Shown here: piece by piece, positions 1 through 64,000 of the stretch
Numbering within the stretch: position 1 is the stretch's first letter
How the letters are laid out: each line of letters starts with the position of its first letter
Assembly: GCF_003236175.1 (NCBI RefSeq)
Contig: NZ_QKTW01000009.1
Coordinates: forward strand, 1-64,000
Reading direction: 5' to 3'
DNA: 64,000 nucleotides
Source of the DNA: Taibaiella soli
Lineage (GTDB): Bacteria; Bacteroidota; Bacteroidia; Chitinophagales; Chitinophagaceae
The notes under the pieces: generated by a model
Databases searched by the model: none
The model's input: the letters and a program-made list of their open reading frames with translations, nothing else
Told to the model about the DNA's origin: nothing
Position numbers and translations under genes: made by a program

Positions 1-252
1 ATTTTTTGGGGGGACGTCAACTTACACTAACAGATAGGTCTACCTTATTTATCCTTAAGGCTAAATAGTAACAATGTCGATGAAAAGTGCGACGCAACTC
101 AGGCTTAATCGGAGTATTTGACGCCGGCAACCAAAAGATTACCGTATGCTTGGCAGCCTTTTTTAAATTGAAAACATAATATATGTTTTCTTTCGGCAAA
201 GAGTTCGTCTGGATTTCAGGAATTGATTCATTAAGCATAATTTCGCGCCATT
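1..252. other. Upstream region of lysA, no confident gene
   Basis: No convincing gene is seen. A 73-codon open frame on the minus strand (17-238) matches nothing I recognise. Its only support is position, divergent from lysA with a 14-bp gap, so I do not call it. A 9-bp perfect inverted repeat with a 3-base loop lies at 170-190 (GAAAACATA / TATGTTTTC). It could be an operator or simply AT-rich sequence. Confidence 0.4.
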
Positions 253-1467
253 ATGTATGAGCCAGTTACAAATCAGCAGCTACTTGATGTAGCCAATGAG
301 TTCGGTACACCGGTATATGTGTACCATGCCGAGAAAATTGCACAGCAATATCACAAGTTGAAGGATGCTTTCAAGGGACATCCTACGAAGTTTTTCTATG
401 CCTGTAAGGCACTTACCAACATCAATGTTCTGAAGTACATGCACCAATTGGGTGCGTCATTGGACTGTGTAAGTATCAACGAAGTGAAGCTGGGGCTGAA
501 GGCTGGTTTTGAACCGAAGCAGATTTTATTTACGCCAAACTGCGTTGATTTCAGCGAAATCGTTGAAGCGGTAGATCTGGGCGTAAACATCAATATCGAT
601 AATATTTCTATCCTCGAACAATTCGGGAATCGCTACGGAAGCGGTTATCCGGTTTGTATCCGTATCAATCCGCATATTGAGGCAGGTGGTAACTATAAAA
701 TTTCTACCGGTCATATCGATAGCAAATTTGGTATTTCCATCCACCAGATGCGCCATATTGAACGTGTGGTAAAAACAACCCATCTGCATGTACAGGGGCT
801 GCATATGCATACCGGTAGCGAGATTAAGGATGTGAATGTATTCTTGCAGGCGCTGGATGTACTGTTTGAAGTAGCGCGCCATTTCAAAGAACTGGAATTC
901 CTGGATCTGGGCAGTGGCTTTAAAGTGCCATACAAAGAAGGTGATCCGGAAACAGATGTAGTGACTTTGGGCGCTAAACTGACCGAAGCAGTTAAAGAAT
1001 TTGAAGCAGAATATAACCGCAGCCTGGAAATCTGGTTTGAGCCAGGTAAATATCTGGTAAGCGAATCGGGTTCATTCCTCGTGAAAGCCAATGTAATCAA
1101 ACAAACGACTGCAACGGTTTTCGTAGGTGTAAACTCCGGTTTCAACCACCTGATTCGTCCGATGTTTTATGACGCTTATCACCGTATTACCAATATCTCC
1201 AACCCTACTGGTGCAGAGCGTATCTATACCGTAGTTGGTAATATCTGCGAAACCGATACGTTTGCCTGGGACCGCGTGTTGAACGAAGTGCGTGAAGGTG
1301 ATCTGTTGTTGTTCCACAATGCAGGCGCTTATGGTTTTGAGATGAGCAGCAATTTTAATTCTCGTCTGAAACCTGCCGAAGTGATGATCAAAGATGGTAA
1401 AGCCTTCCTGATCCGTGAGCGCGATGAATTTAAGGATCTGCTCCGCAATCAGATAGAAGTATTGTAA
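253..1467 (+). CDS. lysA: Diaminopimelate decarboxylase
   Basis: This enzyme decarboxylates meso-diaminopimelate to L-lysine, the last step of lysine synthesis, in the cytoplasm with PLP. It is a fold-type III decarboxylase of 404 residues, normal for LysA. The PLP lysine is K52 in YACKA. Further family motifs are HMHTGSEI (near 185), LDLGSGF (near 218), EPGKYLV (near 263), the CETDTFAWD motif (near 332) that supplies the active-site Cys and Asp, and the C-terminal GAYGFEMSSNFNSR. The ATG at 253 places the N-terminus where the family expects it. No other lysine gene is nearby, so the gene appears to be transcribed alone or with the LOG gene 120 bp downstream. Confidence 0.93.
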   Translation: MYEPVTNQQLLDVANEFGTPVYVYHAEKIAQQYHKLKDAFKGHPTKFFYACKALTNINVLKYMHQLGASLDCVSINEVKLGLKAGFEPKQILFTPNCVDFSEIVEAVDLGVNINIDNISILEQFGNRYGSGYPVCIRINPHIEAGGNYKISTGHIDSKFGISIHQMRHIERVVKTTHLHVQGLHMHTGSEIKDVNVFLQALDVLFEVARHFKELEFLDLGSGFKVPYKEGDPETDVVTLGAKLTEAVKEFEAEYNRSLEIWFEPGKYLVSESGSFLVKANVIKQTTATVFVGVNSGFNHLIRPMFYDAYHRITNISNPTGAERIYTVVGNICETDTFAWDRVLNEVREGDLLLFHNAGAYGFEMSSNFNSRLKPAEVMIKDGKAFLIRERDEFKDLLRNQIEVL

Positions 1468-1587
1468 GCAAACGCTTATCGCAACATACACATTACCGCA
1501 ATTGGCCGCTGGAAATAAAATAATAACAGCGATGCCGGTTGCGGTAATTTCTTTTTTGACTAATCTTGTTTCGAAAATCTGATCATT

Positions 1588-2169
1588 ATGAAAAGTGTTG
1601 CCATTTTTTGTGGTTCCAGCGAAGGAAACCATCCTGAATATAAAGAACAAGCCTATTTATTGGGCAAAGTGCTTGCCGGACGAGGAATGCGCGTTATTTA
1701 TGGCGGCGCCAGAATAGGTTTGATGGGTGCGGTGGCCGATGGCGCATTGGATCATGGCGGTGAAGTGATTGGTGTGATTCCGGAATTTCTGCAAACAAAA
1801 GAAGTCGCACACGAAGGTCTTACCGATTTGATTGTTGTGGACACTATGCATGAGCGTAAACTGAAAATGCATGAGCTGAGTGACGCGATAATCACGTTGC
1901 CCGGTGGTTTCGGTACGATGGAAGAACTGTTTGAAATGCTTACCTGGGCACAATTAGGTTTGCACGGCAAACCAATTGGTGTACTTAATACCCGAGGTTT
2001 TTATACTGATCTTTTTGAGCTGGCTGACCGAATGGTCAATAGTGGCTTTCTCAAAGCCAATCATCGCGATATGCTCCTCAACTGTGATAATATTGATGAG
2101 CTCATTACTGAGATGAAAGCCTACGAAGCACCGGAGCTGCCGAAATGGATCTCGAAGCAGACAACTTGA
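1588..2169 (+). CDS. LOG family protein (TIGR00730-type nucleoside-5'-monophosphate phosphoribohydrolase)
   Basis: This is a small cytoplasmic Rossmann-fold protein of 193 residues. The family hydrolyses the N-glycosidic bond of nucleoside 5'-monophosphates; plant and some bacterial members activate cytokinins. The signature PGGFGTMEE is at 105-113, and the preceding active-site Arg/Lys are in MHERK (87-91). A glycine-rich GGARIGLMG loop at 39-47 binds the nucleotide. A near-consensus -7 box (TAATCTTG, about 1560-1567) precedes the ATG. The family assignment is firm. The true substrate (AMP, or modified AMP) cannot be told from sequence. Confidence 0.88.
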   Translation: MKSVAIFCGSSEGNHPEYKEQAYLLGKVLAGRGMRVIYGGARIGLMGAVADGALDHGGEVIGVIPEFLQTKEVAHEGLTDLIVVDTMHERKLKMHELSDAIITLPGGFGTMEELFEMLTWAQLGLHGKPIGVLNTRGFYTDLFELADRMVNSGFLKANHRDMLLNCDNIDELITEMKAYEAPELPKWISKQTT

Positions 2170-2222
2170 TTAATTCAAAAGTCAAAATTCAAAACTACTC
2201 GCATTTACGCCAGGCTCAGGTT

Positions 2223-2441
2223 TGTCAGGCTGAGCGGAGTCGAAGCCTTTAATTAAATGGTTAAGTCAGTCCATTCGTGAATACGCAACGACTGATTTAA
2301 CCTTTTGTCGTTTTAACTAATTAACCTGCTGAGCGCTGTCAGGCTGAGCGGAGTCGAAGCCTTTAATTAAATGGTTAAGCCAGTTCATTTGTGAATACGC
2401 AGCGACTGATTTAACGTTTTAACTAATTAACCTGCCCAGCG
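2223..2441. repeat. Tandem imperfect duplication of an intergenic repeat
   Basis: Two copies (2223-2336 and 2337-2441) start with the same GTCAGGCTGAGCGGAGTCGA core and continue through a TTTAATTAAATGGTTAAG stretch, a GTGAATACGC segment and TTTTAACTAATTAACCTG. Copy 2 lacks 8 bases present in copy 1 near 2302-2309 and differs at a few other positions. The core resembles GCTCAG/GTCGAAG elements often seen in Bacteroidota intergenic DNA. A degenerate relative in reverse orientation is at 4023-4043. No coding potential is seen. Confidence 0.85.
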
Positions 2442-2442
2442 T

Positions 2443-2450
2443 TATATTTG
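2443..2450 (+). promoter_or_regulatory. Predicted -7 box TATATTTG
   Basis: This is a perfect match to the Bacteroidota -7 consensus TAnnTTTG, ending only 4 bases before the ATG at 2455. Transcription would begin at or next to the start codon, giving a leaderless mRNA. No good -33 TTTG is visible at the usual spacing. Confidence 0.45.
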
Positions 2451-2454
2451 TCAC

Positions 2455-3954
2455 ATGGCGTTAAGCAGAATATGGGCAGCATTTATCATCATTGCAATTG
2501 CAGTGGCGAGCTTTAAATGCGTTTTCTCCGGCGACAAAAATATCTATAGCCGCATGGTAACCGGTAAAGCAGACGATGCTTACGATACCGTTTACTATCA
2601 AATGATCGGCGCGCCGGATAGGGCTGTAGCAGCTTCGCCGGAAGCGTTTGTTCATAATCTGCAGAGTTATGCTTTTATGCCGGCAGATAGTGCACATCCT
2701 GCAAAGCTGATTCTGACCGCTAATCTCAATACGGATACTGTCGTTAAACTAAAAGCCATTCATCCCGAATGGCAGTATTATACTTTCCAGTCGGTACAAA
2801 GCAAACTTCATAAAAATGCAGATGGGGTTATTGAAACCTGCAAAAGCGGAGTCAATATCAGTCTTGGCTTGATTGGTATTATGGCTTTGTTTATGGGTTT
2901 TATGAGCATTGCTGAAAAAGCAGGTGGCATTCGGCTGTTGTCTAAAATTGTGGGGCCGTTTTTCTCTAAGCTATTCCCTGAATTACCGAAAGGGCATCCG
3001 GCAATGGGGCATATGGTGATGAACTTTTCTGCGAATTTGCTCGGTCTCGATAATGCAGCTACGCCGTTTGGCTTGAAAGCAATGGAATCCCTGCAGGAAT
3101 TGAATCCCAACAAAGACACCGCGTCCAATTCGCAGATCATGTTTTTATGTCTGCATGCATCCGGACTTACATTGATTCCGGTAAGCATTATTGCGATGCG
3201 CTCCGCATTGCACGCGGCTAATCCCACTGATATTTTTGTGCCTTGTATGATTGCAACATTTGTAGCCACCCTTGCGGCTATGTCTATTGTTGCGTTCAAG
3301 CAAAGGATTAACTTGTTTCAGCCAGTGGTTTTGGCCTGGATCGGCGGCTTGTCGGCTGTGATTGCTGCAATGGTCGTTTATCTTACTAAGCTGAATGTGG
3401 CGGGGATGCAATCGTTTTCTTCATTGCTGAGTAATGGTCTGATCCTTTTTATTTTTCTGGTCATTGTTTTGGGCGGACTTTATAAAAAGATCAACATTTT
3501 CGATGCATTTGTAGAAGGGGCTAAAGGTGGTTTTGAGACTTCAGTGCGCATTATTCCTTATCTGGTGGGTATTCTTGTTGCTATCAGTATGCTGCGCACC
3601 AGCGGCACTTTTGATGCCGTGATCAATGGAATGAAATCTATTTTCATTGCCTTGCATACAGATACCCGTTTTGTAGACGGATTACCAACGGCGCTGATAA
3701 AACCATTAAGCGGCAGTGCAGCCCGCGGTATGATGGTAGATACAATGAAGAACTTTGGGCCCGATTCTTTTGCTGGTAGACTGGCCTGCATTTTGCAAGG
3801 TTCGTCAGATACTACTTTTTATGTACTGGCTGTTTATTTCGGCGCTGTTTCGGTAAGAAATACCCGCTATGCCGCTGCCGCTATGTTGCTTGCAGATCTG
3901 GTGGGCATCATCACGGCAATTATTCTGGCTTATCTTTTCTTCGGAAATATTTAG
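2455..3954 (+). CDS. Nucleoside-recognition (Gate) domain membrane protein, SpmA/SpmB-like fusion
   Basis: This 499-residue inner-membrane protein has an N-terminal anchor and a soluble stretch of about 110 residues. Two membrane modules follow, resembling Bacillus SpmA (about 130-290) and SpmB (about 320-499). The first module contains the Asn/Gly-rich segment NFSANLLGLDNAATPFG and the second GSSDTTFYVLAVYFGAV; both are typical of Gate domains. In spore formers SpmA and SpmB act in spore core dehydration. In non-spore formers the fused version is common and its transport substrate is unknown. Start ATG 2455 sits directly after the -7 box. Family is confident, function is not. Confidence 0.8.
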   Translation: MALSRIWAAFIIIAIAVASFKCVFSGDKNIYSRMVTGKADDAYDTVYYQMIGAPDRAVAASPEAFVHNLQSYAFMPADSAHPAKLILTANLNTDTVVKLKAIHPEWQYYTFQSVQSKLHKNADGVIETCKSGVNISLGLIGIMALFMGFMSIAEKAGGIRLLSKIVGPFFSKLFPELPKGHPAMGHMVMNFSANLLGLDNAATPFGLKAMESLQELNPNKDTASNSQIMFLCLHASGLTLIPVSIIAMRSALHAANPTDIFVPCMIATFVATLAAMSIVAFKQRINLFQPVVLAWIGGLSAVIAAMVVYLTKLNVAGMQSFSSLLSNGLILFIFLVIVLGGLYKKINIFDAFVEGAKGGFETSVRIIPYLVGILVAISMLRTSGTFDAVINGMKSIFIALHTDTRFVDGLPTALIKPLSGSAARGMMVDTMKNFGPDSFAGRLACILQGSSDTTFYVLAVYFGAVSVRNTRYAAAAMLLADLVGIITAIILAYLFFGNI

Positions 3955-4288
3955 CGATATCGCTGACATCTGATTTCCTGATGCCTGATTCTTTAGCGTT
4001 GTCGAAGCATTGCATATATGGGTCCTTCGATTGCGCTCAGGGTGGCGCTCTTATTTTCTACCCAAGGTGGCAGGAGTATTCATAATTCTTAGATAATAAC
4101 GCATCATCATCTACAAATGTTCGAGCGTTAGCGAATCGCTCTTGTGTTTAAAATTCTTGCCAGTCTTGTGACGCGCACTGTTTTTTTGACGGCAGTCAGG
4201 AGACTGCTAATATTATAGACACGAGTCGCCCTTCGGAAGACTCGCGCAAGGTATGACTGGATTCCTGTTTGGTAGGGACCGGGGGAAA
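3955..4288. other. Intergenic region with repeat fragments
   Basis: No gene is seen. The stretch holds a degenerate copy of the CCTTCGATTGCGCTCAGG element (about 4023-4040). It also has short stem-forming sequences (AGTCAGGAGACT near 4195 and the CGAGTC..GACTCG stem at 4222-4244). The 14-mer CTTCGGAAGACTCG at 4231-4244 recurs at 6940-6953, again downstream of a plus-strand gene. Confidence 0.6.
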
Positions 4289-4320
4289 CAAGAAGGGCTG
4301 CCATTTGGCAGCCCTTCTTG
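4289..4320. terminator. Bidirectional hairpin terminator
   Basis: A perfect 14-bp stem (CAAGAAGGGCTGCC with its complement) has a 4-base loop at 4303-4306. It lies between the converging SpmAB-like gene and the lipoprotein gene ending at 4339. Confidence 0.8.
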
Positions 4321-4338
4321 TTATTCGTTTGTGTTAGC

Positions 4339-4833
4339 TTATTTGTGTGTGGTATCTGCAACCGGTGCCTCTGTAGCAGGAGCGGCAGTTGCTGTAGTGT
4401 CAGTTGTTGGAGCCGCTTCAGGAGTTGCGTTTGCGTTGTTTTCGCCTTCGCCGCCTGCGTTGTCATTTTTGCTCCATTGTACCAGCCATTTGCCGTTTTG
4501 TTTTACCAGATTCAGATTACGTGTAGTAGTATCTTCTGAAGTAGTGTAAGAAACAGTTGCTTTATCGCCGTTTACTTCTTCTTTACCTACATTGATCTTT
4601 ACTTTCTTAGCGTTTTCTTTAGCTGAGTCAGGCATCATAGCAGTCAGTTGACTCATCATATCCAGCATTTTCTTTGTTTCGTCGGTAGAAACAGATTTTG
4701 CAGTTTCATAATCCATGTGGTTCAGACCATTCAGGAATTTTTCAGCAGAAGCTTTAGGTGAATTGCTGCTACAGCTGATCATAGTTACTGCGAGTGCGAA
4801 AACCGCTACGATAGATAAGAAGACTTTTTTCAT
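4339..4833 (-). CDS. DUF4878-like lipoprotein
   Basis: This is a secreted lipoprotein of 164 residues. The N-terminal signal ends in a lipobox (MISC, lipidated Cys21) followed by SSNS, which suggests membrane anchoring. Residues 25-115 resemble DUF4878: the start SPKASAEKFLNGL, a T-rich strand region, and the closing NGKWLVQW strand typical of NTF2-like small domains. The tail (about 120-164) is low-complexity Ala/Thr/Pro and probably disordered. A full promoter lies just upstream. Function is unknown; such proteins are usually of unassigned periplasmic or surface role. Confidence 0.75.
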   Translation of the reverse strand: MKKVFLSIVAVFALAVTMISCSSNSPKASAEKFLNGLNHMDYETAKSVSTDETKKMLDMMSQLTAMMPDSAKENAKKVKINVGKEEVNGDKATVSYTTSEDTTTRNLNLVKQNGKWLVQWSKNDNAGGEGENNANATPEAAPTTDTTATAAPATEAPVADTTHK

Positions 4834-4859
4834 AAGATTTTTTTTAGTTCAACGTTGCG

Positions 4860-4890
4860 CAAAAATATCATTTATATCTTACTTGCCAAA
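4860..4890 (-). promoter_or_regulatory. TTTG-N19-TATTTTTG promoter
   Basis: Read on the minus strand, a -33 TTTG (4887-4890) is followed 19 bases later by -7 TATTTTTG (4860-4867), an exact Bacteroidota promoter. It drives the lipoprotein starting at 4833. The -33 box overlaps the last codons of the upstream gene (stop at 4868), so the two lipoprotein genes can be transcribed separately. Confidence 0.65.
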
Positions 4891-5575
4891 TGGTTTTTGC
4901 GTGTTCAGACAGAAACAGATCATCGATGCCGACGAAGTGATAACCCACTACCGACGTTGTTTTGATATAGTCAGGATCAGCCGTGGCGCGGGTAATTGCT
5001 TTGTAGATAAATTCTGCACAATAGAGTTTATCCTCCGTTTTCAGATCAAAATCCATATCGAATAACGGACGGCGTTTATAAAATTCTGAAACGATTTTTT
5101 GAAGATTGATTACAGCGCTGTCTGAAAAATTGAAACGCGCAATGCCAAATCCGAGGTTGTGATACGGGGCGATAAACATATTTGCTGAATCGCGACGCAT
5201 ACGTTCATCCGGGTTGTCTTCACCGCCAATACTGTGATACACAAAAGGGTAACCGTTTTCTATAATCACTAATCCGCAGTGTGAATAGGTTTTGTCTTTT
5301 TGATTGATCTGAGAAAGCATATAGCTGGTCACATCGTTTCCGGTACGCATCACGATATCTCCGGTGTGCAGCATTTTCACGGCAGAGTCGGCTAATTGCC
5401 TGTTTTCTGATTTGTCAGCACGTGCCTGGTCATGATTAATGTGTTGGATCGCAGCGCTTTGTGTGTTGTCTCCAGCTTTTTGGCATCCTGTAATAAATGC
5501 CATTGAAACTAAAAACGTAAAGAGGGCAAATACTATATCCAGTTTACTATCTTTATCCTTGCTAATTGATTCCAT
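4868..5575 (-). CDS. YiiX/YebB-like permuted NlpC/P60 lipoprotein hydrolase
   Basis: A putative cysteine hydrolase of 235 residues anchored as a lipoprotein (lipobox FITGC, Cys31). The fold is the circularly permuted papain-like NlpC/P60 type: the LHTGDIVMRTG motif (69-79), the catalytic His in YSHCG (H99), and the catalytic Cys in LYCAEF (C186). Relatives cleave amide or ester bonds in peptidoglycan peptides or lipids; the substrate here is not known. It is followed after 34 bp by the DUF4878-like lipoprotein gene. Catalytic residues look intact. Confidence 0.82.
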   Translation of the reverse strand: MESISKDKDSKLDIVFALFTFLVSMAFITGCQKAGDNTQSAAIQHINHDQARADKSENRQLADSAVKMLHTGDIVMRTGNDVTSYMLSQINQKDKTYSHCGLVIIENGYPFVYHSIGGEDNPDERMRRDSANMFIAPYHNLGFGIARFNFSDSAVINLQKIVSEFYKRRPLFDMDFDLKTEDKLYCAEFIYKAITRATADPDYIKTTSVVGYHFVGIDDLFLSEHAKTIWQVRYK

Positions 5576-5703
5576 CGCAGCGAAGTTAGGTATTTGACTG
5601 GGTTTGGGAAGATCGGCTACCCAACAAAAGACAGTCGGAACGCTGTCTATAGGAGAACAGAATCATTATCACAGAAAAAATTAACTTTAAAAAAACAAAT
5701 ACA

Positions 5704-6099
5704 ATGAAACGTTTACTATTAGCATGTTGCCTGGTTGCTGCTTCAGGAACAGTGGTAATGGCACAAAACAAAGCCGCTGTCACTAGTCAGGATCAAAAGG
5801 TAGATCCTAAATTGATGTTCGCTTCTAAAGTGAATGAACTGGAAGCAAACATTGCTCGCAAAGATGAACAAACTGCGAAAAGTACCTACATGCAGCTGGC
5901 AGGAATGATGCAAACCCGTATCGGCGAAAAACAAAGAGCTTACGATGCTTCAAATTCTGATGCAGAACGTAAAGAAATTGCCAAGCAGAGAAAACAACAG
6001 GAACAACTCTATATCGATACCAAAAATCTGTACCCTACTATCGGAACAAGCGGTACGGAAATGGTGAAAAAAATGAGAGAATTCCTCAACGTTTACTAG
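5704..6099 (+). CDS. Small secreted protein of unknown function
   Basis: 131 residues with a clear Sec signal peptide (cleavage near AQ, residue 21). The mature part is charged and alpha-helical with a Lys/Glu/Gln-rich heptad-like stretch at 45-110, probably coiled coil. No family is recognised. The start is preceded by an A-rich leader and a near-consensus -7 box (TAACTTTA, 5682-5689), a common strong initiation context in Bacteroidota. It is divergent from the YiiX-like gene and followed 70 bp later by the Crp/Fnr gene. Confidence 0.7.
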   Translation: MKRLLLACCLVAASGTVVMAQNKAAVTSQDQKVDPKLMFASKVNELEANIARKDEQTAKSTYMQLAGMMQTRIGEKQRAYDASNSDAERKEIAKQRKQQEQLYIDTKNLYPTIGTSGTEMVKKMREFLNVY

Positions 6100-6169
6100 T
6101 AGTAATTTTACATTATACCGGGCTGTAGAAGTAGTACGCTGCTTTTACAGCCTTTTTATTTCCGAAGTA

Positions 6170-6760
6170 ATGACTGATGCTTATGAAATGCTGTTCAGGC
6201 ATATTACTGAACACGTGCCACTCTCTGATGGGGATAAAGAACTGATCAGCTCTTGTTATAAGCTGGTGCATTACCGTAAGCGCCAGTATGTGCTCAAAGA
6301 AGGCGATATTGTACGTAATTCCAATTTCGTGGTGAATGGTTGTCTGCGTTCTTATTACCGTGACGAAAATGGCTTCGCACACGTGCTGATGTTTGCTGTT
6401 GAAAACTGGTGGATCAGTGACCTTGACAGTTATGTATACCAGACGCCTTCGCAGTTGTTTATTGATGCGCTGGAGGATACAGATGTGTTGCAGGTTAGCC
6501 GCGAAGATCAGGAAATGTTGTATGATAAAATACCCGTGCTGGAACGCTACAACCGGCTGATCATGCAAAAGTCACTGGCGAACATCCAACACCGTATTCT
6601 CGGAAATCTCAGCAAGCCTGCGGCAGAACGTTATCTTTTCTTCCGCGAAAAATATGGTTTTCTGGAAGGTCGCTTGCCGCAGCATCAAATTGCTTCCTAC
6701 CTCGGCGTCACGCCAGAGTTTCTCAGTAATATCCGCAAAAAATTATTTAAGAAAGCGTAA
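6170..6760 (+). CDS. Crp/Fnr family transcriptional regulator
   Basis: A cytoplasmic DNA-binding regulator of 196 residues. The N-terminal cyclic-nucleotide-binding-like beta roll (about 10-120) includes KEGDIVRNSNFVVNGCLRSY. A dimer helix follows, then a short C-terminal helix-turn-helix (about 168-192: LPQHQIASYLGVTPEFLSNI). Bacteroidota carry many such short Crp-like proteins. They generally lack cysteines for an iron-sulfur cluster and often have an altered cAMP pocket, so the ligand is unknown. The start ATG follows a segment without a strong ribosome site. No target is evident. Confidence 0.87.
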   Translation: MTDAYEMLFRHITEHVPLSDGDKELISSCYKLVHYRKRQYVLKEGDIVRNSNFVVNGCLRSYYRDENGFAHVLMFAVENWWISDLDSYVYQTPSQLFIDALEDTDVLQVSREDQEMLYDKIPVLERYNRLIMQKSLANIQHRILGNLSKPAAERYLFFREKYGFLEGRLPQHQIASYLGVTPEFLSNIRKKLFKKA

Positions 6761-7072
6761 AGCTCAAAGCCTAAGGCTTATACCAATTGACTATCAAAAG
6801 AAGGCACGGTTAAATGAAACCAATCTATTTGGTAGTTGATTGTGTAAAAATGGATTTACGTCCCTCCCGGTCTAAGGAAATGGAGGCGTTAAGAAATGAA
6901 ATGCCTTTGGTATTGAAGCCGGTTTGGTAACGAAGCATTCTTCGGAAGACTCGTCAGTATTACTTGCAAAAAGAAAGGCCGCCTCAGATGAGGCAGCCTC
7001 CTATTTCAAGAACTGGGACTATAGTATAATTACGGGCAGCTTTAAGCTTTCGGCCGCGCGCCTTCGGCGTTA
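6761..7072. other. Intergenic region with dispersed repeats and terminator
   Basis: No gene is seen. At 6867-6903 lies a dispersed repeat (CCGG-CTAAGG...AGGCGTTAA-AAATGAAATGC) shared with 56927-56963. The 14-mer CTTCGGAAGACTCG is at 6940-6953. A GCCTCA/TGAGGC hairpin at 6976-6999 could terminate the converging genes. Confidence 0.6.
6976..6999. terminator. Probable terminator hairpin
   Basis: GGCCGCCTCA pairs with TGAGGCAGCC with one mismatch and a 4-base loop. It lies between the plus-strand Crp gene and the minus-strand surface protein gene. Confidence 0.5.
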
Positions 7073-9940
7073 CTACCGCATCAGCGTCACATCGCCTTTG
7101 TAAGTATCTTGTCTGCCGTCAGGCCATGCCAGGCGAATAATGTAATTGTACACGCCAACATCCTGCGCTTTTCCATGGAAAGTGCCATCCCATCCGCTAT
7201 TGTTGTCGTTGGTGTTAAACACTTCCTGACCCCATCTGTTGAATACCCGGAATTCAATCAGTTTTTGAAAACCCATATTCGCCGGGCGGAAAAGGTCATT
7301 TTTACCATCACCGTTTGGTGTAAAGGCAGATGGTATCGTTACCGGAATATTTGTCTGCACAGTTATTTTTACAGAATCTTGCTGACGGCACTGATTGGTG
7401 TCGATGGCGAGCAATGTATAGCTCGTGGTTACCTGTGGTGTTGCCGTCGGGTTGGCGATGTTCGGATCATTCAATCCAGCTACAGGATTCCAGAGATAAT
7501 AAATGCCACCTGTTACCAGTGCATTCATCGTTACTGACTGTCCATAAAGGATAGTGGTATCAGCGCTCACTGTAATCACGGGCAATGGATGTACGGTGAT
7601 TTTTTTGTTGAGTGTGTCGCTACAGCCATACTTGTCAAATATTACGGCGTGGTAAGTAATCGTTTGGGTAGGACGGGCAACAGGATCGGTACAGTTCGTG
7701 CAACTCAACCCAGTTGCGGGATACCAGTTATAGCTTACGCCGCCAGCCGCGTGCAGCTGCACCGAGTCACCACCACAAATAGCAGTATCGCGATTTGGCA
7801 GTAATGACGGGTTGCGTACGGAAACTGTCACCTTCGCTGTGTCGCGACGATAACAGAAATTGGAATCCATGATCTGCAGTTTATAAGTTGTAGTCGACGG
7901 GACATAGGCAGTGGTATTTTGCGCGGAGCTGTCGCCAACAAACAATGTCGGTGTCCAGAGGAAGGTATGTGCGCCTGATGTCGGTGCGCATTCCGTAAAC
8001 GTAATATTTGGACGATCGGCAGAAACTGGATAAGAGCTTGTGTTTGCAGCAAGACTACAGCCATTGCTGCTGCTTTGATGATTGTGTAAAACAGCGCCCG
8101 TCATCACATTGGCGGTTGTTTGTATCGCGTCGTTCAACGTGGCGCTGTTGTTATGGTAGCAAATTTCTACCAGCAGGTTCATAGAATCATTCCAATCATA
8201 ATTATAATCCAAAGTGACAGTGTTCTGGCCTGCTACAGAGGTAAATGAGGCAGGGCCATAAACGATAGATGCACCGGGCTCAAAGTCATTTGTGAGGGCT
8301 GCGGTGTGGGTGCATTTGAGTTTCACGGTGAAATTGTTGTAAGGGGCTGTGCTGTTTTTTGTCGTTACATTAAGACCTATCTGAGTGATCGTGCCACTTT
8401 TTAAACCGGCGGCCCTCAATTGCGCCGCTGTAAAAAGCATTTGCGTGCGGCTATCGCTCACAGCGCCATAGAGCGGGGTATTGGTCGTTGTGCCGGTAGC
8501 GGCACTGTTACCCACAGTGACAGGCGGGGCCGGATTTGTGCACGGCGTATTATTCGCACCACAGTTTATTGCCGGCGGCGGACCTGCGATAGAGATAGTG
8601 CTGTTAAGTCCGGCATAGCCTGGATAACAGAGGAGTTCCGGAGCGGCCTGCGCATCAATATAACCCTGGTCTGAGACTGTCCAGTTAAAAGTCCCGGCTA
8701 CAGAAGCATCACAAGTATCGGAGATTGGGTTGCCGTCTGTGCCCCAGATTACAGAAATGCTGTAGGTACCGGCGACAGGGATGGACTTGTCAAATTCTAT
8801 ATCGATGGTGTCTGTAAGATCTATTGTGCTGCCGCAGATGAATGGAACTGTTTTACAGCCTATAGGCATTGCGCTTGATACATGAACAAAACTTGGCCCG
8901 GTGATCTGAAAGTCGCTACCATCTGCCGCTACGGTGCTGCATTTAACCGGACGATTCAATACAATCCTTGCTTTTTTACACGCAGGTGTGTCCATTTTAA
9001 TGATCTGAATCGGTGATGGTGGCGGCGCTAATGTGAAATTGATCGCATCTGTACTCGCCTGAAAATTGCCGCAGTTATCGGAAAGTGTATTGCCGTCGGT
9101 GCCTGTTTGTGCGTGCAATGTATAAGTGCCAGCTGGCAATGCCGAGGTCATATGTAGGTTCAGCACATTGGAAAATGCACCACCTGCAACGCAGTTTTGA
9201 CTGGTCGCTTCTAATACCGGATAATTGACACCGGCGGATGAAGTAACCGTAAAATCGGAGCCGTTAGCAGCGATGGAACCACATTTAACCGGTTCTTTCA
9301 TTGTGACAATCAGATTGTCGCCCGAATATCCGCAGCGTGTTCTTACATCAGAAAATACCGGCGGCACCGTGTCTGTAATGGATGTCGTGGATGCAGAAAA
9401 GTCAAGAGTATAACCAACATTGCTTTGAGAATAGTTGTCGATCACGATCACATAGCTTTCGCCTGCAACCGCATTAATGGCCGAACTAAAACCGGGGCCG
9501 CCTGCACCTAGCGATGGCTGTGTTGCCGTGGTAGAAAGTCCGGTAAGGATACCGCTGCCCGTACCGGCGTAATTACAGCGCACCGGCAGATTATTGTGAA
9601 CGATATCGCAAACGCTTTGGCCGCAACCGTTTGGCGTTACATTCCAGACCGCAAAATCGTAGTCGGTCTGCGATGCTGGTGTGAGCGTAAAAACCAGCGT
9701 GCCCGACTGTACAATGTTGATAATGTACCAGGTAGTTAAGTGTTCATTGCCCAAAAGGCAATCCTGGTTGGTTGCAGTAATATCCTGTACGTTTCCAGAG
9801 CCGGGCGATGCCACATTCTGAACATATATCGGCTGGCATATAGGTATGGCGCCGATGCAATCCTGGGTTACAGCCTGTGCAAAACCTTGACACGTGAGCA
9901 TGACAAGTCCTGCAAGAAATAGTAAGGGTTTCAAGTTCAT
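7073..9940 (-). CDS. Large secreted protein with T9SS type B sorting domain
   Basis: 955 residues with a Sec signal peptide (cleavage near AQA, 23). Residues 24-190 form a Cys-rich N-terminal domain of the kind seen in gliding-associated proteins. Two homologous modules follow, about 193-304 and 309-422; they share PVKC-(S)-A-(D/N)GSDF and TDGN-(L/I)SD-C. A central domain and PKD/Ig-like segments come next. The CHU-type C-terminal domain (about 865-955) starts at IPSAFTPNGDGKNDLF and ends in GDVTLMR. The protein is expected to cross the inner membrane by Sec and the outer membrane by T9SS, then attach to the surface. The ligand is unknown. It stands alone and is divergent from the DUF3276 gene. 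Confidence 0.85.
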   Translation of the reverse strand: MNLKPLLFLAGLVMLTCQGFAQAVTQDCIGAIPICQPIYVQNVASPGSGNVQDITATNQDCLLGNEHLTTWYIINIVQSGTLVFTLTPASQTDYDFAVWNVTPNGCGQSVCDIVHNNLPVRCNYAGTGSGILTGLSTTATQPSLGAGGPGFSSAINAVAGESYVIVIDNYSQSNVGYTLDFSASTTSITDTVPPVFSDVRTRCGYSGDNLIVTMKEPVKCGSIAANGSDFTVTSSAGVNYPVLEATSQNCVAGGAFSNVLNLHMTSALPAGTYTLHAQTGTDGNTLSDNCGNFQASTDAINFTLAPPPSPIQIIKMDTPACKKARIVLNRPVKCSTVAADGSDFQITGPSFVHVSSAMPIGCKTVPFICGSTIDLTDTIDIEFDKSIPVAGTYSISVIWGTDGNPISDTCDASVAGTFNWTVSDQGYIDAQAAPELLCYPGYAGLNSTISIAGPPPAINCGANNTPCTNPAPPVTVGNSAATGTTTNTPLYGAVSDSRTQMLFTAAQLRAAGLKSGTITQIGLNVTTKNSTAPYNNFTVKLKCTHTAALTNDFEPGASIVYGPASFTSVAGQNTVTLDYNYDWNDSMNLLVEICYHNNSATLNDAIQTTANVMTGAVLHNHQSSSNGCSLAANTSSYPVSADRPNITFTECAPTSGAHTFLWTPTLFVGDSSAQNTTAYVPSTTTYKLQIMDSNFCYRRDTAKVTVSVRNPSLLPNRDTAICGGDSVQLHAAGGVSYNWYPATGLSCTNCTDPVARPTQTITYHAVIFDKYGCSDTLNKKITVHPLPVITVSADTTILYGQSVTMNALVTGGIYYLWNPVAGLNDPNIANPTATPQVTTSYTLLAIDTNQCRQQDSVKITVQTNIPVTIPSAFTPNGDGKNDLFRPANMGFQKLIEFRVFNRWGQEVFNTNDNNSGWDGTFHGKAQDVGVYNYIIRLAWPDGRQDTYKGDVTLMR

Positions 9941-10154
9941 AGATGTTGCTTTGTACCCTTTATAGACGACTGACTAACAAAAAATGGTTGGCAAATATTT
10001 GGGGTAATGTTATTCGTAATGTGGCCAAATCGGCCTGTAACCATTGCCCGGATTGAGGTTGGCAGGGCTGAAAATGCCAAAAAAAGACATAAAAACAAGG
10101 GCTTTTAGTATAATAAAATTCTTTCAGAAATGAAGACACTTTATGCTAAATTAA

Positions 10155-10185
10155 TTTGGATACTTCGCTTTCTTAATTAATTTTG
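10155..10185 (+). promoter_or_regulatory. Canonical TTTG-N19-TAATTTTG promoter
   Basis: The -33 TTTG at 10155-10158 and -7 TAATTTTG at 10178-10185 are separated by 19 bases, an exact match to the Bacteroidota housekeeping promoter. The start would be near 10190, leaving a leader of about 30 bases before the GTG at 10220. This argues against the more upstream TTG at 10196. Confidence 0.7.
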
Positions 10186-10219
10186 CCACCTCAAATTGTT
10201 CACATTAAACAACAGAACT

Positions 10220-10606
10220 GTGGCGTACGACAACAAAAATTTTGGCGACAACCGCAATAATGAAAGCTTGTTCAGCAAGCGCATAAAAGCAGGTAAAAGA
10301 AGAACTTATTTCTTTGATGTTCGCTCAACACGTGGAAATGACTATTTCATCACTATTACCGAAAGCAAAAAACGCTTTGATGACAATGGTTACGACAGAC
10401 ACAAAATGTTTCTGTACAAAGAAGATTTCAACAAGTTTTTGAACGCGTTGACTGAAACTGTAAACTACGTGAAAACTGAGTTGATGCCAGATTTCGATTT
10501 CGATGCTTACAATCACGATCAGGACGCAGAAGGCGAAGAAACAACAATGTCTACAAGTTCTGTATCTGAAGCTGAAGACGGCGGTGTAGACGACTGGAAA
10601 ATGTAA
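10220..10606 (+). CDS. DUF3276 (PUR-alpha-like) nucleic-acid-binding protein
   Basis: A small acidic protein of about 128 residues from GTG 10220. The core (about 15-85: SLFSKRIKAGKRRTYFFDVR, then NDYFITITESKKRF and HKMFLYKEDFNKF) matches DUF3276. That family is related to the PUR repeat, which binds single-stranded DNA and RNA. The tail is acidic and Ser/Thr-rich and probably disordered. I chose GTG 10220 over the in-frame TTG 10196 because relatives, as I recall them, begin close to AYDN and the promoter spacing fits. The gene is monocistronic, closed by a terminator 20 bases after the stop. Its cellular role is not established. Confidence 0.82.
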   Translation: MAYDNKNFGDNRNNESLFSKRIKAGKRRTYFFDVRSTRGNDYFITITESKKRFDDNGYDRHKMFLYKEDFNKFLNALTETVNYVKTELMPDFDFDAYNHDQDAEGEETTMSTSSVSEAEDGGVDDWKM

Positions 10607-10626
10607 TTCCTAATTAAGAATATTAA

Positions 10627-10657
10627 AAGAGTCCCCCACATACGGTGCGGGACTTTT
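10627..10657 (+). terminator. Intrinsic terminator
   Basis: A GTCCC...GGGAC stem, extended by flanking A/T pairs, is followed by TTTTTTG. It lies directly after the DUF3276 stop. Confidence 0.8.
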
Positions 10658-10727
10658 TTGTTTTCCGGGAGTGTGGCGCTAAAAGGACTAACGTTCAATG
10701 CTGCTCGTGTTATTTTATCAAGCAGTT

Positions 10728-11567
10728 TTAAGTGGCAGGCCTTAAGTGTTGGGCTTTCAGCCAATATTGAGCCGTGATAAACGGCAGTGCAATTATGAGT
10801 AATTCCAAAAAGAACACGTCGGCAAAAAGATAAATGCTGAGGAAAATAAATACGGCACTGAAGATCAGCAGACGATCATATTTCTTCGTAAAAAAACCCA
10901 GCAAGAACGTGCCTTCCGCAATAAACACCAGTTTATCTCCGATGTTTACTAATGCAGGATGTTGTATGAACCAGACATAAATACCGCTCATAAATGTTTG
11001 CGGATAATGATATAGGTATTCTGCCAGATTCAGCTTCATACAATCCAGCCCATGATTCCAATCCCAGATGGCGCCATGTGCAATTTTCCAGATAAAGCAG
11101 GTGGCATAGATAAAGCAGGCATAGTAGCGCATAGTACGCCACCAGAGCGAGAAATTATCGTCAGTGCCGGCGGCGAATGCAAATAAGATTACCGCAAAAC
11201 CTGCCTGATAATTACTGCCGTGGCAGAGATAGATATTGAAAGTAATGGCGTAAACGAGATACAGAACTGCATAACTCAGCGTACAGATCCGTTTCGTTGG
11301 AAATCTGAAAGACAAAATACCTGTCAGAAAAAGCAAAATGGAAAAGACAATTCCTGCCGTTTTGTTTCCCGTGATCAGATCTGGAATGCCCGCTAGTTTT
11401 AACGTCCAGAAAGAAAAATCGTAGTCAAGTTTGAAGATGGCAGGTGCTGCCAATTGATGCGGCATAATGCCCGAATACAACCGCCATAATAAAAATACCA
11501 GTGAGCTCAGCACCACAGTTCGGGTGATGATCACTCTGACTCCGCTAAAATCATTTTCCATGCTCAT
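10728..11567 (-). CDS. HTTM-like multi-pass membrane protein
   Basis: About 279 residues with 7-8 predicted membrane segments. An aromatic/His-rich middle (LCHGSNYQAG, then YACFIYATCFIWKIAHGAIW) resembles HTTM proteins, relatives of the vitamin K-dependent gamma-carboxylase membrane domain. The open frame extends to 11618, but the first 17 codons overlap the upstream gene, so I chose the Met at 11567 (MSMENDF). That leaves a 17-base overlap with the stop of the upstream gene (11551), typical of translational coupling. Family assignment is tentative and activity unknown. A plain hypothetical membrane protein is the alternative. Confidence 0.6.
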   Translation of the reverse strand: MSMENDFSGVRVIITRTVVLSSLVFLLWRLYSGIMPHQLAAPAIFKLDYDFSFWTLKLAGIPDLITGNKTAGIVFSILLFLTGILSFRFPTKRICTLSYAVLYLVYAITFNIYLCHGSNYQAGFAVILFAFAAGTDDNFSLWWRTMRYYACFIYATCFIWKIAHGAIWDWNHGLDCMKLNLAEYLYHYPQTFMSGIYVWFIQHPALVNIGDKLVFIAEGTFLLGFFTKKYDRLLIFSAVFIFLSIYLFADVFFLELLIIALPFITAQYWLKAQHLRPAT

Positions 11568-12105
11568 ATGCTGCCAGCTGTTTTTTGTAAACAAGAACAG
11601 GGCGGCCGTCCGCACCATATTGCAATGTCAAATCATAAATCCGCAATGAGTTTATCTGTTTTCCCGATTGCTGTGATAAATAAACTTTCAGCCATTCCGG
11701 ATAATGATTGATTTCTGCCCGCGTTGGATTGATGCGATAAATAAGCCGGGTAAAATCGCTGCCCGCAAGTGAAAACAGCTTTTTAAACGAATGGTAATCC
11801 TGAAGATGATAATTGCTGTCTGTGAGCGCCACATAATGTCGAAGCGAATAATCGGCCATCATGCGTTTATAATCGTTGAATGTATGTGGGTCGATGTGCA
11901 ATTGGCTATCGCAGTACACTTCAGTGATATGATACTGCTGCCGCGGCTGGAGCGGAATGGAATACATCGCCCAAATATAAAAGGGGGTGGTTTGCCACCC
12001 CCATATTGATGTTGCGAAATTGATGCTCAGATAAATGATGATCGCTGAAAAAAGCAATTTGTTCTTTTGCCTTAGTTCTGCCAAAAAGTTTTTACGACCA
12101 TTCAT
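11551..12105 (-). CDS. Hypothetical single-pass membrane protein coupled to HTTM-like gene
   Basis: 184 residues with one membrane segment near the N-terminus (about 17-47) and the rest a soluble domain of mixed charge, presumably periplasmic. No family is recognised. Its stop overlaps the start of the HTTM-like gene, suggesting the two products work as a pair. HTTM-like proteins in Bacteroidota are sometimes accompanied by such a short partner (inference). It lies 35 bases downstream of the DUF3098 gene, probably in the same transcript as ftsX. Confidence 0.65.
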   Translation of the reverse strand: MNGRKNFLAELRQKNKLLFSAIIIYLSINFATSIWGWQTTPFYIWAMYSIPLQPRQQYHITEVYCDSQLHIDPHTFNDYKRMMADYSLRHYVALTDSNYHLQDYHSFKKLFSLAGSDFTRLIYRINPTRAEINHYPEWLKVYLSQQSGKQINSLRIYDLTLQYGADGRPVLVYKKQLAAYEHGK

Positions 12106-12140
12106 CCGAATGAAATTAAGGAAAAACCTTAGTCAATCAA

Positions 12141-12419
12141 CTACTGTGCGTTTTCCTCTTTTGGTTTTTTCATGATCGCGTATGCTTCGATACCAAAGCC
12201 CAGCAGAATCATGATTGGCGCCAGTGTAATACGGCGGAAGCTGTAGATTTCATCATAATTGAACTGATGCGGATCAGGACTTTTACCGCCGCTCATCAGG
12301 ATGAAGCCCAGCAGAATCAACGCCAGACCGCCCAGCATCCACATATAATTGCCTTTGTCAAACAGGAAAGTCTGGTTGCCCAACGGTTGTTTTTTAGTAT
12401 TTGGTTTTTGAGTTGCCAT
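12141..12419 (-). CDS. DUF3098 membrane protein
   Basis: 92 residues with two membrane helices (about 26-44 and 66-84) separated by a short polar loop containing SPDPHQFNYDEIYSFRR. This arrangement is typical of DUF3098. The family is largely confined to Bacteroidota and is often found next to ftsX, as here (25-bp gap). That suggests a link to division or envelope remodelling, but no function is established. Confidence 0.8.
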   Translation of the reverse strand: MATQKPNTKKQPLGNQTFLFDKGNYMWMLGGLALILLGFILMSGGKSPDPHQFNYDEIYSFRRITLAPIMILLGFGIEAYAIMKKPKEENAQ

Positions 12420-12444
12420 ACAACAATATTACTGTGTTTTTATT

Positions 12445-13299
12445 TTAATAAAGGTCTTCCACCTGTACTTTCAGATATTTTACTACAGAACGGTGCGTAC
12501 TTACCAGCGAAATCATAATGCCCATCAGCACCATGCCGATCATCAGTAAAGCTAGTAATACCGGTTCATGCAGTAATTTCAATTCTGGCAGTCTCGATTC
12601 CGCAAATGCGATGACAAACCACAGGCCAGCCACTGCAATAATACCACTGAGCAGCCCATTGATGATAGCGCGGGTATCGAACGGCTTAGAAATAAACCAG
12701 CGTGTAGCGCCTACCATTTGCATGGTTTTAATCAGGAAACGATTGCTGAACATTGCCAGACGAACGGTATTGTCAATCAGAATTACGACTACGACAAACA
12801 GCAGCAGCGAGATCGCGCCAAGAATCAGGCTGATCTTTCTGAAATTATCATTCATCTGCGTTACCACCACTTTTGGATAAGTGACATCATGCACCACATT
12901 ACTCTGCATGATGAATTGTTTGATTTTTTCTAAGCTGTCTTTATTGACATATTCAGAGTGAAGATTGAGCGTAAGTGAAGTAAACAACGGGTTTGCACCG
13001 GTCAGTTCATCCACATTTTCGCCTTCCAGATCATTCATCATTTTCAACGCTTCTTCTTTCGTCACAATCTTCGATTGGCGCACAAATGGCTGTGCATCGA
13101 GGATTGATTTCATCTTCGTCACGTTTTCATCGCGGGTATTATCATGAAAATCTACCTGCACTTCAATATCTTCTTTGAAAGCACGGGTAAGTCCACGACC
13201 GTTAATAACCAGCCATCCTAACGTGCCGAGTAAGAATAATACAAGCGACACGCCTATAATGGCGTTAGCATAAGATGTTTTTGATTTTCCTACAGACAT
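12445..13299 (-). CDS. ftsX: Cell division protein FtsX
   Basis: The permease-like partner of the FtsE ATPase at the septum; FtsEX activates peptidoglycan hydrolases through a periplasmic domain. 284 residues: a first membrane segment (about 13-30), a periplasmic domain (about 31-165), and three more membrane segments carrying the FtsX core (IDNTVRLAMFSNRFLIKTMQ near 176, and the conserved MQMVGATRWFI stretch). No ftsE is in this window. A -7 box (TATTTTTG on the minus strand, 13317-13324) lies 18 bases upstream of the ATG. Confidence 0.88.
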   Translation of the reverse strand: MSVGKSKTSYANAIIGVSLVLFLLGTLGWLVINGRGLTRAFKEDIEVQVDFHDNTRDENVTKMKSILDAQPFVRQSKIVTKEEALKMMNDLEGENVDELTGANPLFTSLTLNLHSEYVNKDSLEKIKQFIMQSNVVHDVTYPKVVVTQMNDNFRKISLILGAISLLLFVVVVILIDNTVRLAMFSNRFLIKTMQMVGATRWFISKPFDTRAIINGLLSGIIAVAGLWFVIAFAESRLPELKLLHEPVLLALLMIGMVLMGIMISLVSTHRSVVKYLKVQVEDLY

Positions 13300-13316
13300 G
13301 AATATTGCTTAGCGCC

Positions 13317-13324
13317 CAAAAATA
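13317..13324 (-). promoter_or_regulatory. Predicted -7 box for ftsX operon
   Basis: The minus strand reads TATTTTTG, an exact TAnnTTTG match 18 bases before the ftsX start. No convincing -33 element is seen. Confidence 0.4.
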
Positions 13325-13400
13325 AAAAAATTAATAAGCCTTGCAGGTTAATTGCTGTTAAAAGTTCACAGAAAATTTTTTGCTGTTCTAAAAACAGATG

Positions 13401-13431
13401 TTTGAACCAATCGAAAGGAGCCTTACATTTA
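13401..13431 (+). promoter_or_regulatory. TTTG-N19-TACATTTA promoter
   Basis: The -33 TTTG (13401-13404) and -7 TACATTTA (13424-13431, last base off consensus) are at the canonical 19-base spacing. The next gene starts at 13454. Confidence 0.6.
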
Positions 13432-13453
13432 TGAGTTATCGTTTTGGAGATAT

Positions 13454-14587
13454 ATGCAAGACTTAAGACCTTTTTTCGCAGAAAGACATTTTATAGAAAA
13501 TAAACCGGAAGGTTTTTACGAACCGCTGCAATGGGGTGCGAATATAAAATGCGCTACGCAGGACAGTTTTGATTGCGAAGAAGCAGACATTGTGATACTC
13601 GGTTGCGGCGAATGGCGCGGCGAGCAGCAGAATGCTTCTTATAGCAATGGGCCGGATGTGATCAGAGAACAGTTTTATGCTTTGTACGATTGGCATCCGT
13701 CGATCAAGATTGCCGATCTGGGCAATATCCGTCAGGGCGTTTCTGCAGATGATACACGTGCGGCACTGCGTATGGTTCTGCATGAGCTGCAGGAAGCAGG
13801 AAAAATTGTGTATCTGCTGGGTGGTTCGCACGATCTTACCTTGCAGCAGTACGATGCCTTTAGATTGAGCAACCAGCAAATTACCGCGTCAATAGCAGAT
13901 ATGCTGATTGATCTCGACGAATCAGAAGAGGTCACGTCCCGTAGCTTCCTTATGGATATGCTGACCTCCCAGCCGAATTATGTGCGTCATTACAGCCATA
14001 TCGGTTTTCAGAGTTATAATGTACACCCACGCATGCTGGAGACGCTGGATAAGCTTCGTTTCGATTTTTATCGGCTTGGCCGGGTACGTGAAAATATAGA
14101 TGTGGTGGAGCCGGCATTGCGCAGCAGCCATTTGTTTAGCTTCGACATCAATGCAGTTCGCTTCAGTGATGCGCCAGTCAATCGTTTTGGCTCGCCAAAT
14201 GGCTTTACCGGTGAAGAAGCCTGCGTGTTGACCCGTTTTGCGGGCATGAGCAGTCTGCTGACTTCATTTGGCGTTTATGGTTATGATCCGCTTCGCGATA
14301 TGCACCAGATGACGGCCAAGCTGATTGCACAGATGTTCTGGTACTTTATCGACGGTGTCACGCTCCGCCGCACAGAAGCCTCTATTGAGGATCGCGGCGA
14401 GTTTGTGGAATTTCATGTGAGCTTTACCAGCAATGACACTACATTCCTGAAAAGCAAACGCACCGGCAGATGGTGGATGCAACTGCCGAACCATCGTTTT
14501 GTGCCTTGTGCTTATACGGATTATCTCACCGCCTGCAATGACGAAATACCAGAACGATGGCTGCGCGAGCAGGAGCGAATGGTGTAA
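13454..14587 (+). CDS. Ureohydrolase-family protein (annotated formimidoylglutamase/arginase family) with altered metal site
   Basis: A 377-residue member of the arginase/agmatinase/formimidoylglutamase superfamily. The fold landmarks are visible but the binuclear Mn ligands are only partly kept. The GGDHS motif reads GGSHD (123-127), keeping His126. DAHxD reads DMLID (149-153), with the His lost. SxDxD reads SFDIN (229-233), with the second Asp changed to Asn. The C-terminal part has NGFTGEEACVLTRFAG (249-264), common to a Bacteroidota subfamily. Catalysis at the usual metal pair is therefore doubtful. It may be a single-metal enzyme or a binding protein. No histidine-utilisation genes are nearby. 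hflX follows after 77 bp. Confidence 0.75.
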   Translation: MQDLRPFFAERHFIENKPEGFYEPLQWGANIKCATQDSFDCEEADIVILGCGEWRGEQQNASYSNGPDVIREQFYALYDWHPSIKIADLGNIRQGVSADDTRAALRMVLHELQEAGKIVYLLGGSHDLTLQQYDAFRLSNQQITASIADMLIDLDESEEVTSRSFLMDMLTSQPNYVRHYSHIGFQSYNVHPRMLETLDKLRFDFYRLGRVRENIDVVEPALRSSHLFSFDINAVRFSDAPVNRFGSPNGFTGEEACVLTRFAGMSSLLTSFGVYGYDPLRDMHQMTAKLIAQMFWYFIDGVTLRRTEASIEDRGEFVEFHVSFTSNDTTFLKSKRTGRWWMQLPNHRFVPCAYTDYLTACNDEIPERWLREQERMV

Positions 14588-14606
14588 TTTGTTATGTTTT
14601 ATAATG

Positions 14607-14614
14607 TAATTTTG
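14607..14614 (+). promoter_or_regulatory. Predicted -7 box for hflX
   Basis: TAATTTTG is an exact TAnnTTTG match. The predicted start (about 14619-14621) coincides with the first base of the downstream hairpin, so the hflX leader would open with a terminator-like structure. Confidence 0.45.
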
Positions 14615-14618
14615 CGCG

Positions 14619-14646
14619 AACCATCTCTTTTAGAGGTGGTTTTTTA
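14619..14646 (+). terminator. Terminator hairpin (or leader attenuator of hflX)
   Basis: AACCATCTC pairs with GAGGTGGTT (one G-T wobble), has a 5-base loop and is followed by a T run. It ends the ureohydrolase transcript. Because of the promoter just upstream it may also act as an attenuator of hflX. Confidence 0.6.
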
Positions 14647-14664
14647 CTAAACGGAAGAACAACC

Positions 14665-15849
14665 TTGATAGAAAAAAACAACATTCAGCAGGAAGAACGT
14701 GCAGTATTGGTCGGTCTGGTTCATAAAACCCAGACGGAAACACAGCTGAAAGAATATTTGGACGAACTGGCATTTCTTGCAGAAACAGCCGGTGCGACAG
14801 CCGAAAAAAGCTTTATTCAGAAATTGCCACGTCCCGACAGCCGCACTTTTGTGGGTAAAGGGAAGCTGGAAGAAATACGCGAATACGTCAAAGCCAAAGG
14901 CATTAACCTGGTCATTTTTGATGATGAGCTGACCGGTTCGCAGATTATTAATATCGAAAAAGCGATCAACACCAAAACCATTGATCGAAGCGATCTTATC
15001 CTTGACATCTTCGCCCGCCGCGCTAAAACGGCACAGGCAAAGGTTCAGGTGGAGCTGGCGCAATATCAGTACCTGTTGCCGCGTCTGAAAGGGATGTGGC
15101 AGCACCTGGAGCGTCAGGGTGGTGGTATCGGTTCGCGCGGTCCGGGTGAAACCGAAATTGAGACGGACCGTCGTATCGTAAAAGATAAAATTGCCCTTCT
15201 GCGCAAGCGTTTGGCAGAAATCGACAAACAATCCTTTACCCAGCGTAAAGAGCGTGGCACTTATGTGCGCGTGGCGCTGGTGGGCTATACCAACGTGGGC
15301 AAAAGCACGCTGATGAATCTTCTGAGCAAATCGGAAGTATTCGCAGAAAACAAACTTTTTGCGACGCTGGATACCACGACGCGTAAGATTGTATATGAGC
15401 AAACGCCCTTCCTGCTCAGCGATACGGTAGGATTTATCCGCAAACTGCCGCACCATCTGGTAGAAAGCTTTAAAAGTACGCTGGATGAGGTTCGTGAGGC
15501 CGATTGCCTCTTGCACGTGGTAGATATCTCGCATCCGGCTTACGAAGATCAGATGGGGGTCGTTAATAAGACGTTACAGGAAATTAAGGCGTTTGACAAG
15601 CCAGTGCTCACTATTTTCAATAAAATGGACCTCTATGAGGAGCGTGTTTTCGATCCTTGGCTGGATGAAGAAGTGAAGCAGGATTTGCTGAATCAGCTGC
15701 AAAAACGCTGGGAAACAGAGACAAATGGTACCTGCGTATTCGTTTCAGCGACAGAAAGACGCAATATCGAAGCGCTCAGAGAGACAATTCTAAAAAAAGT
15801 TAAGAGTCTTTACGAAGAACGTTACCCATACCTGACTAACTTTTATTAG
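14665..15849 (+). CDS. hflX: GTPase HflX
   Basis: A ribosome-associated GTPase that splits stalled or hibernating 70S ribosomes, notably after heat stress. 394 residues: an N-terminal HflX domain with KLPRPDSRTFVGKGK (53-67), a linker with the signature GGGIGSRGPGETEIETD (152-168), and the G domain. That domain carries G1 GYTNVGKS (207-214), G3 DTVGF (253-257) and G4 NKMD (319-322). The start appears to be TTG at 14665. There is no in-frame ATG that keeps the conserved N-terminus, so weak initiation is part of its expression. Confidence 0.92.
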   Translation: MIEKNNIQQEERAVLVGLVHKTQTETQLKEYLDELAFLAETAGATAEKSFIQKLPRPDSRTFVGKGKLEEIREYVKAKGINLVIFDDELTGSQIINIEKAINTKTIDRSDLILDIFARRAKTAQAKVQVELAQYQYLLPRLKGMWQHLERQGGGIGSRGPGETEIETDRRIVKDKIALLRKRLAEIDKQSFTQRKERGTYVRVALVGYTNVGKSTLMNLLSKSEVFAENKLFATLDTTTRKIVYEQTPFLLSDTVGFIRKLPHHLVESFKSTLDEVREADCLLHVVDISHPAYEDQMGVVNKTLQEIKAFDKPVLTIFNKMDLYEERVFDPWLDEEVKQDLLNQLQKRWETETNGTCVFVSATERRNIEALRETILKKVKSLYEERYPYLTNFY

Positions 15850-15895
15850 TGGAAAAGTTTTATTTAAATATTAAGTTTTAAAAAATTGTTTTTGA

Positions 15896-15903
15896 TACTT
15901 TTG
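15896..15903 (+). promoter_or_regulatory. Predicted -7 box TACTTTTG
   Basis: An exact TAnnTTTG match in the AT-rich gap upstream of the small gene at 15994. The leader would be about 85 bases and contains a CAAAAAG/CTTTTTG hairpin near 15953-15971. Confidence 0.35.
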
Positions 15904-15993
15904 ATATAGAATTATTTGCTATTGCTTCTGGGGAAAATTTAACTTAACTTTTCAAAAAGAAACTTTTTTTGGTTTAACGTAAAATAATCTACC

Positions 15994-16242
15994 ATGAAGC
16001 ACCATTCACGCGAATTGCTAGTCACCACAAAAGTTGCTCAAAACTGGCAAGATGATTTCGACCAACAGGTCGATGGGCTGATGTCTTTAATCAGCAAGGT
16101 GGATAACGATGTAAACGTGCAGAACGCCGCAGAACTCATGGATGTGTATCACAACACTACCACTGAGCGTCCTAAAAAAGCAGGCAAGAAAAAAGCCGCC
16201 CAAAATGACCGGCCCTTTGAATTTGTCGTGTTCCGGAACTAA
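15994..16242 (+). CDS. Small hypothetical protein
   Basis: 82 residues, mostly helical and polar in the first 60. A basic patch follows (KKAGKKKAAQ, about 61-71), then a conserved-looking FEFVVFRN end. No family is recognised and no signal peptide or membrane segment is present, so it is cytoplasmic. The Lys-rich patch could contact nucleic acid (speculation). Support is its own promoter-like element and exact abutment with the converging DUF2461 gene, with stop codons at 16242 and 16243. Confidence 0.55.
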   Translation: MKHHSRELLVTTKVAQNWQDDFDQQVDGLMSLISKVDNDVNVQNAAELMDVYHNTTTERPKKAGKKKAAQNDRPFEFVVFRN

Positions 16243-16899
16243 CTAATCGAGAGATCTATTTAAAAAATCAATAAACGGTTTTAATACAGCAAAAACATTT
16301 ACACTTTTCTTATCAAAGTCTTTTCCGGTAACATCAGCATCCGCAAGTGGATGGCTCACCGTAAAACTTTTCATCTTCAGGTAGTTGATTGCAGGATTAT
16401 CGGCCGAGTAGCCTTGTGGTAAGGTTTTCAGTTGTTCGCCAGTCACCTCCCTGAAGATTTTTTTAAACTGCTTACTTGCTACGATTCCAGTAAATTCCTC
16501 AAAATTGTAGTCAATCTCCTGCCTTACCGCTTTCAGCAGGCTATTTTCAGGCATCCACAATCCACCTCCAATAAAGCTTTTGCCGCCTGGCTCAATATGC
16601 AGATAATAACCTGCACCCGGATATTTGCGCCCGCCGCGACTGAAAAATGCGCCAAAATGGGCTTTGTACGGTGTTTTATCTTTGGAAAAACGCACATCCC
16701 GGAATATCCAGAAAATAGAGTCTTTGGCTTTCTGACCTTCCAGCATCGGTTCCAGTGAAGTCATCTGTTTCAGAAGACTATCGATAAGTGTTTCATGATC
16801 AGCTTTCGCCGCTTCATATTTGGTGCGGTTTTCGTCAAACCACGGCTTGTTATTGTTGGCAGCCAGATTTTTAAGAAAACTAAGCGTAGTATTTTGCAT
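16243..16899 (-). CDS. DUF2461 (TIGR02453) family protein
   Basis: A cytoplasmic protein of 218 residues. It opens with TLSFLKNLAANNNKPWFDENR and continues with a FRDVRFSKDKTPYK segment (about 68-81) and a YYLHIEPGGKSFIGGGLWMP segment (about 97-117). All are hallmarks of DUF2461. The family is widespread and its biochemical role is unknown. It stands alone between two plus-strand genes. Confidence 0.85.
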   Translation of the reverse strand: MQNTTLSFLKNLAANNNKPWFDENRTKYEAAKADHETLIDSLLKQMTSLEPMLEGQKAKDSIFWIFRDVRFSKDKTPYKAHFGAFFSRGGRKYPGAGYYLHIEPGGKSFIGGGLWMPENSLLKAVRQEIDYNFEEFTGIVASKQFKKIFREVTGEQLKTLPQGYSADNPAINYLKMKSFTVSHPLADADVTGKDFDKKSVNVFAVLKPFIDFLNRSLD

Positions 16900-16968
16900 T
16901 GCCGGTTTGTTAAGTTTTTTACAAAATCAACTTTCTGAAACGAATATAAGTGATCCGGCAAAGACGCA

Positions 16969-17002
16969 TTGCGTCAATGGTGGGCTTATTTTAATATCTT
17001 TG
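16969..17002 (+). promoter_or_regulatory. dxr promoter: TTG-N23-TATCTTTG
   Basis: The -7 TATCTTTG (16995-17002) is an exact match. A TTG at 16969-16971 is a possible -33 element at long spacing. The leader to the dxr ATG is about 40 bases. Confidence 0.5.
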
Positions 17003-17048
17003 AGCGCCGCGGAATGGTTTGCGGTAGGATTACCATTAAATATTTTTC

Positions 17049-18218
17049 ATGAAGCGTTTGGCCATATTGGGATCTACGGGTTCTATCGGAACTCAGGCAC
17101 TGGAGGTAGTAGCTGCGCATCCGGATTTATTTGAAGTGGAAGTGCTTTCTGCCCATAGCAACGATACATTGCTGGTAGAGCAGGCGATAAAGTTTAAACC
17201 GAATGCCGTTGTCGTTACTGACGAATCAAAATACGAAGCTGTAAAAGCAGCTTTACATGCATACCCGGTGAAGGTTTTTGCCGGACTCAAATCACTGAAC
17301 GAAGTTGTACAGTGGGATACTGTTGACGTGGTACTTGGCGCTATTGTCGGTTTTGCAGGTTTACATTCAATTCTTGCAGCCGTAGACGCTGGCAAATACG
17401 TAGCATTGGCCAATAAAGAAACATTGGTTGTTGCGGGCGAGCTCGTTATGAAACGTGCCGCAGAAAAAGGTTCATTGATTGTGCCGGTGGATAGCGAGCA
17501 TTCTGCCATTTTTCAATGCCTGGTAGGTGAAAGTTCCCGGACAATCGAGAAAGTCATACTCACAGCATCTGGTGGTCCGTTTTTGGGTAAAAAACCAAAC
17601 TTCCTGGTGAATGTAAAAGCGTCGCATGCTTTGCAGCATCCAAACTGGACGATGGGCGCTAAAATTACCATCGACAGCGCAACGCTCATGAATAAGGGCC
17701 TGGAGATGATTGAAGCTAAATGGCTGTTTGGTCTGCAAAATGAGCAGATCGAAGTTACAATCCATCCGCAGTCGATTGTGCATTCGCTCGTTCAGTTTAA
17801 CGATGGTTCGCTCAAAGCACAGCTGGGTCTGCCGGATATGAAACTGCCGATCCAGTACGCGCTGGCGTTTCCGCATCGTATTCACAATGATTTTAAACGT
17901 TTCGATTTTAAAGATTTTCCAAAACTGAATTTCGAAGCGCCTGACTATAAAACATTCCGTAATCTCGCACTTGCAAAAGATGCTATGTTTAAAGGTGGTA
18001 ACGCACCTTGCGTGTTGAATGCTGCCAATGAAGTTGTGGTGCATGCGTTCCTGCAAAACAAAGTAGGCTTTATGGAAATGAGTGAAATGATCGAGCAGAC
18101 GTTGGAGCAGGTGAACTTTATTGAACACCCGACGCTCGAAGATTATGAAAACAGCGATAAAGAAGCCCGTATCCGGGTTCAGGAGCTGGTAAAGAAAAGC
18201 CAGTTGTCTACATACTAA
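17049..18218 (+). CDS. dxr: 1-deoxy-D-xylulose 5-phosphate reductoisomerase
   Basis: Converts DXP to MEP with NADPH, the committed step of the MEP isoprenoid pathway, in the cytoplasm. 389 residues. The NADPH motif GSTGSIG is at 8-14. Metal ligands are D148 and E150 in VDSEHSAIF and E219 in GLEMIEAKW. The substrate loop ASGGPF is at 173-178, and KITIDSATLMNKG is intact near 205-217. It is followed after 22 bp by rseP, an order seen in many Bacteroidota and consistent with an operon. An idi gene later in the window belongs to the same pathway. Confidence 0.95.
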   Translation: MKRLAILGSTGSIGTQALEVVAAHPDLFEVEVLSAHSNDTLLVEQAIKFKPNAVVVTDESKYEAVKAALHAYPVKVFAGLKSLNEVVQWDTVDVVLGAIVGFAGLHSILAAVDAGKYVALANKETLVVAGELVMKRAAEKGSLIVPVDSEHSAIFQCLVGESSRTIEKVILTASGGPFLGKKPNFLVNVKASHALQHPNWTMGAKITIDSATLMNKGLEMIEAKWLFGLQNEQIEVTIHPQSIVHSLVQFNDGSLKAQLGLPDMKLPIQYALAFPHRIHNDFKRFDFKDFPKLNFEAPDYKTFRNLALAKDAMFKGGNAPCVLNAANEVVVHAFLQNKVGFMEMSEMIEQTLEQVNFIEHPTLEDYENSDKEARIRVQELVKKSQLSTY

Positions 18219-18240
18219 AATATTTTCCGATCCTTAAGAC

Positions 18241-19620
18241 ATGCAATTAAACACCGTATTATTAATGGCAACGTGGCAGGTAAAAGGCCTGCAGTTGTTT
18301 GCCGCTTTATCCCTTCTGATTTTACTTCATGAATTCGGACATTTTTTCTTCGCAAAACTGTTTAAAACCCGCGTTGAGAAATTCTACCTGTTCTTTGACT
18401 TCCTTTTTCCATTCTCGGGTCTGCTCAACTTTTCTTTGTTCAAAAAGAAAGCGGGTGGTACAGAGTACGGTATTGGCTGGTTTCCGCTTGGCGGCTATGT
18501 AAAAATTGCCGGCATGGTAGATGAAAGCATGGATACGGAATCTATGAACAAACCACCGGAGCCTTGGGAATATCGTTCAAAACCAGCCTGGCAGCGTCTT
18601 TTCATTATGCTTGGCGGTATTATTATGAACGTGCTTACCGCAATGGTGATCTACGCGCTTATTTTCAACGTTTGGGGTGAAACATATCTTCCGACTAAAA
18701 ATGTGAAATACGGTATCGTAGCAGATTCTCTGGGACAGAGTATTGGTTTGCACAACGGTGATAAGATCGTTAGCGTCGACAACGTGGAAATAGAACGTTT
18801 TAAAAGAATTTCACTGGATATCATTTTCCATTCCGGAAAAACAATTCAGGTGATGCGTGACGGCAAACAAGTAGATGTGCCTGTGCCAACCGGTACCATC
18901 CGCAAGATGCTGAAATCAGAACGTGGTTCGTTTATTGGTGTGCGTGTTCCTGCGCATGTGGATACGCTGACTACTGATTCCCGCGCTTATCAAATGGGAC
19001 TGCGTCAAAATGATAGCATTATTGCGGTGAATAATAAACCGGTAATGTTCTTCGATGAATTTGATCAGGAGAAAAAAGCCAATTATGGTCAGCCAATGAC
19101 AGTAACGGTCATCAGAGGCGGCCAGCCGATGAGCTTTAATACCGTAGTTCCTAAAGATAGTTCACTGGGTATTCCAATGCCGAATCCTGCGCGATACATG
19201 GAAGTGATACATAAAGACTATAACACTTTCCAGGCACTGGGCAGAGGCTTTGTATTTACCGGCGAACAGTTTGATTTCTATTGGCAGCAGTTCAAATTGC
19301 TGTTTACTTCAAAAGAGGTGAAAGTGAATGAAAGCCTTGGTGGTATCGCAAGCTTCGGTAAAGTATTCCCTTCTGAGTTTGACTGGCAGGAATTCTTAGG
19401 ACTTACGGCGTTTATTTCCATTATCCTGGCGTTTATGAACTTATTGCCGATTCCGGGTCTGGACGGTGGTTACGTGATCTTCCTGCTATTTGAATTGATC
19501 ACACGTAAGAAAGTAAGCGATAAAGTAATGGAACGCGCTACTACAGTAGGTTTGGTGTTGCTGCTGATTCTGATGGTATACGCCAACGGCTTGGATGTTG
19601 TTAGAGCGTTTATGAAATAA
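18241..19620 (+). CDS. rseP: Site-2 protease RseP
   Basis: An intramembrane zinc protease of the RseP/S2P family that releases anti-sigma factors or trims signal peptides within the inner membrane. 459 residues. The zinc motif HEFGH is at 30-34 in the first membrane helix. Two PDZ-like regions lie between (about 140-300), and the third zinc ligand is in NLLPIPGLDGGY near 400. The ATG at 18241 gives a short N-terminal lead; Met9 (18265) is an equally plausible start. It is co-transcribed with dxr and closed by the terminator at 19681. The regulated sigma factor is not in the window. Confidence 0.92.
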   Translation: MQLNTVLLMATWQVKGLQLFAALSLLILLHEFGHFFFAKLFKTRVEKFYLFFDFLFPFSGLLNFSLFKKKAGGTEYGIGWFPLGGYVKIAGMVDESMDTESMNKPPEPWEYRSKPAWQRLFIMLGGIIMNVLTAMVIYALIFNVWGETYLPTKNVKYGIVADSLGQSIGLHNGDKIVSVDNVEIERFKRISLDIIFHSGKTIQVMRDGKQVDVPVPTGTIRKMLKSERGSFIGVRVPAHVDTLTTDSRAYQMGLRQNDSIIAVNNKPVMFFDEFDQEKKANYGQPMTVTVIRGGQPMSFNTVVPKDSSLGIPMPNPARYMEVIHKDYNTFQALGRGFVFTGEQFDFYWQQFKLLFTSKEVKVNESLGGIASFGKVFPSEFDWQEFLGLTAFISIILAFMNLLPIPGLDGGYVIFLLFELITRKKVSDKVMERATTVGLVLLLILMVYANGLDVVRAFMK

Positions 19621-19680
19621 GAATTCAAGGCTTACGCTTAACGTTTAAGGCGGAACGCTGTTTGATTTTTACGAATATAG

Positions 19681-19714
19681 AAAAGAGGTTGTCTTGCGGC
19701 AACCTCTTTTTATT
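19681..19714 (+). terminator. Intrinsic terminator of dxr-rseP
   Basis: An 11-bp stem AAAAGAGGTTG/CAACCTCTTTT with an 8-base loop, followed by TATTTTG. Confidence 0.85.
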
Positions 19715-19870
19715 TTGATAAAAAACGCTAGGGTTTTGCGTGAAATTAGTTGCGGAGTCAGGGTGTGTGCAAACTGTCAATTGTCGACTGTCCTCTGTCG
19801 ACTGAAAAATTTCAATAAATCTTGCAAAAAAATAATGGCAGATTCCTGCACGCTGTCATTGCAGTTACTC

Positions 19871-19878
19871 TATATTTG
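19871..19878 (+). promoter_or_regulatory. Predicted -7 box TATATTTG
   Basis: An exact -7 match about 110 bases upstream of the oxidoreductase ATG. No good -33 box is visible. Confidence 0.35.
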
Positions 19879-19987
19879 CCACCACTGTAATGAAAACCTT
19901 GAGCTGATTAAGGTTTATCTGCTGTTCCCCTCTACCGAAGCACAATTTTTGTTTTAACGATTGATTTATCAGACATAGTTCTAAAAA

Positions 19988-21061
19988 ATGAGAAGAGACG
20001 GTTCACAAAGCAGCGTATGGCAGCCTTGTATCAATGATTTTGCGCCTTCGGCAAATGAATCAGGTTATGAGGTAAAAATTTCGGGTAATGGTGTTATTGC
20101 TTTAGCAACGGCGCTCAGCTTGCAACAGCAGGGGAAAAATTGTGTATTGGTTACCGACCGTGAAACACAATTGCCAGCTACAGCTTATTTAACAACGATA
20201 TTACCCAACGGCTACCAAAACAAAACAAACGCAGCACTGATTGCCGATGGAATGCGTGCAGCAATCGATCTGGCAGAAGAATGGATCATTTCGTCAGAGA
20301 TGGAATGCGATCTTGTATACGAACCTGGCTATTTATTTTCAGCGCAGGCCGATAACGATATTCAGACCGAGAAATTTGCGGCAGAAGAAGCCGGACTTGT
20401 AACCACTATGGTGAAAAGTATTCCGGTACCTATATCGTTTGCCAAAGCCTGCCGTTTCGAATATCAGGCGAGATTGAATCCATCTGCTTTTTGCAGCGGG
20501 CTTGCAAAAGCCTTTATGGAAGCGGGTGGCACGATTGTGGATTGCAATGTGGTAAACTACAAGGACATTCCTGCCGAAGATTCTGTTGTATTGGATACAG
20601 AACAAACAAACAGGAACAGCTATCATCTCGCATTTACGCTGGCTTCAGGTATTTATCCCTATGGAGTTGCACAATGCGGCGATAATGAATTTTATTCATT
20701 CCAACTGGCAGTGAAAGATGGCAAGGAATATGTGCTGGCTTCATTACTGGATGTGCCACAGGAAACAGATGCAGTAAGTGCTTTCGAAAAGCTGGAACAG
20801 GTTATACGTGCTAGCTTTAACATTGCGTCCCTCGATTTTCATTGGATCAATAAGTATTATTATAACGGCGATCCTCTGATCGGCACGTTTGGAATCCATA
20901 ATAATGACATCCGTTATCTGCATGCGAGTGCAGGAAGTTCTGGCTTTACCACAGCTTTGCTGGCGGCCCAGGTAATTGCAGACACTGTTTTGGGCAAAGA
21001 AAATCCGTTTGCGGCATTGGTAGCGGGCAAAATAAATCATTTAACGACTTCCGAAGCTTAA
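19988..21061 (+). CDS. FAD-dependent oxidoreductase (DAO family)
   Basis: 357 residues resembling D-amino-acid-oxidase-type flavoproteins. It begins with RRDGSQSSVWQ, an N-terminal run common in Bacteroidota members. The Rossmann segment (about 29-60) reads SGNGVIALATALSLQQQGKNC, with Ala instead of the usual third Gly. The C-terminal FAD segment includes GDPLIGTFG and LHASAGSSGFTTALLAA (about 320-336). Many Bacteroidota relatives end in a Rieske domain; here no CxH..CxxH motif is present and the protein stops after the FAD fold. The substrate is unknown. The M16 peptidase gene follows after 46 bp. Confidence 0.75.
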   Translation: MRRDGSQSSVWQPCINDFAPSANESGYEVKISGNGVIALATALSLQQQGKNCVLVTDRETQLPATAYLTTILPNGYQNKTNAALIADGMRAAIDLAEEWIISSEMECDLVYEPGYLFSAQADNDIQTEKFAAEEAGLVTTMVKSIPVPISFAKACRFEYQARLNPSAFCSGLAKAFMEAGGTIVDCNVVNYKDIPAEDSVVLDTEQTNRNSYHLAFTLASGIYPYGVAQCGDNEFYSFQLAVKDGKEYVLASLLDVPQETDAVSAFEKLEQVIRASFNIASLDFHWINKYYYNGDPLIGTFGIHNNDIRYLHASAGSSGFTTALLAAQVIADTVLGKENPFAALVAGKINHLTTSEA

Positions 21062-21107
21062 TTGATGCGGTTCTTGCGTACATTTAGCTTTCGTAACGAA
21101 AGATACT

Positions 21108-22349
21108 ATGCTACAATTTGATCGATTTACGCTGGCCAACGGGCTCCGTGTTTTGGTGCATGAAGATCATACTTCACCGATGGTGGCGATGAATATACTT
21201 TATGATGTGGGCGCACGCGATGAAGATCCTCACCGTACCGGCTTTGCACATTTGTTCGAGCACCTCATGTTTGGTGGTTCTGTAAATATTCCTGAATATG
21301 ATGAGCCATTGCAGATGGCGGGTGGCGAAAACAATGCGTATACAACGAATGATATTACCAACTACTATATTCAGCTTCCGGCAAAAAATGTAGAGACTGC
21401 ATTCTGGCTGGAGAGCGACCGCATGTTGTCACTGGCTTTTAGTGAAAAAAGTCTGGACGTGCAGCGCAAAGTCGTTTCAGAAGAATTTAAAGAGCATTAT
21501 ATCAACAAGCCGTATGGCGATGCATGGGAACATTTGCGTGCGCTTGCTTACAAAAAGCATCCGTACCAATGGATGACCATCGGCAAGGATCTGAAACAGA
21601 TTGAAGAGGCGCAGCTTGAAGATGTAAAAGCATTCTTCTTTCAGCATTACAGACCTGTAAATGCAATTATGTGTCTGGCCGGTCATATTACCACAGAAGA
21701 GGCCAAAACGCTGACTGAAAAATGGTTTGGGGAAATCCCTTCGGGAACGCCTTATAAGCGCGAATTGCCTGTAGAACCGGCACAAACTGAGGCGCGTACG
21801 ATGACTGTAGAGGCAGATGTACCGCTGGATGGCCTGTACAAAGCATGGCATATGAGTGGCCGCCTTTCTGAGCCATACTATGCTTCAGATCTTATTACCG
21901 AAATTCTCGGCAATGGTTTTGCATCCCGTTTGTATCAGCGACTGGTAAAAGAAAAGCAACTGTTCAGCAATCTGAATTGCTATCATACGGGCAGCCTCGA
22001 TCCGGGATTGCTGGTGATAGAAGGTAAAATTGTGGAAGGTAAAACGCTGGAAGAAGCAGACGCCGCCATTGAAGCAGAATTGGAGTTATTGAAAGCAGAA
22101 GGTGTTACTGCCGGCGAACTGGATAAAGCGAAAAACAAAATTGAGGCCATGATTGAATTTGAAGACATGAGTCTCCTTTCCAGAGCGAATAACATTGCTT
22201 TTTACGAATTACTGGGCGATGCAGACCGCATTAATCACGAATGGGAAAGATATCAGGCCGTAACGGCTGAAACGTTGCAACAAACAGCACGGGATATTTT
22301 CCGGAAAGAAAATAGCAACACACTTTTTTATAAGAAGAAGGCTAAGTAG
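21108..22349 (+). CDS. M16 family zinc metallopeptidase
   Basis: 413 residues of the insulinase/processing-peptidase type. The inverted zinc motif HLFEH is at 48-52 (His48, Glu51, His52), with the distal glutamate in VSEEF near 125. The C-terminal M16 domain includes the Arg/Tyr pair in GFASRLYQRLVKEKQL. There is no signal peptide, so it is predicted cytoplasmic; some relatives act on peptides in the periplasm. It is a single M16 unit with both halves. Many bacteria carry two adjacent M16 genes, but no partner is here. A near-consensus -7 box (TACATTTA, 21079-21086) precedes it. Confidence 0.88.
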   Translation: MLQFDRFTLANGLRVLVHEDHTSPMVAMNILYDVGARDEDPHRTGFAHLFEHLMFGGSVNIPEYDEPLQMAGGENNAYTTNDITNYYIQLPAKNVETAFWLESDRMLSLAFSEKSLDVQRKVVSEEFKEHYINKPYGDAWEHLRALAYKKHPYQWMTIGKDLKQIEEAQLEDVKAFFFQHYRPVNAIMCLAGHITTEEAKTLTEKWFGEIPSGTPYKRELPVEPAQTEARTMTVEADVPLDGLYKAWHMSGRLSEPYYASDLITEILGNGFASRLYQRLVKEKQLFSNLNCYHTGSLDPGLLVIEGKIVEGKTLEEADAAIEAELELLKAEGVTAGELDKAKNKIEAMIEFEDMSLLSRANNIAFYELLGDADRINHEWERYQAVTAETLQQTARDIFRKENSNTLFYKKKAK

Positions 22350-22414
22350 TCGGTAGTGAATAGTGAGTTGTCAATTGTGAAACGCAAACTGTGAAACCTG
22401 AAACAATTTCAAAT

Positions 22415-22459
22415 CATACAATAGAAGAGGCGACTGATGGTCGCCTCTTCTATTGTATG
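22415..22459 (+). terminator. Very strong hairpin terminator
   Basis: A perfect 19-bp stem (22415-22433 with 22441-22459) and a 7-base loop. It is the first of three hairpins in the gap between the converging M16 and pdxA genes. Confidence 0.75.
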
Positions 22460-22480
22460 CCACAGGTGATAGGCCGTAAT

Positions 22481-22509
22481 TGGTCAGACGATTCGAAGTC
22501 GTCCGATCA
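22481..22509. repeat. Dispersed hairpin repeat, copy 1
   Basis: TGGTC-A-GACGA, a loop, TCGTC-C-GATCA. The second copy is at 54461-54489. The outermost pair is T-A here and C-G in the other copy; the inner stem is identical. Confidence 0.75.
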
Positions 22510-22532
22510 GTTAATGCGCGCAAGCCGTAAAT

Positions 22533-22564
22533 TTAAAAGACCTGCCAAGTGGCAGGTCTTTTAA
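22533..22564. terminator. Hairpin terminator
   Basis: A perfect 14-bp stem TTAAAAGACCTGCC with a 4-base AAGT loop (22547-22550). The symmetric A/T arms make it suitable in both directions, including for pdxA on the minus strand. Confidence 0.8.
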
Positions 22565-22653
22565 AAATATTTTATTAAACAAACGTAGCGCCGCCGCGAG
22601 ATGATCTCTCAGGTCTTGTGACGTATTTGCTCGCCAGAACTCCCCTTCAGGGG

Positions 22654-23715
22654 TTAACTATTATCCCGTTCTTTTTCAATCTTGCCGCGGCGCATTGGGT
22701 TGGCCGTGTATTCTGCGTAGTTTTTTCGTTGTTTCAACAGACGGATACTTTCAAAAATCGCTTCGCGGAAAGATGATTCATCCGCCAGATTTTTTCCGGC
22801 AATATCAAATGCAGTGCCATGATCTGGTGATGTGCGGATTACCGGAAGGCCGGCCGTGTAATTTACCCCACCGCCTTGTGCCAGTGTTTTGAATGGCACT
22901 AATCCCTGATCGTGATACATTGCAAGAACGGCATCAAAATGCTGATAGCTGGCGCGCGCAAAGAATGCATCGGCGCTGAACGGGCCGAATACCAGCGTGC
23001 CTTGCTGTTGCAGCAATTCGATTGTCGGCTTGATGATTGTTTGTTCTTCGGTGCCGATTTGTCCTTCATCGCCGGCATGAGGATTTAAGCCCATTACCGC
23101 GATTTTTGGTTTATCGATACCGAAATCCTTAATCAGGCTTTCTTTCAGCAGATTTACTTTCGAAATGATCAGTTCCTTGGTTATTACCGAAGCTACTTTA
23201 CTCACCGGAATATGCTCTGTAACCAGTGCTACGCGCAGATCTTGATCGTAGAGCAGCATCAGCACATCATTGGCGCCAAACTTTTCTTTGAAGAAAGGTG
23301 TGTGTCCTGTATATGGGAAGTCATTGTTGTGCGTATTGCTTTTGTGGATCGGTGCAGTCACTACCGCATCGATCTGGCCGTCTTTCAGACATTGCGCAGC
23401 TACCTGCAATGAACGGATCGCGTATTTACCACCAAGTTCAGTAAGTACACCTGGCTGCACCGCCACGTCCTCTTCCCAGCAGTTAAAAACATTGATCTGT
23501 TTCGGATTTAGTTTCGTCAGGTCTTTAGTACTGTTGAAGCTAAATGTATTTTCCGGAACGATGCGACGGTAGTAATTAATGACTTTATTGGAAGCAAAGA
23601 TCACCGGTGTACAGAAATCGAGCATACGGTTGTCTGAAAATGTCTTAATGATCAATTCCAGCCCGATACCATTGAGGTCTCCGGTAGTAATACCTATAAT
23701 TGCTTTTTCTTCCAT
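22654..23715 (-). CDS. pdxA: 4-hydroxythreonine-4-phosphate dehydrogenase
   Basis: Oxidises 4-phosphohydroxy-L-threonine in the DXP-dependent route to pyridoxal phosphate, in the cytoplasm. 353 residues. Family features are GITTGDLNGIG at 8-18, the HKSNTHNNDFPYTGHT substrate/metal region (near 140), GLNPHAGDEGQIGTEE (near 205), MYHDQGLVPFK (near 275) and the closing SPDHGTAFDIAG (near 304). It lies 43 bp downstream of the leucyl aminopeptidase gene on the same strand, so the two may be co-transcribed. The product supplies PLP to enzymes such as LysA. Confidence 0.94.
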   Translation of the reverse strand: MEEKAIIGITTGDLNGIGLELIIKTFSDNRMLDFCTPVIFASNKVINYYRRIVPENTFSFNSTKDLTKLNPKQINVFNCWEEDVAVQPGVLTELGGKYAIRSLQVAAQCLKDGQIDAVVTAPIHKSNTHNNDFPYTGHTPFFKEKFGANDVLMLLYDQDLRVALVTEHIPVSKVASVITKELIISKVNLLKESLIKDFGIDKPKIAVMGLNPHAGDEGQIGTEEQTIIKPTIELLQQQGTLVFGPFSADAFFARASYQHFDAVLAMYHDQGLVPFKTLAQGGGVNYTAGLPVIRTSPDHGTAFDIAGKNLADESSFREAIFESIRLLKQRKNYAEYTANPMRRGKIEKERDNS

Positions 23716-23758
23716 TTTAAAATTGTTTGTTTTGTTGTGCTTTAAAAGCGCGTGAAAA

Positions 23759-25195
23759 CTAGTGTTTGCCGTAGTGCATCAGGAAATCTACCAACATACG
23801 TACGCCATATGCAGTACCGCCCGAAGTAACATAATTGCGTTTGGCCGTAGCGAAAGATACGCCGGCAATGTCAAAGTGCATCCACGGATATTCGGTAAAG
23901 TGTTGCAGGAATTTACCAGCGGTAATAGCGCCACCGTAAGGGCCGCCAATATTTTTCAGGTCAGCAATTTCAGATTTGATCATATCTCCGTATTCATCCC
24001 ACAATGGAAATTCTGCCAGACGTTCGTACTGGCGGTCGCCACTGTTGCGGAATGATTGTTTGGTGGCGTCATCGGCCGTACCCATACAAACGATACCGTG
24101 TTCGCCGATTGCTGCTGCAGCGGCGCCCGTAAGCGTTGCGAAATCAATGACCAGTTCTGGTTTGTAGCGTTTTGCCCAATGTAAAGCATCGGCCAGTACC
24201 AAACGGCCTTCTGCATCAGTATTCAGTACTTCTACCGTAGTGCCGCTGTACATTGTAATGATATCGCCCGGAACATAAGCATTTTCTCCCGGACGGTTTT
24301 CAGTAGCCGGCACCAGGGCAATTACATGTAAAGGCAATTGCATTTTAGCAACCGCATACATAGCAGCAGTTACCAGCGCGGCGCCGCTCATATCGCTTTT
24401 CATGCGATCCATAGAAGCCGGCGTTGGTTTTAGCGAGAGACCGCCTGTATCATACACAATACCTTTACCTACCAGTACAATCGGCGCTTTATTGATTGCT
24501 TTGCGTGGTTTGTATTCCATTACTGAAAACGTAGGAGGTAAAATGCTGCCGCGGTTTACGGACAGGATACCACCCATTTTTTCTGCCTCGATCTGTGCTT
24601 TTTGCAGGGTTGTTACTTTGAAACCCGCTTCTTTGCCCATCGCCGCAATTTCTTTGGCCAGTTGCGCAGCCGTCAGAAAATTGAGGGGTTCATTTACGAG
24701 TGTACGTGCTTTATAAATGGCTTCGGTAAGGATGTTCAGCTGGTCTGCTTCTTTTACCGTAATGGATTGTTTCGTGAAATTGATGAGGCGAAGGGTATTA
24801 GCGATTTTCTTCGCTTCGGTACGGTATTTCAGGAACTGATAATTGCTCAGTGCCATGCCTTCCGCGAAATGGTAAGCGGCATGTGCATTTTCTGAAATAT
24901 TATGAATAGTGAGTTCTTCCATTTTCTGGCGGTTGCAGATGTTCTGCATTTCAGCGCCGGCTTTACGGATAGATTCACTGGTTTGGGTATCTGTTTTTTT
25001 GTCTTTGATACAATAAACAAATACGAAACGATTGTATTGATTGATGGAAATGAGCTGGTGTTCCTGCTTGAGCATGTCTGCCACAAACGTCTGTTCCTGT
25101 GCGGAAATTTCCGAAAGCTGTGCTACCTGTGTGGCGTTACCGATGATGTAAAGCAAATGCTTTTTGGACGGCTTCTGAACTATTTTAAATTCCAT
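23759..25195 (-). CDS. Leucyl aminopeptidase (M17)
   Basis: A cytoplasmic two-metal aminopeptidase that removes N-terminal residues from peptides. 478 residues with a poorly conserved N-terminal domain (1-160) and the M17 catalytic domain. The metal/catalytic residues are in VGKGIVYDTGG (K244, D249), SDMSGA (D268) and NTDAEGRL (325-332: D327, E329, R331). The next invariant segment, FATLTGAAAAAIG, is also present. A -7 box (TATCTTTG on the minus strand, 25217-25224) lies 21 bases upstream of the ATG. Confidence 0.92.
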   Translation of the reverse strand: MEFKIVQKPSKKHLLYIIGNATQVAQLSEISAQEQTFVADMLKQEHQLISINQYNRFVFVYCIKDKKTDTQTSESIRKAGAEMQNICNRQKMEELTIHNISENAHAAYHFAEGMALSNYQFLKYRTEAKKIANTLRLINFTKQSITVKEADQLNILTEAIYKARTLVNEPLNFLTAAQLAKEIAAMGKEAGFKVTTLQKAQIEAEKMGGILSVNRGSILPPTFSVMEYKPRKAINKAPIVLVGKGIVYDTGGLSLKPTPASMDRMKSDMSGAALVTAAMYAVAKMQLPLHVIALVPATENRPGENAYVPGDIITMYSGTTVEVLNTDAEGRLVLADALHWAKRYKPELVIDFATLTGAAAAAIGEHGIVCMGTADDATKQSFRNSGDRQYERLAEFPLWDEYGDMIKSEIADLKNIGGPYGGAITAGKFLQHFTEYPWMHFDIAGVSFATAKRNYVTSGGTAYGVRMLVDFLMHYGKH

Positions 25196-25216
25196 AGTCT
25201 AAACATGAATAGAGAA

Positions 25217-25224
25217 CAAAGATA
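25217..25224 (-). promoter_or_regulatory. Predicted -7 box for leucyl aminopeptidase
   Basis: The minus strand reads TATCTTTG, an exact -7 match 21 bases before the ATG at 25195. Confidence 0.45.
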
Positions 25225-25257
25225 GCAGGAAGTTGTACGTTTTAAGTCGTAAGTTTT

Positions 25258-25485
25258 ATGCGGTCAAACGTCAATGGTCAATGGGCAATGTCAAACGTGA
25301 AACGTGAAACGTCAAATGTCAATGGGCAAACGCTCGAACGTCAATTGCGAAGACATAGTGGGGCAATCACCAAGCACAAATCTCCAATCTCAAATATTTC
25401 GGGGCAATCAGCATTCGTAAATATTAAATCTCAAATAATTGCGGGCTAATCTGAAATCACAAATCTCCAATCTCAAATATTTCAA
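25258..25485. repeat. Degenerate short-unit repeat region
   Basis: First part (25265-25335): units such as GTCAAACGTGAAAC and GTCAATGGGCAA recur irregularly. Second part: a 26-base sequence starting CACAAATCTCCAATCTC is present twice without change, at 25375-25400 and 25458-25483. No gene is seen. The open frame of rsmA runs back into this region, but only because the repeat lacks stops. Confidence 0.75.
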
Positions 25486-25510
25486 ATGTTTTCTGGACTT
25501 TTGCAGCGAT

Positions 25511-26269
25511 ATGCAATACACGTTAAAGAAAAGCCTTGGACAACATTTTCTACATGATGAAAACATGTGTAAGAAAATTGTGTCGCAAATAGAGCCGTCA
25601 GCAGGCATGCAATTGCTGGAAATTGGCCCTGGCGGCGGCGCGCTTACCAAATATCTGATTGAATGGAAGGACGTGCAGTATAAGGCTATTGAGGTAGACG
25701 AAGAAAAGGTGCAATATTTGCAACATACGTATCCGGTGCTGAAAGATAAAATTATCCTGAAAGATATACTGCAGGCGGATGTTCCGTTTGAAGGCAAGTT
25801 TAGTGTGATCGGTAATTTTCCCTATAATATTTCTTCGCCAATCATGTTTAAAATGCTGGAATGGGAACCGCAGGTTGATGTGATCATTGGTATGTTTCAG
25901 AAGGAGGTAGCGGTACGTATCGCAGCTGGACCGGGGTCTAAGCAATATGGCATTTTAAGTGTATTGACGCAGGCATTCTTTAAAGTCGATTATCTCTTCG
26001 ATGTAAATCCAAATTGTTTTACGCCGCCGCCAAAAGTGATGAGTGGGGTGGCAAGCTTCGTGAATTCGGGAAATCCTTTTGGCATCACGGAAAAAAGAAA
26101 ATTCTTCAACCTCGTAAAAGCGGGATTCAATCAACGTCGCAAAACATTGCGTAACGCACTGCGTGGCACTTTGCCGCCGGAAGCGCTGACACACCCGTTG
26201 ATGGACAAACGTGCCGAGCAATTGTCTGTAGCAGATTTCGTATCACTTCACAAGCAATATCAGTTATGA
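25511..26269 (+). CDS. rsmA: 16S rRNA dimethyladenosine transferase
   Basis: Dimethylates two adjacent adenines near the 3' end of 16S rRNA using SAM, late in 30S assembly. 252 residues from ATG 25511. KKSLGQHFLHD opens the protein, the SAM motif I LEIGPGGGALT is at 36-46, and the catalytic NFPY is at 102-105. Upstream in-frame codons to 25439 are repeat sequence, and family members begin close to the chosen ATG. GACTTTTG at 25497-25504 is one base off the -7 consensus, which would give an almost leaderless message. The stop overlaps the next ATG by 4 bases (ATGA). Confidence 0.94.
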   Translation: MQYTLKKSLGQHFLHDENMCKKIVSQIEPSAGMQLLEIGPGGGALTKYLIEWKDVQYKAIEVDEEKVQYLQHTYPVLKDKIILKDILQADVPFEGKFSVIGNFPYNISSPIMFKMLEWEPQVDVIIGMFQKEVAVRIAAGPGSKQYGILSVLTQAFFKVDYLFDVNPNCFTPPPKVMSGVASFVNSGNPFGITEKRKFFNLVKAGFNQRRKTLRNALRGTLPPEALTHPLMDKRAEQLSVADFVSLHKQYQL

Positions 26270-27207
26270 ACCAATCGGGAAAAGTCTTGATCGCGGCGCC
26301 GGTGCATCCAGTTTTAACGGAAGGCCTGGAAGCTGCGGGATACACGTGTGCTATTCATGAAAAGATAACACAGCAGGATGCATTTGAACTCATCAGGGAT
26401 TGTGTCGGTGTGATTACTTCCACAAGACTTTTGCTCGATAAAGCTCTGCTGGATGCGGCTCCCAAACTGCAGTGGATCGGGCGTATGGGCTCCGGTATGG
26501 AAATTATCGACGTGCCTTATGCGACAGAAAAGGGCATTGCCTGTTTCAGCAGTCCCGAAGGAAATCGGAATGCTGTTGCCGAACACGCTATGGGCATGTT
26601 ATTGGGCGTTACCAAGCGCATCGCATGGAGCCACCAGGAAGTGCAAAAAGGTTTGTGGCTACGAGATGAGAACCGTGGCACTGAACTGGAAGGAAAAACA
26701 ATCGGAATCATTGGCTATGGTAATACGGGCAAGGCTTTCGCGAAGAAGTTACTGGCATTTGATATGAATATTCTGGCTTACGACATTGATCATACTTTAC
26801 CGGTTCAGGAAGGTGTGGTCTTTTGTCAAAATCTGGATCGCATTTTCGAAGAAGCAGAGCTGCTTAGTTTTCATTTGCCATTAACAGAAAATACATATCA
26901 TTATTTTGACAATGTTTTTCTTCAGCAGATGACTAAGCCATTTATTTTGATTAACACCTCCCGTGGCGACGTAGTTGATACAAATGTAATATGGGAAGGT
27001 TTGCAGTCGAAAAAGATAAAAAGTGTTTGTTTGGATGTGCTGGAAGGTGAGCCGCTGACGAAGATGAATGATGAAAAAAAGCAATTGGTTCATCAGATAT
27101 CGATGCTGCCAAACGCCCTGATAACGCCTCATATAGCGGGTTATAGCTTCGAAGCGGTATACAAGATGAGTAACTCCTTACTGACAAAAATCGTCATACC
27201 AAAGTAA
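26266..27207 (+). CDS. D-2-hydroxyacid dehydrogenase (phosphoglycerate dehydrogenase-like)
   Basis: An NAD(P)-dependent 2-hydroxyacid dehydrogenase of 313 residues. The Rossmann motif GIIGYGNTGKAFA is near 147-159. The catalytic Arg is in NTSRGDVVD, the Glu in VLEGEP, and the His in TPHIAGYS. The length matches a single catalytic/NAD core without the ACT or ASB regulatory domain of long SerA, so 3-phosphoglycerate is possible but not proven. Translation is coupled to rsmA by the ATGA overlap. Confidence 0.85.
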   Translation: MNQSGKVLIAAPVHPVLTEGLEAAGYTCAIHEKITQQDAFELIRDCVGVITSTRLLLDKALLDAAPKLQWIGRMGSGMEIIDVPYATEKGIACFSSPEGNRNAVAEHAMGMLLGVTKRIAWSHQEVQKGLWLRDENRGTELEGKTIGIIGYGNTGKAFAKKLLAFDMNILAYDIDHTLPVQEGVVFCQNLDRIFEEAELLSFHLPLTENTYHYFDNVFLQQMTKPFILINTSRGDVVDTNVIWEGLQSKKIKSVCLDVLEGEPLTKMNDEKKQLVHQISMLPNALITPHIAGYSFEAVYKMSNSLLTKIVIPK

Positions 27208-27274
27208 AACATATAAAATAAACATTTCCTTGACAAAAAAGAGCAACTGCCGTATTACTTTTAACAGAAGTTTT

Positions 27275-27282
27275 TATCTTTA
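27275..27282 (+). promoter_or_regulatory. -7 box of the receptor/surface-protein operon
   Basis: TATCTTTA, one base from TAnnTTTG, about 27 bases before the ATG at 27309. No -33 box at normal spacing is obvious, so an activator or alternative sigma factor may be involved. Confidence 0.4.
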
Positions 27283-27308
27283 CCCCTCATTTGGTTAATA
27301 AATCTTTA

Positions 27309-30300
27309 ATGCAGGATATGACACGTACACTACGTTATTTATTCTTATTGCTGTTTATCGGGATTTCCGGAGAGGCTCTTGCCCAGGCGGGTGAGCTATT
27401 CGGTACCGTCTTAGACGCAACCAAACAGCCGGCAATCGGCGCCATTATCAATGTGGAATCCGGAGGTATTTCCAAAGGAGGAACAGCCGCGGATATTGAT
27501 GGTAACTATTCCATTAAACCGTTGCAGCCAGGCCGCTACACTGTAAAAGTGCAGTACGCAGGTCACAATCCGATAACAGTTTCCGATGTGTTGATCAGCC
27601 CGGATAACGCAACTAAATTGAACTTTAGCATGGAAACCTCAAAAGGTAACGTGCTGAAAGAAGTTCAGGTAAAGTATGTTCGTCCGCTCGTTGATAACGC
27701 CCGTCCTGGTACCAACAATACCATGACACGCGAGCAGATCAAAAACATGCCTACGCGTAACACTGCGGATATCGCGTCTTTGTCAACTGGTGTATACCAG
27801 CAGAAGCAAGGTCAAACCAACCTGAACATCGGTGGTGGTCGTTCAAACGGTACACTTTACATGATTGATGGTGTAATGGTGAGCGGCGGTGCAAACTCCG
27901 TAAACCTTCCTCCTGACGCGATCGATCAGATGGAAGTAATCACTTCAGGTATCCCGGCAAAATATGGTGATGCCTCTGGTGGTGTAATCAAACTGACCAC
28001 ACGCGGTATCTCTAAAAATTTCCGTGGCGGTGTAAACGTTGAACACTCTCTGGATGGTTACAACAACAATTATGTTGCGTTTAACATTTCCGGTCCGTTC
28101 ATGAGCCGCATGGTAAATGACATTAAAAAACCAATCGTAGGTTTCTTCCTCTCTGGTGACTACCGTAGCTATAAGGACAATGATCCTTCTTATGGTGGTA
28201 ACTATGTAGTGAACGATGCTAAACTGGCTGATATGCGCGAGCATCCGCTGGTAGCTGTCGGTACTGCTACAGGTGTTCCGAACCTCAGACCAGCAACAGA
28301 GTTTGTTACAATGTCTGATCTGACTACACAAAAGGCAAAAGTTAATGCAAGTGGTAACCGTGCAACTTTGCTCGGTAAACTCGATTATGAGATCACTCCA
28401 GGTACCAACCTTACTGTAGGTGGTTCATTTAACTACACTAATTATTACGACTACAACCGTGCGCTCACACTGTTCGCTCCAGACGCAATGCAGAAGAGCA
28501 ATCAGTATACCGGTCGTGGTTATATCCGCTTTACACAACGTTTTGGTAAATCGGCTACTGGTGATAAAAAAGAAAATAACAAAATCAGCAACGCATACTA
28601 TACTGTGCAGGCTGACTACCAAAAGGATTACATCTCTACAGAAGATCCTAATAATAAAAGAAATCCGTTCCTGTACGGTTATGTTGGTAAATTCGTAGAA
28701 AACCAAACTCCGGTTTATTCTCCGGGTCTTGATACCGCAACTCAAGTAGATCACAATGCAATCCTGTTGCAAGGTTACCAAGGTACTGGTATTACATACA
28801 CTCCTTCTAATGTAAATCCATACCTCTCTAATTATACTTCTCAGTATTATGCATTAGGTGGTACAAACCCTACTGCTCTTAACAATATCCCAAGTAACGG
28901 TGCATATCTCCGTAACGGTGATAACCCAGGTTATACTTACTCTCTGTGGCCTGGCGTTGGCTATCCTCAGACCGGTTATGGCTACAGCCGTGCAGATCAG
29001 TTCTCTTTTGGTGTAGATGCGTCATTTGACTACAAACACAACAAGACAACACACGCTATCGAATTCGGTCTTTACTATCAGCAACGTACTGAACGTGATT
29101 ACCAATATGGCGTAAGAGGCCGCAGCGTATGGACTATCATGCGTCAGCTGACAAGTGCAAACGTTAATAATAACCTGGATCACTCTAATCCGATTTATAT
29201 CGTTAACGGTCAACAATACACGAAAGATCAGATCGATGCAGGTGATGTAATCCCTGGTCCTGGTGATACTGTAACATACAATCGTGCTTACAATGGTGAT
29301 CCTACACACGTAGGTGGTTTCGATTATAATCTGAGACAAAAATTAGGTGCATCTAATCACGATTACATCCAGCCGGATGCGATGGATCCTTCTACTTTCT
29401 CAATGAATATGTTTACACCTGATGAATTGCTGAACAGTGGTAAACCATTGGTTTCTTACTATGGTTATGACTACCTCGGTAATGTTGTAAATGGTCAGGT
29501 AAACTTTAATGACTTCTTCACAGCGAAAGATGCAAACGGAAACTATACCCGTACTATCGGTGCTTACCGTCCAAACTATATGGCTGGTTATATCTCTGAT
29601 GCGGTACGTTTCAAAGACATCCTCTTCACAATTGGTGTACGTATCGAACGTTTCGATAACAACACTAAAGTGCTGAAAGATCCATACTCAACTTCTCCGA
29701 CTTATTCTTTGTCTCAAATAATGAGCAATAATAATGATCCGGAAAATCACTCTCAGGCAAACTTTGGTACAAACGGTATTCCTTCTAACATCGGTAGCGG
29801 TTATGTAGTATATGTTGATGATAACGCTTCGGTAAAACCAACTGTAACTGGTTACCGTAACGGTGATACATGGTACGATGCAACTGGTCGTGAAGTAGCT
29901 GATCCAAACATTCTGAAACAAGAAAGCGGTCGTGATCTGCAACCATACCTCCAAAGAAATACAGACGGTACAGCAATTCCGAAAATCTCTGATGCTGGCT
30001 ATGATCCAACAGGTGCATTTACAGATTACAAACCTCAGGTAAATGTAATGCCACGTATCTCTTTCTCATTCCCGATCAACGATGTTGGTTTGATCTATGC
30101 ACACTACGATGTGATCATGCAACGTCCTAAATCATTCAGCAGCGTTCTGACTGGTACACAGGCTTATGCTTCTCCGGTTGATTATATGTACATCCAACAA
30201 AATGGTAGCTCAGTAATCATCGGTAACAACAACCTGAAACCAGAAAGACTGACTAACTATGAAGTAGGTTTCCAACAAAAACTGTCTGACCTGTCTGCGA

Positions 30301-31160
30301 TCACATTGAATGCATTCTACAAAGAACGCCGTGATCAGATCCAGGCTCGTCCTTACCTGTACGCTTACCCGACTACTTACTATACTTACGCCAACAAAGA
30401 CTTCTCTTCTACGAAAGGTCTGGGTGTGAAATATGAACTGCGTCGTGTAAACCACATCTCAATGCTCCTCAGCTATACTTTGCAATTTGCTGAAGGTACC
30501 GGTTCTACTGCTACTTCTTCTTATGGTAACGGTACTGCAGGTCTGCAACAAAACCTCATTCAGGCTTCATTGCCGAACCTGATGCTGGTAAATCCACTGG
30601 ATTACGATTCTCGTCACAATATCGCTGCCAGCATCGACTACCGTTATGCTGCAGGTGAAGGTCCGGAAATCGGCGGTCTGAAAGTGTTCCAGAATGCTGG
30701 TATCAACCTGATGTTTAACGCAAGAAGCGGTGAGCCTTATACGCACTACGCAGAAGCTCAAAGCCTGGCTGTTGACGCGAGCAACTCAAGAACAATTCAA
30801 GGTGGTATCAACGGCAACCGTTTGCCTTGGCACTACATGTTCAACCTGAAAATCGACAAAGACTTTGCACTGAGCTTCAACAACAAAAAAGACGAAGCAT
30901 CTGCTACAAAAAGAAAGTACTATGTTAATGCTTATGTGATGATCAACAACCTGCTGAATACACGCGACGTACTTCAAGTATATCCGTACACAGGTCGTTC
31001 TGACGATGATGGTTACCTGACATCTCCACAAGGTATTCAGTTCACTTCAAACCAGACAAATCCTAAATCTTACTCGGACCTGTACACTGCTTTGATGCGT
31101 AATCCATCATATCTGAATAACCCTCGCAGAATCATTTTAGGCCTTTCATTTAATTTTTAA
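27309..31160 (+). CDS. TonB-dependent receptor with carboxypeptidase-regulatory-like domain
   Basis: An outer-membrane beta-barrel of about 1283 residues. The signal peptide ends near AQA (residue 26). A CarboxypepD_reg-like beta-sandwich (about 27-115) begins GELFGTVLDATKQP. The plug domain (about 120-240) includes NTADIASLSTGVYQQ and LYMIDGVMVSGG. A long barrel follows, and the chain ends in LGLSFNF with a terminal Phe typical of barrels. I chose ATG 27309 (Met7 of the longer frame; the upstream TTG at 27291 is unlikely). Codon use is strongly biased (GGT, CGT, AAC), suggesting high expression. It is first of three genes with the giant surface protein and the PorV-like protein. The substrate is unknown. 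Confidence 0.88.
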   Translation: MQDMTRTLRYLFLLLFIGISGEALAQAGELFGTVLDATKQPAIGAIINVESGGISKGGTAADIDGNYSIKPLQPGRYTVKVQYAGHNPITVSDVLISPDNATKLNFSMETSKGNVLKEVQVKYVRPLVDNARPGTNNTMTREQIKNMPTRNTADIASLSTGVYQQKQGQTNLNIGGGRSNGTLYMIDGVMVSGGANSVNLPPDAIDQMEVITSGIPAKYGDASGGVIKLTTRGISKNFRGGVNVEHSLDGYNNNYVAFNISGPFMSRMVNDIKKPIVGFFLSGDYRSYKDNDPSYGGNYVVNDAKLADMREHPLVAVGTATGVPNLRPATEFVTMSDLTTQKAKVNASGNRATLLGKLDYEITPGTNLTVGGSFNYTNYYDYNRALTLFAPDAMQKSNQYTGRGYIRFTQRFGKSATGDKKENNKISNAYYTVQADYQKDYISTEDPNNKRNPFLYGYVGKFVENQTPVYSPGLDTATQVDHNAILLQGYQGTGITYTPSNVNPYLSNYTSQYYALGGTNPTALNNIPSNGAYLRNGDNPGYTYSLWPGVGYPQTGYGYSRADQFSFGVDASFDYKHNKTTHAIEFGLYYQQRTERDYQYGVRGRSVWTIMRQLTSANVNNNLDHSNPIYIVNGQQYTKDQIDAGDVIPGPGDTVTYNRAYNGDPTHVGGFDYNLRQKLGASNHDYIQPDAMDPSTFSMNMFTPDELLNSGKPLVSYYGYDYLGNVVNGQVNFNDFFTAKDANGNYTRTIGAYRPNYMAGYISDAVRFKDILFTIGVRIERFDNNTKVLKDPYSTSPTYSLSQIMSNNNDPENHSQANFGTNGIPSNIGSGYVVYVDDNASVKPTVTGYRNGDTWYDATGREVADPNILKQESGRDLQPYLQRNTDGTAIPKISDAGYDPTGAFTDYKPQVNVMPRISFSFPINDVGLIYAHYDVIMQRPKSFSSVLTGTQAYASPVDYMYIQQNGSSVIIGNNNLKPERLTNYEVGFQQKLSDLSAITLNAFYKERRDQIQARPYLYAYPTTYYTYANKDFSSTKGLGVKYELRRVNHISMLLSYTLQFAEGTGSTATSSYGNGTAGLQQNLIQASLPNLMLVNPLDYDSRHNIAASIDYRYAAGEGPEIGGLKVFQNAGINLMFNARSGEPYTHYAEAQSLAVDASNSRTIQGGINGNRLPWHYMFNLKIDKDFALSFNNKKDEASATKRKYYVNAYVMINNLLNTRDVLQVYPYTGRSDDDGYLTSPQGIQFTSNQTNPKSYSDLYTALMRNPSYLNNPRRIILGLSFNF

Positions 31161-31184
31161 TCAACACGGTAACGATAAAAAGTT

Positions 31185-34100
31185 ATGTTAGTAAATAGTA
31201 AAAAATGGCTCTCGCTGGCGATGACCACTGTCTTTACAGGGGTTGGTCTCCTCGCCACTGCGCGACCAAATCAGAACTTTAACGGTCAGCGTATGACTAA
31301 TGGTACCCAGCGTACCACGGCATCGCGCGATTGTAAGCCAGCGACGTCTGCTATCGATCTTGACATCAATAACGTTCGTGCCAGATTGATGACCGGCGGT
31401 GATATGTGGTGGGATCAGGGTAAAGATGTTGCCGCTTACGAAGTACCTAAGGGAAGCGGAAAGAGCTCACTCTTTGCTGGTTCGGCATGGATTGGTGGTT
31501 ATGACCCTCAGGGTAACCTGAAAGTTGCCGCACAAACATACCGTCAGGACGGTAATGACTATTGGCCTGGCCCGCTTGAAGCAGGTGCCTACACTACAAG
31601 TTCTGCAACTTGTTCTGAATGGGATCGTTTCTGGCGTGTAGAAAGATCAGATATCAACACCTTCCGTGATTTGATTAAAAAAGGATCCGTTCCTGATGAA
31701 TCGGATCCTGCATATGCTCCGATTTATCAGTGGCCGGCTCATGGTAACACTAAAGCTATAGGTAACAGTGGCGCCCCTCTGGATCTGCTTACTGCTACCA
31801 CACGTGATTACGCTCCGTATATCGACGTTAGTGGCCCGGGTGGTAAACCAGATGGTATCTACAACCCTCAGTACGGTGACTATCCAGATATCCTGGGTGA
31901 CCAATACATCTGGTGGGTGTTCAATGATGAAGGTAACATCAAAATGCAGACGCAAACAGATGCGATCGGTATGGAAGTTCAGGCTAGCGCCTTTGCGTTC
32001 TCTACAAAAGATAACCTCAACAACGCTACCTTCTATAACTACCGTATGATCAACCGTAGCCCGTCTACGCTGGATACAGCGTTTATCGCTACATGGACCG
32101 ATGCGGATCTGGGTTATGCATTCGATGACTTTATCGGTTGTGATACTGCTCGTGGTCTTGGTATCCTTTATAACGGTAAAAGTATTGATGGTAACGGTGA
32201 ACCAAGCAGCTATGGCTCTCAGGTTCCAATGGTAGGTGTTGACTTCTTTATCGGTCCTAAACGCTTTATTCCTAACCCGAACAAACCGGGTACAGATACA
32301 GCGATTAAACTGAAAATGACTGCCTTCACGTACTTTAATAACGATAACTCTGCAATCGGTAACCCAACCAATGGTCAGCAGATCTATGGTTATATGACCG
32401 GTACAAACCGCGGTGGTCAGCGTTTCTCTTATGACTGGGATGGTACAGCAGGTCACACCAGTGTGGCTTATGGTAAAGGTCCACTCATCAAATTTGCATA
32501 CGTTGGTGAACCAGATAACACATCTTCATGGTCTGAGTGTACTTGTGGTAACAAACCATATGACCGTCGTTTCATCCACTCTTCCGGTCCTTTCCAATTG
32601 CAGGCTGGTAGCATTGACCGTTCTCAGAACGACGTAACAATCGGTGCTGTGTGGGTTGCGGACGTAGGTGGTTGTCCTAACACATCATTCAAGAAAATCC
32701 GTGTAGCAGATGACGAAGCACAGGAACTGTTCGATAATAACTTTAAAACAATCGAAGGCCCTGAGGCTCCACGTCTCGTAATTCGTGAAATGGACCGCAA
32801 ACTTGTGTTCTATATCATGAACGATTCTAACAGCACAAACTTCCAGGAGAAATTCGGTTATGATCTTTCTGATCAGAAATACCGTGTTGCTTCTCCTAAA
32901 ACAAGACACTTTAAAGATTCTCTCTACAAATTCGAAGGTTACCGCATATTCCAGCTGAAAAACAGCCAGATTTCTGCAGCTCAGATCTTTGACGAAAATG
33001 GTCAAGTTGACCAGACAGTTGCTGCTGAGGTATTCCAGACAGATATCAGAAATGGTGTAAGCCGTATTGTTAACTATAGCAAGGCAACTGACATCAGCGA
33101 TACTACATGGGCATATTCTGTGAAAGTAACTGGTAAGGATAGTGGTATCGTTCACAGTTTCTCTCTGCAAACTGACCGATTCGCATCTACGAAAGATCCT
33201 CGTTTTGTAAACTATCGCAACTACTACTTCGTAGCAATCGCATATTCTTACAACCAATTCGCTCCATTTAATGCGAAACTGTCTGACTCAACTCAGGACG
33301 TTCCTTACCTGGAAAGTGCGCATGGTGCAGGTGGTGTTCCTATTCCAATTGTAGTAGGTATGCCTAACCCGGCTAACGGTGATATGGGTACTACACTGAA
33401 CGCTGATTATGGTAGCGGTGTAATTGTGAAAAGAATCGAGGGTATTGGTAACGGTGCTAACTTCATCTCTATGGATGCAGCATCTGAAACTGCAGCACTC
33501 GATCCGAACAATAACTTTGAAATCGGAAACCCAACTTATGTTGCTGGACAATCTCCGGTAAATGTAAAAGTGGTAGATCCACGTAAAGTACAGAAAGGTA
33601 ACTGGGAACTGTTCATCACCGGTACTCAGTATGCTGATCAAACAAAAGGTATTATCCCAACTCAGGGTTCATGGAAACTCGTTTATAACGGTGGTCAGGA
33701 CGTAATCTATAGCGAACGCGATCTGTCTGTATACAACGAGCAAATCCTTGAAAACTACGGTATCTCTGTAGGTCTGACACAAACTGTTCGTCCTGGTGAT
33801 GATCAGATTAACTCAAATGGTCTGGTAGGTTCTGATGTTACTTTCGCTGATCCTGGTACTGCTTGGTTGACTGGTGTTATCGATCAGGAATCTAAAAACC
33901 TCCAGAACTGGATTCGCAGCGGTAAAAACAAAGAGGATTCAGTAAATCCATGTAACTATAATGACTACGCCCTTGATACTGTAGGTCAGTTCTACGAAAA
34001 CCTGATGCCAAACAACGCGCTCGTTGCTAAAACATGGGCTCCGTTCCCGCTGGCTACAGCAGAAAACAGACCTGCTTGTGGATTTGGTGTAATTCCAAAC

Positions 34101-35159
34101 AATACATCTTCTGTAAACGGAATGTATCAGTTGCACGGTGTTGATATCGTGATGACATCTGACAGAACAAAATGGACTCGTTGTGTTGTATTTGAAATGG
34201 AAGATGACCCAACCCTTGCTGAAGGTGGTGCTGCTAAATACCGCCCTAGAAAACACCTTTCATGGACTGGTGACGTAGATGGTTCTGGTGCTCCTGTTTA
34301 TGATCAAAGCGATTCTGGCAGATCTTGGTTCCCGGGTTATGCAGTTGATCAGGAAACTGGTGTACGTCTGAACGTTATCTTCGGTGAAGATAGCTGGTTG
34401 AAAACTCAAAATGGTGCAGATATGATCTGGAACCCGACTACACCACTGCAAATTAATGGTGACGGTTCTGGTACTATCGGTAACGTAATCAACGGTGGTA
34501 AACACTATATCTACGTTCTGGGTACGAAATATGATGAAGGTCAAGGTACAATCACTGCGCTGCAAAGCACAAACGCCCTGAACGTACAGAACTATTTTAA
34601 AAATACTTTCATGTGGGTAGGCTTGCCTACGCTTACTGCAGGTTTCAACCTGAAGTCACTGAAAGATGGTATCATCCCGACTGAAACAAGACTCCGTATC
34701 CGCGTTTCTCGTCCTTACGCACAATACCTGCCTACAGGACAGACAGCGATAAATGGCAACCTTCCTTACTATACATTTAGTACAGATGGTCTGGCTCCGG
34801 TAGCGCTTACTGATAACTCACATGGTAATAAGGATTCTGTAGCTGATCTGATGGCTGTAGTTCCAAACCCTTACTATGGTTACTCGGGTTACGAAGTAAA
34901 CCGCGTAGGTACTACGGTTCGTATTATCAACCTGCCACGTCGTGCTACTGTAAGCATCTATTCACTGGATGGTACGCTGGTTCGCCGCCTCGAGAAAGAC
35001 AATGCAAACGTGTCTTACCTCGACTGGGATATCCTGAATGCTAAGAGCCTTCCAATTGCTAGTGGTATGTATCTTATCCATATCAATGCAGAAGGTGTAG
35101 GTGAGCGGATTATTCGTTGGTTCGGTGCAATGCGTCCGGTTGATATCACTAACTATTAA
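31185..35159 (+). CDS. Giant secreted surface protein with atypical T9SS-like C-terminal domain
   Basis: 1324 residues with a Sec signal peptide (cleavage near residue 27). The N-terminal half contains landmarks of a Bacteroidota-specific family: GDYPDILGDQYIWWVFND (near 233) and WTDADLGYAFDDFIGCD (near 305), Asp-rich loops that could bind Ca2+. The last ~100 residues begin VVPNPYYGYSGYE and end SGMYLIHINAEGVGERIIRW, then a tail FGAMRPVDITNY. This resembles a T9SS type A sorting domain, but with an added conserved-looking WFGAMRP tail. Codon use is as biased as in its neighbours. It lies 24 bp after the receptor and 66 bp before the PorV-like gene. The molecular role is unknown. Confidence 0.82.
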   Translation: MLVNSKKWLSLAMTTVFTGVGLLATARPNQNFNGQRMTNGTQRTTASRDCKPATSAIDLDINNVRARLMTGGDMWWDQGKDVAAYEVPKGSGKSSLFAGSAWIGGYDPQGNLKVAAQTYRQDGNDYWPGPLEAGAYTTSSATCSEWDRFWRVERSDINTFRDLIKKGSVPDESDPAYAPIYQWPAHGNTKAIGNSGAPLDLLTATTRDYAPYIDVSGPGGKPDGIYNPQYGDYPDILGDQYIWWVFNDEGNIKMQTQTDAIGMEVQASAFAFSTKDNLNNATFYNYRMINRSPSTLDTAFIATWTDADLGYAFDDFIGCDTARGLGILYNGKSIDGNGEPSSYGSQVPMVGVDFFIGPKRFIPNPNKPGTDTAIKLKMTAFTYFNNDNSAIGNPTNGQQIYGYMTGTNRGGQRFSYDWDGTAGHTSVAYGKGPLIKFAYVGEPDNTSSWSECTCGNKPYDRRFIHSSGPFQLQAGSIDRSQNDVTIGAVWVADVGGCPNTSFKKIRVADDEAQELFDNNFKTIEGPEAPRLVIREMDRKLVFYIMNDSNSTNFQEKFGYDLSDQKYRVASPKTRHFKDSLYKFEGYRIFQLKNSQISAAQIFDENGQVDQTVAAEVFQTDIRNGVSRIVNYSKATDISDTTWAYSVKVTGKDSGIVHSFSLQTDRFASTKDPRFVNYRNYYFVAIAYSYNQFAPFNAKLSDSTQDVPYLESAHGAGGVPIPIVVGMPNPANGDMGTTLNADYGSGVIVKRIEGIGNGANFISMDAASETAALDPNNNFEIGNPTYVAGQSPVNVKVVDPRKVQKGNWELFITGTQYADQTKGIIPTQGSWKLVYNGGQDVIYSERDLSVYNEQILENYGISVGLTQTVRPGDDQINSNGLVGSDVTFADPGTAWLTGVIDQESKNLQNWIRSGKNKEDSVNPCNYNDYALDTVGQFYENLMPNNALVAKTWAPFPLATAENRPACGFGVIPNNTSSVNGMYQLHGVDIVMTSDRTKWTRCVVFEMEDDPTLAEGGAAKYRPRKHLSWTGDVDGSGAPVYDQSDSGRSWFPGYAVDQETGVRLNVIFGEDSWLKTQNGADMIWNPTTPLQINGDGSGTIGNVINGGKHYIYVLGTKYDEGQGTITALQSTNALNVQNYFKNTFMWVGLPTLTAGFNLKSLKDGIIPTETRLRIRVSRPYAQYLPTGQTAINGNLPYYTFSTDGLAPVALTDNSHGNKDSVADLMAVVPNPYYGYSGYEVNRVGTTVRIINLPRRATVSIYSLDGTLVRRLEKDNANVSYLDWDILNAKSLPIASGMYLIHINAEGVGERIIRWFGAMRPVDITNY

Positions 35160-35225
35160 TAACTGAATTTGAAAGGGCCGGTAGCCATTCCGGCCCCCAA
35201 ATAAATAATTCATCATATAACGTTT

Positions 35226-36305
35226 ATGAAAAGTTTTTCTACCAAAGCTGCATTAGCTATCTGTGCCATCGGCTTATCGGTGCAGGCTTTTGCAGGAAAT
35301 AAAGATAGATCCGGACAAGCGGGAGCAACAGAAATGCTGATCAACCCTTGGGGTGCTTCAAACGGCGTGTTTGGCCTGAACACGGCAACTGTGTCTGGTG
35401 TAGAAGCTATGAAGGGGAACATTGCCGGTCTCGCCATGGCTGATCGTACAGAAATAGGTTTAGGATATACGATGTACCTCTCTAACTCTAAAGTAAGCAT
35501 AGCAGATCTGGGCTTTTCTCAGAAACTGGGCAACTTTGGTGTACTGGGTGTAAACATTATGTCTACTTCTTTCGGCGAAATTCCAATCACTACTTATGAT
35601 AATCCATCAGGTGGTGTTGGTACTTACAAACCTCAGTTCCTGAACTTCCAGGTTGGTTTTGCCAAAGAATTCTCTAAATATGTACGTGCTGGTATCTCTG
35701 CTACCTACGTGAGTGAGCAGGTTACCAACGTATCCGCTCAGGGCGCTTGTTTCGACGCAGGTGTACAATACGTAACCGGCGCACGCAATAACTTCCACTT
35801 CAGCGTTGCTTTGCGTAACCTCGGTACCAATATGCGCTACTCTGGCGGTGGTTTCGCTGTTGACGCACAATCTCAGTACGGAACATATTCTATGTCCCAG
35901 GACGTTCCTTCCGATAAATTCGGTATGCCAACGTATCTGAATTTCGGTCTGGCATATGATTTCTACCTGGATGAAAACAAATTGCAAAATCAGGATGATA
36001 AGCCAAAACATCGTCTGACTGCAATGGGTAGCTTCCAGTCTAACTCTTATCAAAACGACTATCTCGGCCTTGGTGCAGAATACGCGTTCCGCGAAATGTT
36101 CATGCTCCGCGCTGGTTACCGTTATGAAAAAGACATCAACACCGATCAGAGCAATACAATGTTTACTGGTTTCAGTGCGGGTGCATCAGTTCAGTATAAA
36201 GTAGGTGACAAAGGTCCGCGTCTGGCTGTTGACTACGCTTACCGTCCTACTGCAAAACCAAACAACGGAGTACACACGTTCACGCTCCGCATGCATTTCC
36301 GTTAA
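35226..36305 (+). CDS. PorV/PorQ family outer-membrane protein
   Basis: 359 residues with a signal peptide (cleavage near FAG, 21) and a predicted 14-stranded FadL-like barrel. The start after the signal, SGQAGATEMLINPWGA, and the AMKGNIAGLA segment are typical of PorV/PorQ. The protein closes HTFTLRMHFR. PorV is the T9SS component that collects cargo from the translocon and hands it to the attachment machinery, and PorQ relatives serve similar roles. Its position after a T9SS-type giant protein suggests it is a dedicated partner (inference). It is last in the operon, with a terminator 27 bases after the stop. Confidence 0.85.
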   Translation: MKSFSTKAALAICAIGLSVQAFAGNKDRSGQAGATEMLINPWGASNGVFGLNTATVSGVEAMKGNIAGLAMADRTEIGLGYTMYLSNSKVSIADLGFSQKLGNFGVLGVNIMSTSFGEIPITTYDNPSGGVGTYKPQFLNFQVGFAKEFSKYVRAGISATYVSEQVTNVSAQGACFDAGVQYVTGARNNFHFSVALRNLGTNMRYSGGGFAVDAQSQYGTYSMSQDVPSDKFGMPTYLNFGLAYDFYLDENKLQNQDDKPKHRLTAMGSFQSNSYQNDYLGLGAEYAFREMFMLRAGYRYEKDINTDQSNTMFTGFSAGASVQYKVGDKGPRLAVDYAYRPTAKPNNGVHTFTLRMHFR

Positions 36306-36331
36306 GGATATTTTTCTTAAATTCGTTTTTG

Positions 36332-36370
36332 TACAACGCTTCTGTCTCAATCAGAAGCGTTGTATTTTTT
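36332..36370 (+). terminator. Strong intrinsic terminator of the 27-36 kb operon
   Basis: A 13-bp perfect stem TACAACGCTTCTG with a 7-base loop, followed by six T. Confidence 0.9.
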
Positions 36371-36392
36371 ATTAATCTAAAACAGTAGTAAT

Positions 36393-36866
36393 ATGTCTGG
36401 AGTTAATTATGTTACAAAAGAGACGTTGGAACAAATGAGAGAGGAATTGACACAGTTGAAAACGTCGGGTCGCGCTGAAATTGCACACGCGATTGCTGAA
36501 GCCCGTGAAAAAGGAGACTTGCGTGAGAATGCTGAATATGACGCCGCTAAAGAAGCTCAGGGTCTGCATGAAGCTAAAATTGCAAAACTTGAAGCCGCCA
36601 TTGCCTCTTCCCGCATAATGGATACCAAAGATATTGATACAAGTAAAGTCTCTATACTGAGTAAAGTAAAAGTGACGAACCTCAATACTAAGAAAACAGT
36701 TGAATACCAGATCGTTTCTGAAAAAGAAGCAGATCTCAAAGCAGGTAAGATTTCTGTTACTTCGCCAATCGGCAGAGGTCTGCTGGGTAAAGTAGTAGGT
36801 GAAGTTGCAGAAGTGACTGCTCCTAGTGGCGTAATTAAATTTAAAGTCGAAGAAATTTTCATTTAA
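36393..36866 (+). CDS. greA: Transcription elongation factor GreA
   Basis: Rescues backtracked RNA polymerase by stimulating transcript cleavage through the secondary channel. 157 residues: an N-terminal antiparallel coiled coil (about 1-75) with the acidic tip in GDLRENAEYDAAKE (49-62), then a C-terminal FKBP-like domain ending in SPIGRGLLGKVVGE (about 128-141). The length is normal. The ATG at 36393 follows directly after the terminator of the previous operon. The HIT gene is 10 bases downstream, so both are probably co-transcribed. Confidence 0.95.
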   Translation: MSGVNYVTKETLEQMREELTQLKTSGRAEIAHAIAEAREKGDLRENAEYDAAKEAQGLHEAKIAKLEAAIASSRIMDTKDIDTSKVSILSKVKVTNLNTKKTVEYQIVSEKEADLKAGKISVTSPIGRGLLGKVVGEVAEVTAPSGVIKFKVEEIFI

Positions 36867-36876
36867 TAGCTCTCTT

Positions 36877-37272
36877 ATGGCCACCATTTTTTCAAAGATC
36901 ATCGCAGGTGAAATACCTTCTTTCAAGATCGCAGAAAACGATCATTTTTATGCTTTTCTGGACATCTTTCCGCTGGTGAAAGGTCATGTGCTGGTTGTGC
37001 CGAAAGTGGAAGTAGATAAGTTTTTCGATGTGTCAGACGATCTGCTGAGCGAATGGCTGGTTTTCGCAAAACCTATTGCAAAAGCTATTGAAAGTTCTTT
37101 TCCGTGTAACCGTTGTGGCATAAGCGTGGTTGGCCTGGAAGTGCCGCATGCACACATGCATCTTGTTCCCATCAACGGTGCCGACGATCTGAATTTTACC
37201 CGACACAAGCTGAAGCTTTCGGAAGAAGAACTGAAAGAAATTCAGGCAACCATCGTAGCAAAGCTTTCTTAA
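36877..37272 (+). CDS. HIT family nucleotide hydrolase/transferase
   Basis: 131 residues of the histidine triad type (HINT-like). The catalytic triad motif PHAHMHLVP gives His91, His93 and His95. An N-terminal IFSKIIAGEIPSFKI stretch and LVKGHVLVVPK (33-43) are typical. HINT proteins hydrolyse phosphoramidate or acyl-adenylates of AMP; the substrate here is unknown. It follows greA in the same operon, a conserved pairing in Bacteroidota. Confidence 0.9.
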   Translation: MATIFSKIIAGEIPSFKIAENDHFYAFLDIFPLVKGHVLVVPKVEVDKFFDVSDDLLSEWLVFAKPIAKAIESSFPCNRCGISVVGLEVPHAHMHLVPINGADDLNFTRHKLKLSEEELKEIQATIVAKLS

Positions 37273-37315
37273 TTTCTGATGTCTGATCGCAGGTTTTTGT
37301 GATTTTGCGAAAAAT

Positions 37316-37355
37316 AAAAAAGCCTGGCCAACAGTACTGTTGGCCAGGCTTTTTT
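37316..37355. terminator. Perfect 40-bp palindromic terminator
   Basis: AAAAAAGCCTGGCCAACAGT is followed by its exact complement, giving a 20-bp arm with A and T tails. It serves the converging greA-HIT operon and the ABM-domain gene. Confidence 0.85.
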
Positions 37356-37414
37356 CTATAGTAGCCCGGAAAGCTGGATCGGTTACTCATCGTCCACAGC
37401 TCACAAATCAGCCG

Positions 37415-37717
37415 TCAGCGATCTCCGACAATCGCTTTCTGATTCACGCTCCAGGCTTGCGGTTTCGCCTGAAACAACGCTTTAGTTTTTGACCAGGTAT
37501 CTTTAAAAAATTCAGAAAAGCGATAATGATTCAGATGCTCCTCGCTTTCCCACATGCTGTAAGTGAAAAATATATTCGGATCATGTGCATCTTGCCATAA
37601 TTCGAGATGGCGGCAGCCTTCAAATGTTCTGATTTTTTGTTTGCGTTCTTCAAACAATGCCTCAAAATTGCTGACTTCTTCCGGGCGGAAATTCATTTGT
37701 ACAATGCGTACGATCAT
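37415..37717 (-). CDS. ABM-domain protein (putative antibiotic biosynthesis monooxygenase family)
   Basis: 100 residues forming a single ferredoxin-like ABM domain: IVRIVQMNFRP at the start, FEGCRHLELWQD (33-44) and FTYSMWESEEHLNHY (51-65). The family includes quinol monooxygenases, heme-degrading enzymes and stress proteins of unknown activity. The ATG overlaps the stop of the upstream SAM-hydrolase-family gene by 4 bases, so translation is coupled. No antibiotic cluster is nearby. Confidence 0.8.
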   Translation of the reverse strand: MIVRIVQMNFRPEEVSNFEALFEERKQKIRTFEGCRHLELWQDAHDPNIFFTYSMWESEEHLNHYRFSEFFKDTWSKTKALFQAKPQAWSVNQKAIVGDR

Positions 37718-38505
37718 TCAAAATAGATTTTAATCGTTTTATACATCAGATCCTGATCGCGGTAGAGCTTAAGGCCAAAGAGGCTGGCGGCATTACCCCG
37801 GTTGATCGCTATTTCAAGAAATCCCGTAGCATTAAAACGACAAAGTTTTTCACCGATGCCAACATTGTAGTAATGGTGGCTGAGCTGTGTTATTTCCTCA
37901 TCGCGGACAAACTTGATATAGAAAGGCCGGCCTTCACCAAAGACCTCGAATTGTTCCTTTGTAATATTTAATACCACATTTTCGAAACGATCAATGTGAA
38001 TGACCTGGCATTCCACACTATTGTCTTCTGCTTTAGGACGCCAATGGATCGGGGCTACGCGCATGTTGCACGGTTTCATGTTTTCAGTATGGCCATCATA
38101 GTGTAATTGATGGATCATCTTGCCCACTGCCAGCATCCAGTCGCGAAAACGGTCGTCATCAGAAAGTTCCATACAATGGAAAACACGGTCTATCTGATCG
38201 CCAAATGCCAATGATAAAATGCCATTGTCGGGAGCCAGGAAAAAATAACCGTCTTTTTCGCAAAGAATCAAACGTGGACGTTTGCTGTAAAATACATCCG
38301 TCAGCAGAATATGACAGGTGCCTGTCGGGAAATTGCGATAAGCTGCTAATAACAAATAAGCGGCTTGTTGCAGATGGAAAGGCTCTACCTGATGCGAAAT
38401 ATCTATGATGCGCGCTTCCGGCAATGACTGCATCAGTATGCCTTTAGCCGAAGCTACTGAAGCATCCTGTAAGCCAAAATCTGAAAGAAGCGTAATGCAC
38501 TGCAT
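37714..38505 (-). CDS. SAM hydrolase/halogenase-family protein (DUF62)
   Basis: 263 residues from the Met at 38505 (MQCITLLSDFG). The frame runs on to 38637, but those 44 codons are not conserved-like. TLLSDFG (5-11) is the family opening; DISHQVEPF is near 35 and APDNGILSL near 90. The adenosine-binding DPGVG motif of classic members is replaced by DVFYS (near 69). Family members convert SAM to adenosine and methionine. Bacteroidota members often vary at that motif, so hydrolase activity is likely but not certain. It is coupled to the ABM-domain gene. Confidence 0.8.
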   Translation of the reverse strand: MQCITLLSDFGLQDASVASAKGILMQSLPEARIIDISHQVEPFHLQQAAYLLLAAYRNFPTGTCHILLTDVFYSKRPRLILCEKDGYFFLAPDNGILSLAFGDQIDRVFHCMELSDDDRFRDWMLAVGKMIHQLHYDGHTENMKPCNMRVAPIHWRPKAEDNSVECQVIHIDRFENVVLNITKEQFEVFGEGRPFYIKFVRDEEITQLSHHYYNVGIGEKLCRFNATGFLEIAINRGNAASLFGLKLYRDQDLMYKTIKIYFE

Positions 38506-38672
38506 AGACGGAGGGAAAAGCAAAAATACTGCTGAATGAATGTAAAGCAAAAAAATGGCAGAAGGATTTCCTGTTTCGAGTAAATTCGTTTTTATGCGGA
38601 GAAAATAATTATCTGTTTTCAGCGTTATCATTTTCACACGTTAACTTTACCCGTCAACGATTTTGCGACTTC

Positions 38673-40112
38673 ATGCGATCTAAATATTTTCTGATACCGG
38701 TTTTTGTTCTTTTCGGGATGCTCATTTTCGGCACATCCTGCAAAAAGGACAAACTGCTTACCAGCGGGGGAAATCTTACATTTTCCACTGATACACTCAC
38801 TTTTGATACTGTCTTTACTGCACAGGGCAGCTTTACGTTGCAGGTGAAAATTTTCAACCCACAGGATCAGAAAGTAAATATCAGCTCTATTCGTCTGCAA
38901 AATGGTGCCAGCTCTTATTTTCATCTGAATATCGACGGCTTTGCCGGAAACAGCAGGGAGAATATTGAAATCGCAGCTAAGGATAGCATGTATGTTTTCG
39001 CAACGGTAAATATTGACCCGACCGATGCAAATACGCCGTTCGTTATTGAAGACAAACTGATTGCCACGCTCAACGGTACGGATTACAGTCTTCCGATGGT
39101 TGCATATGGCCAGAATGCGCATTATATCACCGATAGTGTATTAAGTTCGGCTGCGCCGATTCAGTGGCTTACTGATAAGCCGTACGTAATTATTCACAGT
39201 GCATTGGTCGATTCGTCCACAACGCTTGTAATCCCGCCCAAATGCCGCATTTACATGCACGCAGACTCCCGTTTGTATGTGCAGGGAACACTGCTGGCGC
39301 AAGGCACTAAAACTGATAGTATCATTTTCCAGGGTGACCGTCTTGATCGTGATTATTTCGGTGGTGATCTGCCAGGCGAGTGGGGTGGACTTTATTTTGA
39401 CATCAGCAGTCACAATAGTAAAATGGATTGGGTAGTGATGAAAAACTGCGGCAGTTCTGTTGGTAACGGACTTCCGGCAGCGTTGTGGGTATCTGGCGAT
39501 GGTAGCAGTACCAATCAGCTGACGATGACACACACTATTATTGAAAACAGTATTGGTTATGGATTGCTTTGTTTTAATGCCAATGTAAAAGCAGAAAACA
39601 GTCTGGTGCACTCTACGGGAACGCAGGCTCTGGCACTTTTTCAGGGAGGTACTTATTCGATTACCAACTGCGATTTTATCAACTACTATCCGATAAATAT
39701 CAACCATACGGATAACCCGACCGGCGCCATATTCAACTACTACGATACCAGCAATACCGGTTATTTGCAGGGTAATCTGAACGCTGTTTTAACCAACTGT
39801 CTTATCTACGGAACTATTGACGATGAGCTGGTGACCGCGAAAAAGGGAAGCGGCGCATTCAATCTTCAGTTTATCAATTGCGATATCAAATCTACACAGA
39901 ACCCGGATGCACTTGATGCCAGCACGGTATTCACTAATTGCCTTTTCGGACAAGACCCCCAATTTGTGGACTATACGAAATGGAATTTCCGTGTGAAGGC
40001 AGGTTCGCCGCTGATCGATGCAGGTGCACCCGTATCAATTGGGAATGATCTTGACGATCAGCCGCGAGTGAACGGTAGCGCTATTGATATTGGCTGCTAC
40101 GAATTTTACTAG
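38673..40112 (+). CDS. Lipoprotein with right-handed beta-helix (choice-of-anchor Q type)
   Basis: 479 residues with lipobox FGTSC (Cys23) followed by KKDK. Residues 35-140 form a beta-sandwich (LTFSTDTLTFDTVF). The rest is a parallel beta-helix rich in Asn/Gly turns, with repeats containing WVVMKNCG, HTIIENSIGYGL and TNCLIYG. The end, GSPLIDAGAPVSIG...DIGCYEFY, matches choice-of-anchor Q domains. Probable location is the outer membrane or surface; a polysaccharide or adhesive ligand is possible. The stop overlaps that of the converging idi gene by 4 bases. A -7-like TAACTTTA lies at 38642-38649. Confidence 0.8.
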   Translation: MRSKYFLIPVFVLFGMLIFGTSCKKDKLLTSGGNLTFSTDTLTFDTVFTAQGSFTLQVKIFNPQDQKVNISSIRLQNGASSYFHLNIDGFAGNSRENIEIAAKDSMYVFATVNIDPTDANTPFVIEDKLIATLNGTDYSLPMVAYGQNAHYITDSVLSSAAPIQWLTDKPYVIIHSALVDSSTTLVIPPKCRIYMHADSRLYVQGTLLAQGTKTDSIIFQGDRLDRDYFGGDLPGEWGGLYFDISSHNSKMDWVVMKNCGSSVGNGLPAALWVSGDGSSTNQLTMTHTIIENSIGYGLLCFNANVKAENSLVHSTGTQALALFQGGTYSITNCDFINYYPININHTDNPTGAIFNYYDTSNTGYLQGNLNAVLTNCLIYGTIDDELVTAKKGSGAFNLQFINCDIKSTQNPDALDASTVFTNCLFGQDPQFVDYTKWNFRVKAGSPLIDAGAPVSIGNDLDDQPRVNGSAIDIGCYEFY

Positions 40113-40642
40113 TCTTTGAGGTTATTGAGATAATCAACAAACATTGGGAATGCGAGGTGGAACCAGGCGGTAAAGTCGTCCGGGCGTTTCGCCATCCAGC
40201 CTTTTATTTCGGGAATTGATGTGTACCGGAATGCCATGACTTCATCTGGATTGATGATCGGTGTATCTGAATAATGACCGAGATAAATATGGTCGTACTC
40301 ATTTTCGATCAAACCATTGCCCACATCAGATTTGTAACGCAGTTTAAAAATTGGTTCCAGGGCGGCATCAAATCCCATTTCTTCCGTCATTCTGCGATGT
40401 GCTCCGGCAAGTGTGCTTTCATGTGGGAAAGGGTGCGAACAACATGTATTCGTCCAAAGACCACCGGAATGGTATTTATGTAGCGCACGTTGCTGCAGGA
40501 GCAACTCATGCCGGTCATTCAGGATAAAAACAGAAAACGCACGATGCAGCACGCCTTCCTGGTGAGCAGCCATTTTTTCCATTGTCCCGAGCCATTCGTC
40601 GCGCTCGTTCACCACAGTTACCAGATTTTGTGCAAACGCCAT
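40109..40642 (-). CDS. idi: Isopentenyl-diphosphate delta-isomerase type 1
   Basis: Interconverts IPP and DMAPP in the cytoplasm. 177 residues of the Nudix-type IDI-1 family. The catalytic cysteine lies in WTNTCCSHP (C67/C68). The Nudix helix includes RRMTEEMGF, and the active-site Glu is in GLIENEYDHIY (near 113-115). Length equals the E. coli enzyme. Together with dxr it shows an MEP pathway, in which IDI is useful but not essential because the pathway makes both products. Monocistronic as far as seen. Confidence 0.94.
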   Translation of the reverse strand: MAFAQNLVTVVNERDEWLGTMEKMAAHQEGVLHRAFSVFILNDRHELLLQQRALHKYHSGGLWTNTCCSHPFPHESTLAGAHRRMTEEMGFDAALEPIFKLRYKSDVGNGLIENEYDHIYLGHYSDTPIINPDEVMAFRYTSIPEIKGWMAKRPDDFTAWFHLAFPMFVDYLNNLKD

Positions 40643-40709
40643 AGTTTCAGTTTAATAATCATTACCAGTCTTCTGCGTGCAAATTACCGAAAACTGAGCC
40701 GATATTTTC

Positions 40710-42083
40710 TCAGGCTGATTTAGAAAGTCTCCGTAAAAACTGATGCAATAAGCTGGCCGAAATAAAGAAACCCGCGAGATAAGCGAACGATGAAAGCAAA
40801 TCGCCCCGCAGTATAAAGAACGACATGATCATGGCAACAGGATAAAAAATAACGCCGAAATGCAGCGCTGGAGATGATTTCATGCGTGCGTACCAACGAT
40901 CGTAAACACAACCGGCAATGGCAAAGCCCATAATAAAGAGAACTGCGCCGATGGCTCCGAAATTGATCAGCCCTTCTGCATAATAAGCACTCGTGTAATT
41001 ATGGAAGTTTTCCAGCGATGGCTCATATATCAATGCGCCACTGCCAATAGATTTTCCGGGCCAGATGCTGCGTGGCACAAAAAACAGAATTACCGTAAGT
41101 AACTGTCTGCCCCAGGTAATGTCATGATTTGCGATATACTGATATGTTTTGCAGACAGAAGTATAAGCGTCGAAATCGCCTTTTACAAGAGCGCTTGCGT
41201 AAATTGACTGCAAATTTTTGGTGTGCGTGGTTAATTCTTCACCGGCATATCTTGTGAGACTGAGCGCTGGAAAAACGATCAGCAGTCCGACGGTCAGCAG
41301 GATGGCAAACACATTTTTTTTCTCCAGCCATTTTAAATGAAACGCAAGTAGTAGGCTGAGGTAAAGGCAGGCCGCATAATATCGCGCGAGCGATAAAGGG
41401 AAATTGACAAAGACGCAGCAAAACAAAACGGTGAGCAACCAGGGCAGAGCAATCTGTTTTTTCCGAAACAGCCAGATAGATAACAGCGAGAAATACATTG
41501 TTACACCACGAAGTCCTTTGTCGAGCAATAATGCAAGTGTGGGATGTATATTCTGGTAAAGCGAAAGTTCGGCGTCCTGACGATGCCAGATATTGCTAAA
41601 CCCATAAGTGAAGATAATGCCGGAGCAACAAATCAGAAATACACAAAACCCCACCAGAAAAGCTTTAGGCGTAATCTGGGCACCATTGACCGGAGGCGAA
41701 GCTTTTAATTTTAATGGTCTTTTTGATAAGGATGTTCGTATTGCACTATATGCTGCAAGGCAGACTAGCAATAGCAGGTTCGTTTTTATAAAAATGGCAT
41801 CCGGGAAAAATTCATCCCAGGCCATATTGTGCTGCGTGTACTGGAAAAGTGGCACGACGCCCATGAAGACAAGATTAAATATCCAGAACATTTTATTAAA
41901 CGAATAGGGGGTAGTATCGCGGAACGTTTCAAAAGCGGCGTAGAAAATAATGACCAGAAAACTGCCGGAAATAACGAAATTATTACTTCCGGAATTTGAC
42001 CGGACAAGCAGCAAGGCCGCACACAACAATGTGATCAATCCGGCAAAAAACAAAGGTTTTCTATTTTCGGGAAACGGCGCCAA
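40710..42083 (-). CDS. O-antigen polymerase-like (Wzy-type) membrane protein
   Basis: 457 residues with about 11-12 membrane helices and a large loop (about 285-345) containing SVCKTYQYIANHDITWGRQLL and FFVPRSIWPGKSIGSG. The RSIWPGKP-like motif is characteristic of oligosaccharide repeat unit polymerases (Wzy/O-antigen polymerase family). These join lipid-linked repeat units on the periplasmic face. No flippase or glycosyltransferase cluster adjoins it, so the polysaccharide is unknown. Confidence 0.72.
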   Translation of the reverse strand: MAPFPENRKPLFFAGLITLLCAALLLVRSNSGSNNFVISGSFLVIIFYAAFETFRDTTPYSFNKMFWIFNLVFMGVVPLFQYTQHNMAWDEFFPDAIFIKTNLLLLVCLAAYSAIRTSLSKRPLKLKASPPVNGAQITPKAFLVGFCVFLICCSGIIFTYGFSNIWHRQDAELSLYQNIHPTLALLLDKGLRGVTMYFSLLSIWLFRKKQIALPWLLTVLFCCVFVNFPLSLARYYAACLYLSLLLAFHLKWLEKKNVFAILLTVGLLIVFPALSLTRYAGEELTTHTKNLQSIYASALVKGDFDAYTSVCKTYQYIANHDITWGRQLLTVILFFVPRSIWPGKSIGSGALIYEPSLENFHNYTSAYYAEGLINFGAIGAVLFIMGFAIAGCVYDRWYARMKSSPALHFGVIFYPVAMIMSFFILRGDLLSSFAYLAGFFISASLLHQFLRRLSKSA

Positions 42084-42170
42084 AATGTTGTGAATGGTTG
42101 GATTGTGTGTAAATATAAACGCTTTTCTCTAAGCGATCTTTCTCTATAGGCTTATTGGTGTTTCTTCGTG

Positions 42171-42199
42171 TTGGGGAAATAGGCGATTCCTTAACTTTA
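42171..42199 (+). promoter_or_regulatory. TTG-N18-TAACTTTA promoter
   Basis: A near-consensus -7 at 42192-42199 and TTG at 42171-42173, ending 21 bases before the VWA gene start. Confidence 0.45.
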
Positions 42200-42220
42200 T
42201 AATCGTAAAAAAGAAGAGCA

Positions 42221-43318
42221 ATGCGTGGGTTCGTATTTTCAGAATATCGTGCGGATGAAAACAATAAATCTCCATTTGAAAGGTTGCTGAACCTTTTTAT
42301 GGAGCTGCTGCAGTATACCAGCGGTGACGCTACAGAAGCCCTTGACTGGCTTACACAGCTGGACCGCGAACATAAATTCACTGACAAAGATTATGGCATC
42401 GGTGATTTTATTGAAGACCTGAAAGCAAACGGGTATCTGACGGAAGAAAATCAAACCGGTGCATATAAGATCACCGCAAAATCAGAGCAAACAATCCGTA
42501 AACGTTCGCTGGAAGAAATCTTTGGCAAGCTAAAAAAAGCACGTCAGGGAAATCATCAGGTGTATCAAAGTGGACAGGGCGATGAATTAAATCCGGAAAT
42601 CAGACCTTATGAATTTGGTGATACGCTGGAGTCGATCGATTATACCGGGACGTTGAAAAATGCTTTTATCAATCACGGCGTACAGAGTTTTTCACTGAAG
42701 GAAGATGATCTTGAAATTCATGAAAAAGATTTCAAATCGCAGACTTCTACCGTGTTGATGATTGATATCTCGCATTCGATGATTCTTTATGGCGAAGACC
42801 GTATCACACCGGCTAAAAAAGTAGCCATGGCATTGAGCGAACTCATCACAACGCGCTATCCGAAAGACACACTCGATATTGTTGTATTCGGGAATGATGC
42901 CTGGCAGATTGAAATGAAAGATTTGCCCTATTTGCAGGTCGGGCCGTACCATACCAATACGGTAGCAGGCTTAGAATTGGCGATGGATATTTTACGCCGC
43001 AGGAAAAATCCCAATAAACAAGTATTTCTGATTACAGATGGCAAACCTACTTGTCTCAAAATTGGAAAGAAGTACTACAAAAACAGTTTTGGTATCGATA
43101 GTAAAATTCTGAATCGTACGTTGAACCTGGCAGGTCAGTTGAAAAAGCTGAAAATACCGGTGATTACCTTCATGATTGCCCGTGATCCGTACTTGCAGGC
43201 TTTTGTACGCAATTTTACGGAAGTCAATAACGGAAAGGCATTTTATTCCAGCCTCGATGGCTTAGGCAGTTTTGTATTTGAAGACTACGAGCGCAACAAG
43301 CGGAAAACAATGCGATAG
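42221..43318 (+). CDS. VWA-domain protein
   Basis: 365 residues. The N-terminal ~110 residues form a charged helical region. The von Willebrand A domain (about 172-350) has the MIDAS metal site DISHS (182-186), a Thr in HTNTVAGLEL and an Asp in LITDGKPT. There is no signal peptide. Such cytoplasmic VWA proteins often work with MoxR-type AAA+ ATPases, but none is adjacent here. It is followed by a strong bidirectional terminator. Role unknown. Confidence 0.85.
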   Translation: MRGFVFSEYRADENNKSPFERLLNLFMELLQYTSGDATEALDWLTQLDREHKFTDKDYGIGDFIEDLKANGYLTEENQTGAYKITAKSEQTIRKRSLEEIFGKLKKARQGNHQVYQSGQGDELNPEIRPYEFGDTLESIDYTGTLKNAFINHGVQSFSLKEDDLEIHEKDFKSQTSTVLMIDISHSMILYGEDRITPAKKVAMALSELITTRYPKDTLDIVVFGNDAWQIEMKDLPYLQVGPYHTNTVAGLELAMDILRRRKNPNKQVFLITDGKPTCLKIGKKYYKNSFGIDSKILNRTLNLAGQLKKLKIPVITFMIARDPYLQAFVRNFTEVNNGKAFYSSLDGLGSFVFEDYERNKRKTMR

Positions 43319-43337
43319 TAAATCGATTGAACTATTA

Positions 43338-43378
43338 AAAACGAGAGCGGCTGCATCATAGGCAGCCGCTCTCGTTTT
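43338..43378. terminator. Bidirectional terminator
   Basis: A 17-bp perfect stem (43338-43354 with 43362-43378) with a 7-base loop and A/T flanks. It lies between the converging VWA and glycosyltransferase genes. Confidence 0.88.
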
Positions 43379-43382
43379 ATGG

Positions 43383-44873
43383 TTAACGCCTGAGCCTGTA
43401 TAAGTCATACAATTCATTTATGTGGAGGGAGTCTACATAAACACCCGGTTGCTTCAGGTAATTCCAGAACAAATCATCAGTCAGGTAACGACGGGTAAGC
43501 ATGTACGTTGCTTTAAACGAGTCGAGTATTTCTCTGTTTCGCTGCTCATTTTCCTGCCAGGCCAGGTTCATTGCTTTTTTGCCTGTGTAGAGCGTCAGCA
43601 ATCTTGGCTTCACAAAAACGACGATATCAGAATCCGAAACATGTGTTTTTACATAACTAAAGGCAACTGAATCGGCGGTTTCCGGCGCCCATTCAGGTTT
43701 CAGATGTGAGGCACGCTCGTAATCATCATATCCCAGCCCCAGAAAAATAAGTGTACATCCGACTGCAATCTTCCAGGGGGATACTTTGACGAGTTGCGGC
43801 AAAACCATCTTTAAACCATCTTTTACAAAAAGAAGGAATATCGGCACGGCAGGCAGCAAATAACGAAGTCCCTGATAAACCGGCGTGATGATAATCATTC
43901 CGCACATCAGCAAGAAAAATACATTGTCGGTACGCAGTCCTTTTTTTAGCGAAAGAATCAATCCGATGAGGCCAAAAGCGATTGACGACATGGTAATGAT
44001 GGTAATCGGGAATTTGAAAAACGGATCGTAGGGATCGTGGGATAAAACGCTGGAAAGCATGTCCAGCAGATTATTGACATTTCGGCCGATCAGTTCCCAA
44101 AGATTGCTGATGTGTGTAACGTAAATCTGTTTGTAGAACTGAAGCGTTCCATTTGGTGCATGGAAAACGACTGTGTTGAAGAATATAAACAAAACAGCCA
44201 TTCCGACGCACAACAAAAATGAAGGGCGTTTTAAAGCGGCAAAGCCCGGCGACTTTTTGTTTTTAATCCAGTCGCGCAAAAATTCATAGCCAAAAACGAT
44301 TCCTTCCGCGGCAACCAGCAGTATTGTCTGAGAGCGAATGAGCGTGGCAAACACGCCGAGTAATATCAGTAATAATAGTCTTTTTCCGGAAAGATTTTTG
44401 CTACCGCGGAATGCTAAATATAATGTGACAAACAATGCGCAGGGAATGTCGGAGAGCGCATGCTTTTTCATGTCAATGATGAAAGATGTGTAGCATAAAA
44501 TGATCGCCAGACACATCGCTGATATTTTTTCGCTATAGTGGCGGTAGTAGTAATAAGCAGCGAAAAGCAACACTGAAATAAACAGTGCATTCATATAAAA
44601 AAGCGGCTGCGGAGCAATGCCAAAGAAGCCGACAACAGGCGCTATCAGCATTGGATAGCCAGGTGGATATTGTGGGGGCGCATAATCCGTGTTGGCTGAG
44701 TTAAAAATGAAGCCCGATGCGTAATACGGTTTGCCGGAGGCAATATTCTGTGCTTCTTTTACATATTGCGTCCAGTCGTCACCGAATGAAAACGTATGCT
44801 GAATATTTAAAAAGAACAGCGGAATGCAAAAGATGCAAAGGATGACAACCGGGAACCATTTTTTTTGTAGCAA
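43383..44873 (-). CDS. GT-C glycosyltransferase, family 39-like
   Basis: 496 residues with about 11 membrane segments. The first periplasmic loop has the acidic motif FGDDWTQY (30-37), then a Tyr/Pro-rich PPQYPPGYP, as in PMT/ArnT-type transferases that use polyprenyl-phosphate sugars. A C-terminal soluble part (about 385-496) is probably periplasmic. Acceptor and sugar are unknown. A full promoter lies directly upstream, and the stop abuts the terminator. Confidence 0.78.
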   Translation of the reverse strand: MLQKKWFPVVILCIFCIPLFFLNIQHTFSFGDDWTQYVKEAQNIASGKPYYASGFIFNSANTDYAPPQYPPGYPMLIAPVVGFFGIAPQPLFYMNALFISVLLFAAYYYYRHYSEKISAMCLAIILCYTSFIIDMKKHALSDIPCALFVTLYLAFRGSKNLSGKRLLLLILLGVFATLIRSQTILLVAAEGIVFGYEFLRDWIKNKKSPGFAALKRPSFLLCVGMAVLFIFFNTVVFHAPNGTLQFYKQIYVTHISNLWELIGRNVNNLLDMLSSVLSHDPYDPFFKFPITIITMSSIAFGLIGLILSLKKGLRTDNVFFLLMCGMIIITPVYQGLRYLLPAVPIFLLFVKDGLKMVLPQLVKVSPWKIAVGCTLIFLGLGYDDYERASHLKPEWAPETADSVAFSYVKTHVSDSDIVVFVKPRLLTLYTGKKAMNLAWQENEQRNREILDSFKATYMLTRRYLTDDLFWNYLKQPGVYVDSLHINELYDLYRLRR

Positions 44874-44896
44874 GGGTGTAGACGAATTAGGCAGGG

Positions 44897-44927
44897 CAAA
44901 TATAGAGAAAAGGCCTCTGCGGCCAAA
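44897..44927 (-). promoter_or_regulatory. TTTG-N19-TATATTTG promoter
   Basis: On the minus strand, -33 TTTG (44924-44927) and -7 TATATTTG (44897-44904) are 19 bases apart, an exact consensus. It drives the GT39-like gene at 44873. Confidence 0.68.
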
Positions 44928-45072
44928 TACGAGCGAAAAAACGCGCTCATTTATTTTGATTGTGATGGTTCGGGGAATCTTGTGTTTGAGAATAGGAGTG
45001 CGACAGACGACAACCAGGAATGCGTTTTGACTTGTAAGGTCAGGAGCGTACTTTAGCGCGCCAAATCACTCT

Positions 45073-46998
45073 ATGCTCCGGATCAAGTACCTATCTATTC
45101 TTCTTCTGTCTCTTCTTTGCACTTCAGCCCAGGCCACACATTACATTGGCGGAGAGATGTTTTATACCTATCTTGGAAACAACCAATACAGGGTTACAGC
45201 AAGGATTTTTCAGGATTGTTTGCATGGAGGTTCAGTTTCAATTGAGAATGATGCGCAGTTTAGTATAGGGATTTTTCGTGGCAATGGAAATGCAATTTGG
45301 TCCAATGATTCGTTGGTCGCGAAGTTTACCAATCCAATTGTCCGGGAATTGAAAAGTAAATGCATAAATGATACCGCAGCGTTTTGCGCTCAGTACCTCG
45401 AGTTGCAGAAAGTATTTGTGTTACCTAAGGATGGGATGCCTTATATATTTGTCAATCAACATTGCTGTATGCCTGGAGATATCAATAATATCCATGATCC
45501 AGGGAATAGTGGGTTAATGCTTAGTTGTACGATACCAGCATCTGATACCAATAGCTGTGCTATTTTCAATCATGCGCCGGTTATGAGATTCTGTACAAAT
45601 AAGCAGTTTAATCTTGATTTTTCGGCGACAGACGCCGATGGTGACTCCCTCGTTTACAGGTTTGTAAATGATTACGGTAGCGGCACAACTCTTGAAGATT
45701 CACCACCACAATTTCCTGGCTCAACTAAACTGCTCCAATATGCTAGTTCATATTCTGCATTTGGCCCCCTGGGCAACAAAGGACTAACAAAGCTTAATAG
45801 CGCTACTGGCCATCTTACAGGTATCTGTTACAAAGAAGGCGAGTACTTTATTGCAGTCGCCTGTGATGAATACAGGAAAGGTAAACTCATAAATACCGTA
45901 GTGCGGTCACTGGTTTATTCTTTCGGCGACTATGAACGGGAAGTAACAGCGATGGTCCCGATAACGCCGTCGGTATATAATTTCGCCGCTGAGGACAGTG
46001 TTTTTATTTCGCAATGCAACGGAAATAGAACAGTTCATTTTGAGAATACAAGTATTGGCGCCAAGAGTTATAAATGGTATTTCGGCGATTTCAACAATGT
46101 CTATGCCAGTTCTGCAGATTCAGCGCCTGTTTATACTTATTCCGCAAGTGGCAAATATCTTGTCACGCTTGTGGCTTTCGGGGCCAATTGCTCAGATACT
46201 ATTAAAGGATATGTACTCCTTAGCGATGACAGCATTCATAATGATTTCTCTATTTCAGGCGGACCTTGTATGATGGAGGAATTTCAGTTTTCAGATAATA
46301 CGAATGCCTATGGGAATGCTGTTGTACAATATGGCTGGTCAATAGGTGGACAGCAGTTCAATGGAGCGGATGTACAAGCTGTCATTAACTATCCTGGCGT
46401 GCAAAAAATAATCCATGTGGTGACAACCGCGCATGGCTGTATTTCTGTGCTGACTAAAAATCTGGATGTATTAGAAGGGCATATTAATGCAGGCAACGAT
46501 ACTACCGTATTGACAGCAAGCTTATTGGTATTGAATGCGACAGGCGGGGCCAATTATTTATGGACGGCAATGCCATCTGCGCTCAACCCTGTTACGAATC
46601 CGACAGCGGCTAATGCAACGATACTTTGCACGAATTCCGGACGGAATATGCAGTACGTATTGACCGGGACAGATACCAACGGATGTAGTGCTGCGGATAC
46701 GCTTGTTGTCAATGTTTGTGATCATAAGTACGTGTATCTGCCAAACGCGTTTACGCCAAACGGAGATGGGCTCAATGATGTGCTGAAGCCGTTTCTATTG
46801 GGGTATACCTTAGACGAAATGCGCATTTTCAATCATAGCGGGCAGCAGGTTTTTTATACGACAGATGAGCATAACGGCTGGGATGGACAATTTGCAGGAA
46901 AGCCGGCACCAGCAGAAGGTTATTTCTGGATGATAAATGCCCATGATAAAGCCGGCGAAAAGCAAACGTTCAAGGGTAATGTTGCGATCATTCGCTAA
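45073..46998 (+). CDS. PKD-containing surface protein with T9SS type B sorting domain
   Basis: 641 residues with a signal peptide (cleavage near AQA, 21). An N-terminal module (ATHYIGGEMFYTYLGNNQYR) recurs in many Bacteroidota gliding-associated proteins. A PKD-like domain sits in the middle (about 320-385: SIGAKSYKWYFGDFNN). The CHU-type C-terminal domain (about 555-641) begins PNAFTPNGDGLNDVL and ends GNVAIIR. Predicted to be secreted by Sec then T9SS. Codon use is much less biased than in the 27-36 kb operon, with many GGA, AGG and ATA codons, so expression is likely low or the gene evolves fast. Ligand unknown. Confidence 0.85.
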   Translation: MLRIKYLSILLLSLLCTSAQATHYIGGEMFYTYLGNNQYRVTARIFQDCLHGGSVSIENDAQFSIGIFRGNGNAIWSNDSLVAKFTNPIVRELKSKCINDTAAFCAQYLELQKVFVLPKDGMPYIFVNQHCCMPGDINNIHDPGNSGLMLSCTIPASDTNSCAIFNHAPVMRFCTNKQFNLDFSATDADGDSLVYRFVNDYGSGTTLEDSPPQFPGSTKLLQYASSYSAFGPLGNKGLTKLNSATGHLTGICYKEGEYFIAVACDEYRKGKLINTVVRSLVYSFGDYEREVTAMVPITPSVYNFAAEDSVFISQCNGNRTVHFENTSIGAKSYKWYFGDFNNVYASSADSAPVYTYSASGKYLVTLVAFGANCSDTIKGYVLLSDDSIHNDFSISGGPCMMEEFQFSDNTNAYGNAVVQYGWSIGGQQFNGADVQAVINYPGVQKIIHVVTTAHGCISVLTKNLDVLEGHINAGNDTTVLTASLLVLNATGGANYLWTAMPSALNPVTNPTAANATILCTNSGRNMQYVLTGTDTNGCSAADTLVVNVCDHKYVYLPNAFTPNGDGLNDVLKPFLLGYTLDEMRIFNHSGQQVFYTTDEHNGWDGQFAGKPAPAEGYFWMINAHDKAGEKQTFKGNVAIIR

Positions 46999-47010
46999 GT
47001 AATAAACAAT

Positions 47011-47047
47011 AAAAAATCCTCCTCACGATACATGAGGAGGATTTTTT
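47011..47047. terminator. Bidirectional terminator
   Basis: A 15-bp perfect stem AAAAAATCCTCCTCA with a 7-base loop, between the surface-protein gene and converging pyrH. Confidence 0.88.
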
Positions 47048-47061
47048 TATTGCAAGTCTGT

Positions 47062-47793
47062 TTAAGCTTCTACTGCAACCGGATTCTGAACCAATGTGCC
47101 CACCATTTTACCGGTAACGACATCCAGCAGATTGCCAGTTTTGTTCATGTCAAAAACGATGATTGGAAGGTCATTTTCCTGACACAGTGTAAATGCGGTC
47201 ATATCCATTACTTTCAATCCTTTTCCGATTACATCGCTGAAACTGAGGTTATCGAATTTAGTAGCGGTCGGATCTTTTTCCGGATCCGCAGTATAAATAC
47301 CATCTACTCGGGTTCCTTTCAGAATCACATCAGCGTTAATTTCAATAGCGCGGAGTGAACCGGCAGTGTCGGTGGTGAAATAAGGATTACCAGTACCAGC
47401 ACCAAAAATCACAACGCGGCCTTTTTCCAGGTGACGGATTGCTTTACGGCGGATATAAGGTTCTGCAACCTGTTCCATTTTAATAGCACTTTGCAGGCGT
47501 GTATTTACGCCAGCTTTTTCAAGTGCGGCCTGCAATGCCATACCGTTGATCATGGTGGCCAGCATGCCCATGTAATCGCCCTGTGCACGTTCAATACCGG
47601 TTTCTGCTTCATTCATGCCACGGTAGATATTACCCCCGCCGATGACAATTGCTACTTGTACACCGAGGTCCGTAATTGTTTTGATATCTAGTGCATATTG
47701 TTCCAGCATCGCCGGAGCAATACCGAAAGAACGGTCGCCCATCAGAGATTCACCGGAAAGTTTAAGCAGAATACGATTGTATTTTGGAAGCAT
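47062..47793 (-). CDS. pyrH: UMP kinase
   Basis: Phosphorylates UMP to UDP with ATP in pyrimidine synthesis. It is a hexameric cytoplasmic enzyme of the amino-acid kinase fold. 243 residues from the Met at 47793 ([19 protein letters not shown]); the frame extends 12 codons upstream without conservation. [11 protein letters not shown] (near 50), the [11 protein letters not shown] helix, [15 protein letters not shown] (near 133) and [11 protein letters not shown] are diagnostic. The usual downstream frr is absent here; the gene stands alone. Confidence 0.94.
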
Positions 47794-47829
47794 ATACTGG
47801 ATTGATGTTTTTATTGATTGCAACTGCAA

Positions 47830-48185
47830 AGAAAACTAAAAAAATCCAGTCCCGGCCAATAGGAAATTGAATTGGTATTTCGTATAGATCGCCGTTTTTT
47901 TAACGGTTGTGTCCGGTCCGAAACACGTTTTTTCAGCGGTGGGAATAATTCGTTCCCGTAACCGGTTGTCGAGGAGACGTAATATGAAAACGAAGAGAAA
48001 TCTGATAAATCATCATTTTTAATTCAATCCGAGCTAACTTGCGACTTCCGTACGAAAGATGGAGCTTATAGTAGTTCTGAAACTTCTGCTGTAATTTCTT
48101 TTTTAGACGTTAGCCATAATTGCTGCAACCATGTATTATTCTCTTAAACTTATCAGGTCGTTTCACGCTATTTTAAAGGTGTATC
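47830..48185. other. Intergenic region
   Basis: 356 bases between divergent pyrH and the MBOAT gene, with no gene-like frame, no repeat and no clear hairpin. It must hold both promoters, but I see no consensus -7 box. Confidence 0.5.
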
Positions 48186-49607
48186 ATGGTTTTTAGCAGT
48201 ATCGTCTTTCTTTTTTATTTCATGCCTCTGTTCTTTCTCGTTTATTTTCTGGTAGACAGAAGATTGAAGAATTGGGTAATTCTTGCCGGAAGCATCGTTT
48301 TTTATGCCTGGGGGGCGCCTCAGTTTATTTTCGTTATTCTGGCTACCACTGTCGCCGATTTTTATATCGTCCGGATGATGGATGCATCACGCACCGATTG
48401 GCTTCGTAAATTATTACTGAGTCTGTCGCTGTCTATCAATCTGGGTTTGCTTTTCTATTTCAAATATTCCAATTTCTTCGTCCAGAACTTAAATCATGTT
48501 TTGCAGCAAATAGGGATGAAGCAAGTAGGGTGGACTAGTCTCGTTTTACCAATTGGGATTTCCTTCTATACTTTTGAAACGTTGACTTATGTGGTAGACG
48601 TATACCGCAAAGTGCACAAACCGCTGCGGAATTTTTGGGATTATCAGCTGTATATCATCCTTTTTCCAAAACTCATCGCCGGACCAATTATCAGGTTTCA
48701 TGATTTTGCCGACCAGATTTATGATCATACAGAGCATGAAAATGCAGAAAACCGTTTGCGCGGTTTGTACCGGTTTTTTATAGGTCTTGGTAAAAAAATA
48801 TTGATTGCAAATGTTATGGGCGCTGCTGCAGATACTGTGTTCAACATACCACACCAGGAATTGGGCACTGCAACCGCATGGTGGGGCGCACTTAGTTATA
48901 CTTTCCAGATTTATTTCGATTTTTCGGGCTATTCGGACATGGCTATTGGCCTGGGGTTAATGATGGGTTTTCGCATCCCTGAAAACTTCAACAATCCGTA
49001 TACGGCAACATCAATAACCGATTTCTGGCGCAGATGGCATATAACGCTCGGAAGCTGGATGCGCAACTATCTATACATTCCGCTGGGCGGCAACAGGGGT
49101 AGTAAATGGCGTACGTACATCAACCTTTGGATTGTATTTCTCGCATCTGGCTTGTGGCATGGTGCAGCGTGGGGTTATGTTGCGTGGGGCGCCTATCACG
49201 GCTTTTTCCTGGTAATGGAGCGTTTGTTTTTAGGTAAATGGCTGGCAAAACTGGGCAAGGCGTCTTTTATTTATTCCTTTTTTGTGGTGCTTATAGGCTG
49301 GGTATTTTTCAGGATTGAGCATATCAGACCATCACTGGCGTATCTGGGCCGCCTGTTTTCCTGGCATAAAAGCTCCGAAGCCTGGCTGCCAACTACCGAG
49401 TACTACACGATATTTGCTGTGGCCTGTCTGTTTTCTTTCTTTACCATTGCCAATTGGGGACAACGCATACAGCAACGTTTCTTTTACGCACCATATCCTG
49501 TAAGACGTCATTATTTGGTTGCAACACTGATGCTGGTTATTTGCCTGCTGTCGGCAAGTCGCATCGCCACTTCCAGCTTTAATCCCTTTATTTATTTCAG
49601 GTTCTAG
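48186..49607 (+). CDS. MBOAT family O-acyltransferase (AlgI-like)
   Basis: A 473-residue inner-membrane protein with about 11 helices. The conserved MBOAT segments are present: YFKYSNFF, PIGISFYTF, FPKLIAGPI, QIYFDFSGYSDMAIG and FWRRWHITLG (His285). The catalytic-type His is in GLWHGAAW (His325). AlgI-type proteins move acetyl groups across the membrane to a periplasmic transferase that O-acetylates a polysaccharide. The next gene, 2 bases downstream, encodes the expected AlgJ/AlgX-like partner. The polymer acetylated is not known, and no alginate genes are present. Confidence 0.9.
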   Translation: MVFSSIVFLFYFMPLFFLVYFLVDRRLKNWVILAGSIVFYAWGAPQFIFVILATTVADFYIVRMMDASRTDWLRKLLLSLSLSINLGLLFYFKYSNFFVQNLNHVLQQIGMKQVGWTSLVLPIGISFYTFETLTYVVDVYRKVHKPLRNFWDYQLYIILFPKLIAGPIIRFHDFADQIYDHTEHENAENRLRGLYRFFIGLGKKILIANVMGAAADTVFNIPHQELGTATAWWGALSYTFQIYFDFSGYSDMAIGLGLMMGFRIPENFNNPYTATSITDFWRRWHITLGSWMRNYLYIPLGGNRGSKWRTYINLWIVFLASGLWHGAAWGYVAWGAYHGFFLVMERLFLGKWLAKLGKASFIYSFFVVLIGWVFFRIEHIRPSLAYLGRLFSWHKSSEAWLPTTEYYTIFAVACLFSFFTIANWGQRIQQRFFYAPYPVRRHYLVATLMLVICLLSASRIATSSFNPFIYFRF

Positions 49608-49609
49608 CA

Positions 49610-50758
49610 ATGAAAAGAAATATTCCTCAAAAGATAATTTTAGTCTTCTTCTTTGTGGTTTTGCTTGCACCATTATTGCAACAGAAGTTTCACATAGTTG
49701 AAAGTGGCAGACTGTTTGGTGCAATAACCGATTCGCCTGATGTGAACTTTACGATACGTGGCTGGTGGGACGGCAGTTATCAGAAAAAGAAGACTTTTTA
49801 TTTAAATGACAGCTTCGGTTTTCGTACCGATTTTGTACGGATGAATAATCAGGTGGATTATTTCCTTTATCACCGCATCAATCAGAGATCTACTGTAGTT
49901 GGGAAAAATGGTGTGCTCTTTGAAAGAAGCTACATAGATGAATACAATGGCAAAGACTTTGTCGGTGATCCCGAAATCCGTGGAAAGTTGGAAAAGTTAA
50001 AAGCGATACAGGATACATTGACGCGCCTTGGAAAAACTTTTGTGTTTGTATATGCACCGTCCAAAGCGTATTATTTTCCCGATGACTTTCCTGATGATTT
50101 ACCTAAGGTTTCGAGTAAAAATACCAATTACCGTAGCTTCAGACGTATAGGCGATTCATTGGGTATTAATCAAATTGATTGCAATGCCTGGTTCGTAAAA
50201 ATGAAAGGGAAAACGGAGGGGATATTAATGTCGAAAGGTGGCGTACACTGGACCTTCTACGGTGCGTTGATGGCTGCAGACAGTATTGTACGCTATGTCG
50301 AAAATGCAAGGCACATCGATATGCCGCGTTTTTTATGGAAGGAAGCATGGCTGGGAGAACCCAGACCTCAGGAAGTAGATCTGATCGCAGCTGCCAACCT
50401 TATTTATCCAATTGCTAAAGATGAATATCGGTACCCGATCCTGCTGGAAGAGAATGACTCATTAAAAACGAAACCAGACATGATTTTTCTGGGTGATAGT
50501 TTCCTGTGGACGTTTGCCTATAATAACGTGATGCCTCATATCAGCAAGAACTGGGAATTCTGGTATTATTTTCGTCAGGCATGGAATCAGGATGTAGGGA
50601 GTGGTAAAATTCCTACCATTGATCTCGGTAATTATGACTGGTTTCAATCGCTGATGCAAAAGGATTGTCTGGTCATGTTGTATACTGAGCCTAACCTGCC
50701 AAGTATCGGGAATGATTTTATTGAAAAAGCGTACGACAAGTTTTATCCTAAAAAATAA
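49610..50758 (+). CDS. AlgJ/AlgX-like SGNH-type acetyltransferase partner
   Basis: 382 residues with one N-terminal membrane anchor (about 8-25) and a periplasmic SGNH-hydrolase-like domain. The family landmarks are VGKNGVLFERSYIDEY (near 85), FVYAPSKAYYFPDD (near 145), GGVHWTFYGA (near 212, candidate catalytic His) and IFLGDSFLW (near 292, candidate Ser). It probably receives acetyl from the MBOAT protein and transfers it to a surface glycan. It is the last gene of a two-gene operon, with a terminator two bases after the stop. Confidence 0.82.
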   Translation: MKRNIPQKIILVFFFVVLLAPLLQQKFHIVESGRLFGAITDSPDVNFTIRGWWDGSYQKKKTFYLNDSFGFRTDFVRMNNQVDYFLYHRINQRSTVVGKNGVLFERSYIDEYNGKDFVGDPEIRGKLEKLKAIQDTLTRLGKTFVFVYAPSKAYYFPDDFPDDLPKVSSKNTNYRSFRRIGDSLGINQIDCNAWFVKMKGKTEGILMSKGGVHWTFYGALMAADSIVRYVENARHIDMPRFLWKEAWLGEPRPQEVDLIAAANLIYPIAKDEYRYPILLEENDSLKTKPDMIFLGDSFLWTFAYNNVMPHISKNWEFWYYFRQAWNQDVGSGKIPTIDLGNYDWFQSLMQKDCLVMLYTEPNLPSIGNDFIEKAYDKFYPKK

Positions 50759-50760
50759 AA

Positions 50761-50796
50761 AGTGGTGAATCAATGCAAGATTCACCACTCTCTTTT
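50761..50796. terminator. Terminator of the O-acetylation operon
   Basis: An 11-bp perfect stem AGTGGTGAATC with a 7-base loop, followed by CTCTTTTAT. Confidence 0.8.
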
Positions 50797-50830
50797 ATAA
50801 TAGGCACCAATGTTTTGATGCGATAGTCAA

Positions 50831-51919
50831 TTATTGGAGGAAAGGAATTTTCACCACCTGAGCTTTTACCGCTTTATCACGGATCATAATAAAGATATCG
50901 CTGCCTTCCGCTGCGTTTTCTTTAGTTACATAAGCCATACCGATCGCTTTGCCGAGGCTTGGTGACTGCGTACCAGAAGTTACAAAACCGATTTCATTAC
51001 CTTGTGCGTCCTGAATTTTGTAGTGGTGACGCGGAATACCTTTGTCTACCATTTCAAAACCTACCAGTTTACGGGAAACGCCAGCTGCTTTCTGCGCTTC
51101 AAGAATGTTTTTAGCTGTGAATTCTTTAGTGAATTTAGTAATCCAGCCAAGACCAGCTTCTAGCGGCGAAGTAGTATCGTCGATATCGTTTCCGTACAGG
51201 CAGAACCCTTTTTCCAGGCGCAGCGTATCACGTGCAGCCAGACCAATTGGTTTCATTCCGTTTGGACCGCCAATGCGGAAGATTTCGTTCCAGATTTTTA
51301 CAGCATCATCGCCTTTATCTTCGAAATAAATTTCAACGCCGCCACTACCGGTGTAACCGGTTGCGCTCACAATCACGTTATCAACACCGGCGAAGGTACC
51401 TTTAGCGAAAGTGTAGTATTTCAGGTTGGTAATATCCATGTCGGTCAGCTGCTGCATGTATTTTACCGCGTTTGGACCCTGAACCGCCAGCAAAGCTGTT
51501 TTATCAGAGATATTGTGCATTTCTACACCTTCTGTATTGAATTTGCTGATCCAGTTCCAGTCTTTTTCAATGTTAGAGGCATTTACCACCAACATATAAG
51601 TTTTGTTTTCTTCGATGCAATATACCAGCAGATCATCCACGATACCGCCTTGCTCGTTTGGCAGGCAACTGTATTGTGCCTTACCGGCAGTCAGTTTGCT
51701 CGCATCATTGCTAGTCACACGCTGAATCAGATCCAGTGCTTTATCACCTTTCAGCATGAATTCACCCATATGGCTTACGTCAAACACACCGGCGTTGGTA
51801 CGAACCGTGTTGTGTTCTTCATTGATGCCACTATAAGAGATCGGCATGTTGTAACCGGCAAATTCAGCCATTTTAGCGCCCAGATCAATGTGTATCTGAG
51901 TAAAAGGTGTATTTTTCAT
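50831..51919 (-). CDS. gcvT: Aminomethyltransferase (glycine cleavage T protein)
   Basis: The T protein of the glycine cleavage system: it transfers the methylene group from the aminomethyl-lipoyl H protein to tetrahydrofolate, releasing ammonia. 362 residues of normal length. Characteristic segments are [11 protein letters not shown] (near 43), [27 protein letters not shown] (near 185) and [18 protein letters not shown] (near 228). No gcvH or gcvP lies nearby and no glycine riboswitch is visible. The upstream box TATCTTTG (51948-51955, minus strand) is the likely promoter. Confidence 0.95.
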
Positions 51920-51947
51920 TAAATAGAATTTTAAAAATTATCGCGGG

Positions 51948-51982
51948 CAAAGATAGGTGATAGAATGATGATATTCCACAAA
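51948..51982 (-). promoter_or_regulatory. gcvT promoter
   Basis: On the minus strand the exact -7 TATCTTTG (51948-51955) lies 28 bases before the ATG. A TTTG at 51979-51982 sits 23 bases further upstream. Confidence 0.5.
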
Positions 51983-51986
51983 AGAA

Positions 51987-52007
51987 AAACGGGCATGGCG
52001 CCCGTTT
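51987..52007 (-). terminator. Terminator of the T9SS type A gene
   Basis: AAACGGGC/GCCCGTTT stem of 8 bp. On the minus strand it is followed by TTTTTCTTTT. Confidence 0.75.
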
Positions 52008-52015
52008 CTGCTTTA

Positions 52016-53455
52016 TTATTTTGATGCTGTTTTGATCAGCTTTTCCATTTTCAGGAACTGCCCGCTGCCGTCGGCAATACGAAGTAGATAAATGCCATCT
52101 GGCAAGCTGCTGATATCAACGGACGTCGCGTTTTTACGTTGTAATAGTGTTCGGCCATCGAGGCCCGTAACCGTCAATTGTACCGCAACAGCTGTTTGCA
52201 CATAAACCGTGTGTTGGGCCGGATTTGGGAATACTTTTATTGCATTATTATTAGACAAAGTGTTTACAGATGTTGGGTTAATTACATTCAGAGGAACATT
52301 CAGCTGTCCGTCAGCAATAATCAACTGAGCATTTTCGCAGAGTGTTGTGTCGGTGGTGTAATGTGTTGTTGCTGTAAATATACGGGCTCCAGTGTCGGTC
52401 AATGACGGTGTCCAGGTAAAACAAGCTCTGGAGGTATCGTTGGCTGTGGTATAGGACACAGATGAGCCGGGTAGTGTAATCCCGTGGTTATCGGCGATAC
52501 TCACGGGGGTATTCTGGCAGGTAGCAATGATGCAAAATTGAACGGTAGAATCCGGGTAGGCATGGATACCGTTTGCATCAAAATAGCCACCGACAATGGA
52601 ATTCGTATCGAGGTAATTATAAACTCTGTGATAGCCAGTATCCGGAGCAATAATGAATTCCTGATCAATCATGGAAGTGCCAACGATGATGCCGTTTTTG
52701 TAGCGCGTTGCTTTTACTGCCAGGATGTTTTTACCTAAACCGGAAGCTGCCGCTGTAAAATTGCGTGTACCAGCCACATGGGCGAGTGTATAGGTATGAT
52801 TGCTGGAAATCGGATTGTCCGTCAGATTGTACATAGTGTCGGTAAAGCTCAGATCTGTGGCCGCATAGCTGCCCTGGCACAATCCCGGATTAAGATAGTT
52901 GGCCGGTGCGGTGCGCGGCATAATCGTTTCGTAAATGATACTGTCCGGAGCGGAAGCGCCAGGCAAAATCCAGGGCACATTCGTCAGCAGAAAAGGATTA
53001 TAGCTCGGACCGGATAAGGTTGAAATTGTGCTGATATGATTGACAGTACTGTTTAACGTCGTTTCCAGATAAATGTTTGATCCGGTACTGTTGATATTTA
53101 CAACGCTATCACGACCGGCAATGGAAGTGTAAAATGTCCAATGGCTGCAAGTTGAAGGAACCACGAACTCGCCGCTATAAACATAGGCACGGACCATCGG
53201 TGCTGTTTTTACCGAATCCTGCGAGCGGTGCAAGACAATAGAGCCCGAAGTAGTGTTGCAACTATTGAAGTAGCAGACGTAGATCGAATCTGGAACCGGC
53301 TGTGATGGCCCAATACAGGGCAGGTAGGTTTGAACGTAAATGTTGTACAAAGAATCTGTGACCCACTCATAGCCGATCTGGCCGCCTTTGTAAATTTCTG
53401 CCTTAGCGCCCAAAGCCGCTATCAGTAGCAGAGCGAAGAAAAACGTCTTTTTCAT
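52016..53455 (-). CDS. Secreted protein with T9SS type A sorting domain
   Basis: 479 residues from the Met at 53455 (MKKTFFFALLLIAALGAKA, signal peptide). The frame continues 15 codons upstream without support. The body is beta-rich and Ser/Thr-rich with several Cys and no family I can name. The C-terminal ~75 residues form a type A sorting domain (KVFPNPAQHTVYV ... DGIYLLRIADGSGQFLKMEKLIK). The protein should be exported through T9SS and anchored or released at the surface. Monocistronic, with its own terminator. Confidence 0.82.
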   Translation of the reverse strand: MKKTFFFALLLIAALGAKAEIYKGGQIGYEWVTDSLYNIYVQTYLPCIGPSQPVPDSIYVCYFNSCNTTSGSIVLHRSQDSVKTAPMVRAYVYSGEFVVPSTCSHWTFYTSIAGRDSVVNINSTGSNIYLETTLNSTVNHISTISTLSGPSYNPFLLTNVPWILPGASAPDSIIYETIMPRTAPANYLNPGLCQGSYAATDLSFTDTMYNLTDNPISSNHTYTLAHVAGTRNFTAAASGLGKNILAVKATRYKNGIIVGTSMIDQEFIIAPDTGYHRVYNYLDTNSIVGGYFDANGIHAYPDSTVQFCIIATCQNTPVSIADNHGITLPGSSVSYTTANDTSRACFTWTPSLTDTGARIFTATTHYTTDTTLCENAQLIIADGQLNVPLNVINPTSVNTLSNNNAIKVFPNPAQHTVYVQTAVAVQLTVTGLDGRTLLQRKNATSVDISSLPDGIYLLRIADGSGQFLKMEKLIKTASK

Positions 53456-53548
53456 TGAGTTTATAATTGTTAGAGTTAGGTTTTTAATATAGACAGACAA
53501 AGATCTGGTAAAGACTAAAAAAATGAATTGATTTAATTTTCAGAATAT

Positions 53549-53578
53549 TTTGAAAATTCGAAATAATCTGTAATTTTA
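53549..53578 (+). promoter_or_regulatory. TTTG-N18-TAATTTTA promoter
   Basis: The -33 TTTG (53549-53552) and near-consensus -7 TAATTTTA (53571-53578) lie 42 bases before the first small membrane-protein gene. Confidence 0.5.
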
Positions 53579-53619
53579 CATCGTGATCTTATTCATGTGA
53601 CCAGTAAAAACCGCAAGCA

Positions 53620-53982
53620 ATGAACTACAACATTCTTGGGTACACGATCTACCTCTTGATAACCATCTTTATCATTTTTAAAGTAGGGATGGTGTTTTAC
53701 AGGAACGGGTATGTTTTCATTCTTTCTCTGTTTCAGGGAGATACTGTTTTCACCGGTCATGTAAATAAACTGTTGCTGCTGGGATATTACCTGCTGAACA
53801 TCGGTTATGCATTTCTCAGCATTCAGATGTGGAATGTGATCGGAACGGTGCAGTATCTCGTTTCAGAATTGACGATGCGTGTTGGCGGACTGATGATATT
53901 GCTGGCGCTCATGCATTATTTCAACATGACGGTGCTTTATATACTCTCGCATTCGAAGAATAAAATTTTTCATCACGAATAA
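53620..53982 (+). CDS. Small membrane protein, paralog A
   Basis: 120 residues with about three membrane helices (8-28, 49-70, 85-110), ending in a short basic tail. No family is recognised. It is clearly similar to the next gene: both share a (F/Y)(K/R)N-x-(K/Y)VF start, an F-x-G segment, a G(Y/F)YLLN(I/L)G(Y/F)A helix and an LS/LTM-(K/R)(I/V)GG helix. The gap to the paralog is 27 bp, consistent with a two-gene operon that arose by tandem duplication. Confidence 0.75.
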   Translation: MNYNILGYTIYLLITIFIIFKVGMVFYRNGYVFILSLFQGDTVFTGHVNKLLLLGYYLLNIGYAFLSIQMWNVIGTVQYLVSELTMRVGGLMILLALMHYFNMTVLYILSHSKNKIFHHE

Positions 53983-54009
53983 TCTTTCCGAACATTTAAA
54001 AATGATGTT

Positions 54010-54387
54010 ATGAACACTAATTTCATTGTAATCGCTTATCTGATTTATTTGCCAATTGCACTCGTGCTTACTTATTATGTGGCTACTACTTTATTTAAAA
54101 ACAGTAAAGTCTTTATGCTCGATATTTTCAACGGACGCGAAGAAATTGCAGGCGCTACGAATACTTTATTTAAGGTCGGTTTCTATTTGCTGAATCTGGG
54201 TTTTGCATTGTACATTCTTAAAATAAAATATGGTCCTGTTGATACGCAGGAAACAATTGAAGCACTTAGTCTGAAGATCGGCGGTTTTAGTGTTTATCTT
54301 GGTGTAATGCTCTTTCTGAACCTCTATCTTTTCTTCAGAGGCAAGCGTGTGGCTAAAGAAAAAAGAATACAGCATGGTCAGGCTTAA
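54010..54387 (+). CDS. Small membrane protein, paralog B
   Basis: 125 residues with the same three-helix plan as paralog A and a more basic C-terminal tail (RGKRVAKEKRIQ). It shares FKNSKVFMLDIFNG, FYLLNLGFA and LSLKIGG with the upstream copy. Two divergent copies in a row suggest a hetero-oligomer (inference). It is followed by the dispersed hairpin repeat, which may act as terminator. Confidence 0.75.
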   Translation: MNTNFIVIAYLIYLPIALVLTYYVATTLFKNSKVFMLDIFNGREEIAGATNTLFKVGFYLLNLGFALYILKIKYGPVDTQETIEALSLKIGGFSVYLGVMLFLNLYLFFRGKRVAKEKRIQHGQA

Positions 54388-54460
54388 AGCCGTTTTGAGT
54401 TGTACGTTTTAAGTTAAACACTGTATAGACTTTGCATGCAACGGCTCCAGTATGTAACAA

Positions 54461-54489
54461 CGGTCAGACGATTCTAACTCGTCCGACCG
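54461..54489. repeat. Dispersed hairpin repeat, copy 2
   Basis: CGGTC-A-GACGA, a loop, TCGTC-C-GACCG, then TTTTCTG. Matches the copy at 22481-22509, with the outer T-A pair changed to C-G. The T run suggests a terminator role. The rest of this gap (to 54642) is degenerate GTTTCACGTTTGATC-like repeat DNA. Confidence 0.75.
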
Positions 54490-54642
54490 TTTTCTGTTAA
54501 TAGGCTATTGACATCTGACGTTTCACGTTTGATCAATCATTTAAACATCAGATGTTTCGCCAATTGTCAACTATCCATTGGGTCATATGGCAACAAACGG
54601 CTATTAACCATGAACTAAATAAGGCCTAACTTTAGGAAGAGC

Positions 54643-56871
54643 ATGAATCATCTTCCACATTTAATAAAAGACCTGGCATTATTATTAATCATCGCCGGAA
54701 TTACTACGCTGCTGTTTAAGAGACTCAAACAACCGGTGGTACTGGGTTACCTGTTGGCTGGTTTGCTGGTAAGTCCGAACGTGACTTTATTTCCCAACAT
54801 TACAGACATTGAGAACATCAGAGTATGGGCTGATATTGGTGTAATATTTCTCTTGTTTACACTTGGGCTTGAATTTAGTTTTAAAAAGCTGATGCGGATC
54901 GGAGGGCCGGCGTTTATCACGGCTGTCATAGAGATCTCCGCAATGCTTGGTATTGGATTCCTTGTCGGAAAAGCCCTCGGCTGGCCTTTGATGGATTGCA
55001 TTTTTCTCGGCGGCATTATCAGTATTGCATCTACCACCATCATTCTTCGTTCGTTTGATGAATTAGGTGTGAAGAATAAACGCTTTGCAGGATTAGTATT
55101 TGGTGTGCTTATTGTAGAAGATCTCGTTGCAGTGGTATTACTCGTGTTGCTTTCTACAATTGCCGTCAGTCGTCAGTTTGCGGGCATGGAGATGCTGGAA
55201 TCTGTTTTGAAATTATTTTTCTTTTTGATGCTGTGGTTCGTAGCTGGGATATTTTTTATTCCATCACTATTACTGCGTGCACAAAAATATCTCACTGGAG
55301 AAACTCTGCTGATCATCGCTATTGGTCTGTGTTTGACGATGGTGCTTTTGGCGTCGTTAGCCGGGTTTTCACCGGCCCTTGGTGCGTTTATCATGGGCTC
55401 CATTTTTGCTGAGACAATACAGGCGGAGCGTATCGAACATTTGATGAAACCTGTGAAAGATTTGTTTGGCGCTATATTTTTTGTGTCAGTGGGAATGCTC
55501 ATTGATCCGCATATTTTGCTTGATTTTGCCGGGCCGATTTTATTGATCTCGGTAATTCTTGTTGTTGGAAAAACACTGCATGTAACCATTGGTGCACTTA
55601 TTGCCGGGCAACCGTTGAAGACTTCTATTTATGCGGGTATGAGTATGGGGCAGATCGGTGAGTTTTCTTTCATTATTGCTACGCTTGGCATCACACTCGA
55701 TGTAACCAGCAAATTCCTCTATCCCATAGCAGTAGCGGTTTCCGTGTTGACGACTTTCAGCACACCGTACATGATTAAGTTGGCAGGACCGCTTTATGAA
55801 AAAGTAAATGTTGCTTTGCCGGGCAAATGGAAACGGACACTCAATCGCTACAGCTCAAGTGCAGCAAGCATTTCTATTGTAAGTGATTGGAAACAATTGA
55901 TTCGGAGTTTTTTCATTCACATGATCTTCTTCACCATATTGATCATTGGCATCCTTATTTTATGTGTCAATTATTTGCAGCCATGGATGTTGCATCATAT
56001 GAAAAATCCCGCAACAGCTGTTGCAGTGTCGGCGTTGGTCTGTCTGGTTATTTTGTTCCCATTTTTAGGGGCATTGGTCATTCGCAAAATTCAGCCGGAA
56101 TCAGAAATCAAATTATGGGGCAATAAACGTTATCGTGGCCCATTGTTGTTGCTACGTTTTGTGCGCATCGGATTGGCATTACTATTGCTGGGAATTTTGC
56201 TGCTGAGTTTTTTTCCGTTGTATCCGGCCATGGCTGGTGAAGTATTGCTGCTTGTATTGGCTATTATTTTTTCCAGGAAAATACAGGCGTTTTATATCCG
56301 GTTAGAAAACAGTTTCTTTTTCAATTTTAATCACCGTGAAATACAGGAAGCAAAAGCCTCCAGATCTGAATTGGCACCCTGGGACGCACATATCGCTCAG
56401 TTTACATTGCCGCCGGCTTCGCCGGTTTCCGGGCAAACGCTAGAAGAAGTAGGCCTGCGTGAAAAAATGGGCGTAAATATTGCGATGATTAAACGTGGTG
56501 ATAATTATACACTGAAGACGCCTGCCCGGGACGAAAAACTGTATCCCGGCGATCGCCTTTTTGTAATTGGTACCGATGATCAGCTGGAGCAATTCAGAAA
56601 GTTTATAGAGCCAGAGTCGTCGACGATTGAAAAGCCGGAAACGCAGGAGCTGGTGCTGAAAAAAGTGGTGGTAAAGGAAACTTCTTTTATGGATGGCACA
56701 ACCATTCGTGAATCTGGTATCCGTGAAAAAACAAATGGTCTCGTAGTAGGCCTGGAGCGCGATGGACACCGCATCCTTAATCCCGATTCATTTATGGTTT
56801 TAAAACAAGGAGACGTGCTTTGGATTGTGGGAGATGAGAAATTGATCGCAGCGGCGAGAGAGCAACAATAA
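54643..56871 (+). CDS. CPA2-family monovalent cation:proton antiporter with two TrkA-C domains
   Basis: 742 residues. The N-terminal Na+/H+ exchanger domain of about 12 helices (1-390) has GYLLAGLLVSP, LFTLGLEFSFKKLM and VEDLVAVVLLVLL; the last holds the conserved acidic pair used in ion coupling. A membrane linker follows (about 420-560). Two TrkA-C/RCK_C domains at the C-terminus (about 585-655 and 665-742) each carry a PGDRLFVIG or QGDVLWIVG end and normally sense ligand. It resembles KefB/RosB potassium or sodium efflux proteins. No KefF/KefG-type partner is nearby. Confidence 0.87.
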   Translation: MNHLPHLIKDLALLLIIAGITTLLFKRLKQPVVLGYLLAGLLVSPNVTLFPNITDIENIRVWADIGVIFLLFTLGLEFSFKKLMRIGGPAFITAVIEISAMLGIGFLVGKALGWPLMDCIFLGGIISIASTTIILRSFDELGVKNKRFAGLVFGVLIVEDLVAVVLLVLLSTIAVSRQFAGMEMLESVLKLFFFLMLWFVAGIFFIPSLLLRAQKYLTGETLLIIAIGLCLTMVLLASLAGFSPALGAFIMGSIFAETIQAERIEHLMKPVKDLFGAIFFVSVGMLIDPHILLDFAGPILLISVILVVGKTLHVTIGALIAGQPLKTSIYAGMSMGQIGEFSFIIATLGITLDVTSKFLYPIAVAVSVLTTFSTPYMIKLAGPLYEKVNVALPGKWKRTLNRYSSSAASISIVSDWKQLIRSFFIHMIFFTILIIGILILCVNYLQPWMLHHMKNPATAVAVSALVCLVILFPFLGALVIRKIQPESEIKLWGNKRYRGPLLLLRFVRIGLALLLLGILLLSFFPLYPAMAGEVLLLVLAIIFSRKIQAFYIRLENSFFFNFNHREIQEAKASRSELAPWDAHIAQFTLPPASPVSGQTLEEVGLREKMGVNIAMIKRGDNYTLKTPARDEKLYPGDRLFVIGTDDQLEQFRKFIEPESSTIEKPETQELVLKKVVVKETSFMDGTTIRESGIREKTNGLVVGLERDGHRILNPDSFMVLKQGDVLWIVGDEKLIAAAREQQ

Positions 56872-56926
56872 TTCAAAATTTAAAAGTCAAAATTCAAAAG
56901 CTCACGAAACGGGGTACGCAACACAA

Positions 56927-56963
56927 CCGGCCTAAGGTAACGCAGGCGTTAAAAAATGAAATG
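56927..56963. repeat. Dispersed intergenic repeat, copy 2
   Basis: Shares CCGG-CTAAGG-AA and AGGCGTTAA-AAATGAAATGC with 6867-6903, with few differences over 37 bases. Both lie downstream of plus-strand genes. Confidence 0.65.
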
Positions 56964-57117
56964 CAGACAGCGTAAAGCAATTATGATGGCTGTAAGGAAT
57001 TCTTAAGACTGGAAATAGATTTGCCCAATGCAATACAGCGCCAAATAGTAAGCTTTAATAATTGTAGCTGTATGCCTTTTCATTTTGGCGATAGTTTCCT
57101 TTAGCCTTGAATTTTTG

Positions 57118-57145
57118 GTTACTTTTTGTTCAAGCAAAAAGTGAC
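57118..57145. repeat. GTTACTTTTTG hairpin element
   Basis: An 11-bp stem (one G-T wobble) with a 6-base loop. Related GTTACTTTTT..AAAAAGTAAC hairpins are common in Bacteroidota intergenic DNA. Confidence 0.55.
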
Positions 57146-57180
57146 AGATGAAACTGAGTTAGGTTACGTAATAAAATAAA

Positions 57181-57208
57181 AAACGCCATCTCGACTGAGA
57201 CGGCGTTT
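57181..57208 (-). terminator. Terminator of pckA
   Basis: AAACGCC-A-TCTC pairs with GAGA-C-GGCGTTT with a 4-base loop. On the minus strand the stem is followed by TTTTTTATTTTATT. Confidence 0.88.
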
Positions 57209-57229
57209 CCCTTATTACTTCAGCTTCAA

Positions 57230-58843
57230 CTATGCATTCTGCATTACTACAGGTGCAGCAGCCATGATTTCTTCATTAGCCTGAGCAGCGTATTTGTCAA
57301 AGTTTTTCACGAACAGTTGTGCCAGTTCGTTTGCTTTTTTGTCGTAAGCTTCTTTGTCAGACCATGTATCACGAGGATTCAGGATCTCAGCAGGAACGTT
57401 CGGACAAGTTTGCGGAACCAGAACACCAAAAGTCGGGTGAGCGTTGTAAGTAACATCGTTCAGTTCACCGTTCATTGCTGCAGTGATCATTGAGCGTGTA
57501 TACTTAAGGCTCATACGGTTACCAGTACCGTAAGCACCACCGCTCCAGCCTGTGTTGATCAGCCATACGTTTACATCGCTGTGTTCTTCCAGTTTTTTAC
57601 CTAACAGTTCAGCATATTTAGTTGGGTGCAGCGGCAGGAACACGCGGCCGAAACATGCAGAGAAAGTAGTTTGTGGCTCAGTAACACCAACCTCAGTACC
57701 GGCAACTTTTGCAGTATAACCAGAAATGAAGTGGTACATAGCCTGGCCTTTAGTCAGTTTACTGATTGGAGGCAGGATACCGAAAGCATCACAAGTAAGG
57801 AAGAAAATGTTTTTAGGATCGCCACCGTAAGATGGTTCTTTTGCGTTATCGATATGGAAGATCGGATAAGCAGCACGTGTATTTTCAGTGATAGAACCGT
57901 CAGCGTAGTTTACTGTTTTAGTTCCTTCATTGAATTTGATGTTTTCCAGCAGAGCGCCTGGTTTGATTGCATTGTAGATCTGAGGTTCTTTTTCAGCACT
58001 CAGGTCAATACATTTTGCATAACAGCCACCTTCAAAGTTGAAGATCGAACCGTCAGCCCAGCCATGTTCGTCGTCACCGATCAATGCACGGTTAGGATCA
58101 GCACTCAGCGTAGTTTTACCAGTACCAGACAGACCGAAGAACAGTGCAACATCACCGTCTTTACCTTCGTTAGCAGAGCAGTGCATGCTCAGTACTTTGT
58201 GGTCGTGTGGCAATACGAAGTTCAGTACACCGAAGATACCTTTCTTCATTTCACCAGTGTAAGCGCTACCACCGATCAAAATCACTTTTTTAGTGAAGTT
58301 TACGATCGTGAAGTTTGCCTGACGAGTACCATCTACAGCAGGGTCAGCCTGGAAGCCAGGAGCCTGGAGAATCAGCCAATCAGGATTTTGAGATGCGATT
58401 TCAGCTTCAGTAGGACGCAGGAACAGATCGTTGCAGAACAGGTTCGCCCAAGGCGTTTCGTTTACTACACGGATGTTCAGGCGATATTTTGGATCAGCAC
58501 AAGCGTATGCGTCACGAACCCATACTTCTTTGCCGCCGAGGTATGCACAAACTTTGTTGTAAAGATTGTCAAACACTGCTGGTTCCAGCGGAATGTTCAC
58601 ATCACCCCAATCAACAGATTTTTCTGTGATTGCATCTTTCACGGTGAATTTGTCTTTAGGGGAACGGCCGGTGAATTTTCCGGTACTAACGCAAAGTGCA
58701 CCCGTATCGTTCAGTTCTCCCTGTCCCAGTTCAATGGTTTTGTTTACCAGCTCTTCTGAAGAAAGATTCCAATGTGCCACAGCTACATTCAGACCCAGAT
58801 CTGCGAGGTTTGCCGCCGGGTTTTTCTTGCCAAATTCCTGCAT
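57230..58843 (-). CDS. pckA: Phosphoenolpyruvate carboxykinase (ATP)
   Basis: Converts oxaloacetate and ATP to PEP, CO2 and ADP in gluconeogenesis. 537 residues from the Met at 58843 (MQEFGKKNPAAN). Upstream in-frame codons to 58915 are AT-rich leader. Motifs: TGRSPKDKF (near 55), YTGEMKKGIF (near 205), the kinase-1a P-loop FFGLSGTGKTTLS (near 237), the kinase-2 DDEHGW (near 258) and GWSGGAYGTGNRM near 440. Strong codon bias indicates high expression. A -7 box (TATTTTTG, minus strand) sits 34 bases upstream. Confidence 0.95.
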   Translation of the reverse strand: MQEFGKKNPAANLADLGLNVAVAHWNLSSEELVNKTIELGQGELNDTGALCVSTGKFTGRSPKDKFTVKDAITEKSVDWGDVNIPLEPAVFDNLYNKVCAYLGGKEVWVRDAYACADPKYRLNIRVVNETPWANLFCNDLFLRPTEAEIASQNPDWLILQAPGFQADPAVDGTRQANFTIVNFTKKVILIGGSAYTGEMKKGIFGVLNFVLPHDHKVLSMHCSANEGKDGDVALFFGLSGTGKTTLSADPNRALIGDDEHGWADGSIFNFEGGCYAKCIDLSAEKEPQIYNAIKPGALLENIKFNEGTKTVNYADGSITENTRAAYPIFHIDNAKEPSYGGDPKNIFFLTCDAFGILPPISKLTKGQAMYHFISGYTAKVAGTEVGVTEPQTTFSACFGRVFLPLHPTKYAELLGKKLEEHSDVNVWLINTGWSGGAYGTGNRMSLKYTRSMITAAMNGELNDVTYNAHPTFGVLVPQTCPNVPAEILNPRDTWSDKEAYDKKANELAQLFVKNFDKYAAQANEEIMAAAPVVMQNA

Positions 58844-59216
58844 AGTCTTATGCTTTTGTTGAAAAAATTTAGACGGCAAAAATACAACTGAAATACTTTC
58901 TAATACCATTCCCACCTATAATTTTTATACAAGTGATTTTCAATATTATATATTTTGTGTGATTATCTTTTAATTGCATTCAATGAGCATGTTAAATAGG
59001 GTGTGGAATCAAATGAATGTTTCTAATTAAAATTTTCATCAATCATTTTTGATTGAAAACCCATCAATTGTTATTTTTTTGATTTTTATCATATTTTCTG
59101 TACACTGCATCCGGGCGTCGTATGCCATTGATCTCCAGCTGTCGATTTTATTGTTATTTTTATCCCGAGAGTCCCTGATAATGGCTTCGTTTAAACAAAA
59201 TCTACATTGATTTCCT
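58844..59216. other. AT-rich divergent regulatory region
   Basis: No gene is seen. It holds the pckA promoter box CAAAAATA (58877-58884, minus-strand TATTTTTG) and a small TCAATCA/TGATTGA hairpin at 59039-59056. Several TGATTTT-type runs give very high A+T. Confidence 0.5.
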
Positions 59217-60905
59217 ATGAATCGTATCTCTGCCCTGCTGCAGGACAGTATTCTTCGTAAAAAGGGCTATTTGTATGCTCTGTACTGGATTATTCTTTTT
59301 ATTCTCTATCTGCCGGCAGCGAAAGCTGGTTTTGTAAAAGATTTTACAGGATGGTTGGCCGATCTCAGAGAAAGCAGTTTCATTGATCATATCAACCGTA
59401 GCCATTTTACGGTTCATAGTCTATATCAGTTTACCCAGTTTTGTACCTGGCTGTTATACCAGTTTGTTGGCGCAAATCCATGGGGTTGGCATTTGATACA
59501 TGTGTCCATGCACGCGCTGAACTGCACATTACTTTACGCGATTGTGTCCGGATTATGCACAGATACAGGATTAAAAAATGGTAATTGGATAGCCTTTGGC
59601 GGAACGCTTTTATTCTGCGTGTCTCCTTATGTTTCTGAAGTAATTGTCTGGGAATCAGCTTTCCATTTTTTGTTGGGCTTGTTTTTGTTGCTCGTCATAC
59701 TTTACCAGGCACAGCAGTTTATTCGTACCGGCAAGGCGAAACACGCGCTGATTGCGGGTTTTGTGTTTCTGCTTTCCACATTCTCCATTGAGTTGTTTTA
59801 TGTAACTCCGTGGATGGTGCTGAGTCTTGGTTTCTTTTATAGTTTGGGCACCGGAAGGGATAAAAGTACACTCAGGCGGATCATCCTTTTCTTCGTTTTG
59901 CCAGAACTCTTGCTTTTTGGGGTGAATCTCGCTGTCTTTCGTTTAATGTACGGTACCTGGTTTGCGCATATTGGGCAGGATGTTGTGATCAAACAGGATT
60001 TTATCAGTTATGGTTCAAAACCGCTTAAGTATTTATTTCACGTGCTGCTGCTGGGACGGTTTCGTTCTCATGAATTCCGGGCGAAGATTTACGCAATCTG
60101 TGAGATGAAAGCGACACTTGCCATTTTCTACGGCGCCATCGTTGTTTGCTGTAGTTTAATCCTATTCCGTTTTCGCAAAATGGCACCGGCATACAAAACT
60201 GCCAGTTTGCTTTTCGTCTGGACTTGCTTCACAATGGGCATTATAACGCCGTTGTGGTTCAATGACCTGTTGCTCGTTCAGTTCGACCGCTACAATTATT
60301 TCTATCTGGGCTTTTTGTTTCTTTTACTGGTGACGCTGCTGGCGCAAATCCCTTTTCGTAAAACAGTCGGTGTATTGTTATTGATTTTTATTGGTGTAAA
60401 TGTTGGGTATACCGGACTGCTGAACTATTACTGGTGGCGGTCGGAAAAGATCGGCGATAATCTGATGAAAACAATTCCGGATCAGCCCGAAAAAATTGTG
60501 CTGTTGTTGACCGTGCCCGAGAGTTATAAAGGAATACCGATGGTAGGTACAGATTGGGGTAACGAAGTAAAGCTCTGGCATAACCTGCTGGTGCAGCCGC
60601 CGCTCAAAGGACCGGTAATGGAAGTTTACTCATTTAATATGAACGGCAGCAAAGACGGAGCACATGTTAATGTGGAAAATGACAGCACGTTGCTTGTCGC
60701 TTTAAATCAGGATGCCACCTGGCTGTGGTTTAACTGCATCGGGGCTTCCAACTATGAAAATGAATATTATCGCACAGAGATAAAAGGCAGCTGGGGATAT
60801 GAAATTACCCTCAAGCGGAAAATGGACGATTATATTTTGCTGTTCCAAAATGGCAATAGTTGGAAAAAGGTAAATCCTGCGATAAAAGTGGAGTCTCAGT
60901 ATTGA
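59217..60905 (+). CDS. Multi-pass membrane protein, GT-C-like
   Basis: 562 residues with 10-11 membrane helices in the first 420 residues and a C-terminal soluble part (about 440-562) likely on the periplasmic side. The first loop (WLADLRESSFIDHINRSHF) contains acidic residues. The helix segment NPWGWHLIHVSMHALNCTLL resembles the O-mannosyltransferase/TMTC type of GT-C proteins. No firm family assignment is possible. It lies upstream of the ATP synthase operon but is separated by 305 bp. Confidence 0.6.
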   Translation: MNRISALLQDSILRKKGYLYALYWIILFILYLPAAKAGFVKDFTGWLADLRESSFIDHINRSHFTVHSLYQFTQFCTWLLYQFVGANPWGWHLIHVSMHALNCTLLYAIVSGLCTDTGLKNGNWIAFGGTLLFCVSPYVSEVIVWESAFHFLLGLFLLLVILYQAQQFIRTGKAKHALIAGFVFLLSTFSIELFYVTPWMVLSLGFFYSLGTGRDKSTLRRIILFFVLPELLLFGVNLAVFRLMYGTWFAHIGQDVVIKQDFISYGSKPLKYLFHVLLLGRFRSHEFRAKIYAICEMKATLAIFYGAIVVCCSLILFRFRKMAPAYKTASLLFVWTCFTMGIITPLWFNDLLLVQFDRYNYFYLGFLFLLLVTLLAQIPFRKTVGVLLLIFIGVNVGYTGLLNYYWWRSEKIGDNLMKTIPDQPEKIVLLLTVPESYKGIPMVGTDWGNEVKLWHNLLVQPPLKGPVMEVYSFNMNGSKDGAHVNVENDSTLLVALNQDATWLWFNCIGASNYENEYYRTEIKGSWGYEITLKRKMDDYILLFQNGNSWKKVNPAIKVESQY

Positions 60906-61210
60906 TGATTGATATTTAATGCTTTAGATTATATTTTACGCGCAGCATAATTTGGGAGATGATTAGTCCTCCGATTTTTGCGTATTTCCTTTTTATAAAA
61001 GAGGTGTGTGGCTTCTATTTACCTGATGAAATAGAATGAGCGATATATAAATTGATGAAATGTATCTGTGTATATAAAATAAGCTTGCAATTCTTGCGTT
61101 GGGGGGCATAGAAATAAACATTTTGGATAATTAAACTATGAAAAAACCATGCTCTTACTTTTTTTTGAATTTAAAACAAGTATCTTTGCGCAAAATTTCA
61201 GGGCCGCGTA
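60906..61210. other. Leader and promoter region of the atp operon
   Basis: No gene is seen. An 8-bp TTCTATTT/AAATAGAA hairpin is at 61013-61036. The -7 box TATCTTTG at 61181-61188 lies 22 bases before the atpB ATG. Confidence 0.55.
61181..61188 (+). promoter_or_regulatory. -7 box of the atp operon
   Basis: An exact TATCTTTG. A TTTG at 61164-61167 is only 13 bases upstream, too close for a normal -33 box. Confidence 0.5.
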
Positions 61211-62383
61211 ATGAGTTTTAAACGTATTTTTTCCTTTTTCCTACTGGTTCTTACTTTGTCTGTAGCTTCCTTGCCAGCGTTCGCTAATGAAGGCGCTAAA
61301 GAGGCCAAAGAAGGTGAGAAATTCAATGCTTCAGAAGTTATATTTGGTCACATCAGTGATGCGCACGAATGGCATTTCTTTACAGCCGGAGATTTTCACG
61401 CTACACTTCCGCTGCCGGTAATATTATATAGTCCAACAAAAGGTCTTTCTGTGTTTTCTTCTTCTGCTTTCGGTCATGAAGGCCATCGCGAAGAACATGA
61501 AGGTTATCGCCTTGTAGATGAAGACTACAAAAAAGAACTGAATTCTAAAGGTATGGGTGAAGCTGATGTGAAAGCCATGAAAGTGGGTTCTGTTGTAGCT
61601 GCCGACGGTTCTAAAGTCTACGATTTTTCCATTACTAAAAACGTATTGTCGATGTTCCTTTCAGTGATTCTGCTGATTCTGATCATGACGAGCGTTGCTA
61701 AAAAATACAAGAAGAACGGTGTAATGACTGCGCCAAGCGGTTTCCAGAATGCAATCGAACCAATTCTGGTTTTCGTTCGTGATGAAGTAGCAAAACCAAA
61801 CCTCGGCACTAAAAAATACGCACGTTTCATGCCGTTGTTGCTTACTGTATTCTTCTTTATCTGGATTAACAACTTGCTTGGTTTGTTCCCTGCCGGTGCT
61901 AACCTGACAGGTAATATCGCTGTTACGGGTTGTCTGGCGTTGGTTTCATTCCTGGTAATGGTGTTTAACGGTAATAAGCATTTCTGGGGTCACTTGCTGA
62001 ATCCTCCGGGAGTACCAATTGGTGTAAAACTGATTCTGGTTCCAATCGAGATCATTTCTCTGTTCATTAAACCAATCGCATTGATGATACGTCTTTTCGC
62101 CAACATTCTGGCAGGTCACATCATCATTCTGAGCATCGTGTCTATCATCTTCATCTTTGGTAAAATGGGTGCAAATCCAGGTGGCGGTTTCGGTTTCTCT
62201 ATCATTTCTGTAGCGTTCTCCATCTTCATGTTCTGCCTTGAGTTGCTCGTAGGTGCAATCCAGGCGTTCATCTTCACTAACCTGACTGCGGTATTTATTG
62301 GTCAGGCGATTGAAGAAGGTCATCATCATGCAGATGAAAATGGCTTTGATCACGCGCATTCAAACGAAGAAATTATTCTTTAA
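61211..62383 (+). CDS. atpB: F0F1 ATP synthase subunit a
   Basis: The stator channel subunit that passes protons to the c ring. 390 residues, longer than the E. coli protein, because Bacteroidota AtpB has an N-terminal signal-like segment (1-25) and an extended periplasmic region (about 26-130, with the His-rich HEGHREEHEG). Five or six membrane helices follow. The essential Arg lies in PIALMIRLFANILAGH (near 295), and the last helix has LVGAIQAFIFTNLTAVFIG. The tail is His-rich. First gene of the operon; atpE follows after 30 bp. Confidence 0.95.
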   Translation: MSFKRIFSFFLLVLTLSVASLPAFANEGAKEAKEGEKFNASEVIFGHISDAHEWHFFTAGDFHATLPLPVILYSPTKGLSVFSSSAFGHEGHREEHEGYRLVDEDYKKELNSKGMGEADVKAMKVGSVVAADGSKVYDFSITKNVLSMFLSVILLILIMTSVAKKYKKNGVMTAPSGFQNAIEPILVFVRDEVAKPNLGTKKYARFMPLLLTVFFFIWINNLLGLFPAGANLTGNIAVTGCLALVSFLVMVFNGNKHFWGHLLNPPGVPIGVKLILVPIEIISLFIKPIALMIRLFANILAGHIIILSIVSIIFIFGKMGANPGGGFGFSIISVAFSIFMFCLELLVGAIQAFIFTNLTAVFIGQAIEEGHHHADENGFDHAHSNEEIIL

Positions 62384-62665
<282 letters not shown>

Positions 62666-62677
62666 TAGTTAAAGATT

Positions 62678-62718
62678 TTAAACTGCATCCAACGCATAGG
62701 GCAGCGGGTGCAGTTTAA
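62678..62718 (+). other. Stable hairpin in the atpE-atpF gap
   Basis: TTAAACTGCATCC pairs with GGGTGCAGTTTAA (13 bp, one G-T) around a 15-base loop. No long T run follows, so it may stabilise the atpE end or cause partial termination, rather than stop transcription fully. Confidence 0.6.
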
Positions 62719-62777
62719 TTTAGATTTGAAATAGTAAAGAAATAATACAACAACATCAATAATTAATTAGATAGATT

Positions 62778-63272
62778 ATGGGATTGCTTACTCCGGAACT
62801 CGGCTTATTTGTGTGGACGCTCATCGCGTTCCTCGTTGTGTTGGTGATCTTGCGTAAAGCCGCATGGAAACCTATCCTTAAAATGCTGAACGAACGTGAG
62901 ACTGGTATTGCGGAATCAATTGCTGCAGCAGACCGTGTGAAGAAAGAAATGAGCGTGATGCAGGCTGAAAATGAAAAGCTGATGGCTCAGGCTCGTGAAG
63001 AACGCAGTCAAATGCTGAAAGAAGCAAAAGAAACTAAAGACCGCATCGTAACTGAAGCAAAAGAACAAGCTAAAGCTGAGGCAAACAAAATCATCGTTGA
63101 CGCTCAACAACAGATCCAGCAACAAAAACTGGCTGCAATGACTGAGGTTAAGAATGAAATCGGTAACCTGGCTGTTGAAGTAGCGGAAAAAATCATCCGC
63201 AAGCAATTGTCTTCTGCAGATGCTCAGAATAGCTATGCAAGCCTGCTTGCTGAAGAAATTAAACTTAACTAA
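62778..63272 (+). CDS. atpF: F0F1 ATP synthase subunit b
   Basis: The peripheral stalk subunit: one N-terminal membrane helix (about 9-27), then a long Lys/Glu/Ala-rich coiled coil (30-150) typical of the b dimer, ending in AEEIKLN. 164 residues, normal length. It connects subunit a to the F1 head through delta. It lies 112 bp after atpE and 80 bp before atpH. Confidence 0.93.
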   Translation: MGLLTPELGLFVWTLIAFLVVLVILRKAAWKPILKMLNERETGIAESIAAADRVKKEMSVMQAENEKLMAQAREERSQMLKEAKETKDRIVTEAKEQAKAEANKIIVDAQQQIQQQKLAAMTEVKNEIGNLAVEVAEKIIRKQLSSADAQNSYASLLAEEIKLN

Positions 63273-63352
63273 TTTGAAAATGTGAAAGTATGGAGATTTG
63301 AAAATGCACTCATTTTCAAATTTTCAAATTTTCAAATGAACTAATTGAAATA
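63273..63352 (+). repeat. AT-rich inverted and tandem repeat between atpF and atpH
   Basis: ATTTGAAAATG pairs exactly with CATTTTCAAAT (63296-63306 with 63311-63321, loop CACT). ATTTTCAAA then repeats in tandem to about 63337. The whole gap is of the same low-complexity type as other intergenic repeats here. Confidence 0.7.
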
Positions 63353-63916
63353 ATGCAAAATCCACGTCTCGCATCACGTTACGCTAAATCACTGCTGGAA
63401 CTGGCTGTTGAACAAAACAAGCTGGACAGCACTCTTGCTGACATGCAATTACTTTCTGCTATCTGTCTTCAAAGCCGTGATTTTCTCAACATGCTGCGCA
63501 GTCCGATCATAAAAGCTGATAAAAAACAACACATCATCGATGCTGTAGTAGGACAGAATATCAGTCCGCTGACAAAAGCATTCATGAGCCTGTTGATTAA
63601 CAAAGGCCGTGAGGCAAACCTCGACGAAATCGCTGAGGCATTTATCGGGCAATACAAAGAATTGAAAAATATCCGCACAGTGAAACTTACCACTGCTGTT
63701 GCTGTAAATGATTCAGTGAAAGCGGCAATTATTCACAAACTGCTGGGTAGCACTTCTCAAGATAAAATCGATTTGGAAACAGCTGTAGATCCATCGTTGA
63801 TCGGCGGCTTTGTTGTAGAATTGGAGGACAAACTGATCGATGCAAGTATTCGCCGTGATCTGAACGAGATTAAAGCTCAGTTTACTAAAAACCTGCACGT
63901 AAGCAGTTTTAACTAA
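63353..63916 (+). CDS. atpH: F0F1 ATP synthase subunit delta
   Basis: Joins the peripheral stalk to the top of the alpha/beta hexamer. 187 residues. The opening NPRLASRYAKSLLELAVEQNKL and the C-terminal DPSLIGGFVVELEDKLIDASIRRDL are family signatures. Normal length. Followed by atpA after 52 bp. Confidence 0.93.
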   Translation: MQNPRLASRYAKSLLELAVEQNKLDSTLADMQLLSAICLQSRDFLNMLRSPIIKADKKQHIIDAVVGQNISPLTKAFMSLLINKGREANLDEIAEAFIGQYKELKNIRTVKLTTAVAVNDSVKAAIIHKLLGSTSQDKIDLETAVDPSLIGGFVVELEDKLIDASIRRDLNEIKAQFTKNLHVSSFN

Positions 63917-63968
63917 CTAGGAATTACGATATTTAAAATAATTACTGAATAATAAACTAACACAAGTC

Positions 63969-64000
63969 ATGGTTGAAATTAAACCGGATGAAATATCGGC
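63969..64000 (+). CDS. atpA: Start of F0F1 ATP synthase subunit alpha (cut by window edge)
   Basis: Only the first 10 complete codons are visible (MVEIKPDEIS, running off the edge). That start and the operon order make atpA nearly certain. Confidence 0.8.
   Translation, partial: MVEIKPDEIS

Follow-up and report, generated by a model that had tools for sequence, protein, structure and literature searches.

What keeps the genes for a TonB-dependent receptor (TBDR), a giant secreted protein and a barrel of the PorV/PorQ family side by side? The three are adjacent on the plus strand of the window analysed here (64,000 nucleotides of the Taibaiella soli contig NZ_QKTW01000009.1), and a sequence-only reading had proposed that cargo, its delivery partner and an energised receptor here form a dedicated assembly, one that may recur in Bacteroidota. 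The proposal is supported in part: the co-occurrence was borne out, and the delivery-partner half of the proposal gains support from a PorZ-like CTD sorting signal on the giant and from a structural model of that CTD with the barrel. On balance we consider it probable, though far from assured, that the three gene products work as a single complex at the outer-membrane surface, in which a giant protein exported by T9SS is parked on a private barrel and serves the adjacent TBDR.

The open reading frames are tightly packed between a conserved upstream element and a terminator, with gaps of 24 bp between TBDR and giant and 66 bp between giant and barrel, as had been described. The TBDR gene (27309..31160, +; 1283 aa) starts at the ATG of ATGCAGGAT (27309), a position chosen by conservation as it is kept in orthologues; the mechanical ORF begins at TTG 27291. 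It is followed by the gene for the giant T9SS cargo protein (31185..35159, +; 1324 aa), whose 3' end encodes a CTD sorting signal (34905..35096, +; residues 1241-1304 matched) and a C-terminal tail after a conserved Lys/Arg1311 (WFGAMRPVDITNY; 35118..35156, +), and then by the gene for the outer-membrane barrel (35226..36305, +; 359 aa), the proposed cognate shuttle and anchor. The strong terminator noted earlier is present at the operon end (36331..36365, +) as an intrinsic terminator with a 14 bp stem including 6 G-C pairs, followed by TTTTTATT. A -7 box had been noted at 27275, and this belongs to the upstream element TTTTAACAGAAGTTTTTATCTTTAC (27259..27283, +), which has a single occurrence across the 5.38 Mb genome, also when two mismatches are allowed. 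A matching element lies 49-62 nt 5' of the TBDR ORF in all 15 close family orthologues, with no other copy anywhere in those 15 loci, and the element is probably a promoter or regulatory site specific to this operon. The strong codon bias reported for the three genes was also recovered, with codon adaptation values of 0.78, 0.77 and 0.73 for TBDR, giant and barrel relative to a window median of 0.61 (reference: ribosomal-protein region), indicating that the trio is likely to be highly expressed. Between the giant and barrel genes is a GC-rich hairpin (GGGCCGG-8-CCGGCCC, without a T-run; 35175..35196, +) that could set the ratio of cargo to barrel. Similar hairpins of unrelated sequence are found in 10 of 15 close orthologues versus 16 of 41 control gaps, and we dropped it as a conserved feature because control gaps often carry the like.

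The giant had been described as Asp-rich and secreted; secretion is expected by homology, from its TIGR04183 CTD, but the composition was overstated, Asp being mildly frequent at 7.4%. Ca-site-like Asp-rich motifs are present in its N-terminal half. The match to TIGR04183 is weak (26.4 bits, cut-off 23), and orthologues score 19.9-26.3 bits, some of them under the cut-off. For the last 130 residues of the orthologues, the best NCBIfam match was the PorZ CTD in 10 of 10 proteins (25.6-43.2 bits; 25.6 for the window protein), above TIGR04183, and the PorU CTD was next best in most, whereas ordinary cargo CTDs had TIGR04183 as the best match in 10 of 10 (44.6-59.9 bits) and matched PorZ weakly or not at all. 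The likeness to PorZ is confined to the CTD, and both the giant and its orthologues score far below the cut-off of the PorZ equivalog NF052228 (260 bits). No match to PF13585, the type B (CHU_C) CTD model, was found in the giant. The CTDs of PorZ and PorU are reported to be uncleaved and held on PorQ and PorV respectively, and it has been proposed that the private barrel shields them (PMC10202324). The PorZ/PorU-like CTD therefore suggests that the giant would remain uncleaved by PorU. A conserved Lys near the end of type A CTDs contacts PorV (PMC10994853); in alignments, at least 90% of the giant family have Lys at position 1311, where the window protein has Arg. A tail of ~13 residues past the usual CTD end is conserved in giant orthologues and absent from the cargo of the other TBDR-cargo-PorV sets described below, which terminates at ...KFAIIK. 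Elsewhere in the same genome (L003:8497-10128, G000 C15), a 543-aa protein related to the N-terminal half of the giant carries a type A CTD of the ordinary kind (PF18962, 44.8 bits) and is encoded without a TBDR or barrel alongside. Such short relatives are present in most trio genomes of Chitinophagaceae, indicating that other T9SS cargo also uses this domain of ~500 residues, which has no Pfam match.

The third gene had been read as a T9SS-linked barrel, and its product indeed belongs to the PorV/PorQ family (NF033709, PorV_fam; 133.4 bits, cut-off 90). It scores 63 bits against PorQ and 53 bits against PorV, below the equivalog cut-offs of 220 and 250, and most scanned trio barrels likewise score higher for PorQ than for PorV, the order being reversed in one of eight. 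The genome encodes SprA and a canonical PorV, as expected of a T9SS-competent organism. It has just four PorV-family genes, making chance adjacency of one of them to the giant negligible. We modelled the CTD and barrel as an artificial CTD-linker-barrel chain, in which the genes were read in frame across the 66-bp gap with the TAA as Q. The model has a pTM of 0.84, where a ceiling of ~0.69 would be expected for a CTD with no fixed position relative to the barrel (336 of 511 residues plus background), indicating a confident placement; this fit is supportive rather than proof, as covalent joining in a model can force contact. The top Foldseek match of the joined model was 8gl6_F, PorV of the F. 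johnsoniae translocon (E 7e-12). At least 150 TIGR04183-positive cargo proteins are encoded in the genome, a very large T9SS secretome for 5.4 Mb. Other T9SS-related genes include one in the window whose 955-aa product has a type B signal of the CHU_C kind (7073-9940; PF13585, 66 bits), and a second barrel-protease pair in which the gene for a PorV2-family barrel (NF052325, 450 bits) precedes that for a C25 peptidase of 1702 aa whose end is CTD-like (L143:7534-13848, G000 C11).

We searched 296 Bacteroidota genomes and found relatives of the giant in 138, and examined the neighbourhoods of 20 of these positives together with 80 further loci from named genome records. A TBDR directly upstream and a barrel directly downstream were found in 73 of the 81 loci with room on both sides, with constant order and strand. 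At seven loci (L077, L080, L085, L097, L110, L116 and L121) the giant is full-length and keeps its PorZ-like CTD and its tail intact, and neither a TBDR nor a barrel lies within several kb of it. The three proteins were also used separately to search 197 Chitinophagaceae genomes, and of the 169 that are near-complete, 31 have all three genes, 138 have none and not one is partial; the same 20 of 103 genera were positive for each protein. Independent presence at the observed frequency would predict ~1 genome with all three, a comparison in which the 31 are inflated by shared ancestry, and the lack of any partial genome is telling. Co-occurrence of the three families is therefore far above chance, the opposite of the outcome that had been named as refuting the assembly. 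The description of the operon as self-contained holds for the trio as a unit, but the unit sits inside a conserved neighbourhood, comprising rsmA (25439-26269) and a D-2-hydroxyacid dehydrogenase-like gene (26266..27207, +) at the left edge, and greA (36393-36866, +) and a HIT-family gene (36877-37272, +) at the right. Over several orders, greA is the 3' neighbour at 61 of 86 trio loci, with the HIT-family gene next in 58 of 86; a hydroxyacid dehydrogenase gene is 5' of the trio in 30 loci. In six of eight Chitinophagaceae that lack the trio, rsmA, the dehydrogenase gene and greA are directly joined, indicating that the trio is a cassette with one old site in the chromosome, where it is either complete or missing. 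As greA is its neighbour in records from Flavobacteriales and Bacteroidales as well, the trio may be ancestral, with repeated losses. One record titled Azovibrio restrictus, a betaproteobacterium, also contains the trio, with a giant 55% identical to that of the window (L055), and is probably a mislabelled Bacteroidota MAG.

The arrangement also recurs with other cargo. Two distant genomes encode 18 (G030) and 21 (G066) PorV-family genes, and among the loci inspected we identified eight TBDR-cargo-PorV sets in the former (L042, L146-L152) and seven in the latter (L049, L155 twice, L156, L157, L160 and L161). The cargo of these sets comprises 677-1285 residues and outside the CTD is largely unrecognised by Pfam. 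Every complete repeated set with other cargo includes a TBDR, and no such TBDR was found at the canonical PorV loci L144 and L145, which served as a negative control. In both genomes the profile and orthology scores of the three parts are correlated (Spearman 0.77-0.93), indicating that partners are inherited as sets. At one further locus (L153:7676-11669), a TBDR gene and a PorV-family gene are directly adjacent, in that order, and a cargo gene is missing; this locus and the seven giants with no adjacent partners count against a single complex.

These distributions bear on how much of the trio functions together. The barrel and the giant could be a dedicated secretion pair, with the TBDR as a bystander that only shares their regulation, in response to a common nutrient condition, and makes no contact with them. 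Pairing of a CTD with its barrel has precedents in PorZ-PorQ and in type B cargo with PorP/SprF (PMC10202324; PMC9143113; PMC12618676), and is supported here by the PorZ-like CTD and the CTD-barrel model; we nonetheless regard a bystander TBDR as possible but not likely, as the receptor is as indivisible from the trio as the other two members and is retained when the cargo body differs. Still less probable is that the giant is an ordinary cleaved T9SS surface protein or adhesin and the barrel a redundant PorV paralogue. TIGR04183 is passed, and the genome has numerous type A cargo proteins and a canonical PorV to serve them, but the CTD of the giant is atypical, with its PorZ likeness and its tail past the usual end, and ordinary cargo lacks a private barrel, whereas this trio is inherited as a unit.

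The receptor itself is recognisable as TonB-dependent, with a plug domain (PF07715, 48.6 bits, above cut-off) and a C-terminal barrel (PF00593, 24.3 bits, slightly under the cut-off of 27), and it carries the N-terminal carboxypeptidase-like domain that had been noted (PF13620, CarboxypepD_reg; 53 bits). Neither Pfam nor NCBIfam gave a match to SusC/RagA models in the TBDR or to a SusD domain in its partner, and a PDB sequence search returned no relative of the TBDR or the barrel. The same search with the giant returned a single non-significant match. An AF2 model of giant residues 30-1195 (pLDDT 87.9, pTM 0.73) gave weak matches in a fold search against the PDB (best E 6e-4, TM-score at most 0.18), which yielded no firm ligand-binding fold. 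Many of these weak matches are to proteins with supersandwich-type domains, such as glycoside phosphorylases, GH116, amine oxidase and heparinase II, and from this similarity a glycan is one guess at the ligand. That the trio is an envelope-biogenesis or structural scaffold shaped like BamA-BamG-BamH, rather than an importer, is very improbable, for while BamG is a FadL-family barrel bearing a surface protein beside BamA (PMC12611786; PMC12578637) and the high codon bias would suit an abundant structural complex, the TBDR keeps a plug and a carboxypeptidase-like domain, as is typical for transporters of the TonB-dependent kind, the bodies of the cargo vary from set to set, and the trio is dispensable in most genera. 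A BAM accessory (BamG/H) identity had been considered because of the FadL/PorV-likeness of BamG, and was rejected as published descriptions and profile scans do not fit. For the single surface complex that we favour, contact between the TBDR and the giant is suggested by their strict genetic linkage and by the recurrence of such sets around other cargo bodies. A mirror-tree signal between the two (r 0.92, partial 0.81) was discarded since after alignment-length matching it was no better than with greA.

Four known systems resemble the trio in part. In the PorQ-PorZ complex, which functions in T9SS attachment, a PorV/PorQ-family barrel likewise holds a surface protein via a retained, uncleaved type A CTD, and both the CTD and the barrel of the trio resemble their PorZ and PorQ counterparts in profile scans; however, the cargo body is unrelated to PorZ by profile, a TBDR is co-encoded and scores are below the equivalog cut-offs. 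Type B cargo (SprB-SprF, PG1035-PorP) likewise has a dedicated barrel encoded just after it, the private PorP/SprF barrel acting as both shuttle and anchor (PMC9143113; PMC12618676), but the trio has a type A/PorZ-like CTD, a PorV/PorQ-family barrel and a TBDR as third member. SusC-SusD (RagA-RagB) also combines a TonB-dependent receptor with a dedicated surface partner encoded by an adjoining gene, duplicated as sets, whereas the partner in the trio is a T9SS-exported protein rather than a SusD-family lipoprotein. In BamG-BamH on BamA, a FadL/PorV-fold barrel similarly bears a surface protein next to a second barrel, but the trio has no BAM component and the window barrel does not match the BamG model. 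As judged by profile tests, the trio is outside PorQ-PorZ, type B cargo-PorP/SprF and SusC-SusD. By analogy, the closest functional precedents would be PorQ-PorZ and type B cargo for retention of the CTD, and SusD on SusC for placement at the TBDR. No description of such a trio was found in the titles, abstracts and passages of the open-access literature that was searched.

We propose that the giant is exported by Sec and then, by homology, carried through the T9SS translocon SprA via its CTD. This CTD would be of the retained PorZ/PorU kind, left uncut by the PorU sortase, and would stay on the co-encoded barrel, which may combine the roles of shuttle and permanent anchor; delivery by T9SS and parking on the barrel are moderately supported by the CTD profiles and the model. 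The parked giant may lie over or beside the TBDR and capture or gate a ligand in the manner of SusD on SusC, a SusD-type lipoprotein being in effect replaced by a T9SS protein on a barrel. Import of the ligand by the TBDR would draw on TonB energy, as expected for its family.

It is plausible that the trio represents a new architecture for import driven by TonB. If correct, it would join two machines that have so far been treated apart, T9SS and TonB-dependent import, and would offer a role for the many PorV/PorQ-family paralogues and giant T9SS cargo proteins that are unannotated in environmental Bacteroidota. The escape of some CTDs from the PorU sortase would also become testable, as a private barrel may be the determinant, and specificity could be probed with the panel already at hand in the repeated sets, whose cargo bodies differ.
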